The translations under genes were made by a program, and so were the position numbers. Shown piece by piece: positions 1 through 47,908 of a stretch of 47,908 nt of DNA. Positions within the stretch are counted from its first letter, which is position 1. Each line of letters starts with the position of its first letter. This DNA comes from Anaerolineae bacterium. Lineage in GTDB: Bacteria; Chloroflexota; Anaerolineae; Anaerolineales; Villigracilaceae. The notes below the pieces were generated by a model. The model did not search any database. It was not told the DNA's origin and worked only from the letters and a program-made list of their open reading frames with translations. The DNA is taken from assembly GCA_018648605.1 (NCBI GenBank), contig JABGQU010000005.1, positions 1-47,908 on the forward strand, written 5' to 3'.

Positions 1-24
1 TAAAGCAATAAACTCTTGATCATC

Positions 25-40
25 TAAAGGAGGTGATGTC
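25..40 (+). promoter_or_regulatory. Shine-Dalgarno-like box without a start codon, upstream of the sugar-binding gene
   Basis: The sequence TAAAGGAGGTGATGTC is nearly a full complement of the usual 16S rRNA 3' end. No ATG, GTG or TTG lies at usable spacing behind it: the GTG at 33 and ATG at 36 overlap or touch the box. The binding-protein gene has its own site, GGAGGA, 10 nt before its ATG at 111. A 14/16 match sits 93 nt before the second sugar-binding gene, at 35840-35855. A role as an mRNA 5' stabiliser (STAB-SD type) is inference. Confidence 0.55.
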
Positions 41-110
41 GCGGAAGGAAATAATAACAACTTGTTCTAACCTAGAATTTCACAAACCCTATTCGGAGGA
101 ATACAAAGTA

Positions 111-2768
111 ATGAAGAAAACACTTCTCACCCTTTTTGTGCTGCTGATGGTTGCAAGCCTGATCTTGTCAGCTTGTACACCTGAAGTTGCAGAACCTGTT
201 GCAGAACCTGTAGCAGAACCTGCCACAGATATGTCCGCCCCTGCCCCCGCAGGTGACGAACTAGCGGCTGCTTACGCCGGCGAATATGATGGCACAGTTG
301 TCACCATGTCTGGTCCTTTCACCGATGCAGACGCCGTCAAATTTGATGCTTCTGTTGTTGCTTTTGAAGAGGCAACCGGCATTGATATTCAATATGAAGG
401 CTCGAAAGAATTTGAAGCCTCCATCACCATCCGTGTAGACGGTGGCGATGCTCCTGACATTGTTGACTTCCCACAGCCCGGTCTTCTGTCCACGATGGTT
501 GCCAAAGGTCAAGTTGTTGACCTGAACGGTGTCATTGACGAAGCTTGGCTGGCAGAGAACTACATCCAATCCTGGCTGGATATGGGCACCATGGAAGGTC
601 CCGATGGTCCTATGATGGCTGGTGTTTGGGCACGTGCTAACGGTAAGTCTTTGGTTTTCTACCCGAAAGCCGAATTTGATGCTGCTGGCTACACTGTTCC
701 CGAAACTTGGGAAGAAATGATGACCCTCACTGAGACGATCGCCTCTGATGGTGACACCCCTTGGTGTATCGGTATTGAGTCTGGTGCTGCAACCGGTTGG
801 GCAATGACCGACTGGCTCGAAGACACCATGCTCCGCACCACCTCGCTTGAAAATTACGACAAATGGGTTGCTGGCGAATTGCCCTTCAGCTCACCCGAAG
901 TACAAAATGCGCTCGGTTACGTCACCGACATCTGGTTCAATGATGACTACGTCTATGGCGGTCAGGCTGCTATCCCCACCACTTTCTTTGGTGATGCCCC
1001 CACCCCGATGTTCGATTCACCCCCCAAATGCTGGCTGCACCGTCAGGGCAACTTCATTACCTCCTTCTTCCCAGAAGGCAAAGAAGCTGGCGTAGATTAC
1101 GACTTCTTCTACCTGCCCCCGATCGATGAGCAATACGGCAAACCTGTTCTTGGTGCCGGCGATATTTACGCCATGTTCAACGACCGCCCCGAAGTTCGCG
1201 CAGCAATCCAATACTTCTCAACTGGCGATTCCGTCAAAGGTTGGGTCGAAGCTGGTGGTGCAATTTCGCCCCATAACGACTCTGATCTCGATTGGTACGC
1301 TGACTCCGTCACCCGTGGCGTTGCTGAGATCATCTTGAATGCAGATTCCTTCCGCTTCGATGCATCTGACCTGATGCCCGGTGCTGTTGGTGCTGGCACC
1401 TTCTGGAAATACATGACCGATTACGTGAGCGGTTCTGTCAACCAAGAAGCTGCCCTTCTGCGAATTGATGCATCCTGGCCCACTGCTGAGCCTGCCAGAC
1501 TGGCTTTTGATGGTGAAGCTCCCCCCGCTACCGGAGATGAATTAGCCGCCGCATTGAATGGTGATTATGAAGGCACAGTTGTTACTATGGCTGGCCCCTT
1601 CACCGATGTAGACGCCGTCAAATTTGACGCATCTATCGCTGCTTACGAAGAAGCAACCGGCATTGATATTCAATATGAAGGCTCGAAAGAATTTGAAGCC
1701 TCCATCACCATCCGCGTAGACGGTGGCGATGCCCCCGATATTGTTGATTTCCCACAACCTGGCTTGCTCGGCACTATGGTTGCCAAAGGTCAAGTTGTTG
1801 ATCTCAACACCGTTATTGACACCGATTGGCTCGCAGAAAATTACGGACCTGCCTGGCTCGAAATGGGCACAATGGCTGGACCTGATGGCGATCTGATGGC
1901 TGGTGTTTGGGGTCGTGTCAATGGTAAATCTCTCGTTTTCTATCCGAAAGCCGAATTTGATGCCGCTGGCTACACCGTTCCCGAAACTTGGGATGAATTA
2001 GTCGCTCTCACCGAGACAATCGCCTCTGATGGTGATACTCCTTGGTGTGTCGGTATTGAGTCTGGTGCCGCAACCGGTTGGGCAATGACCGACTGGCTCG
2101 AAGACGCCATGCTCCGCACCACCTCCCTCGAGAACTACGACAAATGGGTTGCTGGCGAATTGCCCTTCAACTCACCCGAAGTACAAAACGCGCTCGGTTA
2201 CGTTACCGACATTTGGTTCAATGATGCTTACGTCTATGGCGGTCAGGCTTCTATCCCCACCACTTTCTTTGGTGATGCCCCCACCCCGATGTTTGACTCA
2301 CCTCCCAAATGCTGGCTGCACCGTCAGGGCAACTTCATTACCTCCTTCTTCCCAGAAGGCAAAGAAGCTGGCGTAGATTACGACTTCTTCTACCTGCCCC
2401 CGATCGATGAAGCCTATGGCAAACCCGTTCTCGGTGCTGGCGATATTTATGCGATGTTCAACGACCGCCCCGAAGTTCGTGCAACCATTCAATACTTCTC
2501 CACCGGCGATTCTGTCAAAGGTTGGGTAGAAGCTGGTGGCGCAATTTCGCCGCATAATGACTCCGACCTCGGTTGGTACGCTGATCCTGTTACTGCCGGT
2601 GTTGCTGAAATTCTTCTCAACGCAACTGCTTTCCGCTTTGACGCCTCAGATCTAATGCCCGGCTCCGTTGGCGCTGGCACCTTCTGGAAATACATGACCG
2701 ATTACGTAAGCGGTACTGTTGAAATGGAAGATGCTCTTCAGCAGATCGACGACTCTTGGCCCGAATAA
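111..2768 (+). CDS. Tandem-duplicated sugar (alpha-glucoside type) ABC transporter substrate-binding lipoprotein
   Basis: This 885-residue extracellular binding protein would capture alpha-glucosides or related oligosaccharides for the permeases at 3150-5368. I chose ATG 111 because GGAGGA lies 10 nt upstream and a lipoprotein signal peptide follows directly, with lipobox LSAC and Cys22; an in-frame GTG at 33 would bury the signal. A short VAEP-repeat linker leads into two complete family 1-type binding domains, about residues 48-470 and 475-885. They repeat with a period of 427 codons (1281 nt): GDELAAA starts at nt 252 and again at nt 1533. The copies are very close at DNA level but differ at many silent and some coding sites. 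Single-domain relatives are about 400-450 residues. The pairing with AglF/AglG-like permeases supports an AglE-type role; the actual sugar is not readable from sequence. Confidence 0.9.
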   Translation: MKKTLLTLFVLLMVASLILSACTPEVAEPVAEPVAEPATDMSAPAPAGDELAAAYAGEYDGTVVTMSGPFTDADAVKFDASVVAFEEATGIDIQYEGSKEFEASITIRVDGGDAPDIVDFPQPGLLSTMVAKGQVVDLNGVIDEAWLAENYIQSWLDMGTMEGPDGPMMAGVWARANGKSLVFYPKAEFDAAGYTVPETWEEMMTLTETIASDGDTPWCIGIESGAATGWAMTDWLEDTMLRTTSLENYDKWVAGELPFSSPEVQNALGYVTDIWFNDDYVYGGQAAIPTTFFGDAPTPMFDSPPKCWLHRQGNFITSFFPEGKEAGVDYDFFYLPPIDEQYGKPVLGAGDIYAMFNDRPEVRAAIQYFSTGDSVKGWVEAGGAISPHNDSDLDWYADSVTRGVAEIILNADSFRFDASDLMPGAVGAGTFWKYMTDYVSGSVNQEAALLRIDASWPTAEPARLAFDGEAPPATGDELAAALNGDYEGTVVTMAGPFTDVDAVKFDASIAAYEEATGIDIQYEGSKEFEASITIRVDGGDAPDIVDFPQPGLLGTMVAKGQVVDLNTVIDTDWLAENYGPAWLEMGTMAGPDGDLMAGVWGRVNGKSLVFYPKAEFDAAGYTVPETWDELVALTETIASDGDTPWCVGIESGAATGWAMTDWLEDAMLRTTSLENYDKWVAGELPFNSPEVQNALGYVTDIWFNDAYVYGGQASIPTTFFGDAPTPMFDSPPKCWLHRQGNFITSFFPEGKEAGVDYDFFYLPPIDEAYGKPVLGAGDIYAMFNDRPEVRATIQYFSTGDSVKGWVEAGGAISPHNDSDLGWYADPVTAGVAEILLNATAFRFDASDLMPGSVGAGTFWKYMTDYVSGTVEMEDALQQIDDSWPE
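252..2765 (+). repeat. 1281-nt direct tandem duplication inside the binding-protein gene
   Basis: The segment starting at 252 is repeated in frame starting at 1533. Long stretches are nearly identical, including the region coding for residues with GSKEFEASITIRVDGGDAPD in both copies. Differences such as the Met-rich versus Leu-rich segment after TVPETW show that the copies have diverged slightly. Confidence 0.93.
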
Positions 2769-2802
2769 ACTTTTTCTCTTTTGAGATGAAGTAGAATAAA
2801 AC

Positions 2803-2832
2803 AGAGGGGCAGGATTTATTTCCTGCCCCTCT
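2803..2832 (+). terminator. Intercistronic stem-loop between binding-protein and permease genes
   Basis: Arms AGAGGGGCAGGA and TCCTGCCCCTCT pair perfectly over 12 bp with the loop TTTATT. No T-run follows, so it is more likely a partial terminator or an mRNA 3'-end stabiliser than a full stop. It lies 35 nt after the binding-protein stop codon. It resembles the GTAGGGGC palindromes elsewhere in the window. Confidence 0.6.
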
Positions 2833-2838
2833 AGATAT

Positions 2839-2938
2839 GTCATTGCGAGGTAGCTTTTTCACCGACCTGTGCTCCGAAGGGGTGAGCAATCTCCTAGACA
2901 GTTAGGGAGACTGCTTCGCAAGGGCGGCTCGCAGTGAC
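2839..2938. repeat. Dispersed GTCATTGCGA element, copy 1
   Basis: The element starts GTCATTGCGAGG and ends with the imperfect inverse CTCGCAGTGAC. It carries AGCAATCTCC on one side and GGAGACTGCTTCGC on the other, so it can fold into a long hairpin. A second copy with the same landmarks is at 13484-13560 and a weaker one near 41090-41135. Confidence 0.8.
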
Positions 2939-2974
2939 ATGGACGATCAAACCGTATCGAACGTGATTTGAACC

Positions 2975-3078
2975 TGGGTGCTGCACCCAAACATCTTCTC
3001 AGCATGAGCAGGATTCCCCCACCAGAAAACCTTTCGGTGTTTCCTTAGGCGAGAAAATGTATACGCCGAAAAGATGTT
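2975..3078 (+). other. Possible structured leader RNA or unknown element upstream of permeases
   Basis: The gap 2769-3149 has no coding gene. After the hairpin at 2803 and the repeat at 2839-2938 come several helices: TGGGTG/CACCCA around a 3-nt loop (2975-2989), an enclosing AACATCTT/AAGATGTT pair (2990-2997 with 3071-3078), CTCA/TGAG inside it, a bulged GAAAACC/GGTGTTTC stem, and GGCG/CGCC. Together they could form a multi-branched fold before the permease start. No known riboswitch class is recognised, and short helices can arise by chance. Confidence 0.3.
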
Positions 3079-3149
3079 GACCGGCGGCAGGCAAGTTGAA
3101 ATCAAGCGCGATGCAATGCTCTATATCCTATTTTCAGGAGGTAAGGTTT

Positions 3150-4265
3150 ATGCAATCACCAGCAAAAAACTCTTCCGCTTTTTCGACGATCGGGCGAGTG
3201 CTCCTTTCTTTTCTTGTGCCCGTAATCACCTTCTGGGGGTTATGGCAAGTTTTTCTCTTCTTACGCGATAGCGAAGCACCGCAACTTGTCATTATCGTGG
3301 TTGCTATCCTTTGGGGCGTTGGCGGCATAGCACTCCTCTTTGTCGTCTTGAACTGGTTTGTAGAGCAACTGCCGGGGGAATTAGGACGAAGACTGCAACC
3401 TTTTGTATTTATTGGTCCCGCTGTTGCCATTATGGCATGGTACCTGGCCATTCCTGTTTTTCGAACCTTGGCGCTCAGTTTTAAAGGGCCGCTTGGGCAA
3501 GAATGGATCGGCAAAGGTTGGGAAATTTTCGCCAATTATGAATTTGCCTTCACTGATCGCATCATGCTCGAAACTTTCCGTAACAATTTGATGTGGATGG
3601 TTTTTGGCACAGCCCTCAGTGTAGGATTTGGCTTGCTCGTTGCCGTGCTGGCAGATCGCAGTAAATTTGAATCTATTTATAAGGCCATTATTTTTATGCC
3701 TATGGCCATCTCTTTTGTCGGCGCAGGTGTGATTTGGAAATTTGTCTACACCTACAGAGGTGTGGGCGTTGGTATTCAGGAGATTGGCTTGCTCAACGCC
3801 ATTGTCCTTGCGTTTGGAGGGGAGTCGCAGCCCTGGCTCAATTTGCCCCCGTGGAATAACTTTTTCCTCATCATCATTATGGTCTGGCTCCAAACAGGAT
3901 TTGCGATGGTCGTCATCTCTTCAGCGATCAAGGGAATCCCAGACGAATTACTGGAAGCCGCTCGCATAGATGGTGCGACCGAAGTACAAGCCTTTTTCGG
4001 GATTACCATCCCTTATATCAAAGGAACGTTACTGACGGTCACAACCACAATCGTTATCTTTAGCTTGAAGTTATTTGACATTGTTCGCGTCATGACAGGC
4101 GGTAATAACGGCACAAACGTTATCGCCAACGAGTTTTATTTGCAACGCTTTACTTATGGCAACACGGGGCGTGCCTCTGCGATTGCGATCATTCTCTTAA
4201 TTGCTGTTGTTCCGGTCATTATCTACAATTTACGAGAATTCAATAAAGATAGGAGGGCTTTCTAA
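3150..4265 (+). CDS. aglF: Sugar ABC transporter permease, AglF/MalF type
   Basis: This 371-residue inner-membrane subunit forms half of the translocation channel for the sugars bound by the upstream lipoprotein. ATG 3150 follows a strong CAGGAGG site at 3135; upstream in-frame starts lack one. Two extra N-terminal membrane spans (about residues 18-75) precede the core binding-protein-dependent permease domain. The cytoplasmic EAA loop reads EAARIDGATEVQAF at about residues 269-282 and would contact the ATPase. Its stop codon overlaps the next start (TAATG), so the two permeases are translationally coupled. No ATPase gene is present in the window, so a shared one is presumably encoded elsewhere. 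The family call is secure; alpha-glucoside specificity is inferred from overall resemblance to AglF. Confidence 0.85.
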   Translation: MQSPAKNSSAFSTIGRVLLSFLVPVITFWGLWQVFLFLRDSEAPQLVIIVVAILWGVGGIALLFVVLNWFVEQLPGELGRRLQPFVFIGPAVAIMAWYLAIPVFRTLALSFKGPLGQEWIGKGWEIFANYEFAFTDRIMLETFRNNLMWMVFGTALSVGFGLLVAVLADRSKFESIYKAIIFMPMAISFVGAGVIWKFVYTYRGVGVGIQEIGLLNAIVLAFGGESQPWLNLPPWNNFFLIIIMVWLQTGFAMVVISSAIKGIPDELLEAARIDGATEVQAFFGITIPYIKGTLLTVTTTIVIFSLKLFDIVRVMTGGNNGTNVIANEFYLQRFTYGNTGRASAIAIILLIAVVPVIIYNLREFNKDRRAF

Positions 4266-5368
4266 TGGCTACTAGCAGCTTAAAAGGTCAACAAAGAAGA
4301 TCATCTCTTATCATCAACGGGGTTTTGATCTTAGTCTGCCTGATATGGCTCGTACCAACCTTGGGCGTTTTCATCACTTCTTTTAGAGACAGCCAAGATA
4401 TTTTTAATTCTGGCTGGTGGGCTGTTCTTCCCCACAAAGAAGATGCCGAGACCGGCGAGATCATTCTTGAAGATGATATTGATGTGAATGGACAAATTGC
4501 CATTGAAGGCACTTCTGCCACTTTTGAAGAATGGCGCGAAGGCGTTGTCTTGCCCGATGGCAGGAAATTAACCTGGTATGGCAATAAACGTACCCGAAAA
4601 ATTATTATCAGTGAAGAAGTCTGGGTAGGTTTTGCGGCAAACTTAACACTTGAAAACTACAAAGATGTCATCACGGGCAAAGAAATCTCCTTTACTGACG
4701 CCGGAGGAAATGAAATCACCCGCAAAGGCAATAATTTAGGCGGCGCATTTCTAAACTCTGTTGCGGTGGCTATTCCGGCTACGGTCATTCCGATTTTGAT
4801 CGCTGCCTTTGCTGCCTTTGGCTTCTCATGGCTCAAATTTCCGGGTAGAGACTTGCTTTTCACGATGATTGTGGCAATCCTCGTCGTTCCATTGCAAATT
4901 TCGCTTGTCCCCATTTTGCAGGATTACACCAAACTGGATTTGAACGGCACCTTCCTCGGGATTTGGCTGGCACATACGGGATTTGGCTTGCCACTGGCAA
5001 CCTATCTTCTCTTTAACTACATCAGCACCTTGCCACGCGAACTACTTGAAGCTGCTTATATTGACGGCGCATCGAATTTCACCATTTTCGTTCGCCTGAT
5101 CCTGCCGCTTTCGGTTCCGTCACTCGCATCCTTCGCCATCTTCCAATTCCTGTGGGTCTGGAACGATTATCTCGTTTCTCTCGTCTTCCTGGGCGAGAAA
5201 ACGCGTGTGATCACCTACGCCCTCGCCTCCATCGTCGGAGAAAAAGGGCAAGATTGGCATCTATTAACTTCAGGTGCATTTATCTCCATGTTGCTGCCTC
5301 TAGCCGTTTTCTTTGCTCTTCAACGCTACTTCGTGCGTGGTATGTTGGCTGGCTCGGTCAAAGGCTAA
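4265..5368 (+). CDS. aglG: Sugar ABC transporter permease, AglG/MalG type
   Basis: This 367-residue membrane permease is the second channel subunit. After a first membrane span at about residues 18-40 there is a large outside loop of roughly 90 residues, with an acidic stretch and the segment VNGQIAIEGTSATFEEW; this loop is typical of AglG-like permeases and absent from short MalG proteins. The core domain follows, with EAA loop EAAYIDGASNFTIF at about residues 262-275. The ATG overlaps the stop of the previous gene by one base. It ends three bases before the aldo/keto reductase, placing that enzyme in the same transcript. Confidence 0.87.
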   Translation: MATSSLKGQQRRSSLIINGVLILVCLIWLVPTLGVFITSFRDSQDIFNSGWWAVLPHKEDAETGEIILEDDIDVNGQIAIEGTSATFEEWREGVVLPDGRKLTWYGNKRTRKIIISEEVWVGFAANLTLENYKDVITGKEISFTDAGGNEITRKGNNLGGAFLNSVAVAIPATVIPILIAAFAAFGFSWLKFPGRDLLFTMIVAILVVPLQISLVPILQDYTKLDLNGTFLGIWLAHTGFGLPLATYLLFNYISTLPRELLEAAYIDGASNFTIFVRLILPLSVPSLASFAIFQFLWVWNDYLVSLVFLGEKTRVITYALASIVGEKGQDWHLLTSGAFISMLLPLAVFFALQRYFVRGMLAGSVKG

Positions 5369-5371
5369 AAC

Positions 5372-6397
5372 GTGAAATATCGACAGCTAGGAAAGAGCGG
5401 TTTGCTTGTTTCCAACCTTGCGTTGGGAACAATGATTTTTGGTGAGAAAAAAGAACGCAGCACATCCGCAGACGAAGCAACACGCATTATCCATCGTTAT
5501 CTCGACGTTGGCGGAAATCATATTGATACCGCCAACGTCTACGCAGGTGGTCGCTCCGAAGAGATCGTCGGAGCAGCCTTGCATGGTCGCCGCGACAATG
5601 TTGTTCTCGCGACCAAAGTCCGCTTCCCGATGGGAGAAGGCGTTAATGATGGTGGGCTTTCTCGCCACCATATTTTTCGCAGTGTGGAAGCCAGCCTAAA
5701 ACGCCTCCAAACCGACGTGATCGACCTGCTCTATATGCACTGCTGGGATCCGCTTACGCCCATCGAAGAATCACTGCGTGCCTTCGACGATCTCGTCTCT
5801 GCAGGCAAAGTGCGCTATATCGGCGTTTCAAACTTCAAAGCCTGGCAATTGATGAAAGCTCTCGGCATCAGCGAGCAATATAACTGGGCACGTTTTGTCG
5901 CCGCTCAATATCAATATAGTTTGGTCACGCGTGATATTGAAAAAGAATATCTTGACCTCTGCGCTAGCGAAGGCGTTGGGCTGACACCTTGGGGTCCCCT
6001 TGGCGGTGGATTCCTCAGCGGAAAATATCAACAAGACCAGAAACCCACCCAAAGCGCGCAAGGTCGTCTCGCTACATCACCCAGCCACGAAGAAGAGGCC
6101 TGGGAACGCCGCAATATCGACCGTAACTGGCAGATCATCACCACCGTGAACGAAGTTGCTAATAAATACAACGCCACGCATTCGCAAATTGCACTGGCAT
6201 GGCTACTCTCGCGTACAGTCGTCGCCTCCATTATTCTTGGTGTGCGCACCCTCGAACAACTCAATGATAATCTCGGCACCAGCGAAATAAACCTGACGTC
6301 AGAAGACATCAATTTGCTCGATCAAGCTAGCGCAACACCGGCAGGCTATCCTTATCGCTTCATCAAAAATTATGGTCAACGCCATGCTGATGGCTAG
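5372..6397 (+). CDS. Aldo/keto reductase
   Basis: This 341-residue protein is a TIM-barrel NAD(P)H-dependent oxidoreductase. The catalytic set is visible: Asp and Tyr in DTANVYAGGRSEE, Lys in VLATKVRF and His in LLYMHCWDP. The C-terminal part has the cofactor-binding features of the family, for example SIILGVRTLEQL. The start is GTG 5372, three bases after the permease stop. Position between a sugar importer and a beta-glucosidase suggests oxidation or reduction of a sugar or glycoside, but the substrate cannot be read from sequence. Confidence 0.88.
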   Translation: MKYRQLGKSGLLVSNLALGTMIFGEKKERSTSADEATRIIHRYLDVGGNHIDTANVYAGGRSEEIVGAALHGRRDNVVLATKVRFPMGEGVNDGGLSRHHIFRSVEASLKRLQTDVIDLLYMHCWDPLTPIEESLRAFDDLVSAGKVRYIGVSNFKAWQLMKALGISEQYNWARFVAAQYQYSLVTRDIEKEYLDLCASEGVGLTPWGPLGGGFLSGKYQQDQKPTQSAQGRLATSPSHEEEAWERRNIDRNWQIITTVNEVANKYNATHSQIALAWLLSRTVVASIILGVRTLEQLNDNLGTSEINLTSEDINLLDQASATPAGYPYRFIKNYGQRHADG

Positions 6398-6484
6398 CTG
6401 CATATTGGCATTATCAAATTAGTCAGCAACCAAACAGCCATTTCTATAAGTGGCTGTTTTTGCGAAAAGAACACGGAATAAACC

Positions 6485-7840
6485 ATGTCAAATACAACCC
6501 TTCATTTTCCGAAAGATTTTCTCTGGGGCACAGCCGCCTCCGCCTATCAGATCGAAGGCGCGTATAACGAAGATGGCAAAGGCGAAAGTATCTGGGATCG
6601 CTTCGTCCGCTGGGATGCACATGTGCTCAACGGCGATACAGGCGATATCGCCTGCGACCACTATCACAGGATGCCGCAAGATGTCGCCCTGCTTAAAGAG
6701 TTGGGCATTCCCTGCTACAGCTTTACAGTTGCGTGGACGCGTATCCTGCCAGAGGGGCGCGGGCAAGTCAACGCTAAAGGTTTGGATTTCTACGACCGCC
6801 TCGTAGACGCCCTCCTGGACGCAGGCATCCGTCCGAAAGGCACTCTCTATCACTGGGATTTCCCCCAACTACTTCAGGATTTGGGCGGATGGGTGAACCG
6901 AGACTCGGTGCAGTGGTTTGGCGACTACGCCCAAATCGTCTTCGACAAATTGGCAGATCGCGTAAAAATTTGGGGCACACATAACGAACCCTGGGTGGCA
7001 TCCTTTTTGGGTTACGCCAGCGGATTCCATGCCCCGGGGATTTGTGATTTTACAAAAGCTTATCAGACCGCCCATCATATGCTTATGGCACATGGTAAGG
7101 CTGTACAAATTTATCGTGATAGCGGCTATGGGGGCGAGATCGGCATTATTCTCAACCTGAACGGTCTCATCCCTGCCAGCGAGAGCGAAGAGGATATTGC
7201 CGCCACGCAGCGCGTCCACGATGAGACACATGCCCTCTTCCTCGACCCGGTATTTAAGGGTAGATATCCACAGCGGCATTTTGATTATATTGGCGCGCAC
7301 CAACCCCAAATCCACGAAGGTGACCTGCAACTCATCCAGCAACCAATAGATTTTCTGGGGCTAAATTATTACAACACGGACACTGTATCCTATGATGTTT
7401 TTGGCGGATTAAACAAAGCTCGCATCACGCCCTACTCATCTCCGGGCTGGGGTAAAACAGATATGCACTGGGGCATCCACCCCGCAGGAATTAAGAGCGA
7501 GGTGTTGCACATCAAAGAGAATTACGGCAACCCCGATCTGTATATCACAGAAAACGGCTGTGCCATGCCCGACGGGCCCGATGAGAATGACTTTGTGCTC
7601 GATTGGGACAGAATTCGCTATATCAAGGCACATATACAAGCGTTGCACGAGGCAATTGAAGCTGGCGCAAACCTGAAGGGTTATTTTGTCTGGAGCGTTT
7701 TTGACAATTTTGAATGGGAACGCGGCTATAGCAATCGCTTTGGCTTGGTACGCGTTAATTATGAAACACAGGAACGCACCCCGAAGCAGAGTGCCTATTG
7801 GTATCGGGGTGTGATTAAGAAGAATGGGATTGAAATTTAA
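6485..7840 (+). CDS. Beta-glucosidase, glycoside hydrolase family 1
   Basis: This 451-residue cytoplasmic enzyme hydrolyses beta-linked glucosides or related disaccharides with retention. Glu168 in HNEPW is the acid/base and Glu356 in YITENGCAM the nucleophile. The N-terminal FPKDFLWGTAASAYQIEGA and the C-terminal FVWSVFDNFEWERGY segments are family landmarks, and the length is normal. No signal peptide is present. It lies 87 nt after the aldo/keto reductase. Substrates of GH1 overlap widely, so beta-glucosidase is the family-level call and beta-galactosidase or 6-phospho activity is not excluded. Confidence 0.92.
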   Translation: MSNTTLHFPKDFLWGTAASAYQIEGAYNEDGKGESIWDRFVRWDAHVLNGDTGDIACDHYHRMPQDVALLKELGIPCYSFTVAWTRILPEGRGQVNAKGLDFYDRLVDALLDAGIRPKGTLYHWDFPQLLQDLGGWVNRDSVQWFGDYAQIVFDKLADRVKIWGTHNEPWVASFLGYASGFHAPGICDFTKAYQTAHHMLMAHGKAVQIYRDSGYGGEIGIILNLNGLIPASESEEDIAATQRVHDETHALFLDPVFKGRYPQRHFDYIGAHQPQIHEGDLQLIQQPIDFLGLNYYNTDTVSYDVFGGLNKARITPYSSPGWGKTDMHWGIHPAGIKSEVLHIKENYGNPDLYITENGCAMPDGPDENDFVLDWDRIRYIKAHIQALHEAIEAGANLKGYFVWSVFDNFEWERGYSNRFGLVRVNYETQERTPKQSAYWYRGVIKKNGIEI

Positions 7841-7848
7841 TTCAGTCT

Positions 7849-7945
7849 CTGAGCGGAGTGCTTCACGACAGTGAAGCACGCAGACGAAGAGCGGCTCTAG
7901 CAAACCTGTCCTTCGTCTACACTCCCATTCGGTCGTTCCGCTCAG
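7849..7945. repeat. Small terminal-inverted-repeat element
   Basis: Perfect 9-bp ends CTGAGCGGA (7849) and TCCGCTCAG (ending 7945) flank 97 nt. Inside is a perfect hairpin, GTGCTTCAC-gaca-GTGAAGCAC, and a GACGAAG/CTTCGTC pair. The right end, CTCAGGAG, forms most of the ribosome binding site of the next gene. A diverged relative lies at about 13570-13660, ending CCGCTCAGGAATTG. Confidence 0.7.
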
Positions 7946-7957
7946 GAGCTGTAACTT

Positions 7958-10900
7958 ATGCTTATGAAAAAACACAACTTCGACGCAGTCATCTTCGACC
8001 TCGACGGGGTCATCACGGACACCGCATCCACGCATAGCACCGCCTGGAAGCAGATGTTCGACGATTTCTTGCGCACTCACGCCGAAAAAACCGACTCCCT
8101 TTTCCACGAGTTCACGCACGAGCAGGATTACCTGGCCTACGTGGACGGCAAGCCGCGCTATCAGGGCGTGGCATCTTTTCTCGAATCGCGCGGCATTGCG
8201 TTGCCTTTTGGGGAACCCGAAGATGCCCCCACAGAAGTGACTGTTTGCGGTTTGGGAAATCGAAAGAACGAGCTTTTCAATAAAAGTATTCAGGCTGGGA
8301 ACGTGCATGTTTATCAAAGCACGGTCGATTTAATGCACCAATTACGAGATGCCGGGATACGGATAGGCGTGGCGTCTTCGAGCAAAAATGCGAAAGTTGT
8401 CCTCGAAACCGTTGGCTTGCTGGATATGATCGAGACACGCGTAGATGGAGTTGTTTCCGCGCAACTGGGCTTAAAGGGCAAACCCCAAGCAGATATCTTC
8501 ACGACCGCTTGCGATAATCTGCGGCTCTACTACGACCGTGCTGTTATCGTCGAGGATGCCATCTCTGGCGTGCAGGCCGGGCAAAATGGCGGATTTGGTC
8601 TCGTACTTGGCGTCGCACGAGAAGATAACGCCCATGCTTTGCGCATCAATGGCGCAGATATAGTCGTTGAAGACATCGCTGAAATTGATATAGAAAAAAT
8701 TGACCGCTGGTTTGTCAAGGGATTGGAAAACGAAAAATGGTCGATCCATTATTCTGACTATCGTCCTGAACTAGAAGGCACACGAGAAACCCTCTTGAGC
8801 GTAGGGAATGGCTTCTTCGGAACACGCGGTGCGCTCGAAGAGACTTTCGCAAATGAGCATAATTACCCGGGCACTTATATTGCGGGGCTTTACAATCGGC
8901 TGGATTCAGAAGTTGGTGGACGAACTATCAGCAACGAAGATTTTGTCAACGCGCCAAATTGGCTGCCGATCACTTTTAAGGTTGGGGATGGGGACTGGTT
9001 TTTGCCGCACCTACCTGGCTCGAATGAATCAACTGGAGACCCGAAAGGTTTCCTACGAACTGAGTCCGACAAGCTTTTAGACCAGAAAAGTCACCTTTTA
9101 AGTGAAGATTCTTGGGAAAACCTTTCGGGTCTTGGACGCATCCTGAAAATCTCCCGCCGTCTCGATTTTCGGACGGGCATTTTGCGCCGAGAGATGATCG
9201 TTGAAGATGCAGAGGGGCATCAAACGAAAGTCGTCTCGCAGCGTTTGGCGAGCATGGAGAATCATCATCTCGCAGCATTACGCTATGAGATCACACCACT
9301 GAATTATGATGGAGAAATCTCTATCCGCTCGATGTTGGATGGCGATATTATCAATGACGGGGTAGCTCGCTATAGGGATTTGAACGCCAAGCATCTCGAA
9401 GCGGTGAAAGAAGAAAGCGATGGAAGTTTTAGCTCTTTGCTCGTAAAAACCAACCAATCGGATATTTTGATCGCGGAAGCAGCGCGTCTTTTCGTTACTG
9501 CGGAGGGAAATGCGCTAGAGCCAGCTTTTGAGAAAAGCCAAGTGCCAGCCAGAATAACGACCGCTTTCACGGTAGATGTTGAAAGGGGTGTTCCTTTAAC
9601 GGTAGATAAATTGGTGGCGATCTATACATCCAACCAGGAGCAAGTTGACGATCCGTTCGTCGCGGCGCAGAATGCGCTATCCCAAATAAATAGTTTTGAT
9701 GAGATCCGCCAAGCCAGTGAAAACGCGTGGACGAAGATTTGGGAGAAGATCGACATCCAGATCGAGGGTGACCGCGTGGCGCAAAAGCTGATCCGTTTGC
9801 ATCTTTATCACACCATACTAACGGCGTCGCCGCACAACAAGGATTTGGATGCGGGCATTCCTGCGCGCGGCTTGAGCGGCGAATCGTATCGTGGACATAT
9901 CTTTTGGGACGATCTCTATATTTTGCCATTTCTCAATCTGCATTTCCCCGAAACGGTGCGTTCGGCGCTGATGTATCGCTATAAGCGGCTGGGACTGGCG
10001 CAAGAATATGCGCAGGAGAACGGCTTTCAGGGCGCTATCTTCCCCTGGCAAAGCGGCAGCGATGGGCGCGAGGAAACACAGACACTGCATCTCAATCCGC
10101 TTTCGGGCGAATGGGGTGCGGATCATAGCCCGTTGCAACGTCATGTCAGTTTGGCGGTGATCTACAATATTTGGGATTATCTGCGGGTTAATGAAGATCA
10201 GGATTTTCTCGAGAATTTCGGCGCCGAGGTCTTTTTGGAAGTCTGTCGTTTTTGGGCGGGCAAAGCCAGTCTGAACGAAACAACGGAACGCTATGATATC
10301 AGCGGCGTGATGGGGCCGGATGAGTTCCATGAGAAATATGTCGAGACGCACGAAGGCGGGCTGAAAAATAATAGCTACACCAATATCCTCGTGGCGTGGT
10401 CACTGCGACGCGCATTTGATCTGCTCGCAAAAATGGGCGCATCTGCCAAAGCCGTGTTGCTTGAAAAAATAAACCTTGACGATGAAGAATTGCTGCGCTG
10501 GCAGGATATTTCGCAGCGGCTCACTATTCCGATCAGTGACGAGGGTATTCTCGAACAGTTCGAGGGCTATTTTGATCTTAAGGAACTCGATTGGGCATAT
10601 TACAGGCAACAATACGGCAATATTCACCGCATGGATCGCATCCTGAAAGCTGAAGGAAAATCTCCCGACGACTATAAGGTCGCTAAACAAGCGGATGCGC
10701 TGATGGCGTTTTATGTGCTGGATGAAAAAGAGATCAAATCCCTTTTGGGTGCTCTAGGCTACGCTCCGCCCGAAGATTTTCTCCGCAAAAATTTTGATTA
10801 CTATCTTAGGCGAACCTCACATGGTTCAACCCTGAGTCGGCTTGTTCATGCTTACCTGGCGCATCGCCTCGGCGAGAAACAGTTGGCTTGGCAACTCTAC

Positions 10901-11158
10901 ACCGAAGCCCTCGAAAGCGACTATGTAGATATTCAAGGCGGCACGACAAAAGAGGGTATCCATGCGGGTGTGATGACCGGCACGGTCTTCTTTGCCATGC
11001 GGGCCTTCGCCGGGCTTGATCTGAACGGTGATGTTCCGACAGTTTCACCGAATTTGCCCTCGCATTGGCGCAAGATGAAGTTTAATCTTGGCTTTAAGGG
11101 TAAGCGGCATCATTTTGTGGTTGGGGCTGATAAAGTTAGGATCAACACAAAAGGATAA
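7958..11158 (+). CDS. Fused beta-phosphoglucomutase and GH65 disaccharide phosphorylase
   Basis: This 1066-residue two-domain enzyme would convert a disaccharide to glucose 6-phosphate within one chain. Residues 1 to about 245 form a HAD-fold beta-phosphoglucomutase with the nucleophile motif FDLDGVITDT (Asp14, Asp16), SSSKN and the metal-binding VEDAISG. Residues from about 246 to the end are a complete GH65 inverting phosphorylase: GESYRGHIFWDDLY, then the catalytic acid Glu789 in MGPDEFHEKY, then RTSHGSTLS for phosphate binding. GH65 phosphorylases release beta-glucose 1-phosphate, the mutase substrate, so the fusion makes chemical sense. Trehalose, kojibiose, nigerose and maltose are all possible substrates. 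ATG 7958 is preceded by AGGAG supplied by the repeat just upstream. Confidence 0.9.
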   Translation: MLMKKHNFDAVIFDLDGVITDTASTHSTAWKQMFDDFLRTHAEKTDSLFHEFTHEQDYLAYVDGKPRYQGVASFLESRGIALPFGEPEDAPTEVTVCGLGNRKNELFNKSIQAGNVHVYQSTVDLMHQLRDAGIRIGVASSSKNAKVVLETVGLLDMIETRVDGVVSAQLGLKGKPQADIFTTACDNLRLYYDRAVIVEDAISGVQAGQNGGFGLVLGVAREDNAHALRINGADIVVEDIAEIDIEKIDRWFVKGLENEKWSIHYSDYRPELEGTRETLLSVGNGFFGTRGALEETFANEHNYPGTYIAGLYNRLDSEVGGRTISNEDFVNAPNWLPITFKVGDGDWFLPHLPGSNESTGDPKGFLRTESDKLLDQKSHLLSEDSWENLSGLGRILKISRRLDFRTGILRREMIVEDAEGHQTKVVSQRLASMENHHLAALRYEITPLNYDGEISIRSMLDGDIINDGVARYRDLNAKHLEAVKEESDGSFSSLLVKTNQSDILIAEAARLFVTAEGNALEPAFEKSQVPARITTAFTVDVERGVPLTVDKLVAIYTSNQEQVDDPFVAAQNALSQINSFDEIRQASENAWTKIWEKIDIQIEGDRVAQKLIRLHLYHTILTASPHNKDLDAGIPARGLSGESYRGHIFWDDLYILPFLNLHFPETVRSALMYRYKRLGLAQEYAQENGFQGAIFPWQSGSDGREETQTLHLNPLSGEWGADHSPLQRHVSLAVIYNIWDYLRVNEDQDFLENFGAEVFLEVCRFWAGKASLNETTERYDISGVMGPDEFHEKYVETHEGGLKNNSYTNILVAWSLRRAFDLLAKMGASAKAVLLEKINLDDEELLRWQDISQRLTIPISDEGILEQFEGYFDLKELDWAYYRQQYGNIHRMDRILKAEGKSPDDYKVAKQADALMAFYVLDEKEIKSLLGALGYAPPEDFLRKNFDYYLRRTSHGSTLSRLVHAYLAHRLGEKQLAWQLYTEALESDYVDIQGGTTKEGIHAGVMTGTVFFAMRAFAGLDLNGDVPTVSPNLPSHWRKMKFNLGFKGKRHHFVVGADKVRINTKG

Positions 11159-11162
11159 TCAC

Positions 11163-11801
11163 ATGCTCGGAGACGTACTACTGATCACAGAAAAACATAA
11201 AAAAGCTGCCAAGGCTATCGTCGAATATGCTCAAAAACTGCAAGGCGACAAAATCGTCATTGCTGTTGGTGGAGAATCGGGTTCCGGGAAATCGGAACTC
11301 GGTCATGAAGTGGCGCATCTGCTCAAAACGCAGGGCACGCCCGCAAAGATCATGCATATCGACAATTACTACAAAACCTCCCCGCAAGAGCGAAATCCCT
11401 GGCGCAAGGACCACGGTGCAGAGAGCATCGGCTACACCGAATACGATTGGGAAACCATCATTCGCAACCTCGCCGAATTCCGTGCCGATGCCGACAGCGT
11501 CACCATGCCCTGCATCGACCTGCTCACCGATCAAGAAGACTTGCTGCACACCAGCTTTAAGGGCTTGCGCTATATGGTCATTGAAGGGCTTTACGCCCTC
11601 CAAGCCGAAGCCGATTGCCGAGCCTTTATCGACTTGACTTATCACGAAACAAAAAAAGCACAGCTTTCACGCGGCAAAGAAAATATGGATGAATGGCGTT
11701 TGCAGGTTCTTGAGCAGGAGCATCAGGTTGTGCAATCGCTGCGCCCCAAAGCAGATTTGATCGTCACGCCAGATTTTGATGTGATCGAAAATAAAAAATG
11801 A
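11163..11801 (+). CDS. Uridine-kinase/phosphoribulokinase-like P-loop kinase, substrate unknown (paralog 1)
   Basis: This 212-residue protein has a Walker A motif GGESGSGKSE at about residues 38-47, then MHIDNYYK, the acceptor-binding segment used by uridine kinase-type enzymes, and VIEGLYAL on the Walker B-like strand. ATG 11163 starts four bases after the GH65 gene, and its TGA overlaps the next ATG, so it is locked into the sugar operon. A related protein of similar design follows the fructokinase at 12813. The genes around it point to a sugar or sugar phosphate rather than uridine as acceptor, but that is inference. Confidence 0.75.
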   Translation: MLGDVLLITEKHKKAAKAIVEYAQKLQGDKIVIAVGGESGSGKSELGHEVAHLLKTQGTPAKIMHIDNYYKTSPQERNPWRKDHGAESIGYTEYDWETIIRNLAEFRADADSVTMPCIDLLTDQEDLLHTSFKGLRYMVIEGLYALQAEADCRAFIDLTYHETKKAQLSRGKENMDEWRLQVLEQEHQVVQSLRPKADLIVTPDFDVIENKK

Positions 11802-12688
11802 CAAAACTTTTTGCAGGCATAGAAGGCGGCGGGACGAAGTTCGTTGTTGCCGTTGGTAGGCCGGATGGAAAGATCCTCGCCGAGACGCGCATCCCGACCA
11901 CTACGCCAGAAGAGACACTCTCCCGCTGCGTGGATTTTCTTCAGGCACAGGCGGATGCCCTCGGCAGCCTCGCCGCGATCGGGGTGGCCTGTTTCGGTCC
12001 GCTCGACCTTCAGCCTGCTTCCGTGAACTACGGGCATATTCTCTCAACCCCAAAAAATGGCTGGTCAAACGCCGATATTCTTGGTTCGCTGCGAAAAGCA
12101 TTTGATGTACCGATCAGCATTGACACCGACGTCAATGGCGCAGCCCTCGGTGAATGGCGCTGGGGGGCGGCACAAGGCTTGGAAAACTTCATTTACCTGA
12201 CCATCGGGACGGGCATAGGCGGGGGCGGGATGCTGAACGGCAACTTAATGCACGGTCTGCTGCACCCTGAGATGGGGCATATCCCCTTGCCAAAGGATGA
12301 CGATGCCATTAGTGTCTGTCCCTTCCACGATGATTGTTTCGAGGGACTGGCTTCGGGTCCGGCGATCGAGATGCGTTGGGGCGTGAAAGCAGAAGAGCTT
12401 CCTGTCGGGCATCCTGCTTGGGAAGTGGAAGCAAGTTATATCGCACAGGCGTTGCGAAGCTTTATCTGCACCTTATCTCCGCAGCGGATCATCCTCGGCG
12501 GCGGCGTGATGGCACAAGCGCATCTCTTCCCGCTCATCCGTGAAAAGACGCTCGTGGAATTGAATGGTTACATCCAATCGCCCGAAATTTTAAAGCGGAT
12601 CGACGAGTATATCGTCCCCGTTGCGCTAGACGGCAAGGCTGGGATTTTAGGAGCGTTTGCATTGGCAGAGCAGGCTTTGAAAAAATAA
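11798..12688 (+). CDS. ROK-family fructokinase
   Basis: This 296-residue cytoplasmic enzyme would phosphorylate fructose released from sucrose. The ATP-binding GIEGGGTKF begins the protein, and IDTDVNGAALGEW carries the catalytic Asp. The zinc-site region HPEMGHIPLPKD followed by CPFHDDC matches the fructokinase branch (GmuE/ScrK of the ROK type). The length is normal. Translational coupling to the upstream kinase (ATGA) and a sucrose phosphorylase further down support the fructose assignment. Glucokinase or mannokinase activity remains possible. Confidence 0.85.
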   Translation: MTKLFAGIEGGGTKFVVAVGRPDGKILAETRIPTTTPEETLSRCVDFLQAQADALGSLAAIGVACFGPLDLQPASVNYGHILSTPKNGWSNADILGSLRKAFDVPISIDTDVNGAALGEWRWGAAQGLENFIYLTIGTGIGGGGMLNGNLMHGLLHPEMGHIPLPKDDDAISVCPFHDDCFEGLASGPAIEMRWGVKAEELPVGHPAWEVEASYIAQALRSFICTLSPQRIILGGGVMAQAHLFPLIREKTLVELNGYIQSPEILKRIDEYIVPVALDGKAGILGAFALAEQALKK

Positions 12689-12786
12689 ACCGCCGAGACG
12701 CCAAGAGCGCCAAGAAGTTTTAGAGAATCGCCAAGAGAACCTGGCGAGCTTAGATAAAACTTGGCCTTCTCTGCGTCTTGGCGGTT
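12688..12786. repeat. Small inverted-repeat element of AACCGCC type
   Basis: The ends AACCGCCGAGACGCCAAGA and TCTGCGTCTTGGCGGTT are imperfect inverted repeats that enclose 99 nt filling almost the whole gap between the fructokinase and the second P-loop kinase. The first base overlaps the fructokinase stop codon. Confidence 0.72.
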
Positions 12787-12812
12787 CAAAAACCGTGTAG
12801 GAGGATGCGCAA

Positions 12813-13502
12813 ATGAAAGGCGACATCATCGTTTTGGAAGAACACCATATCGCTGCAGCGAAAGAGATCGTGCCGGAGATCGTGGGAAAGATCAGGGCAA
12901 AAGCTGCACGCTATATCATCACCGTTGCAGGTGAATCGGGTAGCGGGAAGTCGGAAACAGGCAAGGCAATTGCCGACGAGTTGGGTGCGGTGGGCATCAA
13001 TGCCGTGCTGATCGGGCAGGACGATTATTTCGTGCTCCCGCCAAAATCGAATGATGCCCAACGCCGCGAAGACCCCGAATGGCTCGGCCCGCATGTGGAA
13101 GTACGCATGGACGTGCTGGAGAGCAACCTGAAGGCTGCAATTGACGGGGCAGATTCTTTTGTGAAGCCGCTGATCGACTATAACGCCAACTCGGTCGAAG
13201 ACCAAATTATTGACCTGACAGGCGTGAAGGTAATCGTTGCCGAGGGAACGTACACGTCTTTGTTAAAGAACGTGGATACAAGAGTTTTTATTGCAAGAAA
13301 TCGTTTAGACACACTCGAACATCGCAAAAAACGTAATCGTGGTAGCGAAGTCGGCGACCCCTTTATTGAGAATATTTTAAAGATCGAGCATAAGATCATT
13401 GCCGGGCATCGCCAGTTGGCGGATTTTGTAATTACGAAAGAGTATGCTGTAATTTCAGTGGATCACGATTTTCCCCAAATAACGTCATTGCGAACGAAGT
13501 GA
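12813..13502 (+). CDS. Uridine-kinase-like P-loop kinase, substrate unknown (paralog 2)
   Basis: This 229-residue protein has Walker A GESGSGKSE at about residues 36-44, the acceptor-side segment IGQDDYFVLPPKSND, VIVAEGTYTS on the Walker B strand and an Arg-rich lid (EHRKKRNRG). AGGAGG precedes the ATG. It shares fold and motif order with the protein at 11163 but differs strongly in sequence. The final residues SLRTK and the stop codon are encoded by the left end of the GTCATTGCGA repeat at 13484, so the original C-terminus was probably different. A sugar-related substrate is inferred from position only. Confidence 0.75.
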   Translation: MKGDIIVLEEHHIAAAKEIVPEIVGKIRAKAARYIITVAGESGSGKSETGKAIADELGAVGINAVLIGQDDYFVLPPKSNDAQRREDPEWLGPHVEVRMDVLESNLKAAIDGADSFVKPLIDYNANSVEDQIIDLTGVKVIVAEGTYTSLLKNVDTRVFIARNRLDTLEHRKKRNRGSEVGDPFIENILKIEHKIIAGHRQLADFVITKEYAVISVDHDFPQITSLRTK

Positions 13503-13560
13503 AGCAATCCCCTACCTATGCACGGAGATTGCTTCGGCAGAAAAATTGCATCGCAATGAC
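13484..13560. repeat. Dispersed GTCATTGCGA element, copy 2, overlapping a gene end
   Basis: It begins GTCATTGCGAACGAAGTGAAG, continues with GCAATCCCC and the inverse GGAGATTGCTTCGG, and ends TCGCAATGAC. It is the same family as 2839-2938. The first 19 nt code the last residues and stop codon of the upstream kinase. Confidence 0.85.
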
Positions 13561-13690
13561 AAAATCGAAGAGCGATTTCTCTGGTAGCGTCGTCCATCGA
13601 CTACCGCTTCGATACGCTCTTCTCTACGTTCAGAGCTGCTCAGCGTCCGCTCAGGAATTGTATTTTTTTCTAAAATATTAAGGAACGACC

Positions 13691-15160
13691 ATGACCGTCA
13701 AAAACAAAGTCCAACTCATCACATACCCTGATTCACTCGGCGGCGATTTGAAGACGATGCACGAAGTGCTCGAAACGCATTTCCCGAAGGCCTTTCAAGG
13801 CGGCATCCATATCCTGCCGCCTTTCCCATCATCAGGAGATCGCGGCTTTGCGCCGCTAACTTACCTCGAGATCGAACCCTCTTTCGGTACTTGGGAAGAT
13901 ATTCGCCGTCTCGGCAAAAAGCACGATATTCTGCTCGACCTGATGGTAAACCACCTTTCCGCCAAGTCGGAATTCTTCAAGGATTTTCTGCAACGTGGGC
14001 ATAAATCGCAATATGCTGATCTATTTTTAACTGTGGATAAGATCTGGGCAGACGGCGAAATCCCTGCCGAAGACTTTGAAAAGATCTTCCTGCGGCGTAC
14101 CGAGCCGTATTCCGATTTCAGCATCGAAGAGACAGGTGAAACCAAGCGCGTCTGGACAACTTTCGGCAAAATAACACCCTCCGAACAGATCGACCTCGAC
14201 GTCAACTCGCCTGCTACACGCCAGCTTTTGACCGATTTCTTCGAGAACTTCGCCAAACATGGCGTCAAGATCGTGCGCCTGGATGCCGTTGGCTATATCA
14301 CCAAAAAGCCCGGGACAAGCTTCTTCTTCGTCGAGCCGGAAATCTACGAATTTCTCGACTGGATCACAGAACTCGCCAATACCCTCGGCATCGAGCTATT
14401 GCCTGAAGTCCACGCACATCATACGATCCAAAACAAACTCGCCGAGCAAGGACACTGGATATACGATTTCATCCTGCCTTATCGCGTGCTTGAAACACTA
14501 TTCAATCGGGATAGCACGGCGCTCGTAGCATACCTTAAAGAGCGACCGGCGAAACAATTCACCATGCTCGATTGTCACGACGGCGTGCCGATCAAACCTG
14601 ATCTGGATGATCTCTATGACGGAACAGACGCGAGAAAATTAGTGGATACCTGTCTCGAGCGTGGCTCCAATCTCAGCTTGATACACGCCCCGAAATACCG
14701 CGACCCGGACGGATTCGACGTTCATCAGATTCGCGGCACCTACTACTCAATGCTCAACGCCGATGACGATGCTTATCTCGCCGCACGCGCGATCCAATTT
14801 TTTGCGCCGGGCATCCCGCAGGTCTACTATGTCGGTTTGCTGGCGGGAGAGAACGATCTCGCCATTCTTGAGCAGGGCGGGGAAGGTCGCGATATCAACA
14901 GGCATAACTATTCTTTAAACGAGATCAAGCAGGAGGTCGGGCGCGAGGTCGTGCAGCGGCTCGTCAAGCTGATCCGGTTCAGGAACGAGTATCCCGCCTT
15001 TGATGGGGCGTTCACAGTGCTCGATTCGGCGGCTGATGAGATCAGCCTTGCATGGAAAAAAGGGGACGATATATGCACACTCAATGTGGATTTGAAGAGC
15101 ATGAAATCTGAGATTGAGTATGTTGGGCATGATGGGCGTGAAATTCTTTATCTCATTTAG
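13691..15160 (+). CDS. Sucrose phosphorylase, GH13 subfamily 18 type
   Basis: This 489-residue cytoplasmic enzyme would split sucrose with phosphate to alpha-glucose 1-phosphate and fructose. The retaining GH13 triad is visible: Asp198 in VRLDAVGY, Glu239 in LPEVHAHH and Asp297 in LDCHDGV. The N-terminus QLITYPDSLGGDL, the GIHILPPFPSSGDRGF segment and the QVYYVGLLAGEND segment are those of sucrose phosphorylases, and the length is close to the bifidobacterial enzymes. A fructokinase upstream fits the fructose product. Related enzymes act on sucrose 6'-phosphate or glucosylglycerate, so the acceptor should be taken as likely rather than certain. Confidence 0.85.
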   Translation: MTVKNKVQLITYPDSLGGDLKTMHEVLETHFPKAFQGGIHILPPFPSSGDRGFAPLTYLEIEPSFGTWEDIRRLGKKHDILLDLMVNHLSAKSEFFKDFLQRGHKSQYADLFLTVDKIWADGEIPAEDFEKIFLRRTEPYSDFSIEETGETKRVWTTFGKITPSEQIDLDVNSPATRQLLTDFFENFAKHGVKIVRLDAVGYITKKPGTSFFFVEPEIYEFLDWITELANTLGIELLPEVHAHHTIQNKLAEQGHWIYDFILPYRVLETLFNRDSTALVAYLKERPAKQFTMLDCHDGVPIKPDLDDLYDGTDARKLVDTCLERGSNLSLIHAPKYRDPDGFDVHQIRGTYYSMLNADDDAYLAARAIQFFAPGIPQVYYVGLLAGENDLAILEQGGEGRDINRHNYSLNEIKQEVGREVVQRLVKLIRFRNEYPAFDGAFTVLDSAADEISLAWKKGDDICTLNVDLKSMKSEIEYVGHDGREILYLI

Positions 15161-15253
15161 TCTGATTTCTACGCCCTAAAATCCATACTGCAATTATATT
15201 TACTGGGGGTAGTTGACTGACGAACCGCCCCCGGCAAGCAGGGGAGGGACGAG

Positions 15254-15290
15254 TTCTCCTCCCGCTTGCGGGGGGAGCCAGAGGGGGCTT
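15254..15290 (-). repeat. AGCCCCC-type palindromic repeat, copy 1
   Basis: On the minus strand it reads AGCCCCCTCTGGCTCCCCCC, then GCAAGC and GGGAGGAGAA. It matches copies at 28472-28507 and inside the MFS gene at 46951-46988. Confidence 0.75.
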
Positions 15291-15310
15291 ATTTCATAAG
15301 GAAAGAAATT

Positions 15311-16246
15311 ATGAACGCAATCGAAGTAAAAAACCTGAAAAAATCTTTTGGTGACCTGCAAGCCGTTGACAGTGTTAACTTCGCCGCCGCACAGGGCGAG
15401 ATTCTCAGCCTACTGGGACCAAACGGTGCAGGCAAATCAACCGCGATCTCCATGTTGGCGGGGTTGCTCGTCCCCGATGGCGGCAGCGCAACGCTGATGG
15501 GGCACTCTGTCACCGCAGACCCGCAAGCGGCGAAAGCCTCGCTTGGCGTTGTGCCGCAGGATATCGCACTCTACCCCGATCTTTCAGCCCGTGAAAATCT
15601 GGTCTTTTGGGGCAAGATGTATGGCTTGCGCGGCGCAGCACTCAACCAGCGCGTGGATAAAGTCCTCGAGATCATCGGTTTGAGCGAACGCCAAAAAGAC
15701 CGCATCGGCAAGTTTTCGGGTGGCATGAAACGGCGTGTCAATATCGGCGCAGCCCTGCTTCATAAGCCCGACGTGGTCATCATGGATGAGCCGACCGTTG
15801 GCATTGATCCCCAATCCCGCCGTCATATTCTCGACAACGTCAAAGCCCTCAACAAGCAGGGCATGACCGTGCTCTACACAACGCACTATATGGAAGAAGC
15901 CGCCGAACTTTCCGATCACATCGCCATCATGGATCAAGGCAAGGTCATCGCTTTTGGCACGCACGCTGAACTCATCAAGCTTGTCGGCGAGCAAACCCGC
16001 ATCGACCTGACCCTCAACACTGAATCGACCGTCATCTTCGATGCTTGGCGCAACACGCAAGGCGTCTCGCGTATTGATGCAGAGAACGGCACCGTCACAC
16101 TGCTCGTCGATGACAGCAACCTTGTTCTGCCGCGTCTTTTCGAAGCCGCCGCACAGGCCAATGTGCGCATCACCTCCGTCGATATTCAGGAGCCAAATCT
16201 CGAAAGCGTTTTCCTGCATCTCACCGGACGCGCCCTGAGGGACTGA
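15311..16246 (+). CDS. ABC exporter ATP-binding protein (ABC-2 / drug-resistance type)
   Basis: This 311-residue ATPase powers the exporter formed with the two following membrane proteins. Walker A is GPNGAGKST, the signature is FSGGMKRR, Walker B is VVIMDEPTVGIDP and the switch histidine is in TTHYMEEA. A C-terminal domain of about 80 residues (from around residue 225) is usual for the DrrA-like branch. ATG 15311 is chosen because MNAIEVKNLKKSF starts the ABC fold; the 15 codons upstream are encoded partly by the repeat at 15254. The stop is one base from the permease start. Export substrate is unknown. Confidence 0.92.
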   Translation: MNAIEVKNLKKSFGDLQAVDSVNFAAAQGEILSLLGPNGAGKSTAISMLAGLLVPDGGSATLMGHSVTADPQAAKASLGVVPQDIALYPDLSARENLVFWGKMYGLRGAALNQRVDKVLEIIGLSERQKDRIGKFSGGMKRRVNIGAALLHKPDVVIMDEPTVGIDPQSRRHILDNVKALNKQGMTVLYTTHYMEEAAELSDHIAIMDQGKVIAFGTHAELIKLVGEQTRIDLTLNTESTVIFDAWRNTQGVSRIDAENGTVTLLVDDSNLVLPRLFEAAAQANVRITSVDIQEPNLESVFLHLTGRALRD

Positions 16247-16247
16247 C

Positions 16248-17507
16248 ATGACTATTCTCGATATCGCTCTCAAAGATCTATTACGCTCATTTCGGAGTGC
16301 CTTCGCAGTCGGGATGATGATCATTGCCCCGCTTTTTCTGGTCGGATTGATCTACCTCTCCATCGGCGGCGGAGCAGACTCAGCCTCCAGCTTGCCCGGC
16401 ATTAACGTAGGCGTGGTCAACGCCGATACAATTTCCGCTAACTCCCCGCTCGAACATCCCCTCGGCGACAACATCCGCAGCATCTTCTTCGACGAAAGCG
16501 TCGCCTCGTGGATCACCGCCAACGACTACGCTGACGAAACATCTGCTCGCGCCGCTCTCGATACACAGGAAATCGGCGTTGCCGTCATTATCCCTTCAGC
16601 CTTTAGCGACAGCTTTTTCGCAGGCGATGACGCTGTCCAAATCCTCATCATCAGCGACCCGACTCTAACCTTTGCCCCGCAGATTACCGAAAATATGGTG
16701 CGTGCTGTTCTCGACGGCGCTGCAGGCGGCGGAATCGCCATCCAAGCCCTAATCGAACGTCAGGACGTTGTAGACCCCGCACAACTATCCTTCGCTCTCG
16801 AAACCTATAGCGCCTGGTTTATTAACTTTCAACGCGATCTTTTCCATAACCCCGCTGAAGCGGCTTTGGTGATGGTCGCTCCTTCGGCAGATAATGAAAC
16901 AGAAGCCCCTCTACAAAAAATGCTTGGCTTAATGACCGCCGGGCAAATGGTCTTCTTCGCATTTTTCACTGGCGCTTATTCCATGATGTCGATCCTGCGC
17001 GAAAACGAAGAAGGCACACTGGCGCGCATGTTCACGATGCCCATTCAACGCACATCCATTTTGGCAGGCAAATTCCTGGCAGTCTTTCTCTCTGTTCTCG
17101 TACAGGGGATCGTTTTGGTCGTCGCCTCGCATTATGCCTTTGGCGTCAATTGGGGCGCACCGCTCCCCGTACTTTTGGCACTGCTCGGACAGGTCATCGC
17201 CGCCACGGGGTTGGGCATCTTCCTGATCTCTTTCGTCAAAACAACGCAGCAGGCTGGTCCCGTGCTAGGCGGCGGTTTGACCGCACTTGGCATGTTGGGC
17301 GGCTTATTCACGGCCAACATCGCCATGCCCGAAGCCTTCACGATGATGGCAAACTTCACCCCACAGGGCTGGGTTATCAAAACCTGGAAGCTCGTTCTGG
17401 CAGGCCAACCCCTCGCTGAACTCTGGTACCCCTTCGCTGTGATGCTGCTGGTAGGCGTACTCATGTTCGCTTTTGGTGCGCGCAATTTTGGCAAGCGTTT
17501 TGTGTAA
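16248..17507 (+). CDS. ABC-2 type exporter permease 1
   Basis: This 419-residue membrane protein has one N-terminal span (about residues 20-42), a long external domain of about 190 residues, and five or six C-terminal spans starting near residue 225. This is the ABC2_membrane_3 layout. The ENEEGTLARMFTMPIQRTSILAGK segment between the first C-terminal spans is the usual cytoplasmic coupling helix. It is one base from the ATPase gene. It pairs with the similar permease at 17651. Confidence 0.88.
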   Translation: MTILDIALKDLLRSFRSAFAVGMMIIAPLFLVGLIYLSIGGGADSASSLPGINVGVVNADTISANSPLEHPLGDNIRSIFFDESVASWITANDYADETSARAALDTQEIGVAVIIPSAFSDSFFAGDDAVQILIISDPTLTFAPQITENMVRAVLDGAAGGGIAIQALIERQDVVDPAQLSFALETYSAWFINFQRDLFHNPAEAALVMVAPSADNETEAPLQKMLGLMTAGQMVFFAFFTGAYSMMSILRENEEGTLARMFTMPIQRTSILAGKFLAVFLSVLVQGIVLVVASHYAFGVNWGAPLPVLLALLGQVIAATGLGIFLISFVKTTQQAGPVLGGGLTALGMLGGLFTANIAMPEAFTMMANFTPQGWVIKTWKLVLAGQPLAELWYPFAVMLLVGVLMFAFGARNFGKRFV

Positions 17508-17516
17508 AAAATGAAG

Positions 17517-17628
17517 ATGTGCATTGCATCCGACAGGATGCGTTGCACATCGGGTCTGGCAGGAAAAGTTGAGTTTGAAAACCCGACTTGCAACGCACTT
17601 TTCAAGTGCAATGCAAGTCTGCCAGACC
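17517..17628. repeat. Composite palindromic repeat of TGCATTGCATCC type, copy 1
   Basis: ATGTGCATTGCATCC pairs with GGATGCGTTGCACAT around GACA (17517-17550). A perfect GGTCTGGCAG/CTGCCAGACC pair (17553-17562 with 17619-17628) then encloses a second hairpin, GACTTGCAACGCACTT with AAGTGCAATGCAAGTC. The same first hairpin occurs at 39332-39367. Confidence 0.8.
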
Positions 17629-17650
17629 TTTGAAAAGACAGGAAAAGATA

Positions 17651-18850
17651 ATGAGAATTCTAGATTTAGCCACCAAAGACCTTTTACAGATTTTCCGCGA
17701 CAAAAAATCTTTCCTCTTTTTGGCCGCCATGCCGATCATCTTCACGCTCTTCATGGGCTTCGCCTATAACAGTGGGGAAGATGGCGCAGAGGATGATGCT
17801 CGCATCTCCGTTGCGTGGGTGGATGAAGCTGATAATCAGTTCAGTGAACTTCTTTTTGAACGGCTGGATGAAAACACCGCGCTCTCGCTCGTGGATATGG
17901 AAGAGGCTTCCGCTATGGATGCGTTGGCGCGCGGCGATATGCTCGGGGTGCTAATTATCCCTTCGGCGTTCGGCGAGCAAGCCGAGGGCACGTCCGCGCT
18001 CGGGCAGATCACGTTGGTGACCGATACCTTATCCACAGAAGGGCAATCGCTCTATCAGTTGCTGCGTGTCCCCGTATCCCAATTGGCAAGTGCTGTTGAG
18101 ATTGGCACGCTCACCGCAGATGTGATTGGCGACTCCGCTGAGTTTTCGCCAGCCTTCACGTTGGCATTGGAAGAATGGGACGAGCATCAATCGCGCTCTC
18201 TGGTGCGCACGGAAAAAGCCGTTGCACAAGAGGAAGAAAGTTGGTTTGGCGATAATCCCTATAACCAGGCTTCGCCGGGAATTGTGGTGCAGTTTGCGAT
18301 TATCGGGCTGATTACCTCAGCACAGATTTTGGTCGAAGAGCGCAAAAATCGCACCCTGCAACGCCTGATGAGCACCGCCATGCGGACATGGGAGATTGTA
18401 GCGGGGCACATATTGGCGATGTTCACATTGGCCTTTTTGCAGATTGCGTTACTGGTTTTGTTTGGGCAGTGGGTTCTGGACGTGAACTATCTGCATGCCC
18501 CGCTGGCGACCTTGCTTATTTCTGCTGCGCTGGGTATTTGGGTGGCGAGTATGGGCTTGTTAATCGGCGTAGTTGCCAAATCAGACGATCAGGTGATCTT
18601 GTTTTCGATGGTAGCGATGTTCTTCTTCTCGGCCCTGGGCGGGACGTGGTTTCCGCTGGATGTTAGCGCTGGTGGTTTTGCAGCCTTCGGCAGGCTGATG
18701 CCCTCTTATGCAGCGATGAATGGTTTGCAGAATATTCTCATTCGCGGGCTGGGGCTGGCATCCATTTGGCAGCCGGTTGCTATTTTGATGATATATGCCT
18801 TGGGATTTTTCATGCTGGCGCTTTGGCGTTTTAGAAAGATAGGCGTTTGA
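17651..18850 (+). CDS. ABC-2 type exporter permease 2
   Basis: This 399-residue membrane protein has the same layout as the preceding permease: an N-terminal span near residues 20-38, an external domain, and a C-terminal bundle. The coupling segment reads EERKNRTLQRLMSTAMRTWE. ATG 17651 is chosen because MRILDLATKDLL matches the start of the first permease (MTILDIALKDLL); the codons upstream lie in the palindromic repeat. Two different permease genes next to one ATPase suggest a heterodimeric channel. The repeat between them may lower expression of this subunit. Confidence 0.88.
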   Translation: MRILDLATKDLLQIFRDKKSFLFLAAMPIIFTLFMGFAYNSGEDGAEDDARISVAWVDEADNQFSELLFERLDENTALSLVDMEEASAMDALARGDMLGVLIIPSAFGEQAEGTSALGQITLVTDTLSTEGQSLYQLLRVPVSQLASAVEIGTLTADVIGDSAEFSPAFTLALEEWDEHQSRSLVRTEKAVAQEEESWFGDNPYNQASPGIVVQFAIIGLITSAQILVEERKNRTLQRLMSTAMRTWEIVAGHILAMFTLAFLQIALLVLFGQWVLDVNYLHAPLATLLISAALGIWVASMGLLIGVVAKSDDQVILFSMVAMFFFSALGGTWFPLDVSAGGFAAFGRLMPSYAAMNGLQNILIRGLGLASIWQPVAILMIYALGFFMLALWRFRKIGV

Positions 18851-18962
18851 TTATTAAGACACAGCATTCTAGCCAGCTATGCGCTCCCTTGTCATTTCAA
18901 TCAGGTCTTATAAATGCTACAATAGCGGCAGTAAATTCAATAGGCTGCGTCAAAGGAGCAAG

Positions 18963-20189
18963 ATGAAGAAAGAATTTGGTGTCCATTCAGAAGTCGGTAA
19001 ATTGCGCAAAGTCATTGTCCATCGCCCAGGCTTGGAGATGCGGCGTCTGACCCCATCCAATTGCAAGGAATTCCTCTTCGAAGACGTGATCTGGACACGC
19101 AAGGCACGCCAGGACCATAATCTTTTTGTGGACCTAATGCGGGAAGATTATGGCGTGCAGGTGATGTATGTGCATGAAATGCTCGCGGATGTTGTTGAAG
19201 AACCGGATGGACGTGCCTATATTTTGGACAGGAAGCTAACGCCCTATGACGTGGGCGTGGGTGGCGCTGTTGAGCTGCGTGCCTGGATGGACGAGATGGA
19301 TCCAACGAGCCTGGCATCCCATTTGATCGGTGGGCTTATGATGAGCGAATTGCCTGCCGACATTTGCCCGACTTCGCAGGAAGCCTATGGGGGGAATGAA
19401 TTTATCTTGCCGCCACTGCCCAATCAGATGTTCACGCGTGATAGCTCCAGTTGGATTTACAACGGTGTCACAGTAAATCCGATGTTCTGGTCCCCTCGTC
19501 GTAAGGAAACCTTGCACCTGAATGCGATCTACAAATATCACCCGGAATTTAAGGGTGGCGACTTCAACATCTGGTGGGGTGACCCTGATGTGGAGTATGG
19601 CAATGCGATGATCGAGGGGGGCGATGTGATGCCTGTTGGCAACGGAGTTGTCTTGATCGGGATGGGAGAACGTACCACCTATCAGGCAGTTAGTTTATTA
19701 GCACAAGAACTCTTCAAAAGTAAAGCAGCTACACATATTTTGGCCGCCAAGATGCCGCGTGATCGTGCAAGCATGCATCTGGATACGATCTTCACCTTTT
19801 GTGATCGTGATCTGGTGACAGTCTATGAACAAGTCATCAATCGTATTCAGCCGATCAGCTATCGTCCGGGAAAAGGCGGGGAACTGGAGATTACCGTTGA
19901 GAATATAGGCTGGCTGGAAGCTGTTGAAAAGGCAATGGGATTAAAGGAATTGCGCGTTATCCCCACCGGTGGGGATGATTTTCAGCAGGCACGCGAACAA
20001 TGGGATGATGGCAATAATGTCGTTGCGTTGGAGCCCGGTGTAGTCGTGGCTTATGATCGCAATGAGTGGACGAATCAGAGATTACGTCAAGCTGGTGTGA
20101 CCGTACTCACTATTCCCGGATCTGAGCTGGGACGTGGGCGCGGCGGTGGTCATTGTATGACCTGCCCCGTATTGCGCGATCCGGTTTAG
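18963..20189 (+). CDS. arcA: Arginine deiminase
   Basis: This 408-residue enzyme hydrolyses arginine to citrulline and ammonia. Family motifs are present: [18 protein letters not shown] at the start, [38 protein letters not shown] with the catalytic His, and the nucleophile Cys398 in [13 protein letters not shown] 18963 follows AAGGAGC. No ornithine carbamoyltransferase, carbamate kinase or arginine antiporter is adjacent, so it does not form a classical arc operon here. Its role may be ammonia release or acid tolerance, with the other steps encoded elsewhere. Confidence 0.93.
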
Positions 20190-20230
20190 TATCCCCTTTT
20201 TCTTGTCCTACACTGTTCAAGAAAATCCTT

Positions 20231-21112
20231 ATGAATATCACCAACTACCAACGCGAATTTAATGAACTTCAAGAGAATCCAGCCCTTTTTGATCCGCGCG
20301 ATTTTCGGGTGCGCAAGGAGGCACTGGATTTTGCCGACATCATTACCAAGTTCCGTCCTGAAAATAATATGGCTCTGATCGATTTACAGATGCACGCCCA
20401 GGAATTAGGCCATGAATTACGCGCCTTAAATGCATCCATTGGACAGGATTTTCTTGAGCGCTTCAGGGACGAAAAACCTTCTCCACAAAAATTTCGGGAG
20501 TGGTTGCAGCCTTATACAGATTATGCACAGAAAGCTTGGGGAAATCCGCACTATGGCTACGAAAGCCTCGATTTCCTCTTGAGCGAAGTCCTGCTCCCTG
20601 AGCCGCATCCTTGGCCTGATCGGGAGACAGAATATGGCATGGTGCGCTACGAGCCAACACCAGCCAGCGTGATCCTTGAGTTAACGGAGCGTATTACACT
20701 CTCTGACGATGATATCTTTTATGATCTCGGTTCAGGGTTGGGCAAAGTGACCACGCTCGTGCATCTTCTCAGCGGCGCGCGCTGCGTAGGGGTGGAATAT
20801 CAGTCAGATTTTTGCGCCTACGCCAAAGAACAAGCGCATTCTCTGAATTTGAAAGGCATAAACTATCTGAACGCCGATGCCCGCCACGCCAACTATCAAG
20901 ATGCCACAGTATTCTTTCTATTCAATCCCTTTGGCGGGGCTATTTTCAACACTGTCCTGGAACACCTGCGGCTGGAAGCACAACAGCGCACACTTCGAAT
21001 TTGCTCATACGGCAGCAGCTCCCAGCCTTTATCGGAGCTGCCCTGGCTTGAACGCATCCCGCCAATGAACAAAGATGAAGCTACATTGGCAATTTTCCAA
21101 TCCAGCGCTTAG
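20231..21112 (+). CDS. Class I SAM-dependent methyltransferase, DOT1-like fold region
   Basis: This 293-residue protein has a SAM-binding segment FYDLGSGLGKVTTLVHLL at about residues 164-181, followed by the acidic strand end CVGVEYQSD and LNADARH, with FNPFGGAIF as the motif IV region. The DLGSGxGK pattern recalls DOT1-type and related bacterial methyltransferases. About 130 mostly helical N-terminal residues precede it. ATG 20231 lies 41 nt after arcA. The target is unknown; protein or small-molecule methylation are both possible. Confidence 0.75.
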   Translation: MNITNYQREFNELQENPALFDPRDFRVRKEALDFADIITKFRPENNMALIDLQMHAQELGHELRALNASIGQDFLERFRDEKPSPQKFREWLQPYTDYAQKAWGNPHYGYESLDFLLSEVLLPEPHPWPDRETEYGMVRYEPTPASVILELTERITLSDDDIFYDLGSGLGKVTTLVHLLSGARCVGVEYQSDFCAYAKEQAHSLNLKGINYLNADARHANYQDATVFFLFNPFGGAIFNTVLEHLRLEAQQRTLRICSYGSSSQPLSELPWLERIPPMNKDEATLAIFQSSA

Positions 21113-21217
21113 CGCATCGCCTTTGAGAAAAGCTCTATTAGCCCACGGGGGCACTACCTTTTCAATGATAGAATAGTCCGACCTCCCTAAAAAATCAAAA
21201 AAAGAAATGGACACATA

Positions 21218-22270
21218 ATGAGCAAATTTCTGATATACGGGGCATACGGCTATACAGGATCGCTGATCGCCAAACTCGCTGTAAAGCGTGGACATCAACC
21301 GATTCTCGCAGGGCGCGACTCTAAAAAGCTCGCGGCACAAAGCGCAGCCTTAGGCTTGCCCTCGCTCGCCTTTGATCTTTCCGAAACCGAAAAGTTGGAT
21401 TCCGCACTCCACGACGTGGACGTGGTGCTGCACTGCGCCGGTCCTTTCGGCTACACCTACAAAGCCATGACAGATGCCTGCTTGCGCACCAACACCCACT
21501 ACCTCGACATTGGTGGAGGGATACCCGAACTCGAAGCCGTCGCAGCGCTAGACACGGATGCCAAAGCCGCCAACATCATGATGCTGCCCGGCGCAGGCTT
21601 CGATGTGGTTCCATCCGATTGCCTGCTTAATTACCTCAAAGAAAAAATGCCCGACGCCAATCAACTGCGTCTTTCCATTCGTGGCCTAGGTGGCGGCGTT
21701 TCGCGCGGCACAGCCCGCTCTGGCATCGAGAATATGGATCGGCAAGGCAGCATCCGCAAAGATGGAAAACTTATCCAGGTTCCACCTGTGTGGAAGGTGC
21801 GCGATGTTGATTTCGGACGCGGTCCTGTCAAAGTCACCTCGTTGGGTTGGGGCGATGTCGCTACTGCCTATCACAGCACAGGCGTCCCCAATATCGAAAC
21901 CTATATGTATTTCCCACCCGCCGTACAAAAAATGATGCGTGCCAGCCGTTATTTGGGTTGGCTGCTCTATAATCGCCCCGCGAAAGAGATCATCAAAGCC
22001 CTGATCGGGCTGCTCCCTTCGGGCCCCTCTGCAGAACAAAACGCAAAGGGTTTTAGTCTGCTCATCGCCGAAGCAGAAAACGAAAAAGGGGAGCAAATTC
22101 GTGCCAAGCTGCGTACCCCTGAAGCTTATTATTTCACCGCCGAAACCAGCTTTGCCATCGTCGAGCGCATTTTAGCGGGCGATTTTAAGACTGGCTTCCA
22201 GACACCAAGCATGGCGTATGGTTCAAATTTTGTTTTGAAATTTGACGGGGTAGAACGCGAAGATTTCTAA
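21218..22270 (+). CDS. Saccharopine dehydrogenase-like NAD(P)-binding protein
   Basis: This 350-residue protein starts with a Rossmann motif, FLIYGAYGYTGSLIAKLA, and continues with GRDSKKL for cofactor 2'-phosphate contacts and HCAGPFGY, characteristic of the saccharopine dehydrogenase/trans-acting enoyl reductase family. No saccharopine pathway genes are nearby. A terminator hairpin follows at 22292. The family call is firm, the reaction is not. Confidence 0.8.
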   Translation: MSKFLIYGAYGYTGSLIAKLAVKRGHQPILAGRDSKKLAAQSAALGLPSLAFDLSETEKLDSALHDVDVVLHCAGPFGYTYKAMTDACLRTNTHYLDIGGGIPELEAVAALDTDAKAANIMMLPGAGFDVVPSDCLLNYLKEKMPDANQLRLSIRGLGGGVSRGTARSGIENMDRQGSIRKDGKLIQVPPVWKVRDVDFGRGPVKVTSLGWGDVATAYHSTGVPNIETYMYFPPAVQKMMRASRYLGWLLYNRPAKEIIKALIGLLPSGPSAEQNAKGFSLLIAEAENEKGEQIRAKLRTPEAYYFTAETSFAIVERILAGDFKTGFQTPSMAYGSNFVLKFDGVEREDF

Positions 22271-22291
22271 CCAGATAATAACCGTATCACC

Positions 22292-22333
22292 AAAGCCTCC
22301 GCAGCATTATAAATTCCTGCCGAGGCTTTTTTA
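22292..22333 (+). terminator. Rho-independent terminator
   Basis: AAAGCCTC pairs with GAGGCTTT, with an inner CGCAG/CTGC helix, and six Ts follow. It lies 22 nt after the stop of the saccharopine dehydrogenase-like gene. Confidence 0.75.
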
Positions 22334-22341
22334 TATTAGAG

Positions 22342-22444
22342 CTTACGCATAACACCTTATTTCTAGAAGCAATGCTCTTCGTTGCGGCTTGTCTACAGTG
22401 TCCCAACGCGGAGCATTGGGAAAAGGACTGTGAAAATGCGTAAG
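22342..22444. repeat. Small inverted-repeat element with CTTACGCAT ends
   Basis: Ends CTTACGCAT and ATGCGTAAG are perfect inverses 103 nt apart. The centre holds a CAATGCTC/GAGCATTG hairpin (22370-22377 with 22411-22418). The end sequence shares its core with the elements at 25411 and 41224. With the terminator it fills the gap 22271-22525. Confidence 0.65.
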
Positions 22445-22525
22445 TCCTATATATATACAAGGGTTGCAAACTAGCCAAGAGCTTGGTAGAGTATGGCTTG
22501 CTATCAAAATACATAATGTATCTAT

Positions 22526-23440
22526 ATGAAATCTCTTCTTAAAAACAGCCTGCAAACCTCCCTGCGTAGTGCCTTCTTGATCTTAAGACTCATTATTCCG
22601 CTTTATATTCTGGCAGATGTGCTCCTTTATTTTGATCTGCTCAAATACATAAGTTTCCTTTTTGAGCCCGTCACTTCTTTTCTGCACCTACCTGCCGAGG
22701 CGGCAATCTCCATTGCTGGTGGGATGCTGATCAACCTATACGCTGCGCTCGCCTTTGCTGCGCCGCTTGGTCTTAGCCCATACCAGTGGACAATTCTGGC
22801 TGTCTTTCTCGGGGTCTGTCATAGCATGATCGTCGAAACAGCCATCATGAAAAAGATCGGCATTCCCTATCTATACTCAATCACGCTGCGTCTAACGATG
22901 GCCTTTCTTACCGTCTTACCAGTGATGCTCCTGCCCGCATCTCTTTTTAGTACGAAAATTCAACAACCCGCCAACCAAGCTCAAGTATATGATAGCTTCC
23001 TCCAGATGCTGTTGGGTGCCTTGAGAAAAGCCAGCTTGCTTTCCTTCAAAGTCATTCTCCTGATCGGAGCGATCATCTTCCTCATGGATTGGCTTAAATC
23101 AACAAAATTCATGCAGGAATATACAAAGAAAGTGAATAGCTCTTTCTCCATTTTTGTGGGGCAAATTCTGGGGATTACCTACGGCGCGGGGATTTTGATC
23201 AACGAAGCTAAAAGCGGCAATTTAACACGCAAGGAAATCTTCCTGGTGACAACCTTCTTGATGATCTCCCATGCTATTCTTGAAGACGTGCTCCTTTTCG
23301 TGATCTTTGGGGCAAATTACTGGATCGTGGTCGGCGCACGCCTTTTGATGGCTTCTCTCGTCAGTTTCATCTTCCTGCGTTTAATGAAAATCTTTCCCTC
23401 TTTAAAAGTTACTACAGATGCTCTCGTCAAATCTTATTGA
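22526..23440 (+). CDS. Gate-domain (nucleoside recognition) membrane protein
   Basis: This 304-residue integral membrane protein has about eight hydrophobic segments and two repeats of the Gate/nucleoside recognition layout, the first around GGMLINLYAALAFAAPLGL and the second around GITYGAGILINEAKSG. The SpmA/SpmB and FeoB gate regions share this fold. The two repeats each contain a conserved ISxAIxED-like segment (HSMIVETAIMKKIGIP and SHAILEDVLLFVIFG). Transport or sensing of a small molecule is plausible; nothing fixes the substrate. It lies 19 nt before the CASTOR-like gene. Confidence 0.75.
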   Translation: MKSLLKNSLQTSLRSAFLILRLIIPLYILADVLLYFDLLKYISFLFEPVTSFLHLPAEAAISIAGGMLINLYAALAFAAPLGLSPYQWTILAVFLGVCHSMIVETAIMKKIGIPYLYSITLRLTMAFLTVLPVMLLPASLFSTKIQQPANQAQVYDSFLQMLLGALRKASLLSFKVILLIGAIIFLMDWLKSTKFMQEYTKKVNSSFSIFVGQILGITYGAGILINEAKSGNLTRKEIFLVTTFLMISHAILEDVLLFVIFGANYWIVVGARLLMASLVSFIFLRLMKIFPSLKVTTDALVKSY

Positions 23441-23447
23441 TCTTCTG

Positions 23448-23453
23448 TATAAT
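23448..23453 (+). promoter_or_regulatory. -10 element placing the start site at the ATG (leaderless mRNA)
   Basis: TATAAT ends seven bases before ATG 23460, and no Shine-Dalgarno sequence is present in TAGCCCATG. Transcription would begin at or next to the A of the start codon. A -35 at TCGTCA (23424-23429) is weak. Confidence 0.5.
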
Positions 23454-23459
23454 TAGCCC

Positions 23460-25361
23460 ATGCCTTATAAACGCCCAACCCTCCGTCAACGTACCCATTA
23501 CCTGTGGGATCGCTTCATGTCCTTCGGTACGCCTGCGCTCGTCAGCGGGCTATTTGTGCTTTCTGGTGTCATTATCATTATTGCAGCAACCTATATTTAC
23601 TTTTACAGTGCAGATCCTCCAGAGCATACCTTCGGTAAAATTCTTTGGGATAGCCTGATGCGTACTCTCGACCCAGGCACTATGGGTGGGGACACAGGCT
23701 CAAATGACTATCTTGGGGCAATGCTCTTTGTAACAATGGGCGGTATCTTTATCGTCAGTGCCCTGATCGGTGTTCTCAGCAATGAACTCGATCAACAACT
23801 TGAACACCTGCGCAAAGGGCGCTCGATGGTGATCGAGAAGGATCATACGGTAATTTTGGGTTGGTCCCCGCAAATTCACACCATTTTATCCGAATTAATA
23901 ACCGCTAACGAAAACCAGAAAAGGGCGCGGATCGTCGTTCTCGCCGAAAAAGACAAGCTCGATATGGAAGATGAGTTCAATGCCCGCGTGAAGAAAAAGC
24001 GCAGCAAAACACGCGTTATCTTTCGGAGCGGCAGCCCCGTTGATCTAACCGATCTTGAGATCGTTAATCCGCATCGGGCGCGCTCGATCATCATTCTGCC
24101 GCCCGATCATGGCGACGAAGATGCTTACGTCATCAAGGTCATTTTGGCGATCACCAATAACCCCAACCGCCACAAGAAAGCCTATCATATTGTCACTCAA
24201 CTGGTCGATGAGAAAAACCTTGGCGTTCTGAAAACCATCAGCAGACGGGACAAGGTTCAGCCTATCCTGACCAGCGATATGATCGCACGCATCATGACCC
24301 AGACCTCGCGCCAGTCGGGGCTTTCTATCATCTATACCCAGCTCTTCGAATTTGAAGGGGACGAGATATACCTTGAAGATGCCAGTGCGTTAGCGGGCAA
24401 GACCTACGGCGATCTTTTGAATGCCTACGAAAAATCAGCAGTCGCGGGTTTACATCAGGCAAATGGAAATGTGGTCATGAACCCCCTAATGGGGACGCCG
24501 ATCACAAGCGGCGATCAGGTTTTCGCCATCTCTAAAGATGATGACACGGTAGCAACTTCCGGGCTTCAAGCGTTTCCGATCGAAGAAAGACAGATCCAGA
24601 TCAATTGCGAGGCAGTAGAACCCCCAGCCGAAAAAGCACTCATTCTGGGCTGGAATCGTTCCGCGCCGACCATCCTGTGCGAGCTAAACAACTATGTTGC
24701 CGAGGGATCAACGGCGTTGGTCGTCGCCAGTCAGGACGCCAAAAAGGACTTCAAAAAATGTGCCGCAGCAGCCGACCATCTGGATATTGATTTCCTGGTA
24801 GGTGACCCCACCAGCCGCCAACTGCTCGATGAGTTGGAAACCGAAAAATATGAGCATATTATTGTGCTGAGTTGTGGCGATCTACCCATCCAGGATGCGG
24901 ACGCAAATACGCTCGTGACACTGCTGCATCTACGCGATATTGCCGAGCACTCTGAAATCCCCTACTCGATCGTCAGCGAAATGCTCGATCTGCGCAATCG
25001 CCAGCTCGCCGAAGTCGCGCAGGTGAACGACTTTATCGTCAGCGACCACCTGATCAGTTTGATGATGGCACAGCTTTCGGAGAACGAGCATCTTTACGAT
25101 GTCTTCACCGACATTTTCAATGCCGATGGCTCCGAGATCTACCTGAAACCGATCAGTGATTATGTGACAATCGACCAGCCGGTTAATTTCTATACGCTGG
25201 TCGAAGCCGCGCGGCGCTGCAACCAAACCGCCATTGGCTATCGTCTCTCAGCCAACGCCAACAATGCCGAAGAAAATTACGGCGTGCATATTAATCCGCA
25301 CAAGGCGGAGACTGTTCATTTCAAAAATGGGGATAAGCTGATCGTACTTTCGGAGATTTAG
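23460..25361 (+). CDS. CASTOR/POLLUX-like putative ion channel protein with RCK-type domains
   Basis: This 633-residue protein has two membrane spans near the N-terminus (about residues 25-48 and 82-103) with a pore-like loop between them (DSLMRTLDPGTMGGD). Two regulatory Rossmann-type domains follow, one from VIEKDHTVILGWSPQ (about residue 125) and one from EKALILGWNRSAP (about residue 392). This is the order seen in plant CASTOR/POLLUX nuclear channels and their bacterial homologs, which belong to the wider K+ channel/RCK group. It would sit in the cytoplasmic membrane and respond to an ion or nucleotide. Ion selectivity is unknown, since no TVGYG filter is present. Confidence 0.82.
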   Translation: MPYKRPTLRQRTHYLWDRFMSFGTPALVSGLFVLSGVIIIIAATYIYFYSADPPEHTFGKILWDSLMRTLDPGTMGGDTGSNDYLGAMLFVTMGGIFIVSALIGVLSNELDQQLEHLRKGRSMVIEKDHTVILGWSPQIHTILSELITANENQKRARIVVLAEKDKLDMEDEFNARVKKKRSKTRVIFRSGSPVDLTDLEIVNPHRARSIIILPPDHGDEDAYVIKVILAITNNPNRHKKAYHIVTQLVDEKNLGVLKTISRRDKVQPILTSDMIARIMTQTSRQSGLSIIYTQLFEFEGDEIYLEDASALAGKTYGDLLNAYEKSAVAGLHQANGNVVMNPLMGTPITSGDQVFAISKDDDTVATSGLQAFPIEERQIQINCEAVEPPAEKALILGWNRSAPTILCELNNYVAEGSTALVVASQDAKKDFKKCAAAADHLDIDFLVGDPTSRQLLDELETEKYEHIIVLSCGDLPIQDADANTLVTLLHLRDIAEHSEIPYSIVSEMLDLRNRQLAEVAQVNDFIVSDHLISLMMAQLSENEHLYDVFTDIFNADGSEIYLKPISDYVTIDQPVNFYTLVEAARRCNQTAIGYRLSANANNAEENYGVHINPHKAETVHFKNGDKLIVLSEI

Positions 25362-25372
25362 TTCGAGACGAG

Positions 25373-25408
25373 ACTACAAAAGTCTTTAAGACTTTTGTAG
25401 TTTATTTA
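25373..25408 (+). terminator. Rho-independent terminator
   Basis: ACTACAAAAGTCT and AGACTTTTGTAGT form a perfect 13-bp stem with loop TTA (25373-25401), followed by TTATTTATTT. It ends the CASTOR-like transcript. Confidence 0.75.
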
Positions 25409-25410
25409 TT

Positions 25411-25651
25411 TAACTGATCTTACGCAAAAAAGATATTTGTGCTTGGATCAGCCCCCTCTATCCTTCGGACATCTCCCCCAAATTCCAAAAGCGTGGAATT
25501 TAGGGGAGAAAATGAAAATTTCTATTAAAATGCCAGGTTTTTAGTCCGTTCCCCCTAAGCCCCAGCCGCTGTGCTGAGCTTGTCGAAGCAGAAGCGAGGG
25601 ACAGGGGGATGAAACGTTTGAGTTTACAATGTCGCTGCGTAACACCAGTTA
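25411..25651. repeat. 241-nt MITE-like element whose end supplies a stop codon
   Basis: The ends TAACTGATCTTACGCA (25411-25426) and TGCGTAACACCAGTTA (25636-25651) are inverted repeats with three mismatches over 16 nt. Inside are GC-rich palindromic patches and a TGAGCTTGTCGAAGCA segment common in bacterial intergenic repeats. No ORF is present. The last three bases, read on the minus strand, are the TAA stop of the methyltransferase-like gene. Confidence 0.75.
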
Positions 25652-26875
25652 TTTAACGAAGATCGCTACAGAATCGATCTGTGCCGTTTGGGGAGCGACA
25701 TCGAAAGGCGTGACCGATTCCAGGCGATAGCCACCGCTGATAAGGCGTGCCGCATCCCGAGCGAGGGTGGACGGATCGCGCGAGACGTAGGTTAGCGTGC
25801 CAGAACCGAGGGACAGAATCCTGTCGAGGGTATGGCGACCAAGCCCCCCCGCGGGCGGATCGACGAGGAGGATATCGGGGGTGAAGTCGAAGTTGGGGAG
25901 CACATCCATAGCTTGGGCTTGGTAGAGTTCCACATTCTCATATTCATCCAGATTGATACTGAAATCATCACAAGCGACGGGGGATTCCTCCACGCAAATA
26001 AGCCGTTCCACTTTGGGTGCAAAAAACGCACTGAATGAGCCGATGCCGCTATGCAATTCGAGCAGCGTGGATTTGGGATTTAATGGCAGGTTTTCGAGGA
26101 GATGGGTGATGATCTTCTCCGCAACGGCGGTGTTGGGATGCGAGAAAGATGTCGCCGAAACACGGAAGGGACGCCCGTGCAGCGTGGTGACAATATGGTC
26201 GTCGCCGCCCATGACGATGGTTTCGCCGTCGTTCACGTGAACGACGGAAAGCTCGTCTTCGAGGGTCATCTCCGGGGTTTCGGGGTTGTCGGAATAAAAG
26301 ATGAACATTAGATTATCGGCGACATCTTGACGAAGGGAGATTTGCTCGAAGATGTCATTTGCGCCAAATTCGAGATCTGCCCAGAATTCGTTAATGGCGG
26401 GCGCGGGGATGTGGCATTCTTCGAGATAAAGCAGATTCGGGCTGGTGTTCCCTGCGATCTTCCGCTCGGTGACGAGGAAGTCCATCTGGTTGCGGTAGTT
26501 CCATATCTCTGGAGCAGAGATGATTTTTTTAACCGGCGGATTCTCTATCTTGCCAATGCGCGTGAGTTGGTCACGCAGAATCTCTTCTTTGGCACGTAGT
26601 TGGGCTTCGTAGGGGAGGTGGTGATAATGGCAACCCGGGCAGCCACCAAAATGTGGGCATTTCGGTGCGATGCGCTCTGGCGAGGCTTCGAGAACTTCGA
26701 GCAGTTGTGCACGCGCAAAGCCACGCTTTTGGAAGACCAAACGTATGCGCACGCGCTCCCCGGGCAAGGCGTAGGGAACAAAGACAGCCCGCCCGTCGGG
26801 TTCAGGCAAGCGCCCCATTGTTTCGCCGCCATAGATAAATTTATCGAGGGTGATTTCGTAGGTTTCTTCGGTCAT
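25649..26875 (-). CDS. RlmD/TrmA-family protein lacking the catalytic cysteine
   Basis: This 408-residue protein has the architecture of uracil-5 RNA methyltransferases: an N-terminal TRAM domain (about residues 1-62), a 4Fe-4S motif with Cys73, Cys79, Cys82 and probably Cys154, and a C-terminal SAM fold with LLELHSGIGSFSAFFA. Key active-site positions are changed. The nucleophile motif normally read as YVSCxPaTLARD is YVSRDPSTLARD here, with Arg366 in place of Cys. DPPR is DPPA (339-342), and the C-terminal base Glu appears as Asp401 in QIDSVAIF. The fold call is strong, but uracil-5 methylation by the usual Cys mechanism is unlikely. The stop codon lies in the end of the element at 25411-25651. 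Confidence 0.85.
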   Translation of the reverse strand: MTEETYEITLDKFIYGGETMGRLPEPDGRAVFVPYALPGERVRIRLVFQKRGFARAQLLEVLEASPERIAPKCPHFGGCPGCHYHHLPYEAQLRAKEEILRDQLTRIGKIENPPVKKIISAPEIWNYRNQMDFLVTERKIAGNTSPNLLYLEECHIPAPAINEFWADLEFGANDIFEQISLRQDVADNLMFIFYSDNPETPEMTLEDELSVVHVNDGETIVMGGDDHIVTTLHGRPFRVSATSFSHPNTAVAEKIITHLLENLPLNPKSTLLELHSGIGSFSAFFAPKVERLICVEESPVACDDFSINLDEYENVELYQAQAMDVLPNFDFTPDILLVDPPAGGLGRHTLDRILSLGSGTLTYVSRDPSTLARDAARLISGGYRLESVTPFDVAPQTAQIDSVAIFVK

Positions 26876-26894
26876 AGGAAGGACTTTCTTTTGA

Positions 26895-27641
26895 TTAGAT
26901 CGAGGCGCAAATGCTTATTGCTGTCTCTAAGCGGTCTGTGGAAAATTGATCAACATTATAAAAAATAGCTTTCTCTATTTCAACTTTCTCATTTAAGTTA
27001 GCACCATGCACGCTGAAATTTTTCTGATGCAGGGCATCAACGAAATCTTTTTCCAGTAACTCCATTGGCAAATGTGCAACTTGGGCATCCAATAAAACCA
27101 TCCAATCGAGAATATGTTGTTGCCCTAGCACTTTTGTCTTCCAAGTTGGATAAAGATCAAAAAAAACTCCGGTTCTAATATATGGGGCTATCTTTTTAGC
27201 ATGAACTAAGAGAGGAATATGTGGTGACGTTAGCTCAACATCACTCTCTACACCTGCCTGTTGTATTTCCTCAATGGCACTTTTTAGAAAGGAAAGCGTT
27301 GGGCAACGAAGTTCGATCTCAAAGAGTGTCTTTCCTTTCCCAAGAATAAGAATATCTTTTAAAGTTGGGATTCGTTCTGTCGAAAAAGAATCATCAAATT
27401 TTGAGCCAATGTCTAACTTTTGCAGTTCAGCATAAGAATAGTTCCCAATAAACCCTGCACCATCTTCTGTTCTGCCTAAAAAATAATCGTGATGAACGAT
27501 GATCTGTTTGTCTTTGGAAAAATGGATGTCAAATTCAATTGCATCTGCACCTGCTTCAATTGCTGCTTTAAATGCTGCAATTGAATTTTCTGGGGCAAGT
27601 TGTGTTGCTCCACGATGCGCAATGATTAAAGGATTAGGCAT
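26895..27641 (-). CDS. Glycerophosphodiester phosphodiesterase
   Basis: This 248-residue TIM-barrel enzyme would hydrolyse glycerophosphodiesters to glycerol 3-phosphate and an alcohol. The catalytic start IAHRGATQLAPENS, the metal ligands in DAIEFDIHFSKD and the second His in IVHHD are all present. I prefer ATG 27641 over an upstream TTG because MPNPLIIAHRG is the family start. There is no clear ribosome binding site, and a terminator hairpin ends eight bases upstream. The methyltransferase-like gene follows after 19 nt on the same strand. Confidence 0.9.
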   Translation of the reverse strand: MPNPLIIAHRGATQLAPENSIAAFKAAIEAGADAIEFDIHFSKDKQIIVHHDYFLGRTEDGAGFIGNYSYAELQKLDIGSKFDDSFSTERIPTLKDILILGKGKTLFEIELRCPTLSFLKSAIEEIQQAGVESDVELTSPHIPLLVHAKKIAPYIRTGVFFDLYPTWKTKVLGQQHILDWMVLLDAQVAHLPMELLEKDFVDALHQKNFSVHGANLNEKVEIEKAIFYNVDQFSTDRLETAISICASI

Positions 27642-27648
27642 TTTTATC

Positions 27649-27674
27649 AAAAAAGGGCGACCAGCCGGTCGCCC
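27649..27674 (-). terminator. Rho-independent terminator made from a palindromic repeat
   Basis: On the minus strand GGGCGACC pairs with GGTCGCCC across a 4-nt loop and six Ts follow. It lies just after the kinase gene at 27684-28406 and eight bases before the phosphodiesterase ATG. The surrounding sequence starts GTAGGGGGCGACC, so it belongs to the GTAGGGGC palindrome family. Confidence 0.75.
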
Positions 27675-27683
27675 CCTACAGGG

Positions 27684-28406
27684 TTATTTATTCTTCAACT
27701 CCCAGAGCTTGGATAAAACTTCTTCCAAGCGTTCTGCGAGCAAACTGGGGGTGTCGGTCGTTACGTCATCTTCGTTTTCAAAGACTGCGTAAGGGATATC
27801 CATTCCGCGCACGGTGACGAACTCAAGATTCGATTTGCTGAACGCCGCCCAATCATCTTCCTTGTAGAGGCGCTCGAGCTTATCATCTGGTAAGCCGTGC
27901 TCAAGGATACTATCGGGGCGGTCAGGGTTAAAGCGACGACGGTTTTTGCGCAGTGATTCTTCAAAAGGGACATTGACATATATAATTGCGGCGCGTTTCA
28001 AAATATCTTCACCCAAATGCTGGAGAGCTTCTGTATAGCCGCCATGCTCGCTGCCGCGCGAAAATTCGATGATAAGAGTCTTTTCATCATGATAATTCTC
28101 TTCTCGCAGACGTTTGGGATATTCGATGTTGAAACGCTCGATCAACAAATGCCAGAGATACTCATATTTAAAATAGCCCTCTGAATCTGTATGCAAACGT
28201 GGCTGCCCCATCACCTTTTCGAGGATATGGTCCTCTTCAAACCACGTCCAGAGCATGGGAAAATCATCCAGAAAATCGAGTTTCCCAATGTGAAAATCTT
28301 CGTGGCGCGCCTCATCGGTGCTACGTTTGAGATAGTCGATGATCTCGCTTTTACCCGATGCCGGACGTCCGATCAGAATGATGATGTCAAAAAAGTTTTT
28401 GGTCAT
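27684..28406 (-). CDS. P-loop kinase or nucleotidase-like protein, function unknown
   Basis: This 240-residue protein starts with a Walker A motif, IILIGRPASGKSE (about residues 9-21). It continues with LIIEFSRGSEHGG and an Arg-rich segment, RKNRRRFNPDRPDS, that could act as a lid. It resembles adenylate/uridylate kinase-type P-loop proteins but not any family I can name. It has no close similarity to the kinases at 11163 and 12813 beyond the P-loop. Confidence 0.65.
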   Translation of the reverse strand: MTKNFFDIIILIGRPASGKSEIIDYLKRSTDEARHEDFHIGKLDFLDDFPMLWTWFEEDHILEKVMGQPRLHTDSEGYFKYEYLWHLLIERFNIEYPKRLREENYHDEKTLIIEFSRGSEHGGYTEALQHLGEDILKRAAIIYVNVPFEESLRKNRRRFNPDRPDSILEHGLPDDKLERLYKEDDWAAFSKSNLEFVTVRGMDIPYAVFENEDDVTTDTPSLLAERLEEVLSKLWELKNK

Positions 28407-28471
28407 AGCGTTTTTAGAGAATATGTGTCCCTCCCCCGCGAGCGTGGGAGGCTAGGTGGGGGCTTTTTCTT

Positions 28472-28507
28472 CGCCCCCCTCTAACTCCCCCCGATACGGG
28501 AGGAGAA
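28472..28507 (+). repeat. AGCCCCC-type palindromic repeat, copy 2
   Basis: It reads CGCCCCCCTCTAACTCCCCC, then CGATACGGGAGGAGAA, matching the copies at 15254-15290 and 46951-46988. A related GC-rich palindrome (CCCTCCCCCGCGAG and GTGGGAGG) lies directly before it at 28429-28452. Together they fill 28407-28514. Confidence 0.7.
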
Positions 28508-28514
28508 ACTCATA

Positions 28515-28694
28515 CTAAAGAACAAAAGAGAGCGCGATCAAGATCGCCAGGAACATCCCGGCCAAAAGACCGATGCGTTTCAGATCGCTTTTAATCTCAG
28601 TGTAATCCGGGTTGAATTCACGTTCGCTGCGCGATTCGCGTGCTACTTTGGCTGGTTTTCTGCTATTACTGGATCGTCTATTTTTCTTAACCAT
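28515..28694 (-). CDS. Small single-span membrane protein, function unknown
   Basis: This 59-residue ORF starts MVKKNRRSSNSRKPAK, continues with a charged middle containing FNPDYTEIKSDLKR, and ends with a hydrophobic span of about 18 residues (GLLAGMFLAILIALSFVL). A basic N-terminus and a C-terminal membrane anchor predict a cytoplasmic N-terminus. AGGAG precedes the ATG. It lies 12 nt downstream of the sortase gene on the same strand, so the two are probably co-transcribed. I do not recognise the family. Confidence 0.7.
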   Translation of the reverse strand: MVKKNRRSSNSRKPAKVARESRSEREFNPDYTEIKSDLKRIGLLAGMFLAILIALSFVL

Positions 28695-28706
28695 TTCTAA
28701 CTCCTA

Positions 28707-29612
28707 CTAATTTTTTAGATTTGCAAAAACAACAATTCGTTGAGTATCCTTCAAATAAGGATAACAAGAAATCAAGGTTGTGGTCGGGTTGCTGGTTGGC
28801 GCCATTACTTCAACCTGAGTTGGCTCAACAACCTGCGTCCCACTAACAATATAAGCATACTGGCGTTGCTGCGTGAAGATCAGAATCTCATCGCCAGGCT
28901 GCAATTGGTCGAGATAACGAAAAATCTCGCCATATACATCATTATGCGCCGAAAGCACCAAATTGCCAACATCACCAGGATGCGGCGAACCAATATGCTG
29001 CCCAACACCCTTCTTCAACTGCTCCCAGCCATCGCCTTGCACGATCGGGGCATCCACATTAAGTGCAGGAATTTGAATGCGGATAGCTTGCTCCGGGCTG
29101 GATGGCGGGATGGGCAGATCCTTAATGGATTGCACCATCGGGCGCAGGTGATCGGGGATCTCCGCTTCGTTGGGACGCGTGTTTCCGGCTGTATCCGGAG
29201 GGGTGTGCCCCGAGGGAAGTACCACTGCCATCACAAGCGGGGTGGGTGTCATGGTCGGTTGTTCAAGTGCGGCGGCGAACTCGGCGTTGAGATCACGCAA
29301 AATGCCAAATCCGCTTAAGATGATGCCGATCAGCCCGAGAACGGCAATAATTTCGACGCCGAGCAGGAAACGCTCCGCTACTGTTTTCTTGGCAGATCTC
29401 TCTTTAACGGGAGCAAGTTCCTCATCCTCGAGCGTTTCGATGACGGGGTTGATCTCCAACTCGGCGGGTTGATTCGACGCAAGTTGAATAACCCGTCCCG
29501 TGCGGCGGTAATGATCCAGTCGCTCCTGACGCACATTGCGACGCTTTTCCATAAGGAGGCGGCGCAATTCGCCAATGCTAAGGTCTTCGGGGGATTTGGA
29601 TTTTCGTCTCAT
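28707..29612 (-). CDS. Sortase family protein
   Basis: This 301-residue membrane-anchored transpeptidase-type protein has a charged cytoplasmic N-terminus of about 80 residues, one membrane span (about residues 83-104), a Pro/Thr linker and a C-terminal sortase barrel. The triad is visible: His223 in LSAHNDVYG, Cys283 in TLISCYP and Arg292 in TQRIVVF. The N-terminal ELRRLLMEKRRNVRQERLDH segment is an unusual long cytoplasmic part. No protein with an LPxTG-like sorting signal is seen in the window, so its substrate is unknown. Confidence 0.87.
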   Translation of the reverse strand: MRRKSKSPEDLSIGELRRLLMEKRRNVRQERLDHYRRTGRVIQLASNQPAELEINPVIETLEDEELAPVKERSAKKTVAERFLLGVEIIAVLGLIGIILSGFGILRDLNAEFAAALEQPTMTPTPLVMAVVLPSGHTPPDTAGNTRPNEAEIPDHLRPMVQSIKDLPIPPSSPEQAIRIQIPALNVDAPIVQGDGWEQLKKGVGQHIGSPHPGDVGNLVLSAHNDVYGEIFRYLDQLQPGDEILIFTQQRQYAYIVSGTQVVEPTQVEVMAPTSNPTTTLISCYPYLKDTQRIVVFANLKN

Positions 29613-29642
29613 GATCTCGGCTTGGGATTATACCGCTTTTTT

Positions 29643-29711
29643 CCCTCACCCCCAGCCCCTCTCCCGCAAGCGGGAGAGGGGAGTCTGAGTGTAGCGAAGA
29701 CGGGGTGAGGG
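29643..29711. repeat. CCCTCACC-type palindromic repeat, copy 1
   Basis: CCCTCACC (29643) and GGTGAGGG (ending 29711) flank a perfect 12-bp hairpin, CCCCTCTCCCGC-aa-GCGGGAGAGGGG (29656-29681). It abuts the stop codon of the solute-binding gene. A relative lies at 41268-41311. Confidence 0.7.
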
Positions 29712-31661
29712 CTACTCCGCACAATCTCCATAATCAAATTCTTCAATATTCCAAAGCGACTTGGTTGTGGTGGGGTCGAGTTCAAAACCGCAGATATCGG
29801 CGCGAGCAGCGGCAATGTGCAGATAGGGATATAGCGGAATAGAAGGGAGTTCTCTGGCATAGATAGAAAGGCTTTGCTGATAATTCTGGGTATAACCCGT
29901 CTCTTCGGGCAGGCTGTGGATAGCACGCTGACATACGGCGTCATAATCGACGTTGCTATAGCCGCTCATATTTGCGCCAATCCAATTATTTTCGGCAGTG
30001 GGGATGGCAGCTGTATTGAACCAGTCGCAGCGCGGGGCGATGCTTTCGCTACCCAGCGTGAATTGGGCGAGATCGAAATTTCGCCCAAGGAGAACACCAT
30101 CAGGCGCGGGGGCGTAGAATTCATCAGGGGAGAGATAATGCAAATTAATGCCAACGCCACAACGCGCAAGAGAGTTTGCAAGAATTTCGCTGGATTGGCG
30201 ACGTTGAATGGAGGTGGTGGTGACATAATCTAATTCGAGGGCTGTGCCTGCCGGAACGCTCTCCACATTGTGCGCAGTGCGCGGCGTGGATGCGTCGTTG
30301 TCGAAGTCTTTCCAGCCGATATCATCAAGCAGGGCTGCACCTTCGGTGATGTCGAAAGAGTAAAGCTCCAGCACTGGTGTATAAAGCGGGTGCTCGTTGG
30401 GGATATAGCTATCAGGCACAGTCACCAGTCCATGCAAGACGGTATCGACAACCCTCTGGCGGTCGAGGCAGAGAGCGAGGGCTTGGCGCGTGCGCGGATC
30501 GCTCAGGATTTCAGGGCGGTCGTTGCCCGAAATAATGCCATCATCGTGATCAGCGGGGGTGATGCCGAGGTAGAGGCTTTCGATAGAGATTTTTTCTGTG
30601 GAGAAGAATTTGATCTGTCCGGAAGCATCCAAGTCTTGCAAAAGGGCGACCTGCCCATCGAGGGGGATGCTGGGATCAAGGAGATCACATTCGCCATCAA
30701 GCAGGGCGGCGATAGCGGTATTCGGGTCTGGTACAAATCGGATGTTGATCACATCCAGATAGGGCAGCCCTTCATCTGCGCGATGATAGAGCGGGTTTTT
30801 GACAAGGCGCATACTTTCTGCCGGAAACCATTCATCCACAACGAAGGCGCCCCAGCCAAGCGGAAAACGCGCGGCAACATCGGCATCGACTAATTCGGAG
30901 GCAGCGAACTCGCCCCAAAGATGATAGGGCATGGGCTGCCAGAAATTGGTCATATAGGTATTGTCACGGAAGCCGGGTAGTCCGCGCCAAGTGACGCTAA
31001 GCGGATCGGCGGCTTCGTATGATTCTGTGCGCTCGAGGAGAAAGGTTTGGGTAGGGTCGTTGCTGGCAATGGCGAGATCAAAAGCATAAACAGAATCATC
31101 AGAGGTCATGGGCGTGCCATCTGCCCAGCGCAAGCCGCTGATGAAGCTGAAGTTTACGACCATCTGCTCCATTTGAATGGTCATATCCTTTTTGTAGGTC
31201 AGGACACAGTCACTTTCGTGACAGCCACTCGGATAGATGCGGACACCCTGAATCAGTTCAACAAGGTCCCCTTCGGCATCCACGACCCAATCCCCTTCGG
31301 CAACGGGGACAGAGACAAGGCTGGCATCGCCATGGTCTAATGAAGGGAGCTTTTGCAGAACAGTCGGTTCGTAACCATAGTTCAGGCTGTCGAGGGGCGC
31401 ATCGTAGATCGCAGCGAGGACGCTTTTCGCAGCGGGGTTGGGTGTATCATAAGGGTAGAGAGTATTCGGCTCATGCCCGAGGCAGAGAGTTAACTCACGC
31501 AATATTTCGGGAGCAGATGTTGCCGAAGGAACGGAAGCAAGTTCCGGCTGTGGGGGCGAGGCGGTGACTGTCGCCCCTGCTTGTCTTTCAGCTATACAGG
31601 CTGAGAGCAGAAATCCAAGAGAAAGAGTCAAAATTGTTGTCAATTTAAAGAAGCGAAACAT
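29712..31661 (-). CDS. ABC transporter solute-binding lipoprotein, family 5 (peptide/nickel type)
   Basis: This 649-residue lipoprotein has a signal peptide MFRFFKLTTILTLSLGFLLSAC with the lipid-bearing Cys22. The family 5 binding domain follows, with landmarks WADGTPMTSDDSVYAFDLA and LSDPRTRQALALCLDRQRVV. ATG 31661 follows GGAGGGCTT; the longer upstream start would hide the signal. It is somewhat longer than usual members (about 530-600). No permease or ATPase is adjacent, so it is an orphan binding protein. Ligands of this family range from peptides to oligosaccharides. Confidence 0.87.
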   Translation of the reverse strand: MFRFFKLTTILTLSLGFLLSACIAERQAGATVTASPPQPELASVPSATSAPEILRELTLCLGHEPNTLYPYDTPNPAAKSVLAAIYDAPLDSLNYGYEPTVLQKLPSLDHGDASLVSVPVAEGDWVVDAEGDLVELIQGVRIYPSGCHESDCVLTYKKDMTIQMEQMVVNFSFISGLRWADGTPMTSDDSVYAFDLAIASNDPTQTFLLERTESYEAADPLSVTWRGLPGFRDNTYMTNFWQPMPYHLWGEFAASELVDADVAARFPLGWGAFVVDEWFPAESMRLVKNPLYHRADEGLPYLDVINIRFVPDPNTAIAALLDGECDLLDPSIPLDGQVALLQDLDASGQIKFFSTEKISIESLYLGITPADHDDGIISGNDRPEILSDPRTRQALALCLDRQRVVDTVLHGLVTVPDSYIPNEHPLYTPVLELYSFDITEGAALLDDIGWKDFDNDASTPRTAHNVESVPAGTALELDYVTTTSIQRRQSSEILANSLARCGVGINLHYLSPDEFYAPAPDGVLLGRNFDLAQFTLGSESIAPRCDWFNTAAIPTAENNWIGANMSGYSNVDYDAVCQRAIHSLPEETGYTQNYQQSLSIYARELPSIPLYPYLHIAAARADICGFELDPTTTKSLWNIEEFDYGDCAE

Positions 31662-31705
31662 AAGCCCTCCTATAAACGGGGTCTCATGATTGTAATCTGT
31701 TTTCT

Positions 31706-31735
31706 TTGGCATTCGTAGGGGCGTGGTGGTAGAAT
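31706..31735 (+). promoter_or_regulatory. Likely pdxS promoter
   Basis: TTGGCA (31706-31711) and TAGAAT (31730-31735) are separated by 18 nt, and the pdxS ATG lies 33 nt further on with GGAGG before it. The stretch overlaps a GTAGGGGC fragment. Confidence 0.5.
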
Positions 31736-31768
31736 CAAAACGATTTTCTCGTACTTGGAGGTTCAGAG

Positions 31769-32656
31769 ATGGAAGAACAAACTGATCTATTTAGAGTAAA
31801 AAAAGGGTTGGCACAAATGTTGAAGGGTGGCGTCATCATGGATGTGGTGACACCGGAGCAGGCAAAAATTGCTGAAGATGCAGGCGCATGTGCTGTAATG
31901 GCGCTCGAACGCGTTCCTGCTGATATTCGCGCAGATGGCGGCGTTGCTCGCATGAGCGATCCCGACATGATTATGGGCATTATTGATGCGGTCAGTATCC
32001 CCGTGATGGCAAAGGCGCGCATTGGTCATTTTGTCGAGGCGCAAATCCTTGAATCGCTGGGCGTTGATTATATTGACGAGTCAGAGGTACTGACGCCCGC
32101 CGATAATGATTTCCACATCTACAAACATGATTTCAAAGTACCTTTCGTTTGTGGTTGCCGCAATCTTGGTGAAGCCATGCGCCGTATCGGCGAAGGCGCA
32201 GCCATGATGCGCACCAAAGGCGAAGCTGGTACCGGCGATGTAGTTGAAGCCGTATACCATGCCCGCACCGTTTTGGGCGATATTCGCCGTCTGCAAAGCA
32301 TGCCCATCGAAGAGGTAATGACCTTTGCAAAAGAAATTGGCGCACCTTTTGAAATCTTGATGGAAACGCGTGAGCTCGGCAGATTGCCCGTGGTCAACTT
32401 TGCGGCTGGCGGCATTGCCACGCCCGCAGATGCAGCCCTGATGATGCAACTTGGTGTCGATGGTCTTTTCGTTGGCTCCGGCATCTTCAAATCTGGCGAT
32501 CCCGCCAAACGTGCGGCTGCCATCGTTAAAGCCTGCACGCACTATAACGACCCTGGCATTCTCGCAGACGTGAGTAAAAATCTCGGCGAAGCCATGGTCG
32601 GCATCAATGTTTCGACCATGCCCGATGAAGAAAAACTCGCTGGGCGCGGTTGGTAG
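31769..32656 (+). CDS. pdxS: Pyridoxal 5'-phosphate synthase, lyase subunit
   Basis: This 295-residue enzyme builds pyridoxal 5'-phosphate from ribose 5-phosphate, glyceraldehyde 3-phosphate and ammonia delivered by PdxT. The chain has the expected [13 protein letters not shown] segment with Asp25, the Schiff-base Lys82 in [10 protein letters not shown], and [10 protein letters not shown] with the second active Lys. Length and sequence are fully typical. GGAGG precedes the ATG. pdxT follows after 47 nt that contain a perfect 28-bp palindrome. Confidence 0.98.
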
Positions 32657-32664
32657 ATCAAGCA

Positions 32665-32692
32665 GTAGGGGCGAACGGCCGTTCGCCCCTAC
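32665..32692. repeat. Perfect 28-nt palindrome between pdxS and pdxT (GTAGGGGC family)
   Basis: The half-site GTAGGGGCGAACGG is followed directly by its exact inverse. Related palindromes are at 27649-27680 and 33274-33298. It lies inside the pdxST operon and may stabilise the pdxS message. Confidence 0.9.
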
Positions 32693-32703
32693 AAAAAAAT
32701 GAA

Positions 32704-33288
32704 ATGAAAATCGGTGTACTCGCCCTTCAGGGCGCATTTGAAGAGCATATCGTTATGCTCAAAAAACTCGGTGCAGAAACGGCAGAAGTCCGTTTGTCAG
32801 AGCAATTGGATGATCTGGATGGGCTCATCATTCCGGGCGGAGAATCGACCACGATCGGCAAGCTGATGGTCGATTTTGACCTACTCGAACCCATACGGGA
32901 ATTTGGGCTTGCCCACGCTATATGGGGCACTTGCGCCGGTGCAATTCTTCTCTCGAAAGATGCCCACCGAGAGCAGCCCCTGCTCGAGTTGATGGATATC
33001 ACCGTCGAACGGAATGCCTTCGGGCGCCAACTGGATTCCTTTGAAGCCGGGCTCGATGTTGACTTCCTGAAGCAAGCCACAGGTGCGGGCGATCCGTTCC
33101 ACGCGGTCTTCATCCGCGCCCCGATCATCGAATCCGTTGGTGCAGATGTAGAAACCCTCATCAGCCTCCCCGATGGCCGGATCGTGGCAGCCCAGCAAGG
33201 TCATCTACTGGCAACATCCTTTCATCCTGAGCTAACGGGTGATACACGTTTTCATGAATATTTTCTTTCTTTGGTAGGGGCAGGATAA
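32704..33288 (+). CDS. pdxT: Pyridoxal 5'-phosphate synthase, glutaminase subunit
   Basis: This 194-residue amidotransferase supplies ammonia to PdxS. The triad is Cys77 in WGTCAGAIL, His174 and Glu176 in SFHPELTGD, and the GGESTT oxyanion segment is present. ATG 32704 starts the family-typical MKIGVLALQGAFEEH; upstream codons lie in the palindrome. The last residues VGAG and the stop codon are encoded by the palindromic repeat at 33274, so the C-terminus has been capped by a repeat. Confidence 0.97.
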   Translation: MKIGVLALQGAFEEHIVMLKKLGAETAEVRLSEQLDDLDGLIIPGGESTTIGKLMVDFDLLEPIREFGLAHAIWGTCAGAILLSKDAHREQPLLELMDITVERNAFGRQLDSFEAGLDVDFLKQATGAGDPFHAVFIRAPIIESVGADVETLISLPDGRIVAAQQGHLLATSFHPELTGDTRFHEYFLSLVGAG

Positions 33289-33302
33289 CCCTGCCCCTTT
33301 TA
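33276..33302 (+). terminator. Repeat-derived hairpin with T-run overlapping the pdxT stop
   Basis: AGGGGCAGG and CCTGCCCCT pair over 9 bp with loop ATAAC (33276-33298), followed by a short T-run. The pdxT TAA at 33286-33288 lies in the loop. The next gene starts only four bases later, so it may be partial read-through rather than a full stop. Confidence 0.6.
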
Positions 33303-33305
33303 AAA

Positions 33306-34250
33306 ATGCCCTCACGCCCGCTCGAACTTTTCGATCTACCCAGATTATCTCGCTATCGTAGCGAGGTTCTTTCGCTGGATTGCAAGCAAATTTTAACGCG
33401 CGGCAATCCGCTCAGAGCGGTCAACTTTTTGACATATCTCAACCCAACTCAGCATATCTACACCGCGATCACAGATAACGGGGAAAGTGACGCGCTAATC
33501 GGCAGCATCCACCATGACGAAGCCGAAAGTTATGCACAGCTCAAATATTTGACGCCAGCCAGCGCATTAGAAAATAGTGATACTTCCTTGAGATTACTTG
33601 AGCATTTGGTCGCGCAAGCAAAAAAATGGCGCACCTTTCAGGTTTTGGGGGAGATCGAAGAGAATAGTTCTCTTTTTGAACCGCTACGCCAAAGCGGGTT
33701 TTCTGTCTATGGGCGTCAGCGTATTTGGGATCTAAGCAATATTATTTTTTCTGACGATGCCATATCTTTTTGGCGAAAACGCAACGCTGTAGATACGATC
33801 GCTATCCAGAGCCTGCAACGCCAGATCGTCCCACCACTTTTGCAACAAGTTGAAAACTTTGCCAATTCTGAGCGTGGATTGATCTGTGCTAATGATGAGA
33901 TCATGGCATATATCGATGTGATCTATGGAACACGCGGCATTTTCCTGCGTCCGCTTATTCACCCGAATGCAGATAATGTACGCGAGAAGCTGCTTAGTCT
34001 TTTAGCGCAGGATCTTCCCAATCGCCGCGAGCGACCGATCTATTTATGTGTGCGTTCCTATCAAGCATGGATCGAGCCGATCCTTGAAGAAATGGGAGCA
34101 ACGGTGGGTCCGCGCCAGGTCGTGATGGTGAAACATCTGGTTAGTGTACAACGAACAGAAAAAACCGTCCCAGCCAATGCCGATACTGCCTGGGCAAACC
34201 CCGCCGCACCGATCAGGTCAGCCGAGTTCCATAAAGAAAACCCAAGCTAA
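33306..34250 (+). CDS. Unrecognised protein, possible acetyltransferase-like fold
   Basis: This 314-residue protein has no membrane span or signal. Its beginning, LFDLPRLSRYRSEVLSLD, and later LVAQAKKWRTFQVLGEIEE followed by LFEPLRQSGFSVYGRQRIW, are reminiscent of the two-lobed GNAT fold, but no clear acetyl-CoA P-loop is seen. The C-terminal part has PLIHPNADNVREKLL and ERPIYLCVRSYQAW. It starts 17 nt after pdxT without a strong ribosome site. I do not recognise the family; GNAT-like is a weak suggestion. Confidence 0.6.
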   Translation: MPSRPLELFDLPRLSRYRSEVLSLDCKQILTRGNPLRAVNFLTYLNPTQHIYTAITDNGESDALIGSIHHDEAESYAQLKYLTPASALENSDTSLRLLEHLVAQAKKWRTFQVLGEIEENSSLFEPLRQSGFSVYGRQRIWDLSNIIFSDDAISFWRKRNAVDTIAIQSLQRQIVPPLLQQVENFANSERGLICANDEIMAYIDVIYGTRGIFLRPLIHPNADNVREKLLSLLAQDLPNRRERPIYLCVRSYQAWIEPILEEMGATVGPRQVVMVKHLVSVQRTEKTVPANADTAWANPAAPIRSAEFHKENPS

Positions 34251-34288
34251 TTCTATAGCCAGTATTTCACTCCTGATCTAAAAGCCTG

Positions 34289-34321
34289 TCTTAAAAACGC
34301 CTCTCAATAGCGACTTTAGTC
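34289..34321. repeat. Partial copy of the AGCGACTTTAGTC repeat
   Basis: TCTTAAAAACGCCTCTCAA, then TAGCGACTTTAGTC, matches the start of the element at 41141-41200 (TCCTAAAAACACCTCG, then AGCGACTTTAGTCGCT). Its right half is missing here. Confidence 0.6.
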
Positions 34322-34373
34322 CGCACCGTAATCGGTTAGCATAACTCAGGCTACTTAGTTTCAATAAAAGAGT

Positions 34374-34416
34374 AAAGAAAAGACTTTGTTAAAAAAGTTG
34401 ACAAAGTCTTTTCTTT
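34374..34416. promoter_or_regulatory. Perfect 16-bp inverted repeat, likely operator of the ROK repressor
   Basis: AAAGAAAAGACTTTGT (34374-34389) and ACAAAGTCTTTTCTTT (34401-34416) are exact inverses separated by 11 nt. The right arm covers the last half of the -35 box and most of the spacer of the promoter at 34398-34426, the classic place for autorepression. It is AT-rich, so a terminator role is less likely. Confidence 0.6.
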
Positions 34417-34426
34417 TTGCTATTAT
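34398..34426 (+). promoter_or_regulatory. Strong sigma70-type promoter of the ROK regulator
   Basis: TTGACA (34398-34403) and TATTAT (34421-34426) are separated by exactly 17 nt. Transcription would start near 34433, about 35 nt before the GTG start codon. Confidence 0.8.
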
Positions 34427-34467
34427 GGGGCAGAAAGTTTCACTAGAAAAGTTGAGATAAAGTACTT

Positions 34468-35718
34468 GTGACTACTTATTTTCGCCGTAACCCCAAACAG
34501 AATGTCAAAAACATAAACAAACATGCTGTTTTGGATTTAATCCGCTTCATGCCCGGGGGAATATCACGCGCTGGGATCGCCAAAGAAATCGGACTTAGCC
34601 GTGCAGCCGTAACAACCATCGTTAACGATCTGATCTCTGCAGGCATCATCCGTGATGCCAAGCAACAAGCTAAAACCAGCGGGCGTCCGCGAACCTTGCT
34701 TGAAATCGCCCCTGAAGCTGGCTATGTCGCAGGCATTGATATGGGCGCAACTCATTTACGCGTTGTCGTTACCAATTTTGGCGCACATGTTGTTACCGAA
34801 AAAGAAATCTCTTTTAATATTGCCCAAGGCCCTGAAGCCTGTATCGCACAGGCAGATCAGATATTACGTGAATCTCTTGCCGCTAAAGATATCAGCATCC
34901 AATCACTTTCCGCGATCGGCTTTGGCGTTCCCGGCCCCATTTCCAGCGACGCTGGCATGGTCATCGCGCCACCGATCATGCCTGGCTGGGACCGTTTCCC
35001 CATCCGCGACACACTCGAAGAGCTTTGGCAACAACCCGTTTCTGTAAATAATGATGCCGAACTGGGTGCACTCGGCGAATGGGCCTATGGTGCGGGACGC
35101 GGCGCACAAGACCTCGCCTACATCAAAGTCGGCACAGGCATTGGCGCCGGACTATTGATCGACGGGCGGATCTATCGTGGGTCAACTGGCTCGGCGGGCG
35201 AGATCGGACATCTGACGATGGACAACGAGGGCCCACGCTGCACTTGTGGTAATCGTGGCTGCCTTGAAGCCTTCTCAGGTGGACATGCGATTGCTCAACA
35301 AGCGATCGATGCCATTCAAAACGGACAACATACACAAATTTCCCGAATTCCACTCAAAGATATTTCTGCAAAAGATGTTGCTTCTGCCGCACAACGCGGC
35401 GACTTGGTTGCCCAACAGATCATGGAGGAAGCCGGGCAACATCTTGGAGTTGCAATTGCGGGTTTGGTTAACATTTTCAATCCTGATATGATCGTAGTAG
35501 GCGGTGGTGTTGCACAAATTGGCGATCTATTTCTAGAGCCTGTGCGTAAAACTGTTGAACAGCGCAGCCTCCCCGCCGCCGCGACAAATGTAAGGATTAC
35601 AACAGCCCTGCTTGGCAGGCGCTCTTCGAGTTTGGGCGCAATTGTTCAGGCACTGAGCATTGCTGTGCACAATATTGCTGAGGGCAAAGATGAACTTCGT
35701 CGTCAGCTCGTTGCTTAG
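34468..35718 (+). CDS. ROK-family transcriptional repressor (NagC/XylR type)
   Basis: This 416-residue regulator has an N-terminal winged helix-turn-helix (GGISRAGIAKEIGLSRAAV, about residues 30-48) and a ROK sugar-kinase-like domain with GIDMGATHLRVVV. It carries NNDAELGALGEW and the zinc motif CTCGNRGCLEAF. The start is GTG 34468; there is no better in-frame ATG before the HTH. It probably binds a sugar and controls the importer and amylase genes that follow. The inverted repeat over its own promoter suggests it also represses itself. Confidence 0.9.
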   Translation: MTTYFRRNPKQNVKNINKHAVLDLIRFMPGGISRAGIAKEIGLSRAAVTTIVNDLISAGIIRDAKQQAKTSGRPRTLLEIAPEAGYVAGIDMGATHLRVVVTNFGAHVVTEKEISFNIAQGPEACIAQADQILRESLAAKDISIQSLSAIGFGVPGPISSDAGMVIAPPIMPGWDRFPIRDTLEELWQQPVSVNNDAELGALGEWAYGAGRGAQDLAYIKVGTGIGAGLLIDGRIYRGSTGSAGEIGHLTMDNEGPRCTCGNRGCLEAFSGGHAIAQQAIDAIQNGQHTQISRIPLKDISAKDVASAAQRGDLVAQQIMEEAGQHLGVAIAGLVNIFNPDMIVVGGGVAQIGDLFLEPVRKTVEQRSLPAAATNVRITTALLGRRSSSLGAIVQALSIAVHNIAEGKDELRRQLVA

Positions 35719-35839
35719 GTTTTATGTGGTGAATCTGCTGCCTATTGCCCGGCATCCCTTTTGGGCAGGGAAGCAAGCCCAAATCATGTTCGATGCTTTT
35801 TTCGATCAATTTCTTTGCAGCAGACATAAAAATCCTATT

Positions 35840-35855
35840 TAGAGGAGGTGGTGTC
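35840..35855 (+). promoter_or_regulatory. Shine-Dalgarno-like box without a start codon, second copy
   Basis: TAGAGGAGGTGGTGTC matches the box at 25-40 at 14 of 16 positions. It lies 93 nt before ATG 35933, whose own ribosome site is ATAAGGAG. The GTG codons directly behind GGAGG are too close to be used efficiently. The remainder of the gap 35719-35932 shows nothing firm. Confidence 0.55.
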
Positions 35856-35932
35856 TTTACCAAGATACAAAAAACGTCGTCTTTCAAATTGATAAAATAA
35901 CCAATAAATTTACTATAAGGAGTAAATAAGAA

Positions 35933-37180
35933 ATGAAGAAATCACTGTTCGTCCTGTTCAGCCTCGTGCTGGTCTCCGCTTTTGTTTTGGCTGCCTGTGG
36001 CGGCGCTGCCCCCGTAGAAGAAGCCCCCGCTGCTGAAGTACCTGCTGCTGAAGAAGCTCCCATGGAAGAAGAACCAATGGAAGAAGCTCCTATGGAAGAT
36101 ATGGAAGTTGTTGAAGTAACTTTCTGGCATGCTTATGCTACCGGCTCTGCTGAAGAAACCGCAATGACTGCGCTCCTCGCACAAGCTGCTGCAGATATGC
36201 CCCAATACAAAATCAACGCTCTTCAGATCCCCTTTGACGACATCTATAACAAGTACCGCACTGATGTTGCCTCTGGTGGCGGCCCGGATATGTTCATTGC
36301 TCCCAACGATTCTTTGGGTGACGATGCTCGCGCCGGCTTGATCGCTGACATCACCGCTTTGGCTGGTGACAAACTTGGCGATTACGCTCCTCTTTCTGTT
36401 GATGGTATGAGCGTTGATGGCGTGCTTTATGGTGTGCCTGAGTCCCTGAAAGCTGTTGCTTTCTGGTACAACACCGACATGATGCCCACTCCTCCCGCAA
36501 CCACAGATGAACTAAAAACCATGATGGAAGGCGGCACCCCCGTTTCTTTGAGCTACGGCTGCTACCACCACTGGGGTTTCTTTGGCGCTTTCGGCGGTCA
36601 AATCTTTGACGACAGCTGGACTGTTGTTGCTGGCGACGGCGTTGCCGATGCAATGGGCTACTTGAACGACCTTTATCAGGTTTCTGTAGCAAATAGCTGG
36701 CCCAAGAATGATGGCGATGGCTTGGCTCCCTTCACCGAAGGTACCGTAGCTGCGATCACCAATGGTAACTGGGCAATGGGCGATTACAAAGCCGCTCTCG
36801 GCGACAAATTAGCTGTTGCTCCCCTGCCCGCAGGCCCCGGTGGCGCTGCTAACCCCATGCTCGGTGTTGATGGTTATTACTTCAACCCGAACAGCGCCAA
36901 TATGGAAGCTGCAATTGAAGTTGCTCTCTATTTGACTGGTGCTGATGCACAAGCCATGATGATGAACGATGCTGGTCACGTTCCTACACTCACCACCGTT
37001 GAAGTTACCGATCCTCTGATGATCGGTCTCCTCGAAGGTTTCGGCAGCGCTTATGTCCGCCCGCAGGTTCCTGAATTGGGTCTCTACTGGTCCAACTTCT
37101 GTGGCACCGACGCTGTCTTCGAAGCTGGCACTCCTGCAGCTGACTGGGTTGCTGAAGCAACTGTCAACGCTAATAAATAA
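35933..37180 (+). CDS. Sugar ABC transporter substrate-binding lipoprotein (maltose/oligosaccharide type)
   Basis: This 415-residue lipoprotein has a signal peptide MKKSLFVLFSLVLVSAFVLAAC with Cys22, then a very acidic Pro/Glu/Met linker with repeated PMEEEPMEEAPMED units, and a family 1 binding domain from about residue 58. Landmarks are VTFWHAYATGS and PDMFIAPNDSLGDDA. The products of an upstream ROK regulator and a downstream amylase suggest malto-oligosaccharides as ligands. It is a single-domain protein, unlike the duplicated homolog at 111. Confidence 0.9.
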   Translation: MKKSLFVLFSLVLVSAFVLAACGGAAPVEEAPAAEVPAAEEAPMEEEPMEEAPMEDMEVVEVTFWHAYATGSAEETAMTALLAQAAADMPQYKINALQIPFDDIYNKYRTDVASGGGPDMFIAPNDSLGDDARAGLIADITALAGDKLGDYAPLSVDGMSVDGVLYGVPESLKAVAFWYNTDMMPTPPATTDELKTMMEGGTPVSLSYGCYHHWGFFGAFGGQIFDDSWTVVAGDGVADAMGYLNDLYQVSVANSWPKNDGDGLAPFTEGTVAAITNGNWAMGDYKAALGDKLAVAPLPAGPGGAANPMLGVDGYYFNPNSANMEAAIEVALYLTGADAQAMMMNDAGHVPTLTTVEVTDPLMIGLLEGFGSAYVRPQVPELGLYWSNFCGTDAVFEAGTPAADWVAEATVNANK

Positions 37181-37197
37181 GCTCTAAAGTAGTATAA

Positions 37198-37240
37198 AAT
37201 AGGGGTGGATGGATAAAACCCATTCACCCCTATTATTTTT
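37198..37240 (+). terminator. Intercistronic hairpin with T-run after the binding-protein gene
   Basis: AATAGGGGTG pairs with CACCCCTATT, extended by ATGG/CCAT after one mismatch (37198-37234), and a TATTTTT tract follows. It would end most transcripts after the binding-protein gene and leave lower expression for the permeases. Confidence 0.72.
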
Positions 37241-37263
37241 CCATAATTCTGGAGGATTGTCCG

Positions 37264-38277
37264 ATGACAGAATCTGATAAAAAAGCGCGTCGCTGGATTT
37301 TATTCCGTCGCTTTGCTCTCCCGTATGTCTATTTATTTCCTGCATTTATCGTGATGGCTTTCATCACTTTTTATCCTCTTGTTTATCAGGTCGTCATCTC
37401 CTTCACGGATTTTCAACTGAAAGACCTTATGCATGGTTTGGCATCGCCAAACTTAAATCAGGTGGGCTTTAAGAACTATATTGATATTTTTACCAACGCA
37501 CTCCCTGTTCAAAATTTTGAGTTTTTTCGTATTCTCACATATAACTTTTGGTGGGCTATCTCTAATGTAGCTCTCCACGTTCCTGCAGGGATTGTGATCG
37601 CTGTTTTACTCAATATCCCTGGGCTGTGGGGAAAACGCATTTATCGTGCTATATACATCCTTCCTATTGTTGTGCCTCCCATCGTTGTGGCAACAGTTTG
37701 GCGGAATATCTTTCATGAGCAATACGGAGCCATGAATCAACTGCTCACTGTCATCATGGAATTCCTGGGCTCAACGGATCCGGTACGCCTTCGTTGGCTA
37801 GAAGAATTCACACCACCTATAAAATGGCTCTTGCCTAATTCCCCGCTACCTCTCGCTTATTACGCGATGATGATCGCCAACTTTTGGTTGGGATGGCCCT
37901 TTATGACCCTTGTCGCAACAGGCGCATTACAGAGCATCCCCAAAGATCTATATGAAGCGGCATCCATTGACGGAGCTTCTAATTCACAACAATTTTGGAA
38001 TATTACTGTTCCGCTCCTAAGAACAGCAATGATCCCCGCTTCTATTTATGGGTTTACACTATCCTTTAATTTATTTGCTTTTGTCTATTTCTTTACGGGT
38101 GGTGGTCCGGCTCGTTCAACAGAAATTTTGGTTACCTTTGCTTACGACCTCGTCCGCAACCTAAATCTCTTTGGTGTTGCGGCTGCTTTCGCTGTGATCA
38201 TCTTCTTTGTTGCGCTCTTTGTTTTCCTTATTACCAACAAACTCACTCGCGCAACCGAATCTTATACAGAGGCCTAA
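37264..38277 (+). CDS. Sugar ABC transporter permease, MalF type
   Basis: This 337-residue membrane subunit has six or more spans starting at residue 16 (LPYVYLFPAFIVMAFITFYP). The permease core contains the EAA loop EAASIDGASNSQQF at about residues 231-244, which docks to the ATPase. TGGAGGAT precedes the ATG. The next permease starts one base after its stop. No ATPase gene lies nearby. Confidence 0.88.
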   Translation: MTESDKKARRWILFRRFALPYVYLFPAFIVMAFITFYPLVYQVVISFTDFQLKDLMHGLASPNLNQVGFKNYIDIFTNALPVQNFEFFRILTYNFWWAISNVALHVPAGIVIAVLLNIPGLWGKRIYRAIYILPIVVPPIVVATVWRNIFHEQYGAMNQLLTVIMEFLGSTDPVRLRWLEEFTPPIKWLLPNSPLPLAYYAMMIANFWLGWPFMTLVATGALQSIPKDLYEAASIDGASNSQQFWNITVPLLRTAMIPASIYGFTLSFNLFAFVYFFTGGGPARSTEILVTFAYDLVRNLNLFGVAAAFAVIIFFVALFVFLITNKLTRATESYTEA

Positions 38278-38278
38278 G

Positions 38279-39292
38279 ATGACAACGACAAATAAAACAG
38301 AAAAAAAACAAAATTTCATCATCCGCTTTCTCAACATCAACACCTCTGCCGAAACAAGCGGACGTGACCTGCCCCTCTGGCGACAACTCCTCCTGCAAGT
38401 GCTAACCCTCTTCATTGGTGCAACAGTGATGTTTCCCATCATGTATATCATCACCATGTCGCTCAGTTCGCAGACAACGCGTCCTTCCAGCTTGCAGCTT
38501 TTCCCCAAAGAGATTTCCTTCGCAGCCTACCAGCAAGTACTAGATCACCCAACTGCGAACCCCGTCAGCTTTATCCAACTTCTCAAAAACAGCGTGGGGC
38601 TTTCCTTCGTCGTTGGCTTTCTGGCTGTACTTGTTGCCGTTTCTGCTGCCTATGCTTTTTCACGCTTCAAATTCAGCCTACGTCAAACGCTCATGGTCAT
38701 GGTCTTCATTCCGCTCCTCATGCCCGGCATTGGTCTTTTAACACCCCTATATCTCCTCATGAACAGCGTTCGTCTCATGGACTGCGGGGAAGGCATAATG
38801 GCACTCGCTCCCTTTGCTAGTTGTGCCGTCGGCGCAGGGAAAATAGTCTTCAATCTGCGTGATTCGCTCTATGGTGTTGGCATTACCATGATCGCAGGTG
38901 CGCTCCCCTTTGCCGTTTGGAATCTCAAGGGGTATATCGACACCATCCCCGCAGAACTCGAAGAAGCTGCTGCAATAGATGGTGCAGGGCCCAACCAAAT
39001 CTTCTTCCGCATTATGCTTCCCCTTGCCATCCCCCAACTCGCAGTCACCTTTTTCATCGGCTTCATTGGTCACTGGCAAGAATTTGCGACATCATGGCTT
39101 TTCCTCACTCAGCCAGAAGATTACACCCTCGCCATGACCCTCTACAATATGACAGGTCAATACGCCAACAGCATCCCCTGGAATCGCTTCGCGGCGATGG
39201 CGGTCATCGTCGCCTTACCGGTGGCGATCATCTTTATTGCCCTCCAAAAACAAATCGTCGGAGGTCTTACATCTGGCGGTGTCAAAGGATAA
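38279..39292 (+). CDS. Sugar ABC transporter permease, MalG type
   Basis: This 337-residue second permease has a charged cytoplasmic N-terminus of about 35 residues, a first span near residues 40-62 and the core domain. The EAA loop is EAAAIDGAGPNQIF at about residues 229-242, and the C-terminus GGLTSGGVKG is family-typical. ATG 38279 begins one base after the upstream stop; the longer in-frame ORF would overlap the MalF-type gene. A strong terminator follows at 39296. Confidence 0.88.
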   Translation: MTTTNKTEKKQNFIIRFLNINTSAETSGRDLPLWRQLLLQVLTLFIGATVMFPIMYIITMSLSSQTTRPSSLQLFPKEISFAAYQQVLDHPTANPVSFIQLLKNSVGLSFVVGFLAVLVAVSAAYAFSRFKFSLRQTLMVMVFIPLLMPGIGLLTPLYLLMNSVRLMDCGEGIMALAPFASCAVGAGKIVFNLRDSLYGVGITMIAGALPFAVWNLKGYIDTIPAELEEAAAIDGAGPNQIFFRIMLPLAIPQLAVTFFIGFIGHWQEFATSWLFLTQPEDYTLAMTLYNMTGQYANSIPWNRFAAMAVIVALPVAIIFIALQKQIVGGLTSGGVKG

Positions 39293-39295
39293 ATC

Positions 39296-39325
39296 AAAGG
39301 CGGTCAAATTTGACCGCCTTTTTTC
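39296..39325 (+). terminator. Rho-independent terminator of the second importer operon
   Basis: AAAGGCGGTCAAA and TTTGACCGCCTTT form a perfect stem immediately after the permease stop, followed by TTTTCTT. Confidence 0.88.
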
Positions 39326-39331
39326 TTAAAG

Positions 39332-39367
39332 AACTGCATTGCATCCGCTTTTGGATGCGTTGCAGTT
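39332..39367. repeat. TGCATTGCATCC-type palindromic repeat, copy 2
   Basis: AACTGCATTGCATCC pairs with GGATGCGTTGCAGTT around GCTTTT. The core is the same as at 17517-17550, with the same two non-Watson-Crick positions. An inverted GATGTGCAATGCAGC follows at about 39402-39416. Confidence 0.78.
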
Positions 39368-39476
39368 CGCGTCAAGTAAAACACGCGAGTCTTATTTAAC
39401 CCGATGTGCAATGCAGCTTATTAGATGCAGCGCACACCTATCATTTTTTCTTTAGATTAACCCCCAACTTACTCCC

Positions 39477-41027
39477 ATGAAAAAACATCTCCTCATCTTC
39501 ATCTTAATTGCCCTCCTCAGCGCATGTACCCCAACGCGACCTGAACCTGCTCCCGTAAAACCAACATCGCCCGCCATTCAAGAAACCCCGCCAAGCGATT
39601 GGTGGGATGACGCCATCTTCTACGAAATCTTCGTCCGCAGTTTCTATGATAGCAACGCTGACGGGATCGGCGACTTCAACGGAATTATCGCTAAACTCGA
39701 TTACCTCGAAGACCTCGGCATCAACGCCATCTGGCTGATGCCTATTAACCCCTCGCCCTCTTATCACGGCTATGATGTGATCAATTATTACGCCGTCAAT
39801 CACGAATACGGCACAATGGACGATTTCAAGCATCTTCTCGAGGAAGCCCACAAGCGCGATATGCACATCATCATTGATCTGGTGCTGAACCACACATCCA
39901 GCCAACATCCCTTTTTCGTGGACGCAAATAACGACCCCGAATCTCCCTACCGCGATTGGTATCTCTGGGAAGAAAATTATCCGGGCTGGGGCGGTAGTCT
40001 CTGGCACGAGGGGAATCACGGCGTCTATTACGCCCTCTTCTGGGGCGGGATGCCCGACCTGAATTATCGCAACCCCGAAGTCACCGCCCAAATGGATAAG
40101 GTTGCCCGCTACTGGCTCGACGAGATCGGCGTGGACGGTTTTCGTCTCGACGCGATCAAGCATCTCATCGAAGAAGGCGAGATCACTGAAAACACTGCTG
40201 CTACGCATGAATGGCTTCAGCATTTTTATCAAAGTTACAAAAGCGAAAACCCTGAAACCTATGTCGTTGGTGAAGTCTATGGCGCAGGCGGGACTGTCGC
40301 CAGCACTTACATAGAGCAGATGGATCATGTTTTTAACTTCGAACTCGCATCAGGATTCGTCAACTCTGCGAATGGTGGCTCGAATACGGGAATTAACAGT
40401 GCATTTACGCTCACGCTCAAAGATATGCCGAATGGTAATTATGCGACCTTCTTGACCAATCACGATCAAAACCGCGCCATGAGTCTCTTCTATGGGGATG
40501 TAGGTAAGGCGAAAGCCGCCGCGTCGTTGATGCTGACCGCGCCGGGCACACCCTTCATCTATTATGGCGAAGAGATCGGGATGCTCGGCAAAAAACCGGA
40601 TGAAGATATCCGCTTACCGATGCAGTGGTCGGGGGCAGAAAACGCTGGCTTTAGCGGAAGCAAGCCCTGGCGCACGGGCGAAGCGGGCGATTCAGACACA
40701 AATATTGCTGCGCAAGAAAATGATCCCGATTCGCTCCTGTCGCATTACCGCGCGCTGATCGCCCTCCGAAAAGAATATCCCGCTTTACGCACGGGAGAGA
40801 TCGAAGTTCTTGATCCCGGCACAAATGCGCTTTTTGCCGCCCTGCGCACGCAGGGAGATGAAAAGATTTTGGTCATCGTCAATCTGACAGATGAACCCGT
40901 CAGCGAGTATCACCTCGAAAACATCCCCGACACACTCATGGATTTGAACTTACTCCTCCCAAAAGACAGCAGCTTCGACCTCGCTATTCCCGCTTACGAA
41001 ACATTGATATTCGAGCTAAAGAAATAA
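39477..41027 (+). CDS. Exported alpha-amylase-family lipoprotein, GH13
   Basis: This 516-residue surface enzyme would cut alpha-glucans into oligosaccharides for the importer upstream. A lipoprotein signal with LLSAC and Cys17 is followed by a Pro-rich linker and a full GH13 barrel. The catalytic residues are Asp225 in GFRLDAIKHL, Glu266 in VVGEVYG and Asp330 in TNHDQNR; DIVLNHTSSQHP-like calcium region reads IIDLVLNHTSSQHP. The C-terminal beta domain is present. No Shine-Dalgarno sequence precedes the ATG; a -10-like TAGATT at 39453 would give a very short leader. Oligo-1,6-glucosidase or neopullulanase-like specificity cannot be excluded. Confidence 0.88.
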   Translation: MKKHLLIFILIALLSACTPTRPEPAPVKPTSPAIQETPPSDWWDDAIFYEIFVRSFYDSNADGIGDFNGIIAKLDYLEDLGINAIWLMPINPSPSYHGYDVINYYAVNHEYGTMDDFKHLLEEAHKRDMHIIIDLVLNHTSSQHPFFVDANNDPESPYRDWYLWEENYPGWGGSLWHEGNHGVYYALFWGGMPDLNYRNPEVTAQMDKVARYWLDEIGVDGFRLDAIKHLIEEGEITENTAATHEWLQHFYQSYKSENPETYVVGEVYGAGGTVASTYIEQMDHVFNFELASGFVNSANGGSNTGINSAFTLTLKDMPNGNYATFLTNHDQNRAMSLFYGDVGKAKAAASLMLTAPGTPFIYYGEEIGMLGKKPDEDIRLPMQWSGAENAGFSGSKPWRTGEAGDSDTNIAAQENDPDSLLSHYRALIALRKEYPALRTGEIEVLDPGTNALFAALRTQGDEKILVIVNLTDEPVSEYHLENIPDTLMDLNLLLPKDSSFDLAIPAYETLIFELKK

Positions 41028-41155
41028 CCACAAATGATTTAAACCAAAACAAAGATATGTTTTTGCGAACCCCGGTGCTCTTCGTGTGAAGCAATCTCCC
41101 TCTCTACGGTGGAGGTTGCCGTAAGCGAACGGGGTATCTATCCTAAAAACACCTC

Positions 41156-41200
41156 GTAGTAGCGACTTTAGTCGCTCTGAACGGCTAAAGCCGTCACTAC
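41156..41200. repeat. AGCGACTTTAGTCGCT / ACGGCTAAAGCCGT cruciform repeat
   Basis: AGCGAC-ttta-GTCGCT (41161-41176) and ACGGCT-aa-AGCCGT (41181-41194) are two perfect hairpins enclosed by GTAGT/ACTAC. A partial copy is at 34289-34321. Confidence 0.82.
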
Positions 41201-41223
41201 AAAAGAATTTAAAGATAAATTAT

Positions 41224-41354
41224 TAACTCATATTACGTAGTGATGGGCAATGAACTGTCGTTTTCCCTCATCCTAACCTTCTCCCAAAGGGAGAGGGCGG
41301 AGGGTGAGGGCAGCCCCAAAGTCTGTCAAAGGCATCTTCTCATAACATCAGTTA
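41224..41354. repeat. 131-nt MITE-like element with TAACTGAT-type ends
   Basis: TAACTCATATTACG and CATAACATCAGTTA are inverted repeats matching at 11 of 14 positions and resemble the ends of the element at 25411-25651. Inside lies a CCCTCATCC/GGTGAGGG palindrome (41268-41311) like the one at 29643. Confidence 0.65.
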
Positions 41355-41402
41355 TTAAAACTCACGCCGCAAGCGGCGGGATATTGAACCCCTATATAAA
41401 AT

Positions 41403-41448
41403 AAAAAAGCTCCTCCTATGCCAAAAACGGCAACGGGGAGCTTTTTTT
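41403..41448. terminator. Bidirectional terminator
   Basis: AAAAAAGCTCC pairs exactly with GGAGCTTTTTT, with an inner TGCC/GGCA helix. A-run and T-run on both sides allow termination of the minus-strand pilin gene and of plus-strand read-through. Confidence 0.8.
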
Positions 41449-41461
41449 GCTTCTATAAAAC

Positions 41462-41638
41462 TTAGACAACTTGTAGGAAACTGGTTAACGCCTCCAGTTC
41501 GGTATTCACATCTGTAAACATATTGCCGACAGTGGGACCGAGGAGAGAAAGAGCTGCATAAACGACAATGGCAACGAGAACAAGAATAAAAGCGTATTCA
41601 ACTAAACCTTGTCCGCTCTCAGCATAAAATGTTTTCAC
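41462..41638 (-). CDS. Flp-family type IVb pilin
   Basis: This 58-residue prepilin starts at GTG 41638. The prepilin peptidase site fits cleavage after Gly9 with Glu at mature position 5 (ESG, then QGLVEYAF). A hydrophobic helix (AFILVLVAIVVYAALSLL) and a short C-terminal tail follow. AAAGGAGGTGATT lies at ideal spacing and a near-consensus promoter is upstream, so expression is probably high. No tad secretion genes are in the window, so assembly genes must be elsewhere. Confidence 0.88.
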   Translation of the reverse strand: MKTFYAESGQGLVEYAFILVLVAIVVYAALSLLGPTVGNMFTDVNTELEALTSFLQVV

Positions 41639-41694
41639 CAGAATCACCTCCTTTTGAAAAAAAAATCTAGAAAAAGTTATAGAAAGATAATTCC

Positions 41695-41723
41695 AGTGTA
41701 GCGGATGGTATAGCAAAAGTCAA
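41695..41723 (-). promoter_or_regulatory. Promoter of the Flp pilin gene
   Basis: On the minus strand TTGACT and TACACT are separated by exactly 17 nt. The -35 box overlaps the last codons of the endonuclease III gene. The leader is about 50 nt and ends in a very strong ribosome site. Confidence 0.75.
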
Positions 41724-42388
41724 TCAGATATTTTTTGTCCATATTCGCAAAGGTCAAGCAAGGGGCATATTGCACACTCAGGTTTACGTGCCTTACAGAT
41801 CTCGCGCCCCAAACGGATAATATTCAAATGCCCGGCATAATAGGTTTCGGGCGGAAAAACTTCTTCCAAATAAGGGTGTGCCTGCTCTACAGTCATATTC
41901 TCAGGGCGCAACCCGATTCGCCCTGTAAGGCGGTAAATATGTGTGTCGACAGGAAACGAAGGCATCCCTAATGAGAAGAGCAAAACAATTGCCGCTGTTT
42001 TCGGTCCTACACCGTTGAAATTCGTCAGCCAGGCATGGGCTTCTTCGAGCGGCATTTCCTTCAGAAACTCAATATTTAGCTCCCCGCGCTCTTCGCTGAT
42101 CTGACGCAGCACCTTCTGGATGCGCGGTCCCTTTTGGTTCGCCAAGCCCGCCACGCGCACAGCTTCGATCACCTCATCAGCAGGGGCATCACGCACCTCC
42201 TCCCAGGTTGGGAATTTGGCACGCAACGCATCAAAGCCGCGATCACGATTGACGTCGTTGGTATTCTGCGACAAGATCGTCGAAACCAACTCGTCAATCG
42301 CGGGCAAGGGGTTACGCCAGATCGGTTCCCCAAATTTTGCCATTAGGCGTTTGTGCACTTCCAAAGCTTTCTTTTTGATCTCTTCCAT
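41720..42388 (-). CDS. nth: Endonuclease III, DNA glycosylase/AP lyase
   Basis: This 222-residue base-excision repair enzyme has the helix-hairpin-helix FNGVGPKTAAIVLL with the catalytic Lys and the catalytic Asp in FPVDTHIYR. Its 4Fe-4S cluster motif is CKARKPECAICPLLDLC (C-x6-C-x2-C-x5-C). ATG 42388 is chosen because it starts one base after the asparaginase stop; the longer ORF overlaps that gene. Confidence 0.93.
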   Translation of the reverse strand: MEEIKKKALEVHKRLMAKFGEPIWRNPLPAIDELVSTILSQNTNDVNRDRGFDALRAKFPTWEEVRDAPADEVIEAVRVAGLANQKGPRIQKVLRQISEERGELNIEFLKEMPLEEAHAWLTNFNGVGPKTAAIVLLFSLGMPSFPVDTHIYRLTGRIGLRPENMTVEQAHPYLEEVFPPETYYAGHLNIIRLGREICKARKPECAICPLLDLCEYGQKISD

Positions 42389-42389
42389 C

Positions 42390-43430
42390 TTATTTTTCCA
42401 ATTTAAATATCGTGCGGCTCTCGCCCACAGGCAAGTTTCGCCAATTATAGATCGTTTGCACAGGCGAAAAACCTGCCAAATCTTCAAGCTGCTTTTCGTT
42501 CAAGATATTCAGTTGACGCAGGATTTCGACCATGACCGCCGCGCGGACTTTTTCGGTCGCATCACCATCGGATATTTTTAGCGCGATACCGACTCCTTTG
42601 GGGCTTGCTTCCGTTAAATCAGGCAAGATGCCCAAAGCCTGATACCCCTCCGCACCCGTCTTCGCGACAAGCCTGCCGCACCCCACCTGCATAACGCGTG
42701 TATCGAAACGCCCAAATCCGCTTACGTATTCGGGGTGCGCCGCCATTGAAGTAGTGATCGTTTTACAGGCATCTGCGCGTTCAGCGGGCAGATCGTGTGG
42801 GTCACAAAGGCGCGCAAACCCCAGCGCAGTGTTATATAACGGAATAGCAAAATTCGGCGCGGAGCAGCCATCGGTGCCAAATTTGACATCAGCAGGTACT
42901 ATTTCGCACATTTCTGCAAAGGCGCTCAAAATATCTTTTTGGATGGGGTGTTCTCGATCGAGATAATTTTCGAGAGGCAAGCCGCGCATTTTTGCATGGG
43001 CGAGCATCCCGGTATGTTTGCCGGAGCAATTATGCCGAATGGGAGTGGGTATCTCTCCAATGGAGATCAGTCTTTCGGTAGTTTCCCGATCGAGGGGCGG
43101 ATGGGAGCCGCATTGCAGATGGCCTTCATCCACACCGATCTTTGCCTGGATTCCGCGCACTGTTTGGGCGTGCAGGTTAGTGCCCCCATGCGAGGCACAG
43201 ATCTGCGCTATTTCGTGCAGAAGCAAGTTGAATTCGCGTGCGCCACCGCGCTCAATAAAGGGCAATGCCTGAAAAGGTTTTGCTGCCGATCGCAGGAAGG
43301 TCTTGTGTTGCGGATTCCCTATCCAAGCGAGCAACTTCCCTGAAGAATCAACAACGGCCGCTGCTCCATAATGAAGCGACTCGACCGTTGTGCCGCGTGT
43401 GCGTTGCAAAAGCGGGGCGTGATCGGTCAT
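42390..43430 (-). CDS. L-asparaginase, AnsA/type II-like family (PF06089)
   Basis: This 346-residue cytoplasmic enzyme would hydrolyse asparagine to aspartate and ammonia. Family landmarks are the SxxK pair in FLRSAAKPFQ, CASHGGTNLHAQ, the RHNCSGKHTGMLAHA segment and FGTDGCSAPNFA. It belongs to the Rhizobium-type asparaginase group, not the classical AnsB fold. It starts three bases after the MBL-fold gene stop and its own stop touches nth. Confidence 0.9.
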   Translation of the reverse strand: MTDHAPLLQRTRGTTVESLHYGAAAVVDSSGKLLAWIGNPQHKTFLRSAAKPFQALPFIERGGAREFNLLLHEIAQICASHGGTNLHAQTVRGIQAKIGVDEGHLQCGSHPPLDRETTERLISIGEIPTPIRHNCSGKHTGMLAHAKMRGLPLENYLDREHPIQKDILSAFAEMCEIVPADVKFGTDGCSAPNFAIPLYNTALGFARLCDPHDLPAERADACKTITTSMAAHPEYVSGFGRFDTRVMQVGCGRLVAKTGAEGYQALGILPDLTEASPKGVGIALKISDGDATEKVRAAVMVEILRQLNILNEKQLEDLAGFSPVQTIYNWRNLPVGESRTIFKLEK

Positions 43431-43433
43431 TAT

Positions 43434-44288
43434 TTATTCGTCGTCGCTAAGCTCTGGGATGTAGTGGAGAATATAGTATTTTTGAAGTCCATAGCGTAGA
43501 CGTTGGGTATAGGCTTCACGTTCAGAGGCAAGGAAACGGAAAGGGGCAAGAAGTGCCGGAATGATTTTTGCGGTATCTTCCGGGGCTGCGCCTTTGGCTG
43601 CCAAACTTTCAAGTTTTTTATGCGCTATTTGAAGGAGTTCGCGCTGTTTGTCGATAGTGCTGCTGGCGCAAACGCCGCCACGTCCGCTAATAACACTATA
43701 GCCTTTATATTCTTCGCCTGAGAGGAGCTTGAGATCATTTATCCAGCGCGGCAGATCGGCAGATGCCAGGAAAGGCGGTTGGTTCTTGAGAACAGCATCG
43801 CCGACGAAAACTACTTTCTCGTCGGGTAAAACAATCCAAATAGCACCGCTGCTTGAGCCAGGGTGATGCTCAAGATAGATCGGGCTTTCGCCCCAGTAGA
43901 GACTCATCTTTTTTGTAAAGGTAATTCGTGGAGGAGCCCAACGAATATTTCCCAAGTTTGGGAGAACTTCCCATTCTGCACCGGTTGATTCGCTCTGAGA
44001 TTTGAAGGCGCCAGGGTGGTTACGGAAAAATCCGGCTGTTTCTTCATGAACGAGAACAGAGCAATCCATAGCGCGTGCGCCGATCGTGCGGTCTACGTTT
44101 GAATCCAGATTGATAAGCAAACGTTCATATCCGCTTTCGAGATCAAGAAGGTCAGCGCGCCATGAGCGCCCATCTTCCGGTATAGGCGGGGCATCAATGT
44201 AGATCAATCCGCGCGGCAGGTTGATCGCGCCCAATGTGACCCCTGAATATTTGTCTTCGATATGGATATTTTCTTTTAACGATTGCAT
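43434..44288 (-). CDS. Metallo-beta-lactamase-fold protein with degenerate metal site
   Basis: This 284-residue protein has an MBL-like order: an IYIDAPP strand, then LLINLDSNVDRTIGA where HxHxDH should be, then YLEHHPGSSSGAIWIV and VVFVGDAVL. The first metal motif reads DSNVDR (62-67), with only Asp66 kept. A His in HHPG and an Asp in GDAV remain. Zinc hydrolase activity is therefore doubtful. The ATG directly abuts the histidine kinase stop, so the two proteins may work together, for example as a ligand-binding or sensing partner. Confidence 0.75.
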   Translation of the reverse strand: MQSLKENIHIEDKYSGVTLGAINLPRGLIYIDAPPIPEDGRSWRADLLDLESGYERLLINLDSNVDRTIGARAMDCSVLVHEETAGFFRNHPGAFKSQSESTGAEWEVLPNLGNIRWAPPRITFTKKMSLYWGESPIYLEHHPGSSSGAIWIVLPDEKVVFVGDAVLKNQPPFLASADLPRWINDLKLLSGEEYKGYSVISGRGGVCASSTIDKQRELLQIAHKKLESLAAKGAAPEDTAKIIPALLAPFRFLASEREAYTQRLRYGLQKYYILHYIPELSDDE

Positions 44289-46376
44289 TTAGGAGACTTC
44301 CTCTTCTGTTGTTCTTAATACGGGCAAAATCATATTGAAACGGGTGCCCTCTTGATAGTTCTCATCAACCCAAATTTCTCCGCCGTGTCCTGTAATCGCG
44401 AGGCGGCAAAAAGCAAGCCCAACCCCTAGCCCGGATGTTTCGCCTTTATTTTTAGCACGTGTAAATTTTTCGAAAACACGCTGCCGATCTTCAGGGGCAA
44501 TCCCTATACCGGTATCCTGCACCCAGAGCTGAAGCCACTCCCCTTTGTCTTCAACGCCCACTTCTATTCTGCCGCCAATCGGGGTGAATTTGGAGGCGTT
44601 TTCGAGCAAGTTAATTAAGACGCGTCGGATCATATCGCCATCTACCCAAATATTGGGAATATTTTCCGGCACAATGGCATTTACCTTTTGCTCGCGCGGT
44701 TGTGTGCCAGGCAAGACGGCTTCGAGTGCCTCCCCTACAAGCGTTGTCGTAGAAACACCTTGCTGTGTCACAATCGGTTGTCCCGCTTCCAGCCGATTAA
44801 TATCAAGCAATGAAGAGACAAGACGTTGCATTCGTGCCGCAGAACTTGTCGCGATCTTGAATAGCATGGCTGTGCCTTCATCGTCGTTTTCTTTGAGAAT
44901 ATCTTCTAAAATATCGAGGCTTGAGATAACATTTGAGAGCGGGGAGCGCAGATCATGATAGATCATGGAAGTCATATCATCGCGTAGCGCATCTAATTCT
45001 TTGCGCTCGGTAATATCACGGAATATCCATTGCAAGGCTTCATCATCTTCGAAGTGAACGCTGTGTGCATGGACTTCAACGGGAGTTTCCTTACCATCTT
45101 TCATAAATAAGGTCGATTCGTAATTACGCGGTTGATCGTCGCGCAAATATTCAAAGCCTTCACCGACCTCTTTCCAATTCAAGGTGTGGATCTTGTCAAT
45201 TTTCAAGGTGCGGAAAGCATCCACATTATAGCCACTCAACAAGAGTGCTTTTTTATTGGCTTCGAGAATATTGCCGTCCCAATCGGTGATCAGGATAGGG
45301 TCAATACTATCGTTAAATAATTCATAATAGCGTTTACGGGTTTCTTCAACGCGCTCAAATAATTCTGCATTCTGGATGGTCGTACCTGCCAAGCTACCGA
45401 TCCCCGTCATCACTAGTAAAGCATCTGGATCAAAAACGCCCGAAATCGGATTGATCGCTTCCATTACGCCGATGATCTTGCCCTGCGCCTGAATGGGCGC
45501 GACTGCGATGGCATGAGAGTCAAACCCATCAAAGAAGCTGCGATTCGCAAAAGGATTTTCTTCTTTAATTGCCGGAATAACGATACCGCGCCCTTCTTTA
45601 ACGACCTTTCCAATGATCCCCTCGCCCGCCCGAACACGCTTATCAACGATGCTGCCTGCATTTTTCCCCGTTGCCGCGCGAAAGACAAAATCCCCGCTGG
45701 GCTGCTCTTGCAAAGCCAGCGCAACTGTCTCGACCTGCAATGCTTGAATACTCTGATTAAGGATGCGCTGAAAAACATCGCTCATCTGGAGAGAGGCGTT
45801 GATCGTTATGGCCCCATCTGCAAGAGCCGTCATCACGCGTGCCTGACGCTGGCTCTCGGTATACAGACGTGCATTTAAGATCGCTATGCCAGCCTGATCG
45901 GCAATGGCCTGCATCAACTCAAGATGACTACGATCAAAAGCATTCGGCAGCGAGTGAACAAGCGTCATCACGCCGACGATCTTTTCGCGTGCCATCAGCG
46001 GTACACAAATCGCCGCTTTTGCGCCGCTTTTTTGCACTGCATCATCCGGGCGGCGTAACCAGCGTTGGTCACGGCTTGTATCAGGTACGAGAGCAGGCTT
46101 CTGATTGCGCACCACCCAGCCAGCCAGACCACGTTCAACGGTCACGCGCAGTTGTTGCGTGGTATCTCCCTGAATACGGCGTCCATGCACAATAATTGAA
46201 TCGAGCGGCTTACCGCTATCATCCATTACGACCACACTACCGCGCTCGCCGCCAACATTATCTATGGCAGCATAAAGCACGCGCTGCAATACAGTGCGCA
46301 AATCGAGCGCTGTTGCAACCTCGCGGCTTACATGATAGAGCAATTCAAGCAAAGAACGGGTGTGGTCGTTTGTCAT
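44289..46376 (-). CDS. Sensor histidine kinase, GAF-GAF-PAS-HisKA-HATPase
   Basis: This 695-residue soluble kinase has no membrane span. Two GAF domains (about residues 15-165 and 190-335) are followed by a PAS domain (about 345-460), a HisKA helix pair with His474 in YHDLRSPLS, and an ATPase domain with NLLENASKF, DTGIGIAPEDRQ and GLGVGLAF. ATG 46376 follows GGAGAGG. No response regulator gene is in the window. It heads a four-gene tight run with the MBL-fold protein, asparaginase and nth. Cytoplasmic signals such as redox state, small ligands or nitrogen status are possible. Confidence 0.93.
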   Translation of the reverse strand: MTNDHTRSLLELLYHVSREVATALDLRTVLQRVLYAAIDNVGGERGSVVVMDDSGKPLDSIIVHGRRIQGDTTQQLRVTVERGLAGWVVRNQKPALVPDTSRDQRWLRRPDDAVQKSGAKAAICVPLMAREKIVGVMTLVHSLPNAFDRSHLELMQAIADQAGIAILNARLYTESQRQARVMTALADGAITINASLQMSDVFQRILNQSIQALQVETVALALQEQPSGDFVFRAATGKNAGSIVDKRVRAGEGIIGKVVKEGRGIVIPAIKEENPFANRSFFDGFDSHAIAVAPIQAQGKIIGVMEAINPISGVFDPDALLVMTGIGSLAGTTIQNAELFERVEETRKRYYELFNDSIDPILITDWDGNILEANKKALLLSGYNVDAFRTLKIDKIHTLNWKEVGEGFEYLRDDQPRNYESTLFMKDGKETPVEVHAHSVHFEDDEALQWIFRDITERKELDALRDDMTSMIYHDLRSPLSNVISSLDILEDILKENDDEGTAMLFKIATSSAARMQRLVSSLLDINRLEAGQPIVTQQGVSTTTLVGEALEAVLPGTQPREQKVNAIVPENIPNIWVDGDMIRRVLINLLENASKFTPIGGRIEVGVEDKGEWLQLWVQDTGIGIAPEDRQRVFEKFTRAKNKGETSGLGVGLAFCRLAITGHGGEIWVDENYQEGTRFNMILPVLRTTEEEVS

Positions 46377-46490
46377 AATCCTCTCCGCAAAAGTATAGCA
46401 CAAGACCTCAAGTTCTCTGTGGGATAGAGCAAAAAGGATAGGAGAAATGCGTCGAATCCGGGCGGATTTTTTCCCCCGAAATACATTTGT

Positions 46491-47756
46491 TTACTCTTCT
46501 ACTTTTACCAGGTAATATAAGCCCAGCACCCCCGCGCTGAGGACAGCGAGAGCGAACCCGACCCCAACTTGGTCGGCGAGAAACCCGAGCATCGGTGCGA
46601 AGATAGCCGTAAGTATCGTGCTGAACTGCGCTTCAACGGAGAGTCCCGATGCCATGATGCGGCTATCAATTTGGTCGCTGATATAGGCGACGTTCATCGG
46701 GCGGCGTAGGCTGCGCAGGGCGTAGAAAACGAGAAAGACGATGATAGAGAGAATCGCCCAATTTGCGGAGGTGGCGAAACCGGCGATGAAGAGCATCCCT
46801 GCGCCGAAGAGGAAAGAGAGATTGATAGCACGCCCCAAGCTGGGAAAACGCTCGCTGAATCCGGCCGCACTGCGGGAGGCGTAGCTGGTGAAGAGATAGA
46901 TGACGAAGTAGACCAATCCGATCAGGACGGCGCTGCGTTGCATATCGCTAAGCCCCCCTTGTATTCCCCCCGTAAACGGGGGGAAAAGCTTGAAGACGAC
47001 GAGCGAGAGAGCGAAAGTCTCCAGAATGGGTTGGAGATAATCTTTTGTGGATTTGAATAATGCGCCGAAAAGAGAGCTGTTCAGGATGGAACGCAGAGCA
47101 AGCCGATTGGCAAATATCCCGCTAAAGTCGCGTAGGGTCTTTTTGGTCTGGTTCCAGATGTCGCTAAACGGGATACGTTGAAGATCGCCATCCAATGCTT
47201 TGGGGTACGAGAGCATGTTGAATAAATCCAAAGTATAGGGAATTATTGCCGCCAAAAACATGATGCGATAACTGCCCGTGTAAAAGACGAGGGCCGCCGC
47301 GATGAGGGCGTTGAGCGCGGAGCCAAGCTGGGAGAAAGAGCGCGTGCGTCCGTAATAGGCGACTTTGAAATGCTCGCGCTTGGTCATTTTGAGATGCTCG
47401 AGAATGAGGGCTTTGTGCGTGCCAGAGCGGAAGGCTTCGCCGAATGCGAAGAGAATCATGGCGAGCGCGTAGAGGGGAAAAGTGGCGAAAAGATAAAAAA
47501 TGACGAAGGAGATCAGGTAGGAGACGAAAGCCATGACCATCGCCTTGCGACGCCCGAAAGCATCGGCAAAGACGCCGGTGGGGATCTCGAGGATATTCGT
47601 CGCCACATCGCGGATGGAGTAGAGGAAGCCGATCTGAAAAAAGCTCAGCCCCGCTTCACGGAAAATGAGAATGATGAAGGGGTCGAAGAAGCGCAGGTTT
47701 TTGAGAAAACCGTAGGCGGCGAAGCGGGGGAAGAGTTTGTCGTTTTTTAGGTTCAT
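46491..47756 (-). CDS. MFS transporter with in-frame repeat insertion
   Basis: This 421-residue membrane protein has about 12 spans of the major facilitator fold. The start reads FAAYGFLKNLRFFDPFIILIF and the A-like motif between spans 2 and 3 is GVFADAFGRRKAM. Residues 256-269 (KLFPPFTGGIQGGL) are encoded by a palindromic repeat found elsewhere only between genes. They lie in the loop between the central spans, so the protein may still fold. No ribosome site is evident before ATG 47756. Substrate unknown. Confidence 0.87.
   Translation of the reverse strand: MNLKNDKLFPRFAAYGFLKNLRFFDPFIILIFREAGLSFFQIGFLYSIRDVATNILEIPTGVFADAFGRRKAMVMAFVSYLISFVIFYLFATFPLYALAMILFAFGEAFRSGTHKALILEHLKMTKREHFKVAYYGRTRSFSQLGSALNALIAAALVFYTGSYRIMFLAAIIPYTLDLFNMLSYPKALDGDLQRIPFSDIWNQTKKTLRDFSGIFANRLALRSILNSSLFGALFKSTKDYLQPILETFALSLVVFKLFPPFTGGIQGGLSDMQRSAVLIGLVYFVIYLFTSYASRSAAGFSERFPSLGRAINLSFLFGAGMLFIAGFATSANWAILSIIVFLVFYALRSLRRPMNVAYISDQIDSRIMASGLSVEAQFSTILTAIFAPMLGFLADQVGVGFALAVLSAGVLGLYYLVKVEE
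46951..46988 (-). repeat. AGCCCCC-type palindromic repeat inside a coding region, copy 3
   Basis: On the plus strand it reads AGCCCCCCTTGTATT, then a perfect TTCCCCCCGT-aa-ACGGGGGGAA palindrome (46964-46985). It matches intergenic copies at 15254-15290 and 28472-28507. It keeps the reading frame of the MFS gene. Confidence 0.8.
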
Positions 47757-47762
47757 TTAAAT

Positions 47763-47838
47763 GCTATGAATGAATTCATAGCCTGAGATAGAAAGTCCGT
47801 TTAAACGGACTTGTTGTTTAAGTAGAGATTTCAATCTC
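47763..47838. repeat. Cluster of three palindromes at the right end
   Basis: GCTATGAAT-ga-ATTCATAGC (47763-47782), the perfect 20-nt AAGTCCGTTTAAACGGACTT (47793-47812) and GAGATT-tc-AATCTC (47825-47838) lie close together. The remaining bases to 47908 show no gene start. Confidence 0.75.
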
Positions 47839-47908
47839 GCTCGTATGTCGCAAAGCATCCTAGTATGATAGAGAAAGCACGGCAGGCCGATGCATCCTTG
47901 GTCTAAAA

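Follow-up and report, generated by a model that had tools for sequence, protein, structure and literature searches.

BIMEs are paired REPs of enterobacteria. Rickettsia palindromic elements (RPEs; Ogata et al. 2000, 2002, cited in PMC10969869) are described in the citing review as dispersed palindromes with a length of about 150 bp and a conserved peptide, some of which lie in frame in unrelated genes. The GTAG/CGTC REPs are, according to PMC3733652, short stem-loops which are mostly intergenic and often form inverted dimers, with some intragenic copies, including copies in DNA-repair genes; this paper also mentions differing REPs at about the same recB site in X. campestris and X. oryzae, as well as GTAG repeats in Chloroflexi, with a GTAG family in T. 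roseum.

Here we present a palindromic repeat of an Anaerolineae bacterium (Anaerolineales, Villigracilaceae) which, judged by codon alignment with 31 empty orthologs, is inserted in frame in an MFS transporter gene, together with a survey of its family in the genus. The window is the whole analyzed stretch of 47,908 nucleotides (contig JABGQU010000005.1 of assembly GCA_018648605.1), and all coordinates refer to it unless a contig is named.

The repeat unit and its family

The repeat unit in the MFS gene occupies positions 46952-46988 (plus strand). It is 37 nt long and consists of a CCCCCC arm, a spacer and a hairpin with complementary 10-bp arms, which reads TTCCCCCCGT-AA-ACGGGGGGAA at 46964-46985 (plus strand). 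The consensus of this Z-type unit, derived from copies at other places in the genome, is GCCCCCCTCTAACTCCCCCCGTAAACGGGGGGAGAAC, also of 37 nt. A related Y-type unit occurs in the same genome, and Y and Z units often form inverted pairs. The MFS copy scores 46.7 bits with covariance model R1, the training set of which includes the MFS copy itself and other copies of the same genome. For this reason R2, a second model, was trained on 20 typed units that lie on other contigs; a check confirmed that no copy from the window is among them. With R2 the MFS copy scores 34.2 bits (E 2.6e-6) and three intergenic copies of the window score 35.5-45.3 bits. A model-free BLAST search of the own genome, with the region as query, found three other places that are 83-86% identical across 35-36 nt (E 3.2e-5 to 7.3e-4). 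The sequence at 46952-46988 belongs to a dispersed family of REP-like repeats that form hairpins.

One of the intergenic copies is a Z-type unit at 15253-15288 (minus strand, R2 38.5 bits), with a possible degenerate inverted partner at 15223-15250 (plus strand) that matches R2 weakly (12.3 bits, E 0.3). A second Z-type unit at 28473-28509 (plus strand, R2 35.5 bits at 28473-28508) forms an inverted pair with a Y-type unit at 28427-28463 (minus strand, R2 45.3 bits). The initial annotation had placed a palindromic element at 46951-46988 within the MFS gene and the same element type between genes at 15254-15290 and 28472-28507; R2 and BLAST bear out the former with the borders given above, and both intergenic copies are real. 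A second palindrome type (CCCTCTCCC / GGGAGAGGG-like) is present in the window at 29640-29700 and 41265-41310; in several congeners it is found in frame within PriA and CofE.

Nine genomes of the genus were compared, among them the window's own genome (G000) and Candidatus Desulfolinea nitratireducens (G006). At E <= 1e-4 with R1, at least 49 copies were found in G000 and at least 44 in G006, and at least 5, 5, 5, 3, 2, 1 and 0 in the seven others; these are lower bounds, as 150 candidates were scored per genome (150 of 936 in G000) with a model trained on G000 copies. By these lower-bound counts the family is frequent only in the two genomes that bear the MFS insert. The 55 best units of G000 (E up to 4.0e-4) comprise 40 without a spanning open frame, seven in supported genes and eight in frames judged spurious, a split made without genome-wide gene calling. 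As is typical of REP-like elements, which are stem-loops of 20-40 nt, the units are stem-loops with many copies, mostly outside coding regions and often in inverted pairs. The consensus unit of either type is free of stops in four of six frames.

The stem shows compensatory changes: 92.9% of 239 cells are paired and 23 cells are changed on both sides, values reached in none of 500 shuffles, a signal that is in part the difference between Y and Z units, by which the rows are related. Two other measures did not exceed the shuffles, namely the number of pairs with a change on both sides (4, reached in 94 of 500 shuffles) and the number of further pair types (7, reached in 500 of 500). In a pattern search, CCYTCYCCC-N-GGGRGARGG palindromes were found in all nine genomes with 7 to 48 copies each, and the reversed pattern, used as control, gave no copies except one in G007; among the matches listed are the PriA sites in G006, G002 and G001, as well as the CofE site in G006.

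The 33-nt insertion in the MFS gene

The host gene (46491-47756, minus strand) encodes a protein of 421 amino acids with a PF07690 match at E 1.1e-14. Codon alignment places the insertion, 33 nt or 11 codons, at 46953-46985 (minus strand), corresponding to residues 258-268 (FPPFTGGIQGG). The codons in excess of the orthologs are TTC CCC CCG TTT ACG GGG GGA ATA CAA GGG GGG, with native codons on either side, and the reading frame is open across the insertion. An unbroken frame had been proposed from the sequence together with an encoded range of residues 256-269; the open frame stands and the range is corrected to the inserted codons 258-268. Because AAG (AAGC on the plus strand) is present at both ends, the border of the insertion can slide by 3-4 nt. 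This flanking repeat of 3-4 nt is too short to prove target duplication and may be due to chance.

Orthologs were taken from two sources. Of 150 related genomes 125 gave a match, of which 16 others at 58-91% identity were aligned and remote ones of about 25% were left out; GTDB species genomes contributed 25 loci. As nine of the 41 loci duplicate a protein, 32 distinct orthologs are compared. They are 45-88% identical in the best tblastn segment (the closest 91% in the related-genome search). In 31 of the 32 there are zero residues in the 11 insert columns, the single exception being Ca. D. nitratireducens. The empty orthologs come, by record title, from MAGs of Anaerolineales, WOR-3, Bipolaricaulota and Atribacteria. 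R2 applied to the 32 distinct loci (161 kb, the nine duplicates left out) gave an in-gene match in one locus only, that of Ca. D. nitratireducens (L007, E 0.014); L007, L012 and L015 have further matches, all of them outside the MFS gene. The alignment thus supports the insertion that the initial annotation had suspected, at a length of 11 residues; distant orthologs with the same residues, which would speak against an insertion, number zero among those aligned, and the sole carrier is a repeat-rich congener.

An AlphaFold2 model of the protein built with 26 sequences has a pLDDT of 86 and a pTM of 0.86, and the best Foldseek matches in the PDB are MFS-type transporters. The predicted helices around the insert comprise residues 218-251, a short helix 254-257 and then 271-295, and residues 262-266 fall below a pLDDT of 50. 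In the model the insert appears as a low-confidence loop, between TM7 and TM8 by helix count, which in the usual MFS topology would lie outside the cytoplasm. The earlier placement of the insert in a loop of a membrane protein agrees with this predicted structure.

The second carrier and the origin of the insert

In Ca. D. nitratireducens (L037, with a protein identical to that of L007 of G006) an insert is found at the same codon and in the same phase, reading TTC CCC CTG TTT ATG GGG GGA AAC CAG GGG GGG. This copy is decayed, with a flank shorter by about 9 nt and three residue changes relative to the segment in the window. Both MFS copies have four deviations from the consensus in common. 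Of the 37-nt units of both genomes 86 were compared. None of these deviations is present in 74 of them, one in five units, two in a single unit and three in four units; the full set is confined to the two MFS copies. When 49 units of G000 are compared with the G006 MFS copy, the G000 MFS copy is the closest with 7 differences, the next unit having 10, and in the reverse comparison with 37 units of G006 the G006 MFS copy ranks only third (7 differences versus 6 and 7).

The gene trees place the two carriers apart. In the MFS gene tree, calculated with the insert region left out, G000 groups with the empty G004 (99/96) and G006 with the empty G002, G003 and G008 (97/95). PriA also groups G000 with G004 (95/93), whereas DnaE places G004 with G008, G003 and G002 (100/99). 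Since the gene histories conflict, the trees do not decide between one and two origins. The conflict of the MFS and PriA trees with the DnaE tree over G004 suggests gene exchange within the genus. In a window of 30 codons from alignment codon 241, G000 is closer to G006 (74%) than to G004 (68%); this is the case in 5 of 27 sliding windows, the insert window included, and is a weak hint.

Two independent insertions of the same family at one hot site in G000 and G006 would account for a gene tree that demands two changes, and both genomes are rich in the family. CofE and PriA loops with differing palindrome variants at one position across species provide a parallel, and three of the four deviations are present in four other units. 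We consider two insertions rather unlikely: none of the 84 other units has the four deviations in full, orientation and phase are identical in both MFS copies, and a Pro of nearly every empty ortholog is replaced by Val in both carriers. On account of the four common deviations a single insertion is likely from the sequences, followed by local recombination or loss, one of which a single origin needs because the MFS tree separates G000 and G006.

Explanations other than an insertion were weighed as well. Pro/Gly-rich loops are common, and a lineage-specific loop expansion could resemble the repeat by chance, but the match to R2 at E 2.6e-6, obtained without use of the MFS copy, the BLAST matches in the own genome and a length step of exactly 33 nt render this very improbable. 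Both assemblies consist of more than 200 contigs and the G006 record is a metagenome assembly, which could raise the suspicion of a chimaera at the repeat; such an artefact is hardly credible for a unit of only 37 nt, below the length of ordinary sequencing reads, with homologous flanks that are in frame and with an insert at the same codon in the assembly of a second species. It is also improbable, if somewhat easier to conceive, that the hairpin is kept for a role in mRNA or DNA (e.g. stability or binding) beyond mere tolerance by the protein. The complete 10-bp arms of the window copy and two stem changes in G006 that keep G-U pairs in the coding-strand RNA would fit such a role, but there are two copies only and the G006 segment has three residue changes.

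As the explanation of the whole we regard it as highly probable that a REP-like element was inserted in frame in the Ca. Desulfolinea lineage and tolerated in the TM7-TM8 loop. A non-autonomous element would have entered the MFS gene in frame in the lineage of Ca. Desulfolinea and relatives, presumably as a single-stranded hairpin mobilized in trans by a HuH/Y1 (RAYT-like) transposase. Its survival may be explained by a length that is a multiple of three bases, by the absence of stops from the frame used and by the Pro/Gly-rich stretch that it contributes to this loop. Near-neutral tolerance rather than a new function would describe its state, and in closer relatives the insert would have been lost or recombined away.

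A search of the own genome with PF01797 gave three Y1_Tnp matches: L078 in a short frame, L079 inside a longer frame and L080 with an internal stop. No convincing repeat unit was found near these three matches (one at 6.8 bits, E 0.95) and no transposase flanked by repeat units was found in G000, in an assembly that is fragmented; a mobilizing gene is not claimed because no convincing unit accompanies the Y1 domains. The match of L079 (G000 C36:1354-1710) lies in a frame of 552 amino acids, the first part of which is regulator-like, and this frame could be a fusion or a long frame by chance.

Other in-frame copies and comparison with known systems

Further in-frame copies, the search for which had been suggested together with the annotation of the MFS insert, were found in both repeat-rich genomes. 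A spanning open frame is present at 15 of the 55 best units of G000, and seven were accepted in six genes: MFS, PyrC dihydroorotase (an inverted pair), CofE, DnaE, FolP and a PMT_2-type membrane protein (C175). Weaker matches in G000 (E 0.002-0.005) are in Maf, a luciferase-like enzyme (C208) and PriA. In G006 seven of 49 units lie in six genes: MFS, PyrC (pair), a YgiQ-type radical SAM protein, SecA, a TlyA-type methyltransferase and a GHMP kinase. The PyrC insert is common to G000 and G006, with a differing loop in other congeners, and human CAD is without 16 residues at its position. Of the CofE insert 13 residues are missing from the best solved structure. At the respective inserts relatives have 14 fewer residues in Maf, 7 fewer in FolP and 14 fewer in TlyA; in DnaE 8 residues are missing in seven of seven aligned congeners, in a linker that is variable anyway. 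For the C175 membrane protein, the YgiQ-type protein and the GHMP kinase the support consists of Pfam ranges, the Radical_SAM_N match of the YgiQ-type protein being split into two stretches. The luciferase-like enzyme had zero PDB matches at E 1e-25. In SecA (L129, G006 C54) palindrome-like residues continue beyond a Z-type copy, and the region exceeds that of solved SecAs in length; this copy is a candidate, at a position that aligns with a long gap in the solved structures. Two peptides recur, PPFTGGxxGG (MFS, PyrC, DnaE) and SPPLAPPASGGRT (CofE, C175). With about a dozen conserved genes affected in two genomes, of which eight were compared with relatives, and with loops that contain different palindromes in different species, the evidence suggests that in-frame insertion is frequent in the genus.

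Units at gene starts or in spurious frames were dropped by eye, in G000 eight of the best 55 (C187, C207:6824, C184, two in C97, C194, C40 and C154) and in G006, of 49, those of L121, L124, L136, L138 (two), L139 and L140. Below the best 55, C148, C187:790, C203, C66, C12, C59, C184:5646 and others were dropped. PpsA, G6PDH, the C103 membrane protein and QueG were excluded because their palindromes are doubtful or belong to another type. Such other types of palindrome are seen in frame at the N-terminus of G6PDH (L111, G000 C104), in a PpsA-like protein (L095, C33) and in a membrane protein (L106, C103). The proposal that most in-gene copies use one frame pair was abandoned as well, since FolP, the C208 enzyme, SecA, TlyA and the GHMP kinase depart from it.

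Loops with different palindromes in different species were observed in CofE and PriA (loci compared: PriA L158-L163 and L167; CofE L168-L172 and L184-L208). Among the nine genus genomes CofE is nearly whole in five (G000 included), a fragment in one and without match in three. In all five nearly whole copies one codon position is occupied by a palindrome or a stretch resembling one: G000 has the Z type, G006 and G008 have the CCCTCTCCC type, G002 has a CCTTCCCCC type and G001 a degraded one. As the stretches of G002 (25.2 bits, E 7.8e-4) and, weakly, G006 (E 0.035) match R2, they are variants of related C-rich palindromes and not wholly separate families. In a wider set 97 of 120 genomes had a CofE match, and the best 30 loci were read (five genus loci and 25 more). 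The loops of four loci fold strongly, at -49.5 (L191), -53.7 (L195), -43.6 (L201) and -35.2 kcal/mol (L203), values given without a shuffled control; other loci among the 30 have merely a short loop, e.g. VAGDDEWV. In PriA one loop contains a long palindrome in G000, G004 and G006, other palindromes in G003, G002 and G001, and almost nothing in G008. A second PriA loop has Z-type copies in G000, G006, G003 and G002 (R2 E 2.5e-5 to 4.9e-4), and no Z-type copy in G004, G008 and G001.

This pattern in CofE and PriA may have arisen by insertion more than once, by recombination that replaced one palindrome with another, or by the divergence of an insert of old date. Tentatively, and with somewhat less than even confidence, certain surface loops of conserved Anaerolineales proteins could be seen as re-usable landing pads in which palindromes of different variants or families are replaced or re-inserted at one codon position, other relatives having a short empty loop, with the MFS insert as a young single case. 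Our confidence, below even from the start, was lowered slightly because the CofE insert of G002 also weakly matches R2, which makes the variants less separate. If true, selfish hairpins would be entering the essential proteins of free-living bacteria in a continuing flow that respects the reading frame.

The MFS gene, with 31 empty and two filled orthologs, offers a clean before-and-after case for the probable conversion of a mobile hairpin into predicted protein sequence in a transporter gene of Anaerolineales. Comparison of sister species makes it testable whether selfish palindromes are neutral additions to proteins and whether certain loops are preferred. For annotation, inserts of the PPFTGG or SPPLAPPASGG type in such proteins can be repeat-derived and call for caution.

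In-frame palindromes as such are already known from the RPEs and the GTAG/CGTC REPs; new are the repeat family and the re-used loops. The titles and beginnings of abstracts covered by the literature search contain no description of this family or of in-frame palindromes in Anaerolineales, nor of such re-used loops beyond the recB remark in PMC3733652. The initial annotation had likened the MFS insert to the RPEs as an example of repeats that become protein sequence. This is apt as an analogy: like the RPEs as described in the review, the repeats are dispersed palindromes of which a part lies in frame inside unrelated genes, the in-frame insertion being proven here by empty orthologs (31 of 32). 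Membership in the RPEs is not claimed: by their description they differ from the present unit of 37 nt, which is REP-like and C/G-rich and gives peptides that vary by gene, strand and frame.

The resemblance to the GTAG/CGTC REPs, as portrayed in PMC3733652, lies in short stem-loops that are mainly intergenic, form inverted dimers and include an intragenic minority. The terminal tag is absent as a rule, GTAG being present in 1 and CGTC in 4 of the 55 best units when sought in the outer 20 nt of either unit end, 8 nt of flank included. Unlike in RAYT-mobilized GTAG REPs, no RAYT flanked by units was found among the three Y1_Tnp matches of the fragmented assembly. With BIMEs the family has in common two related unit types, here Y and Z, in inverted pairs; it differs from them in sequence, in having units without a known binding partner and in that no linked RAYT was found.
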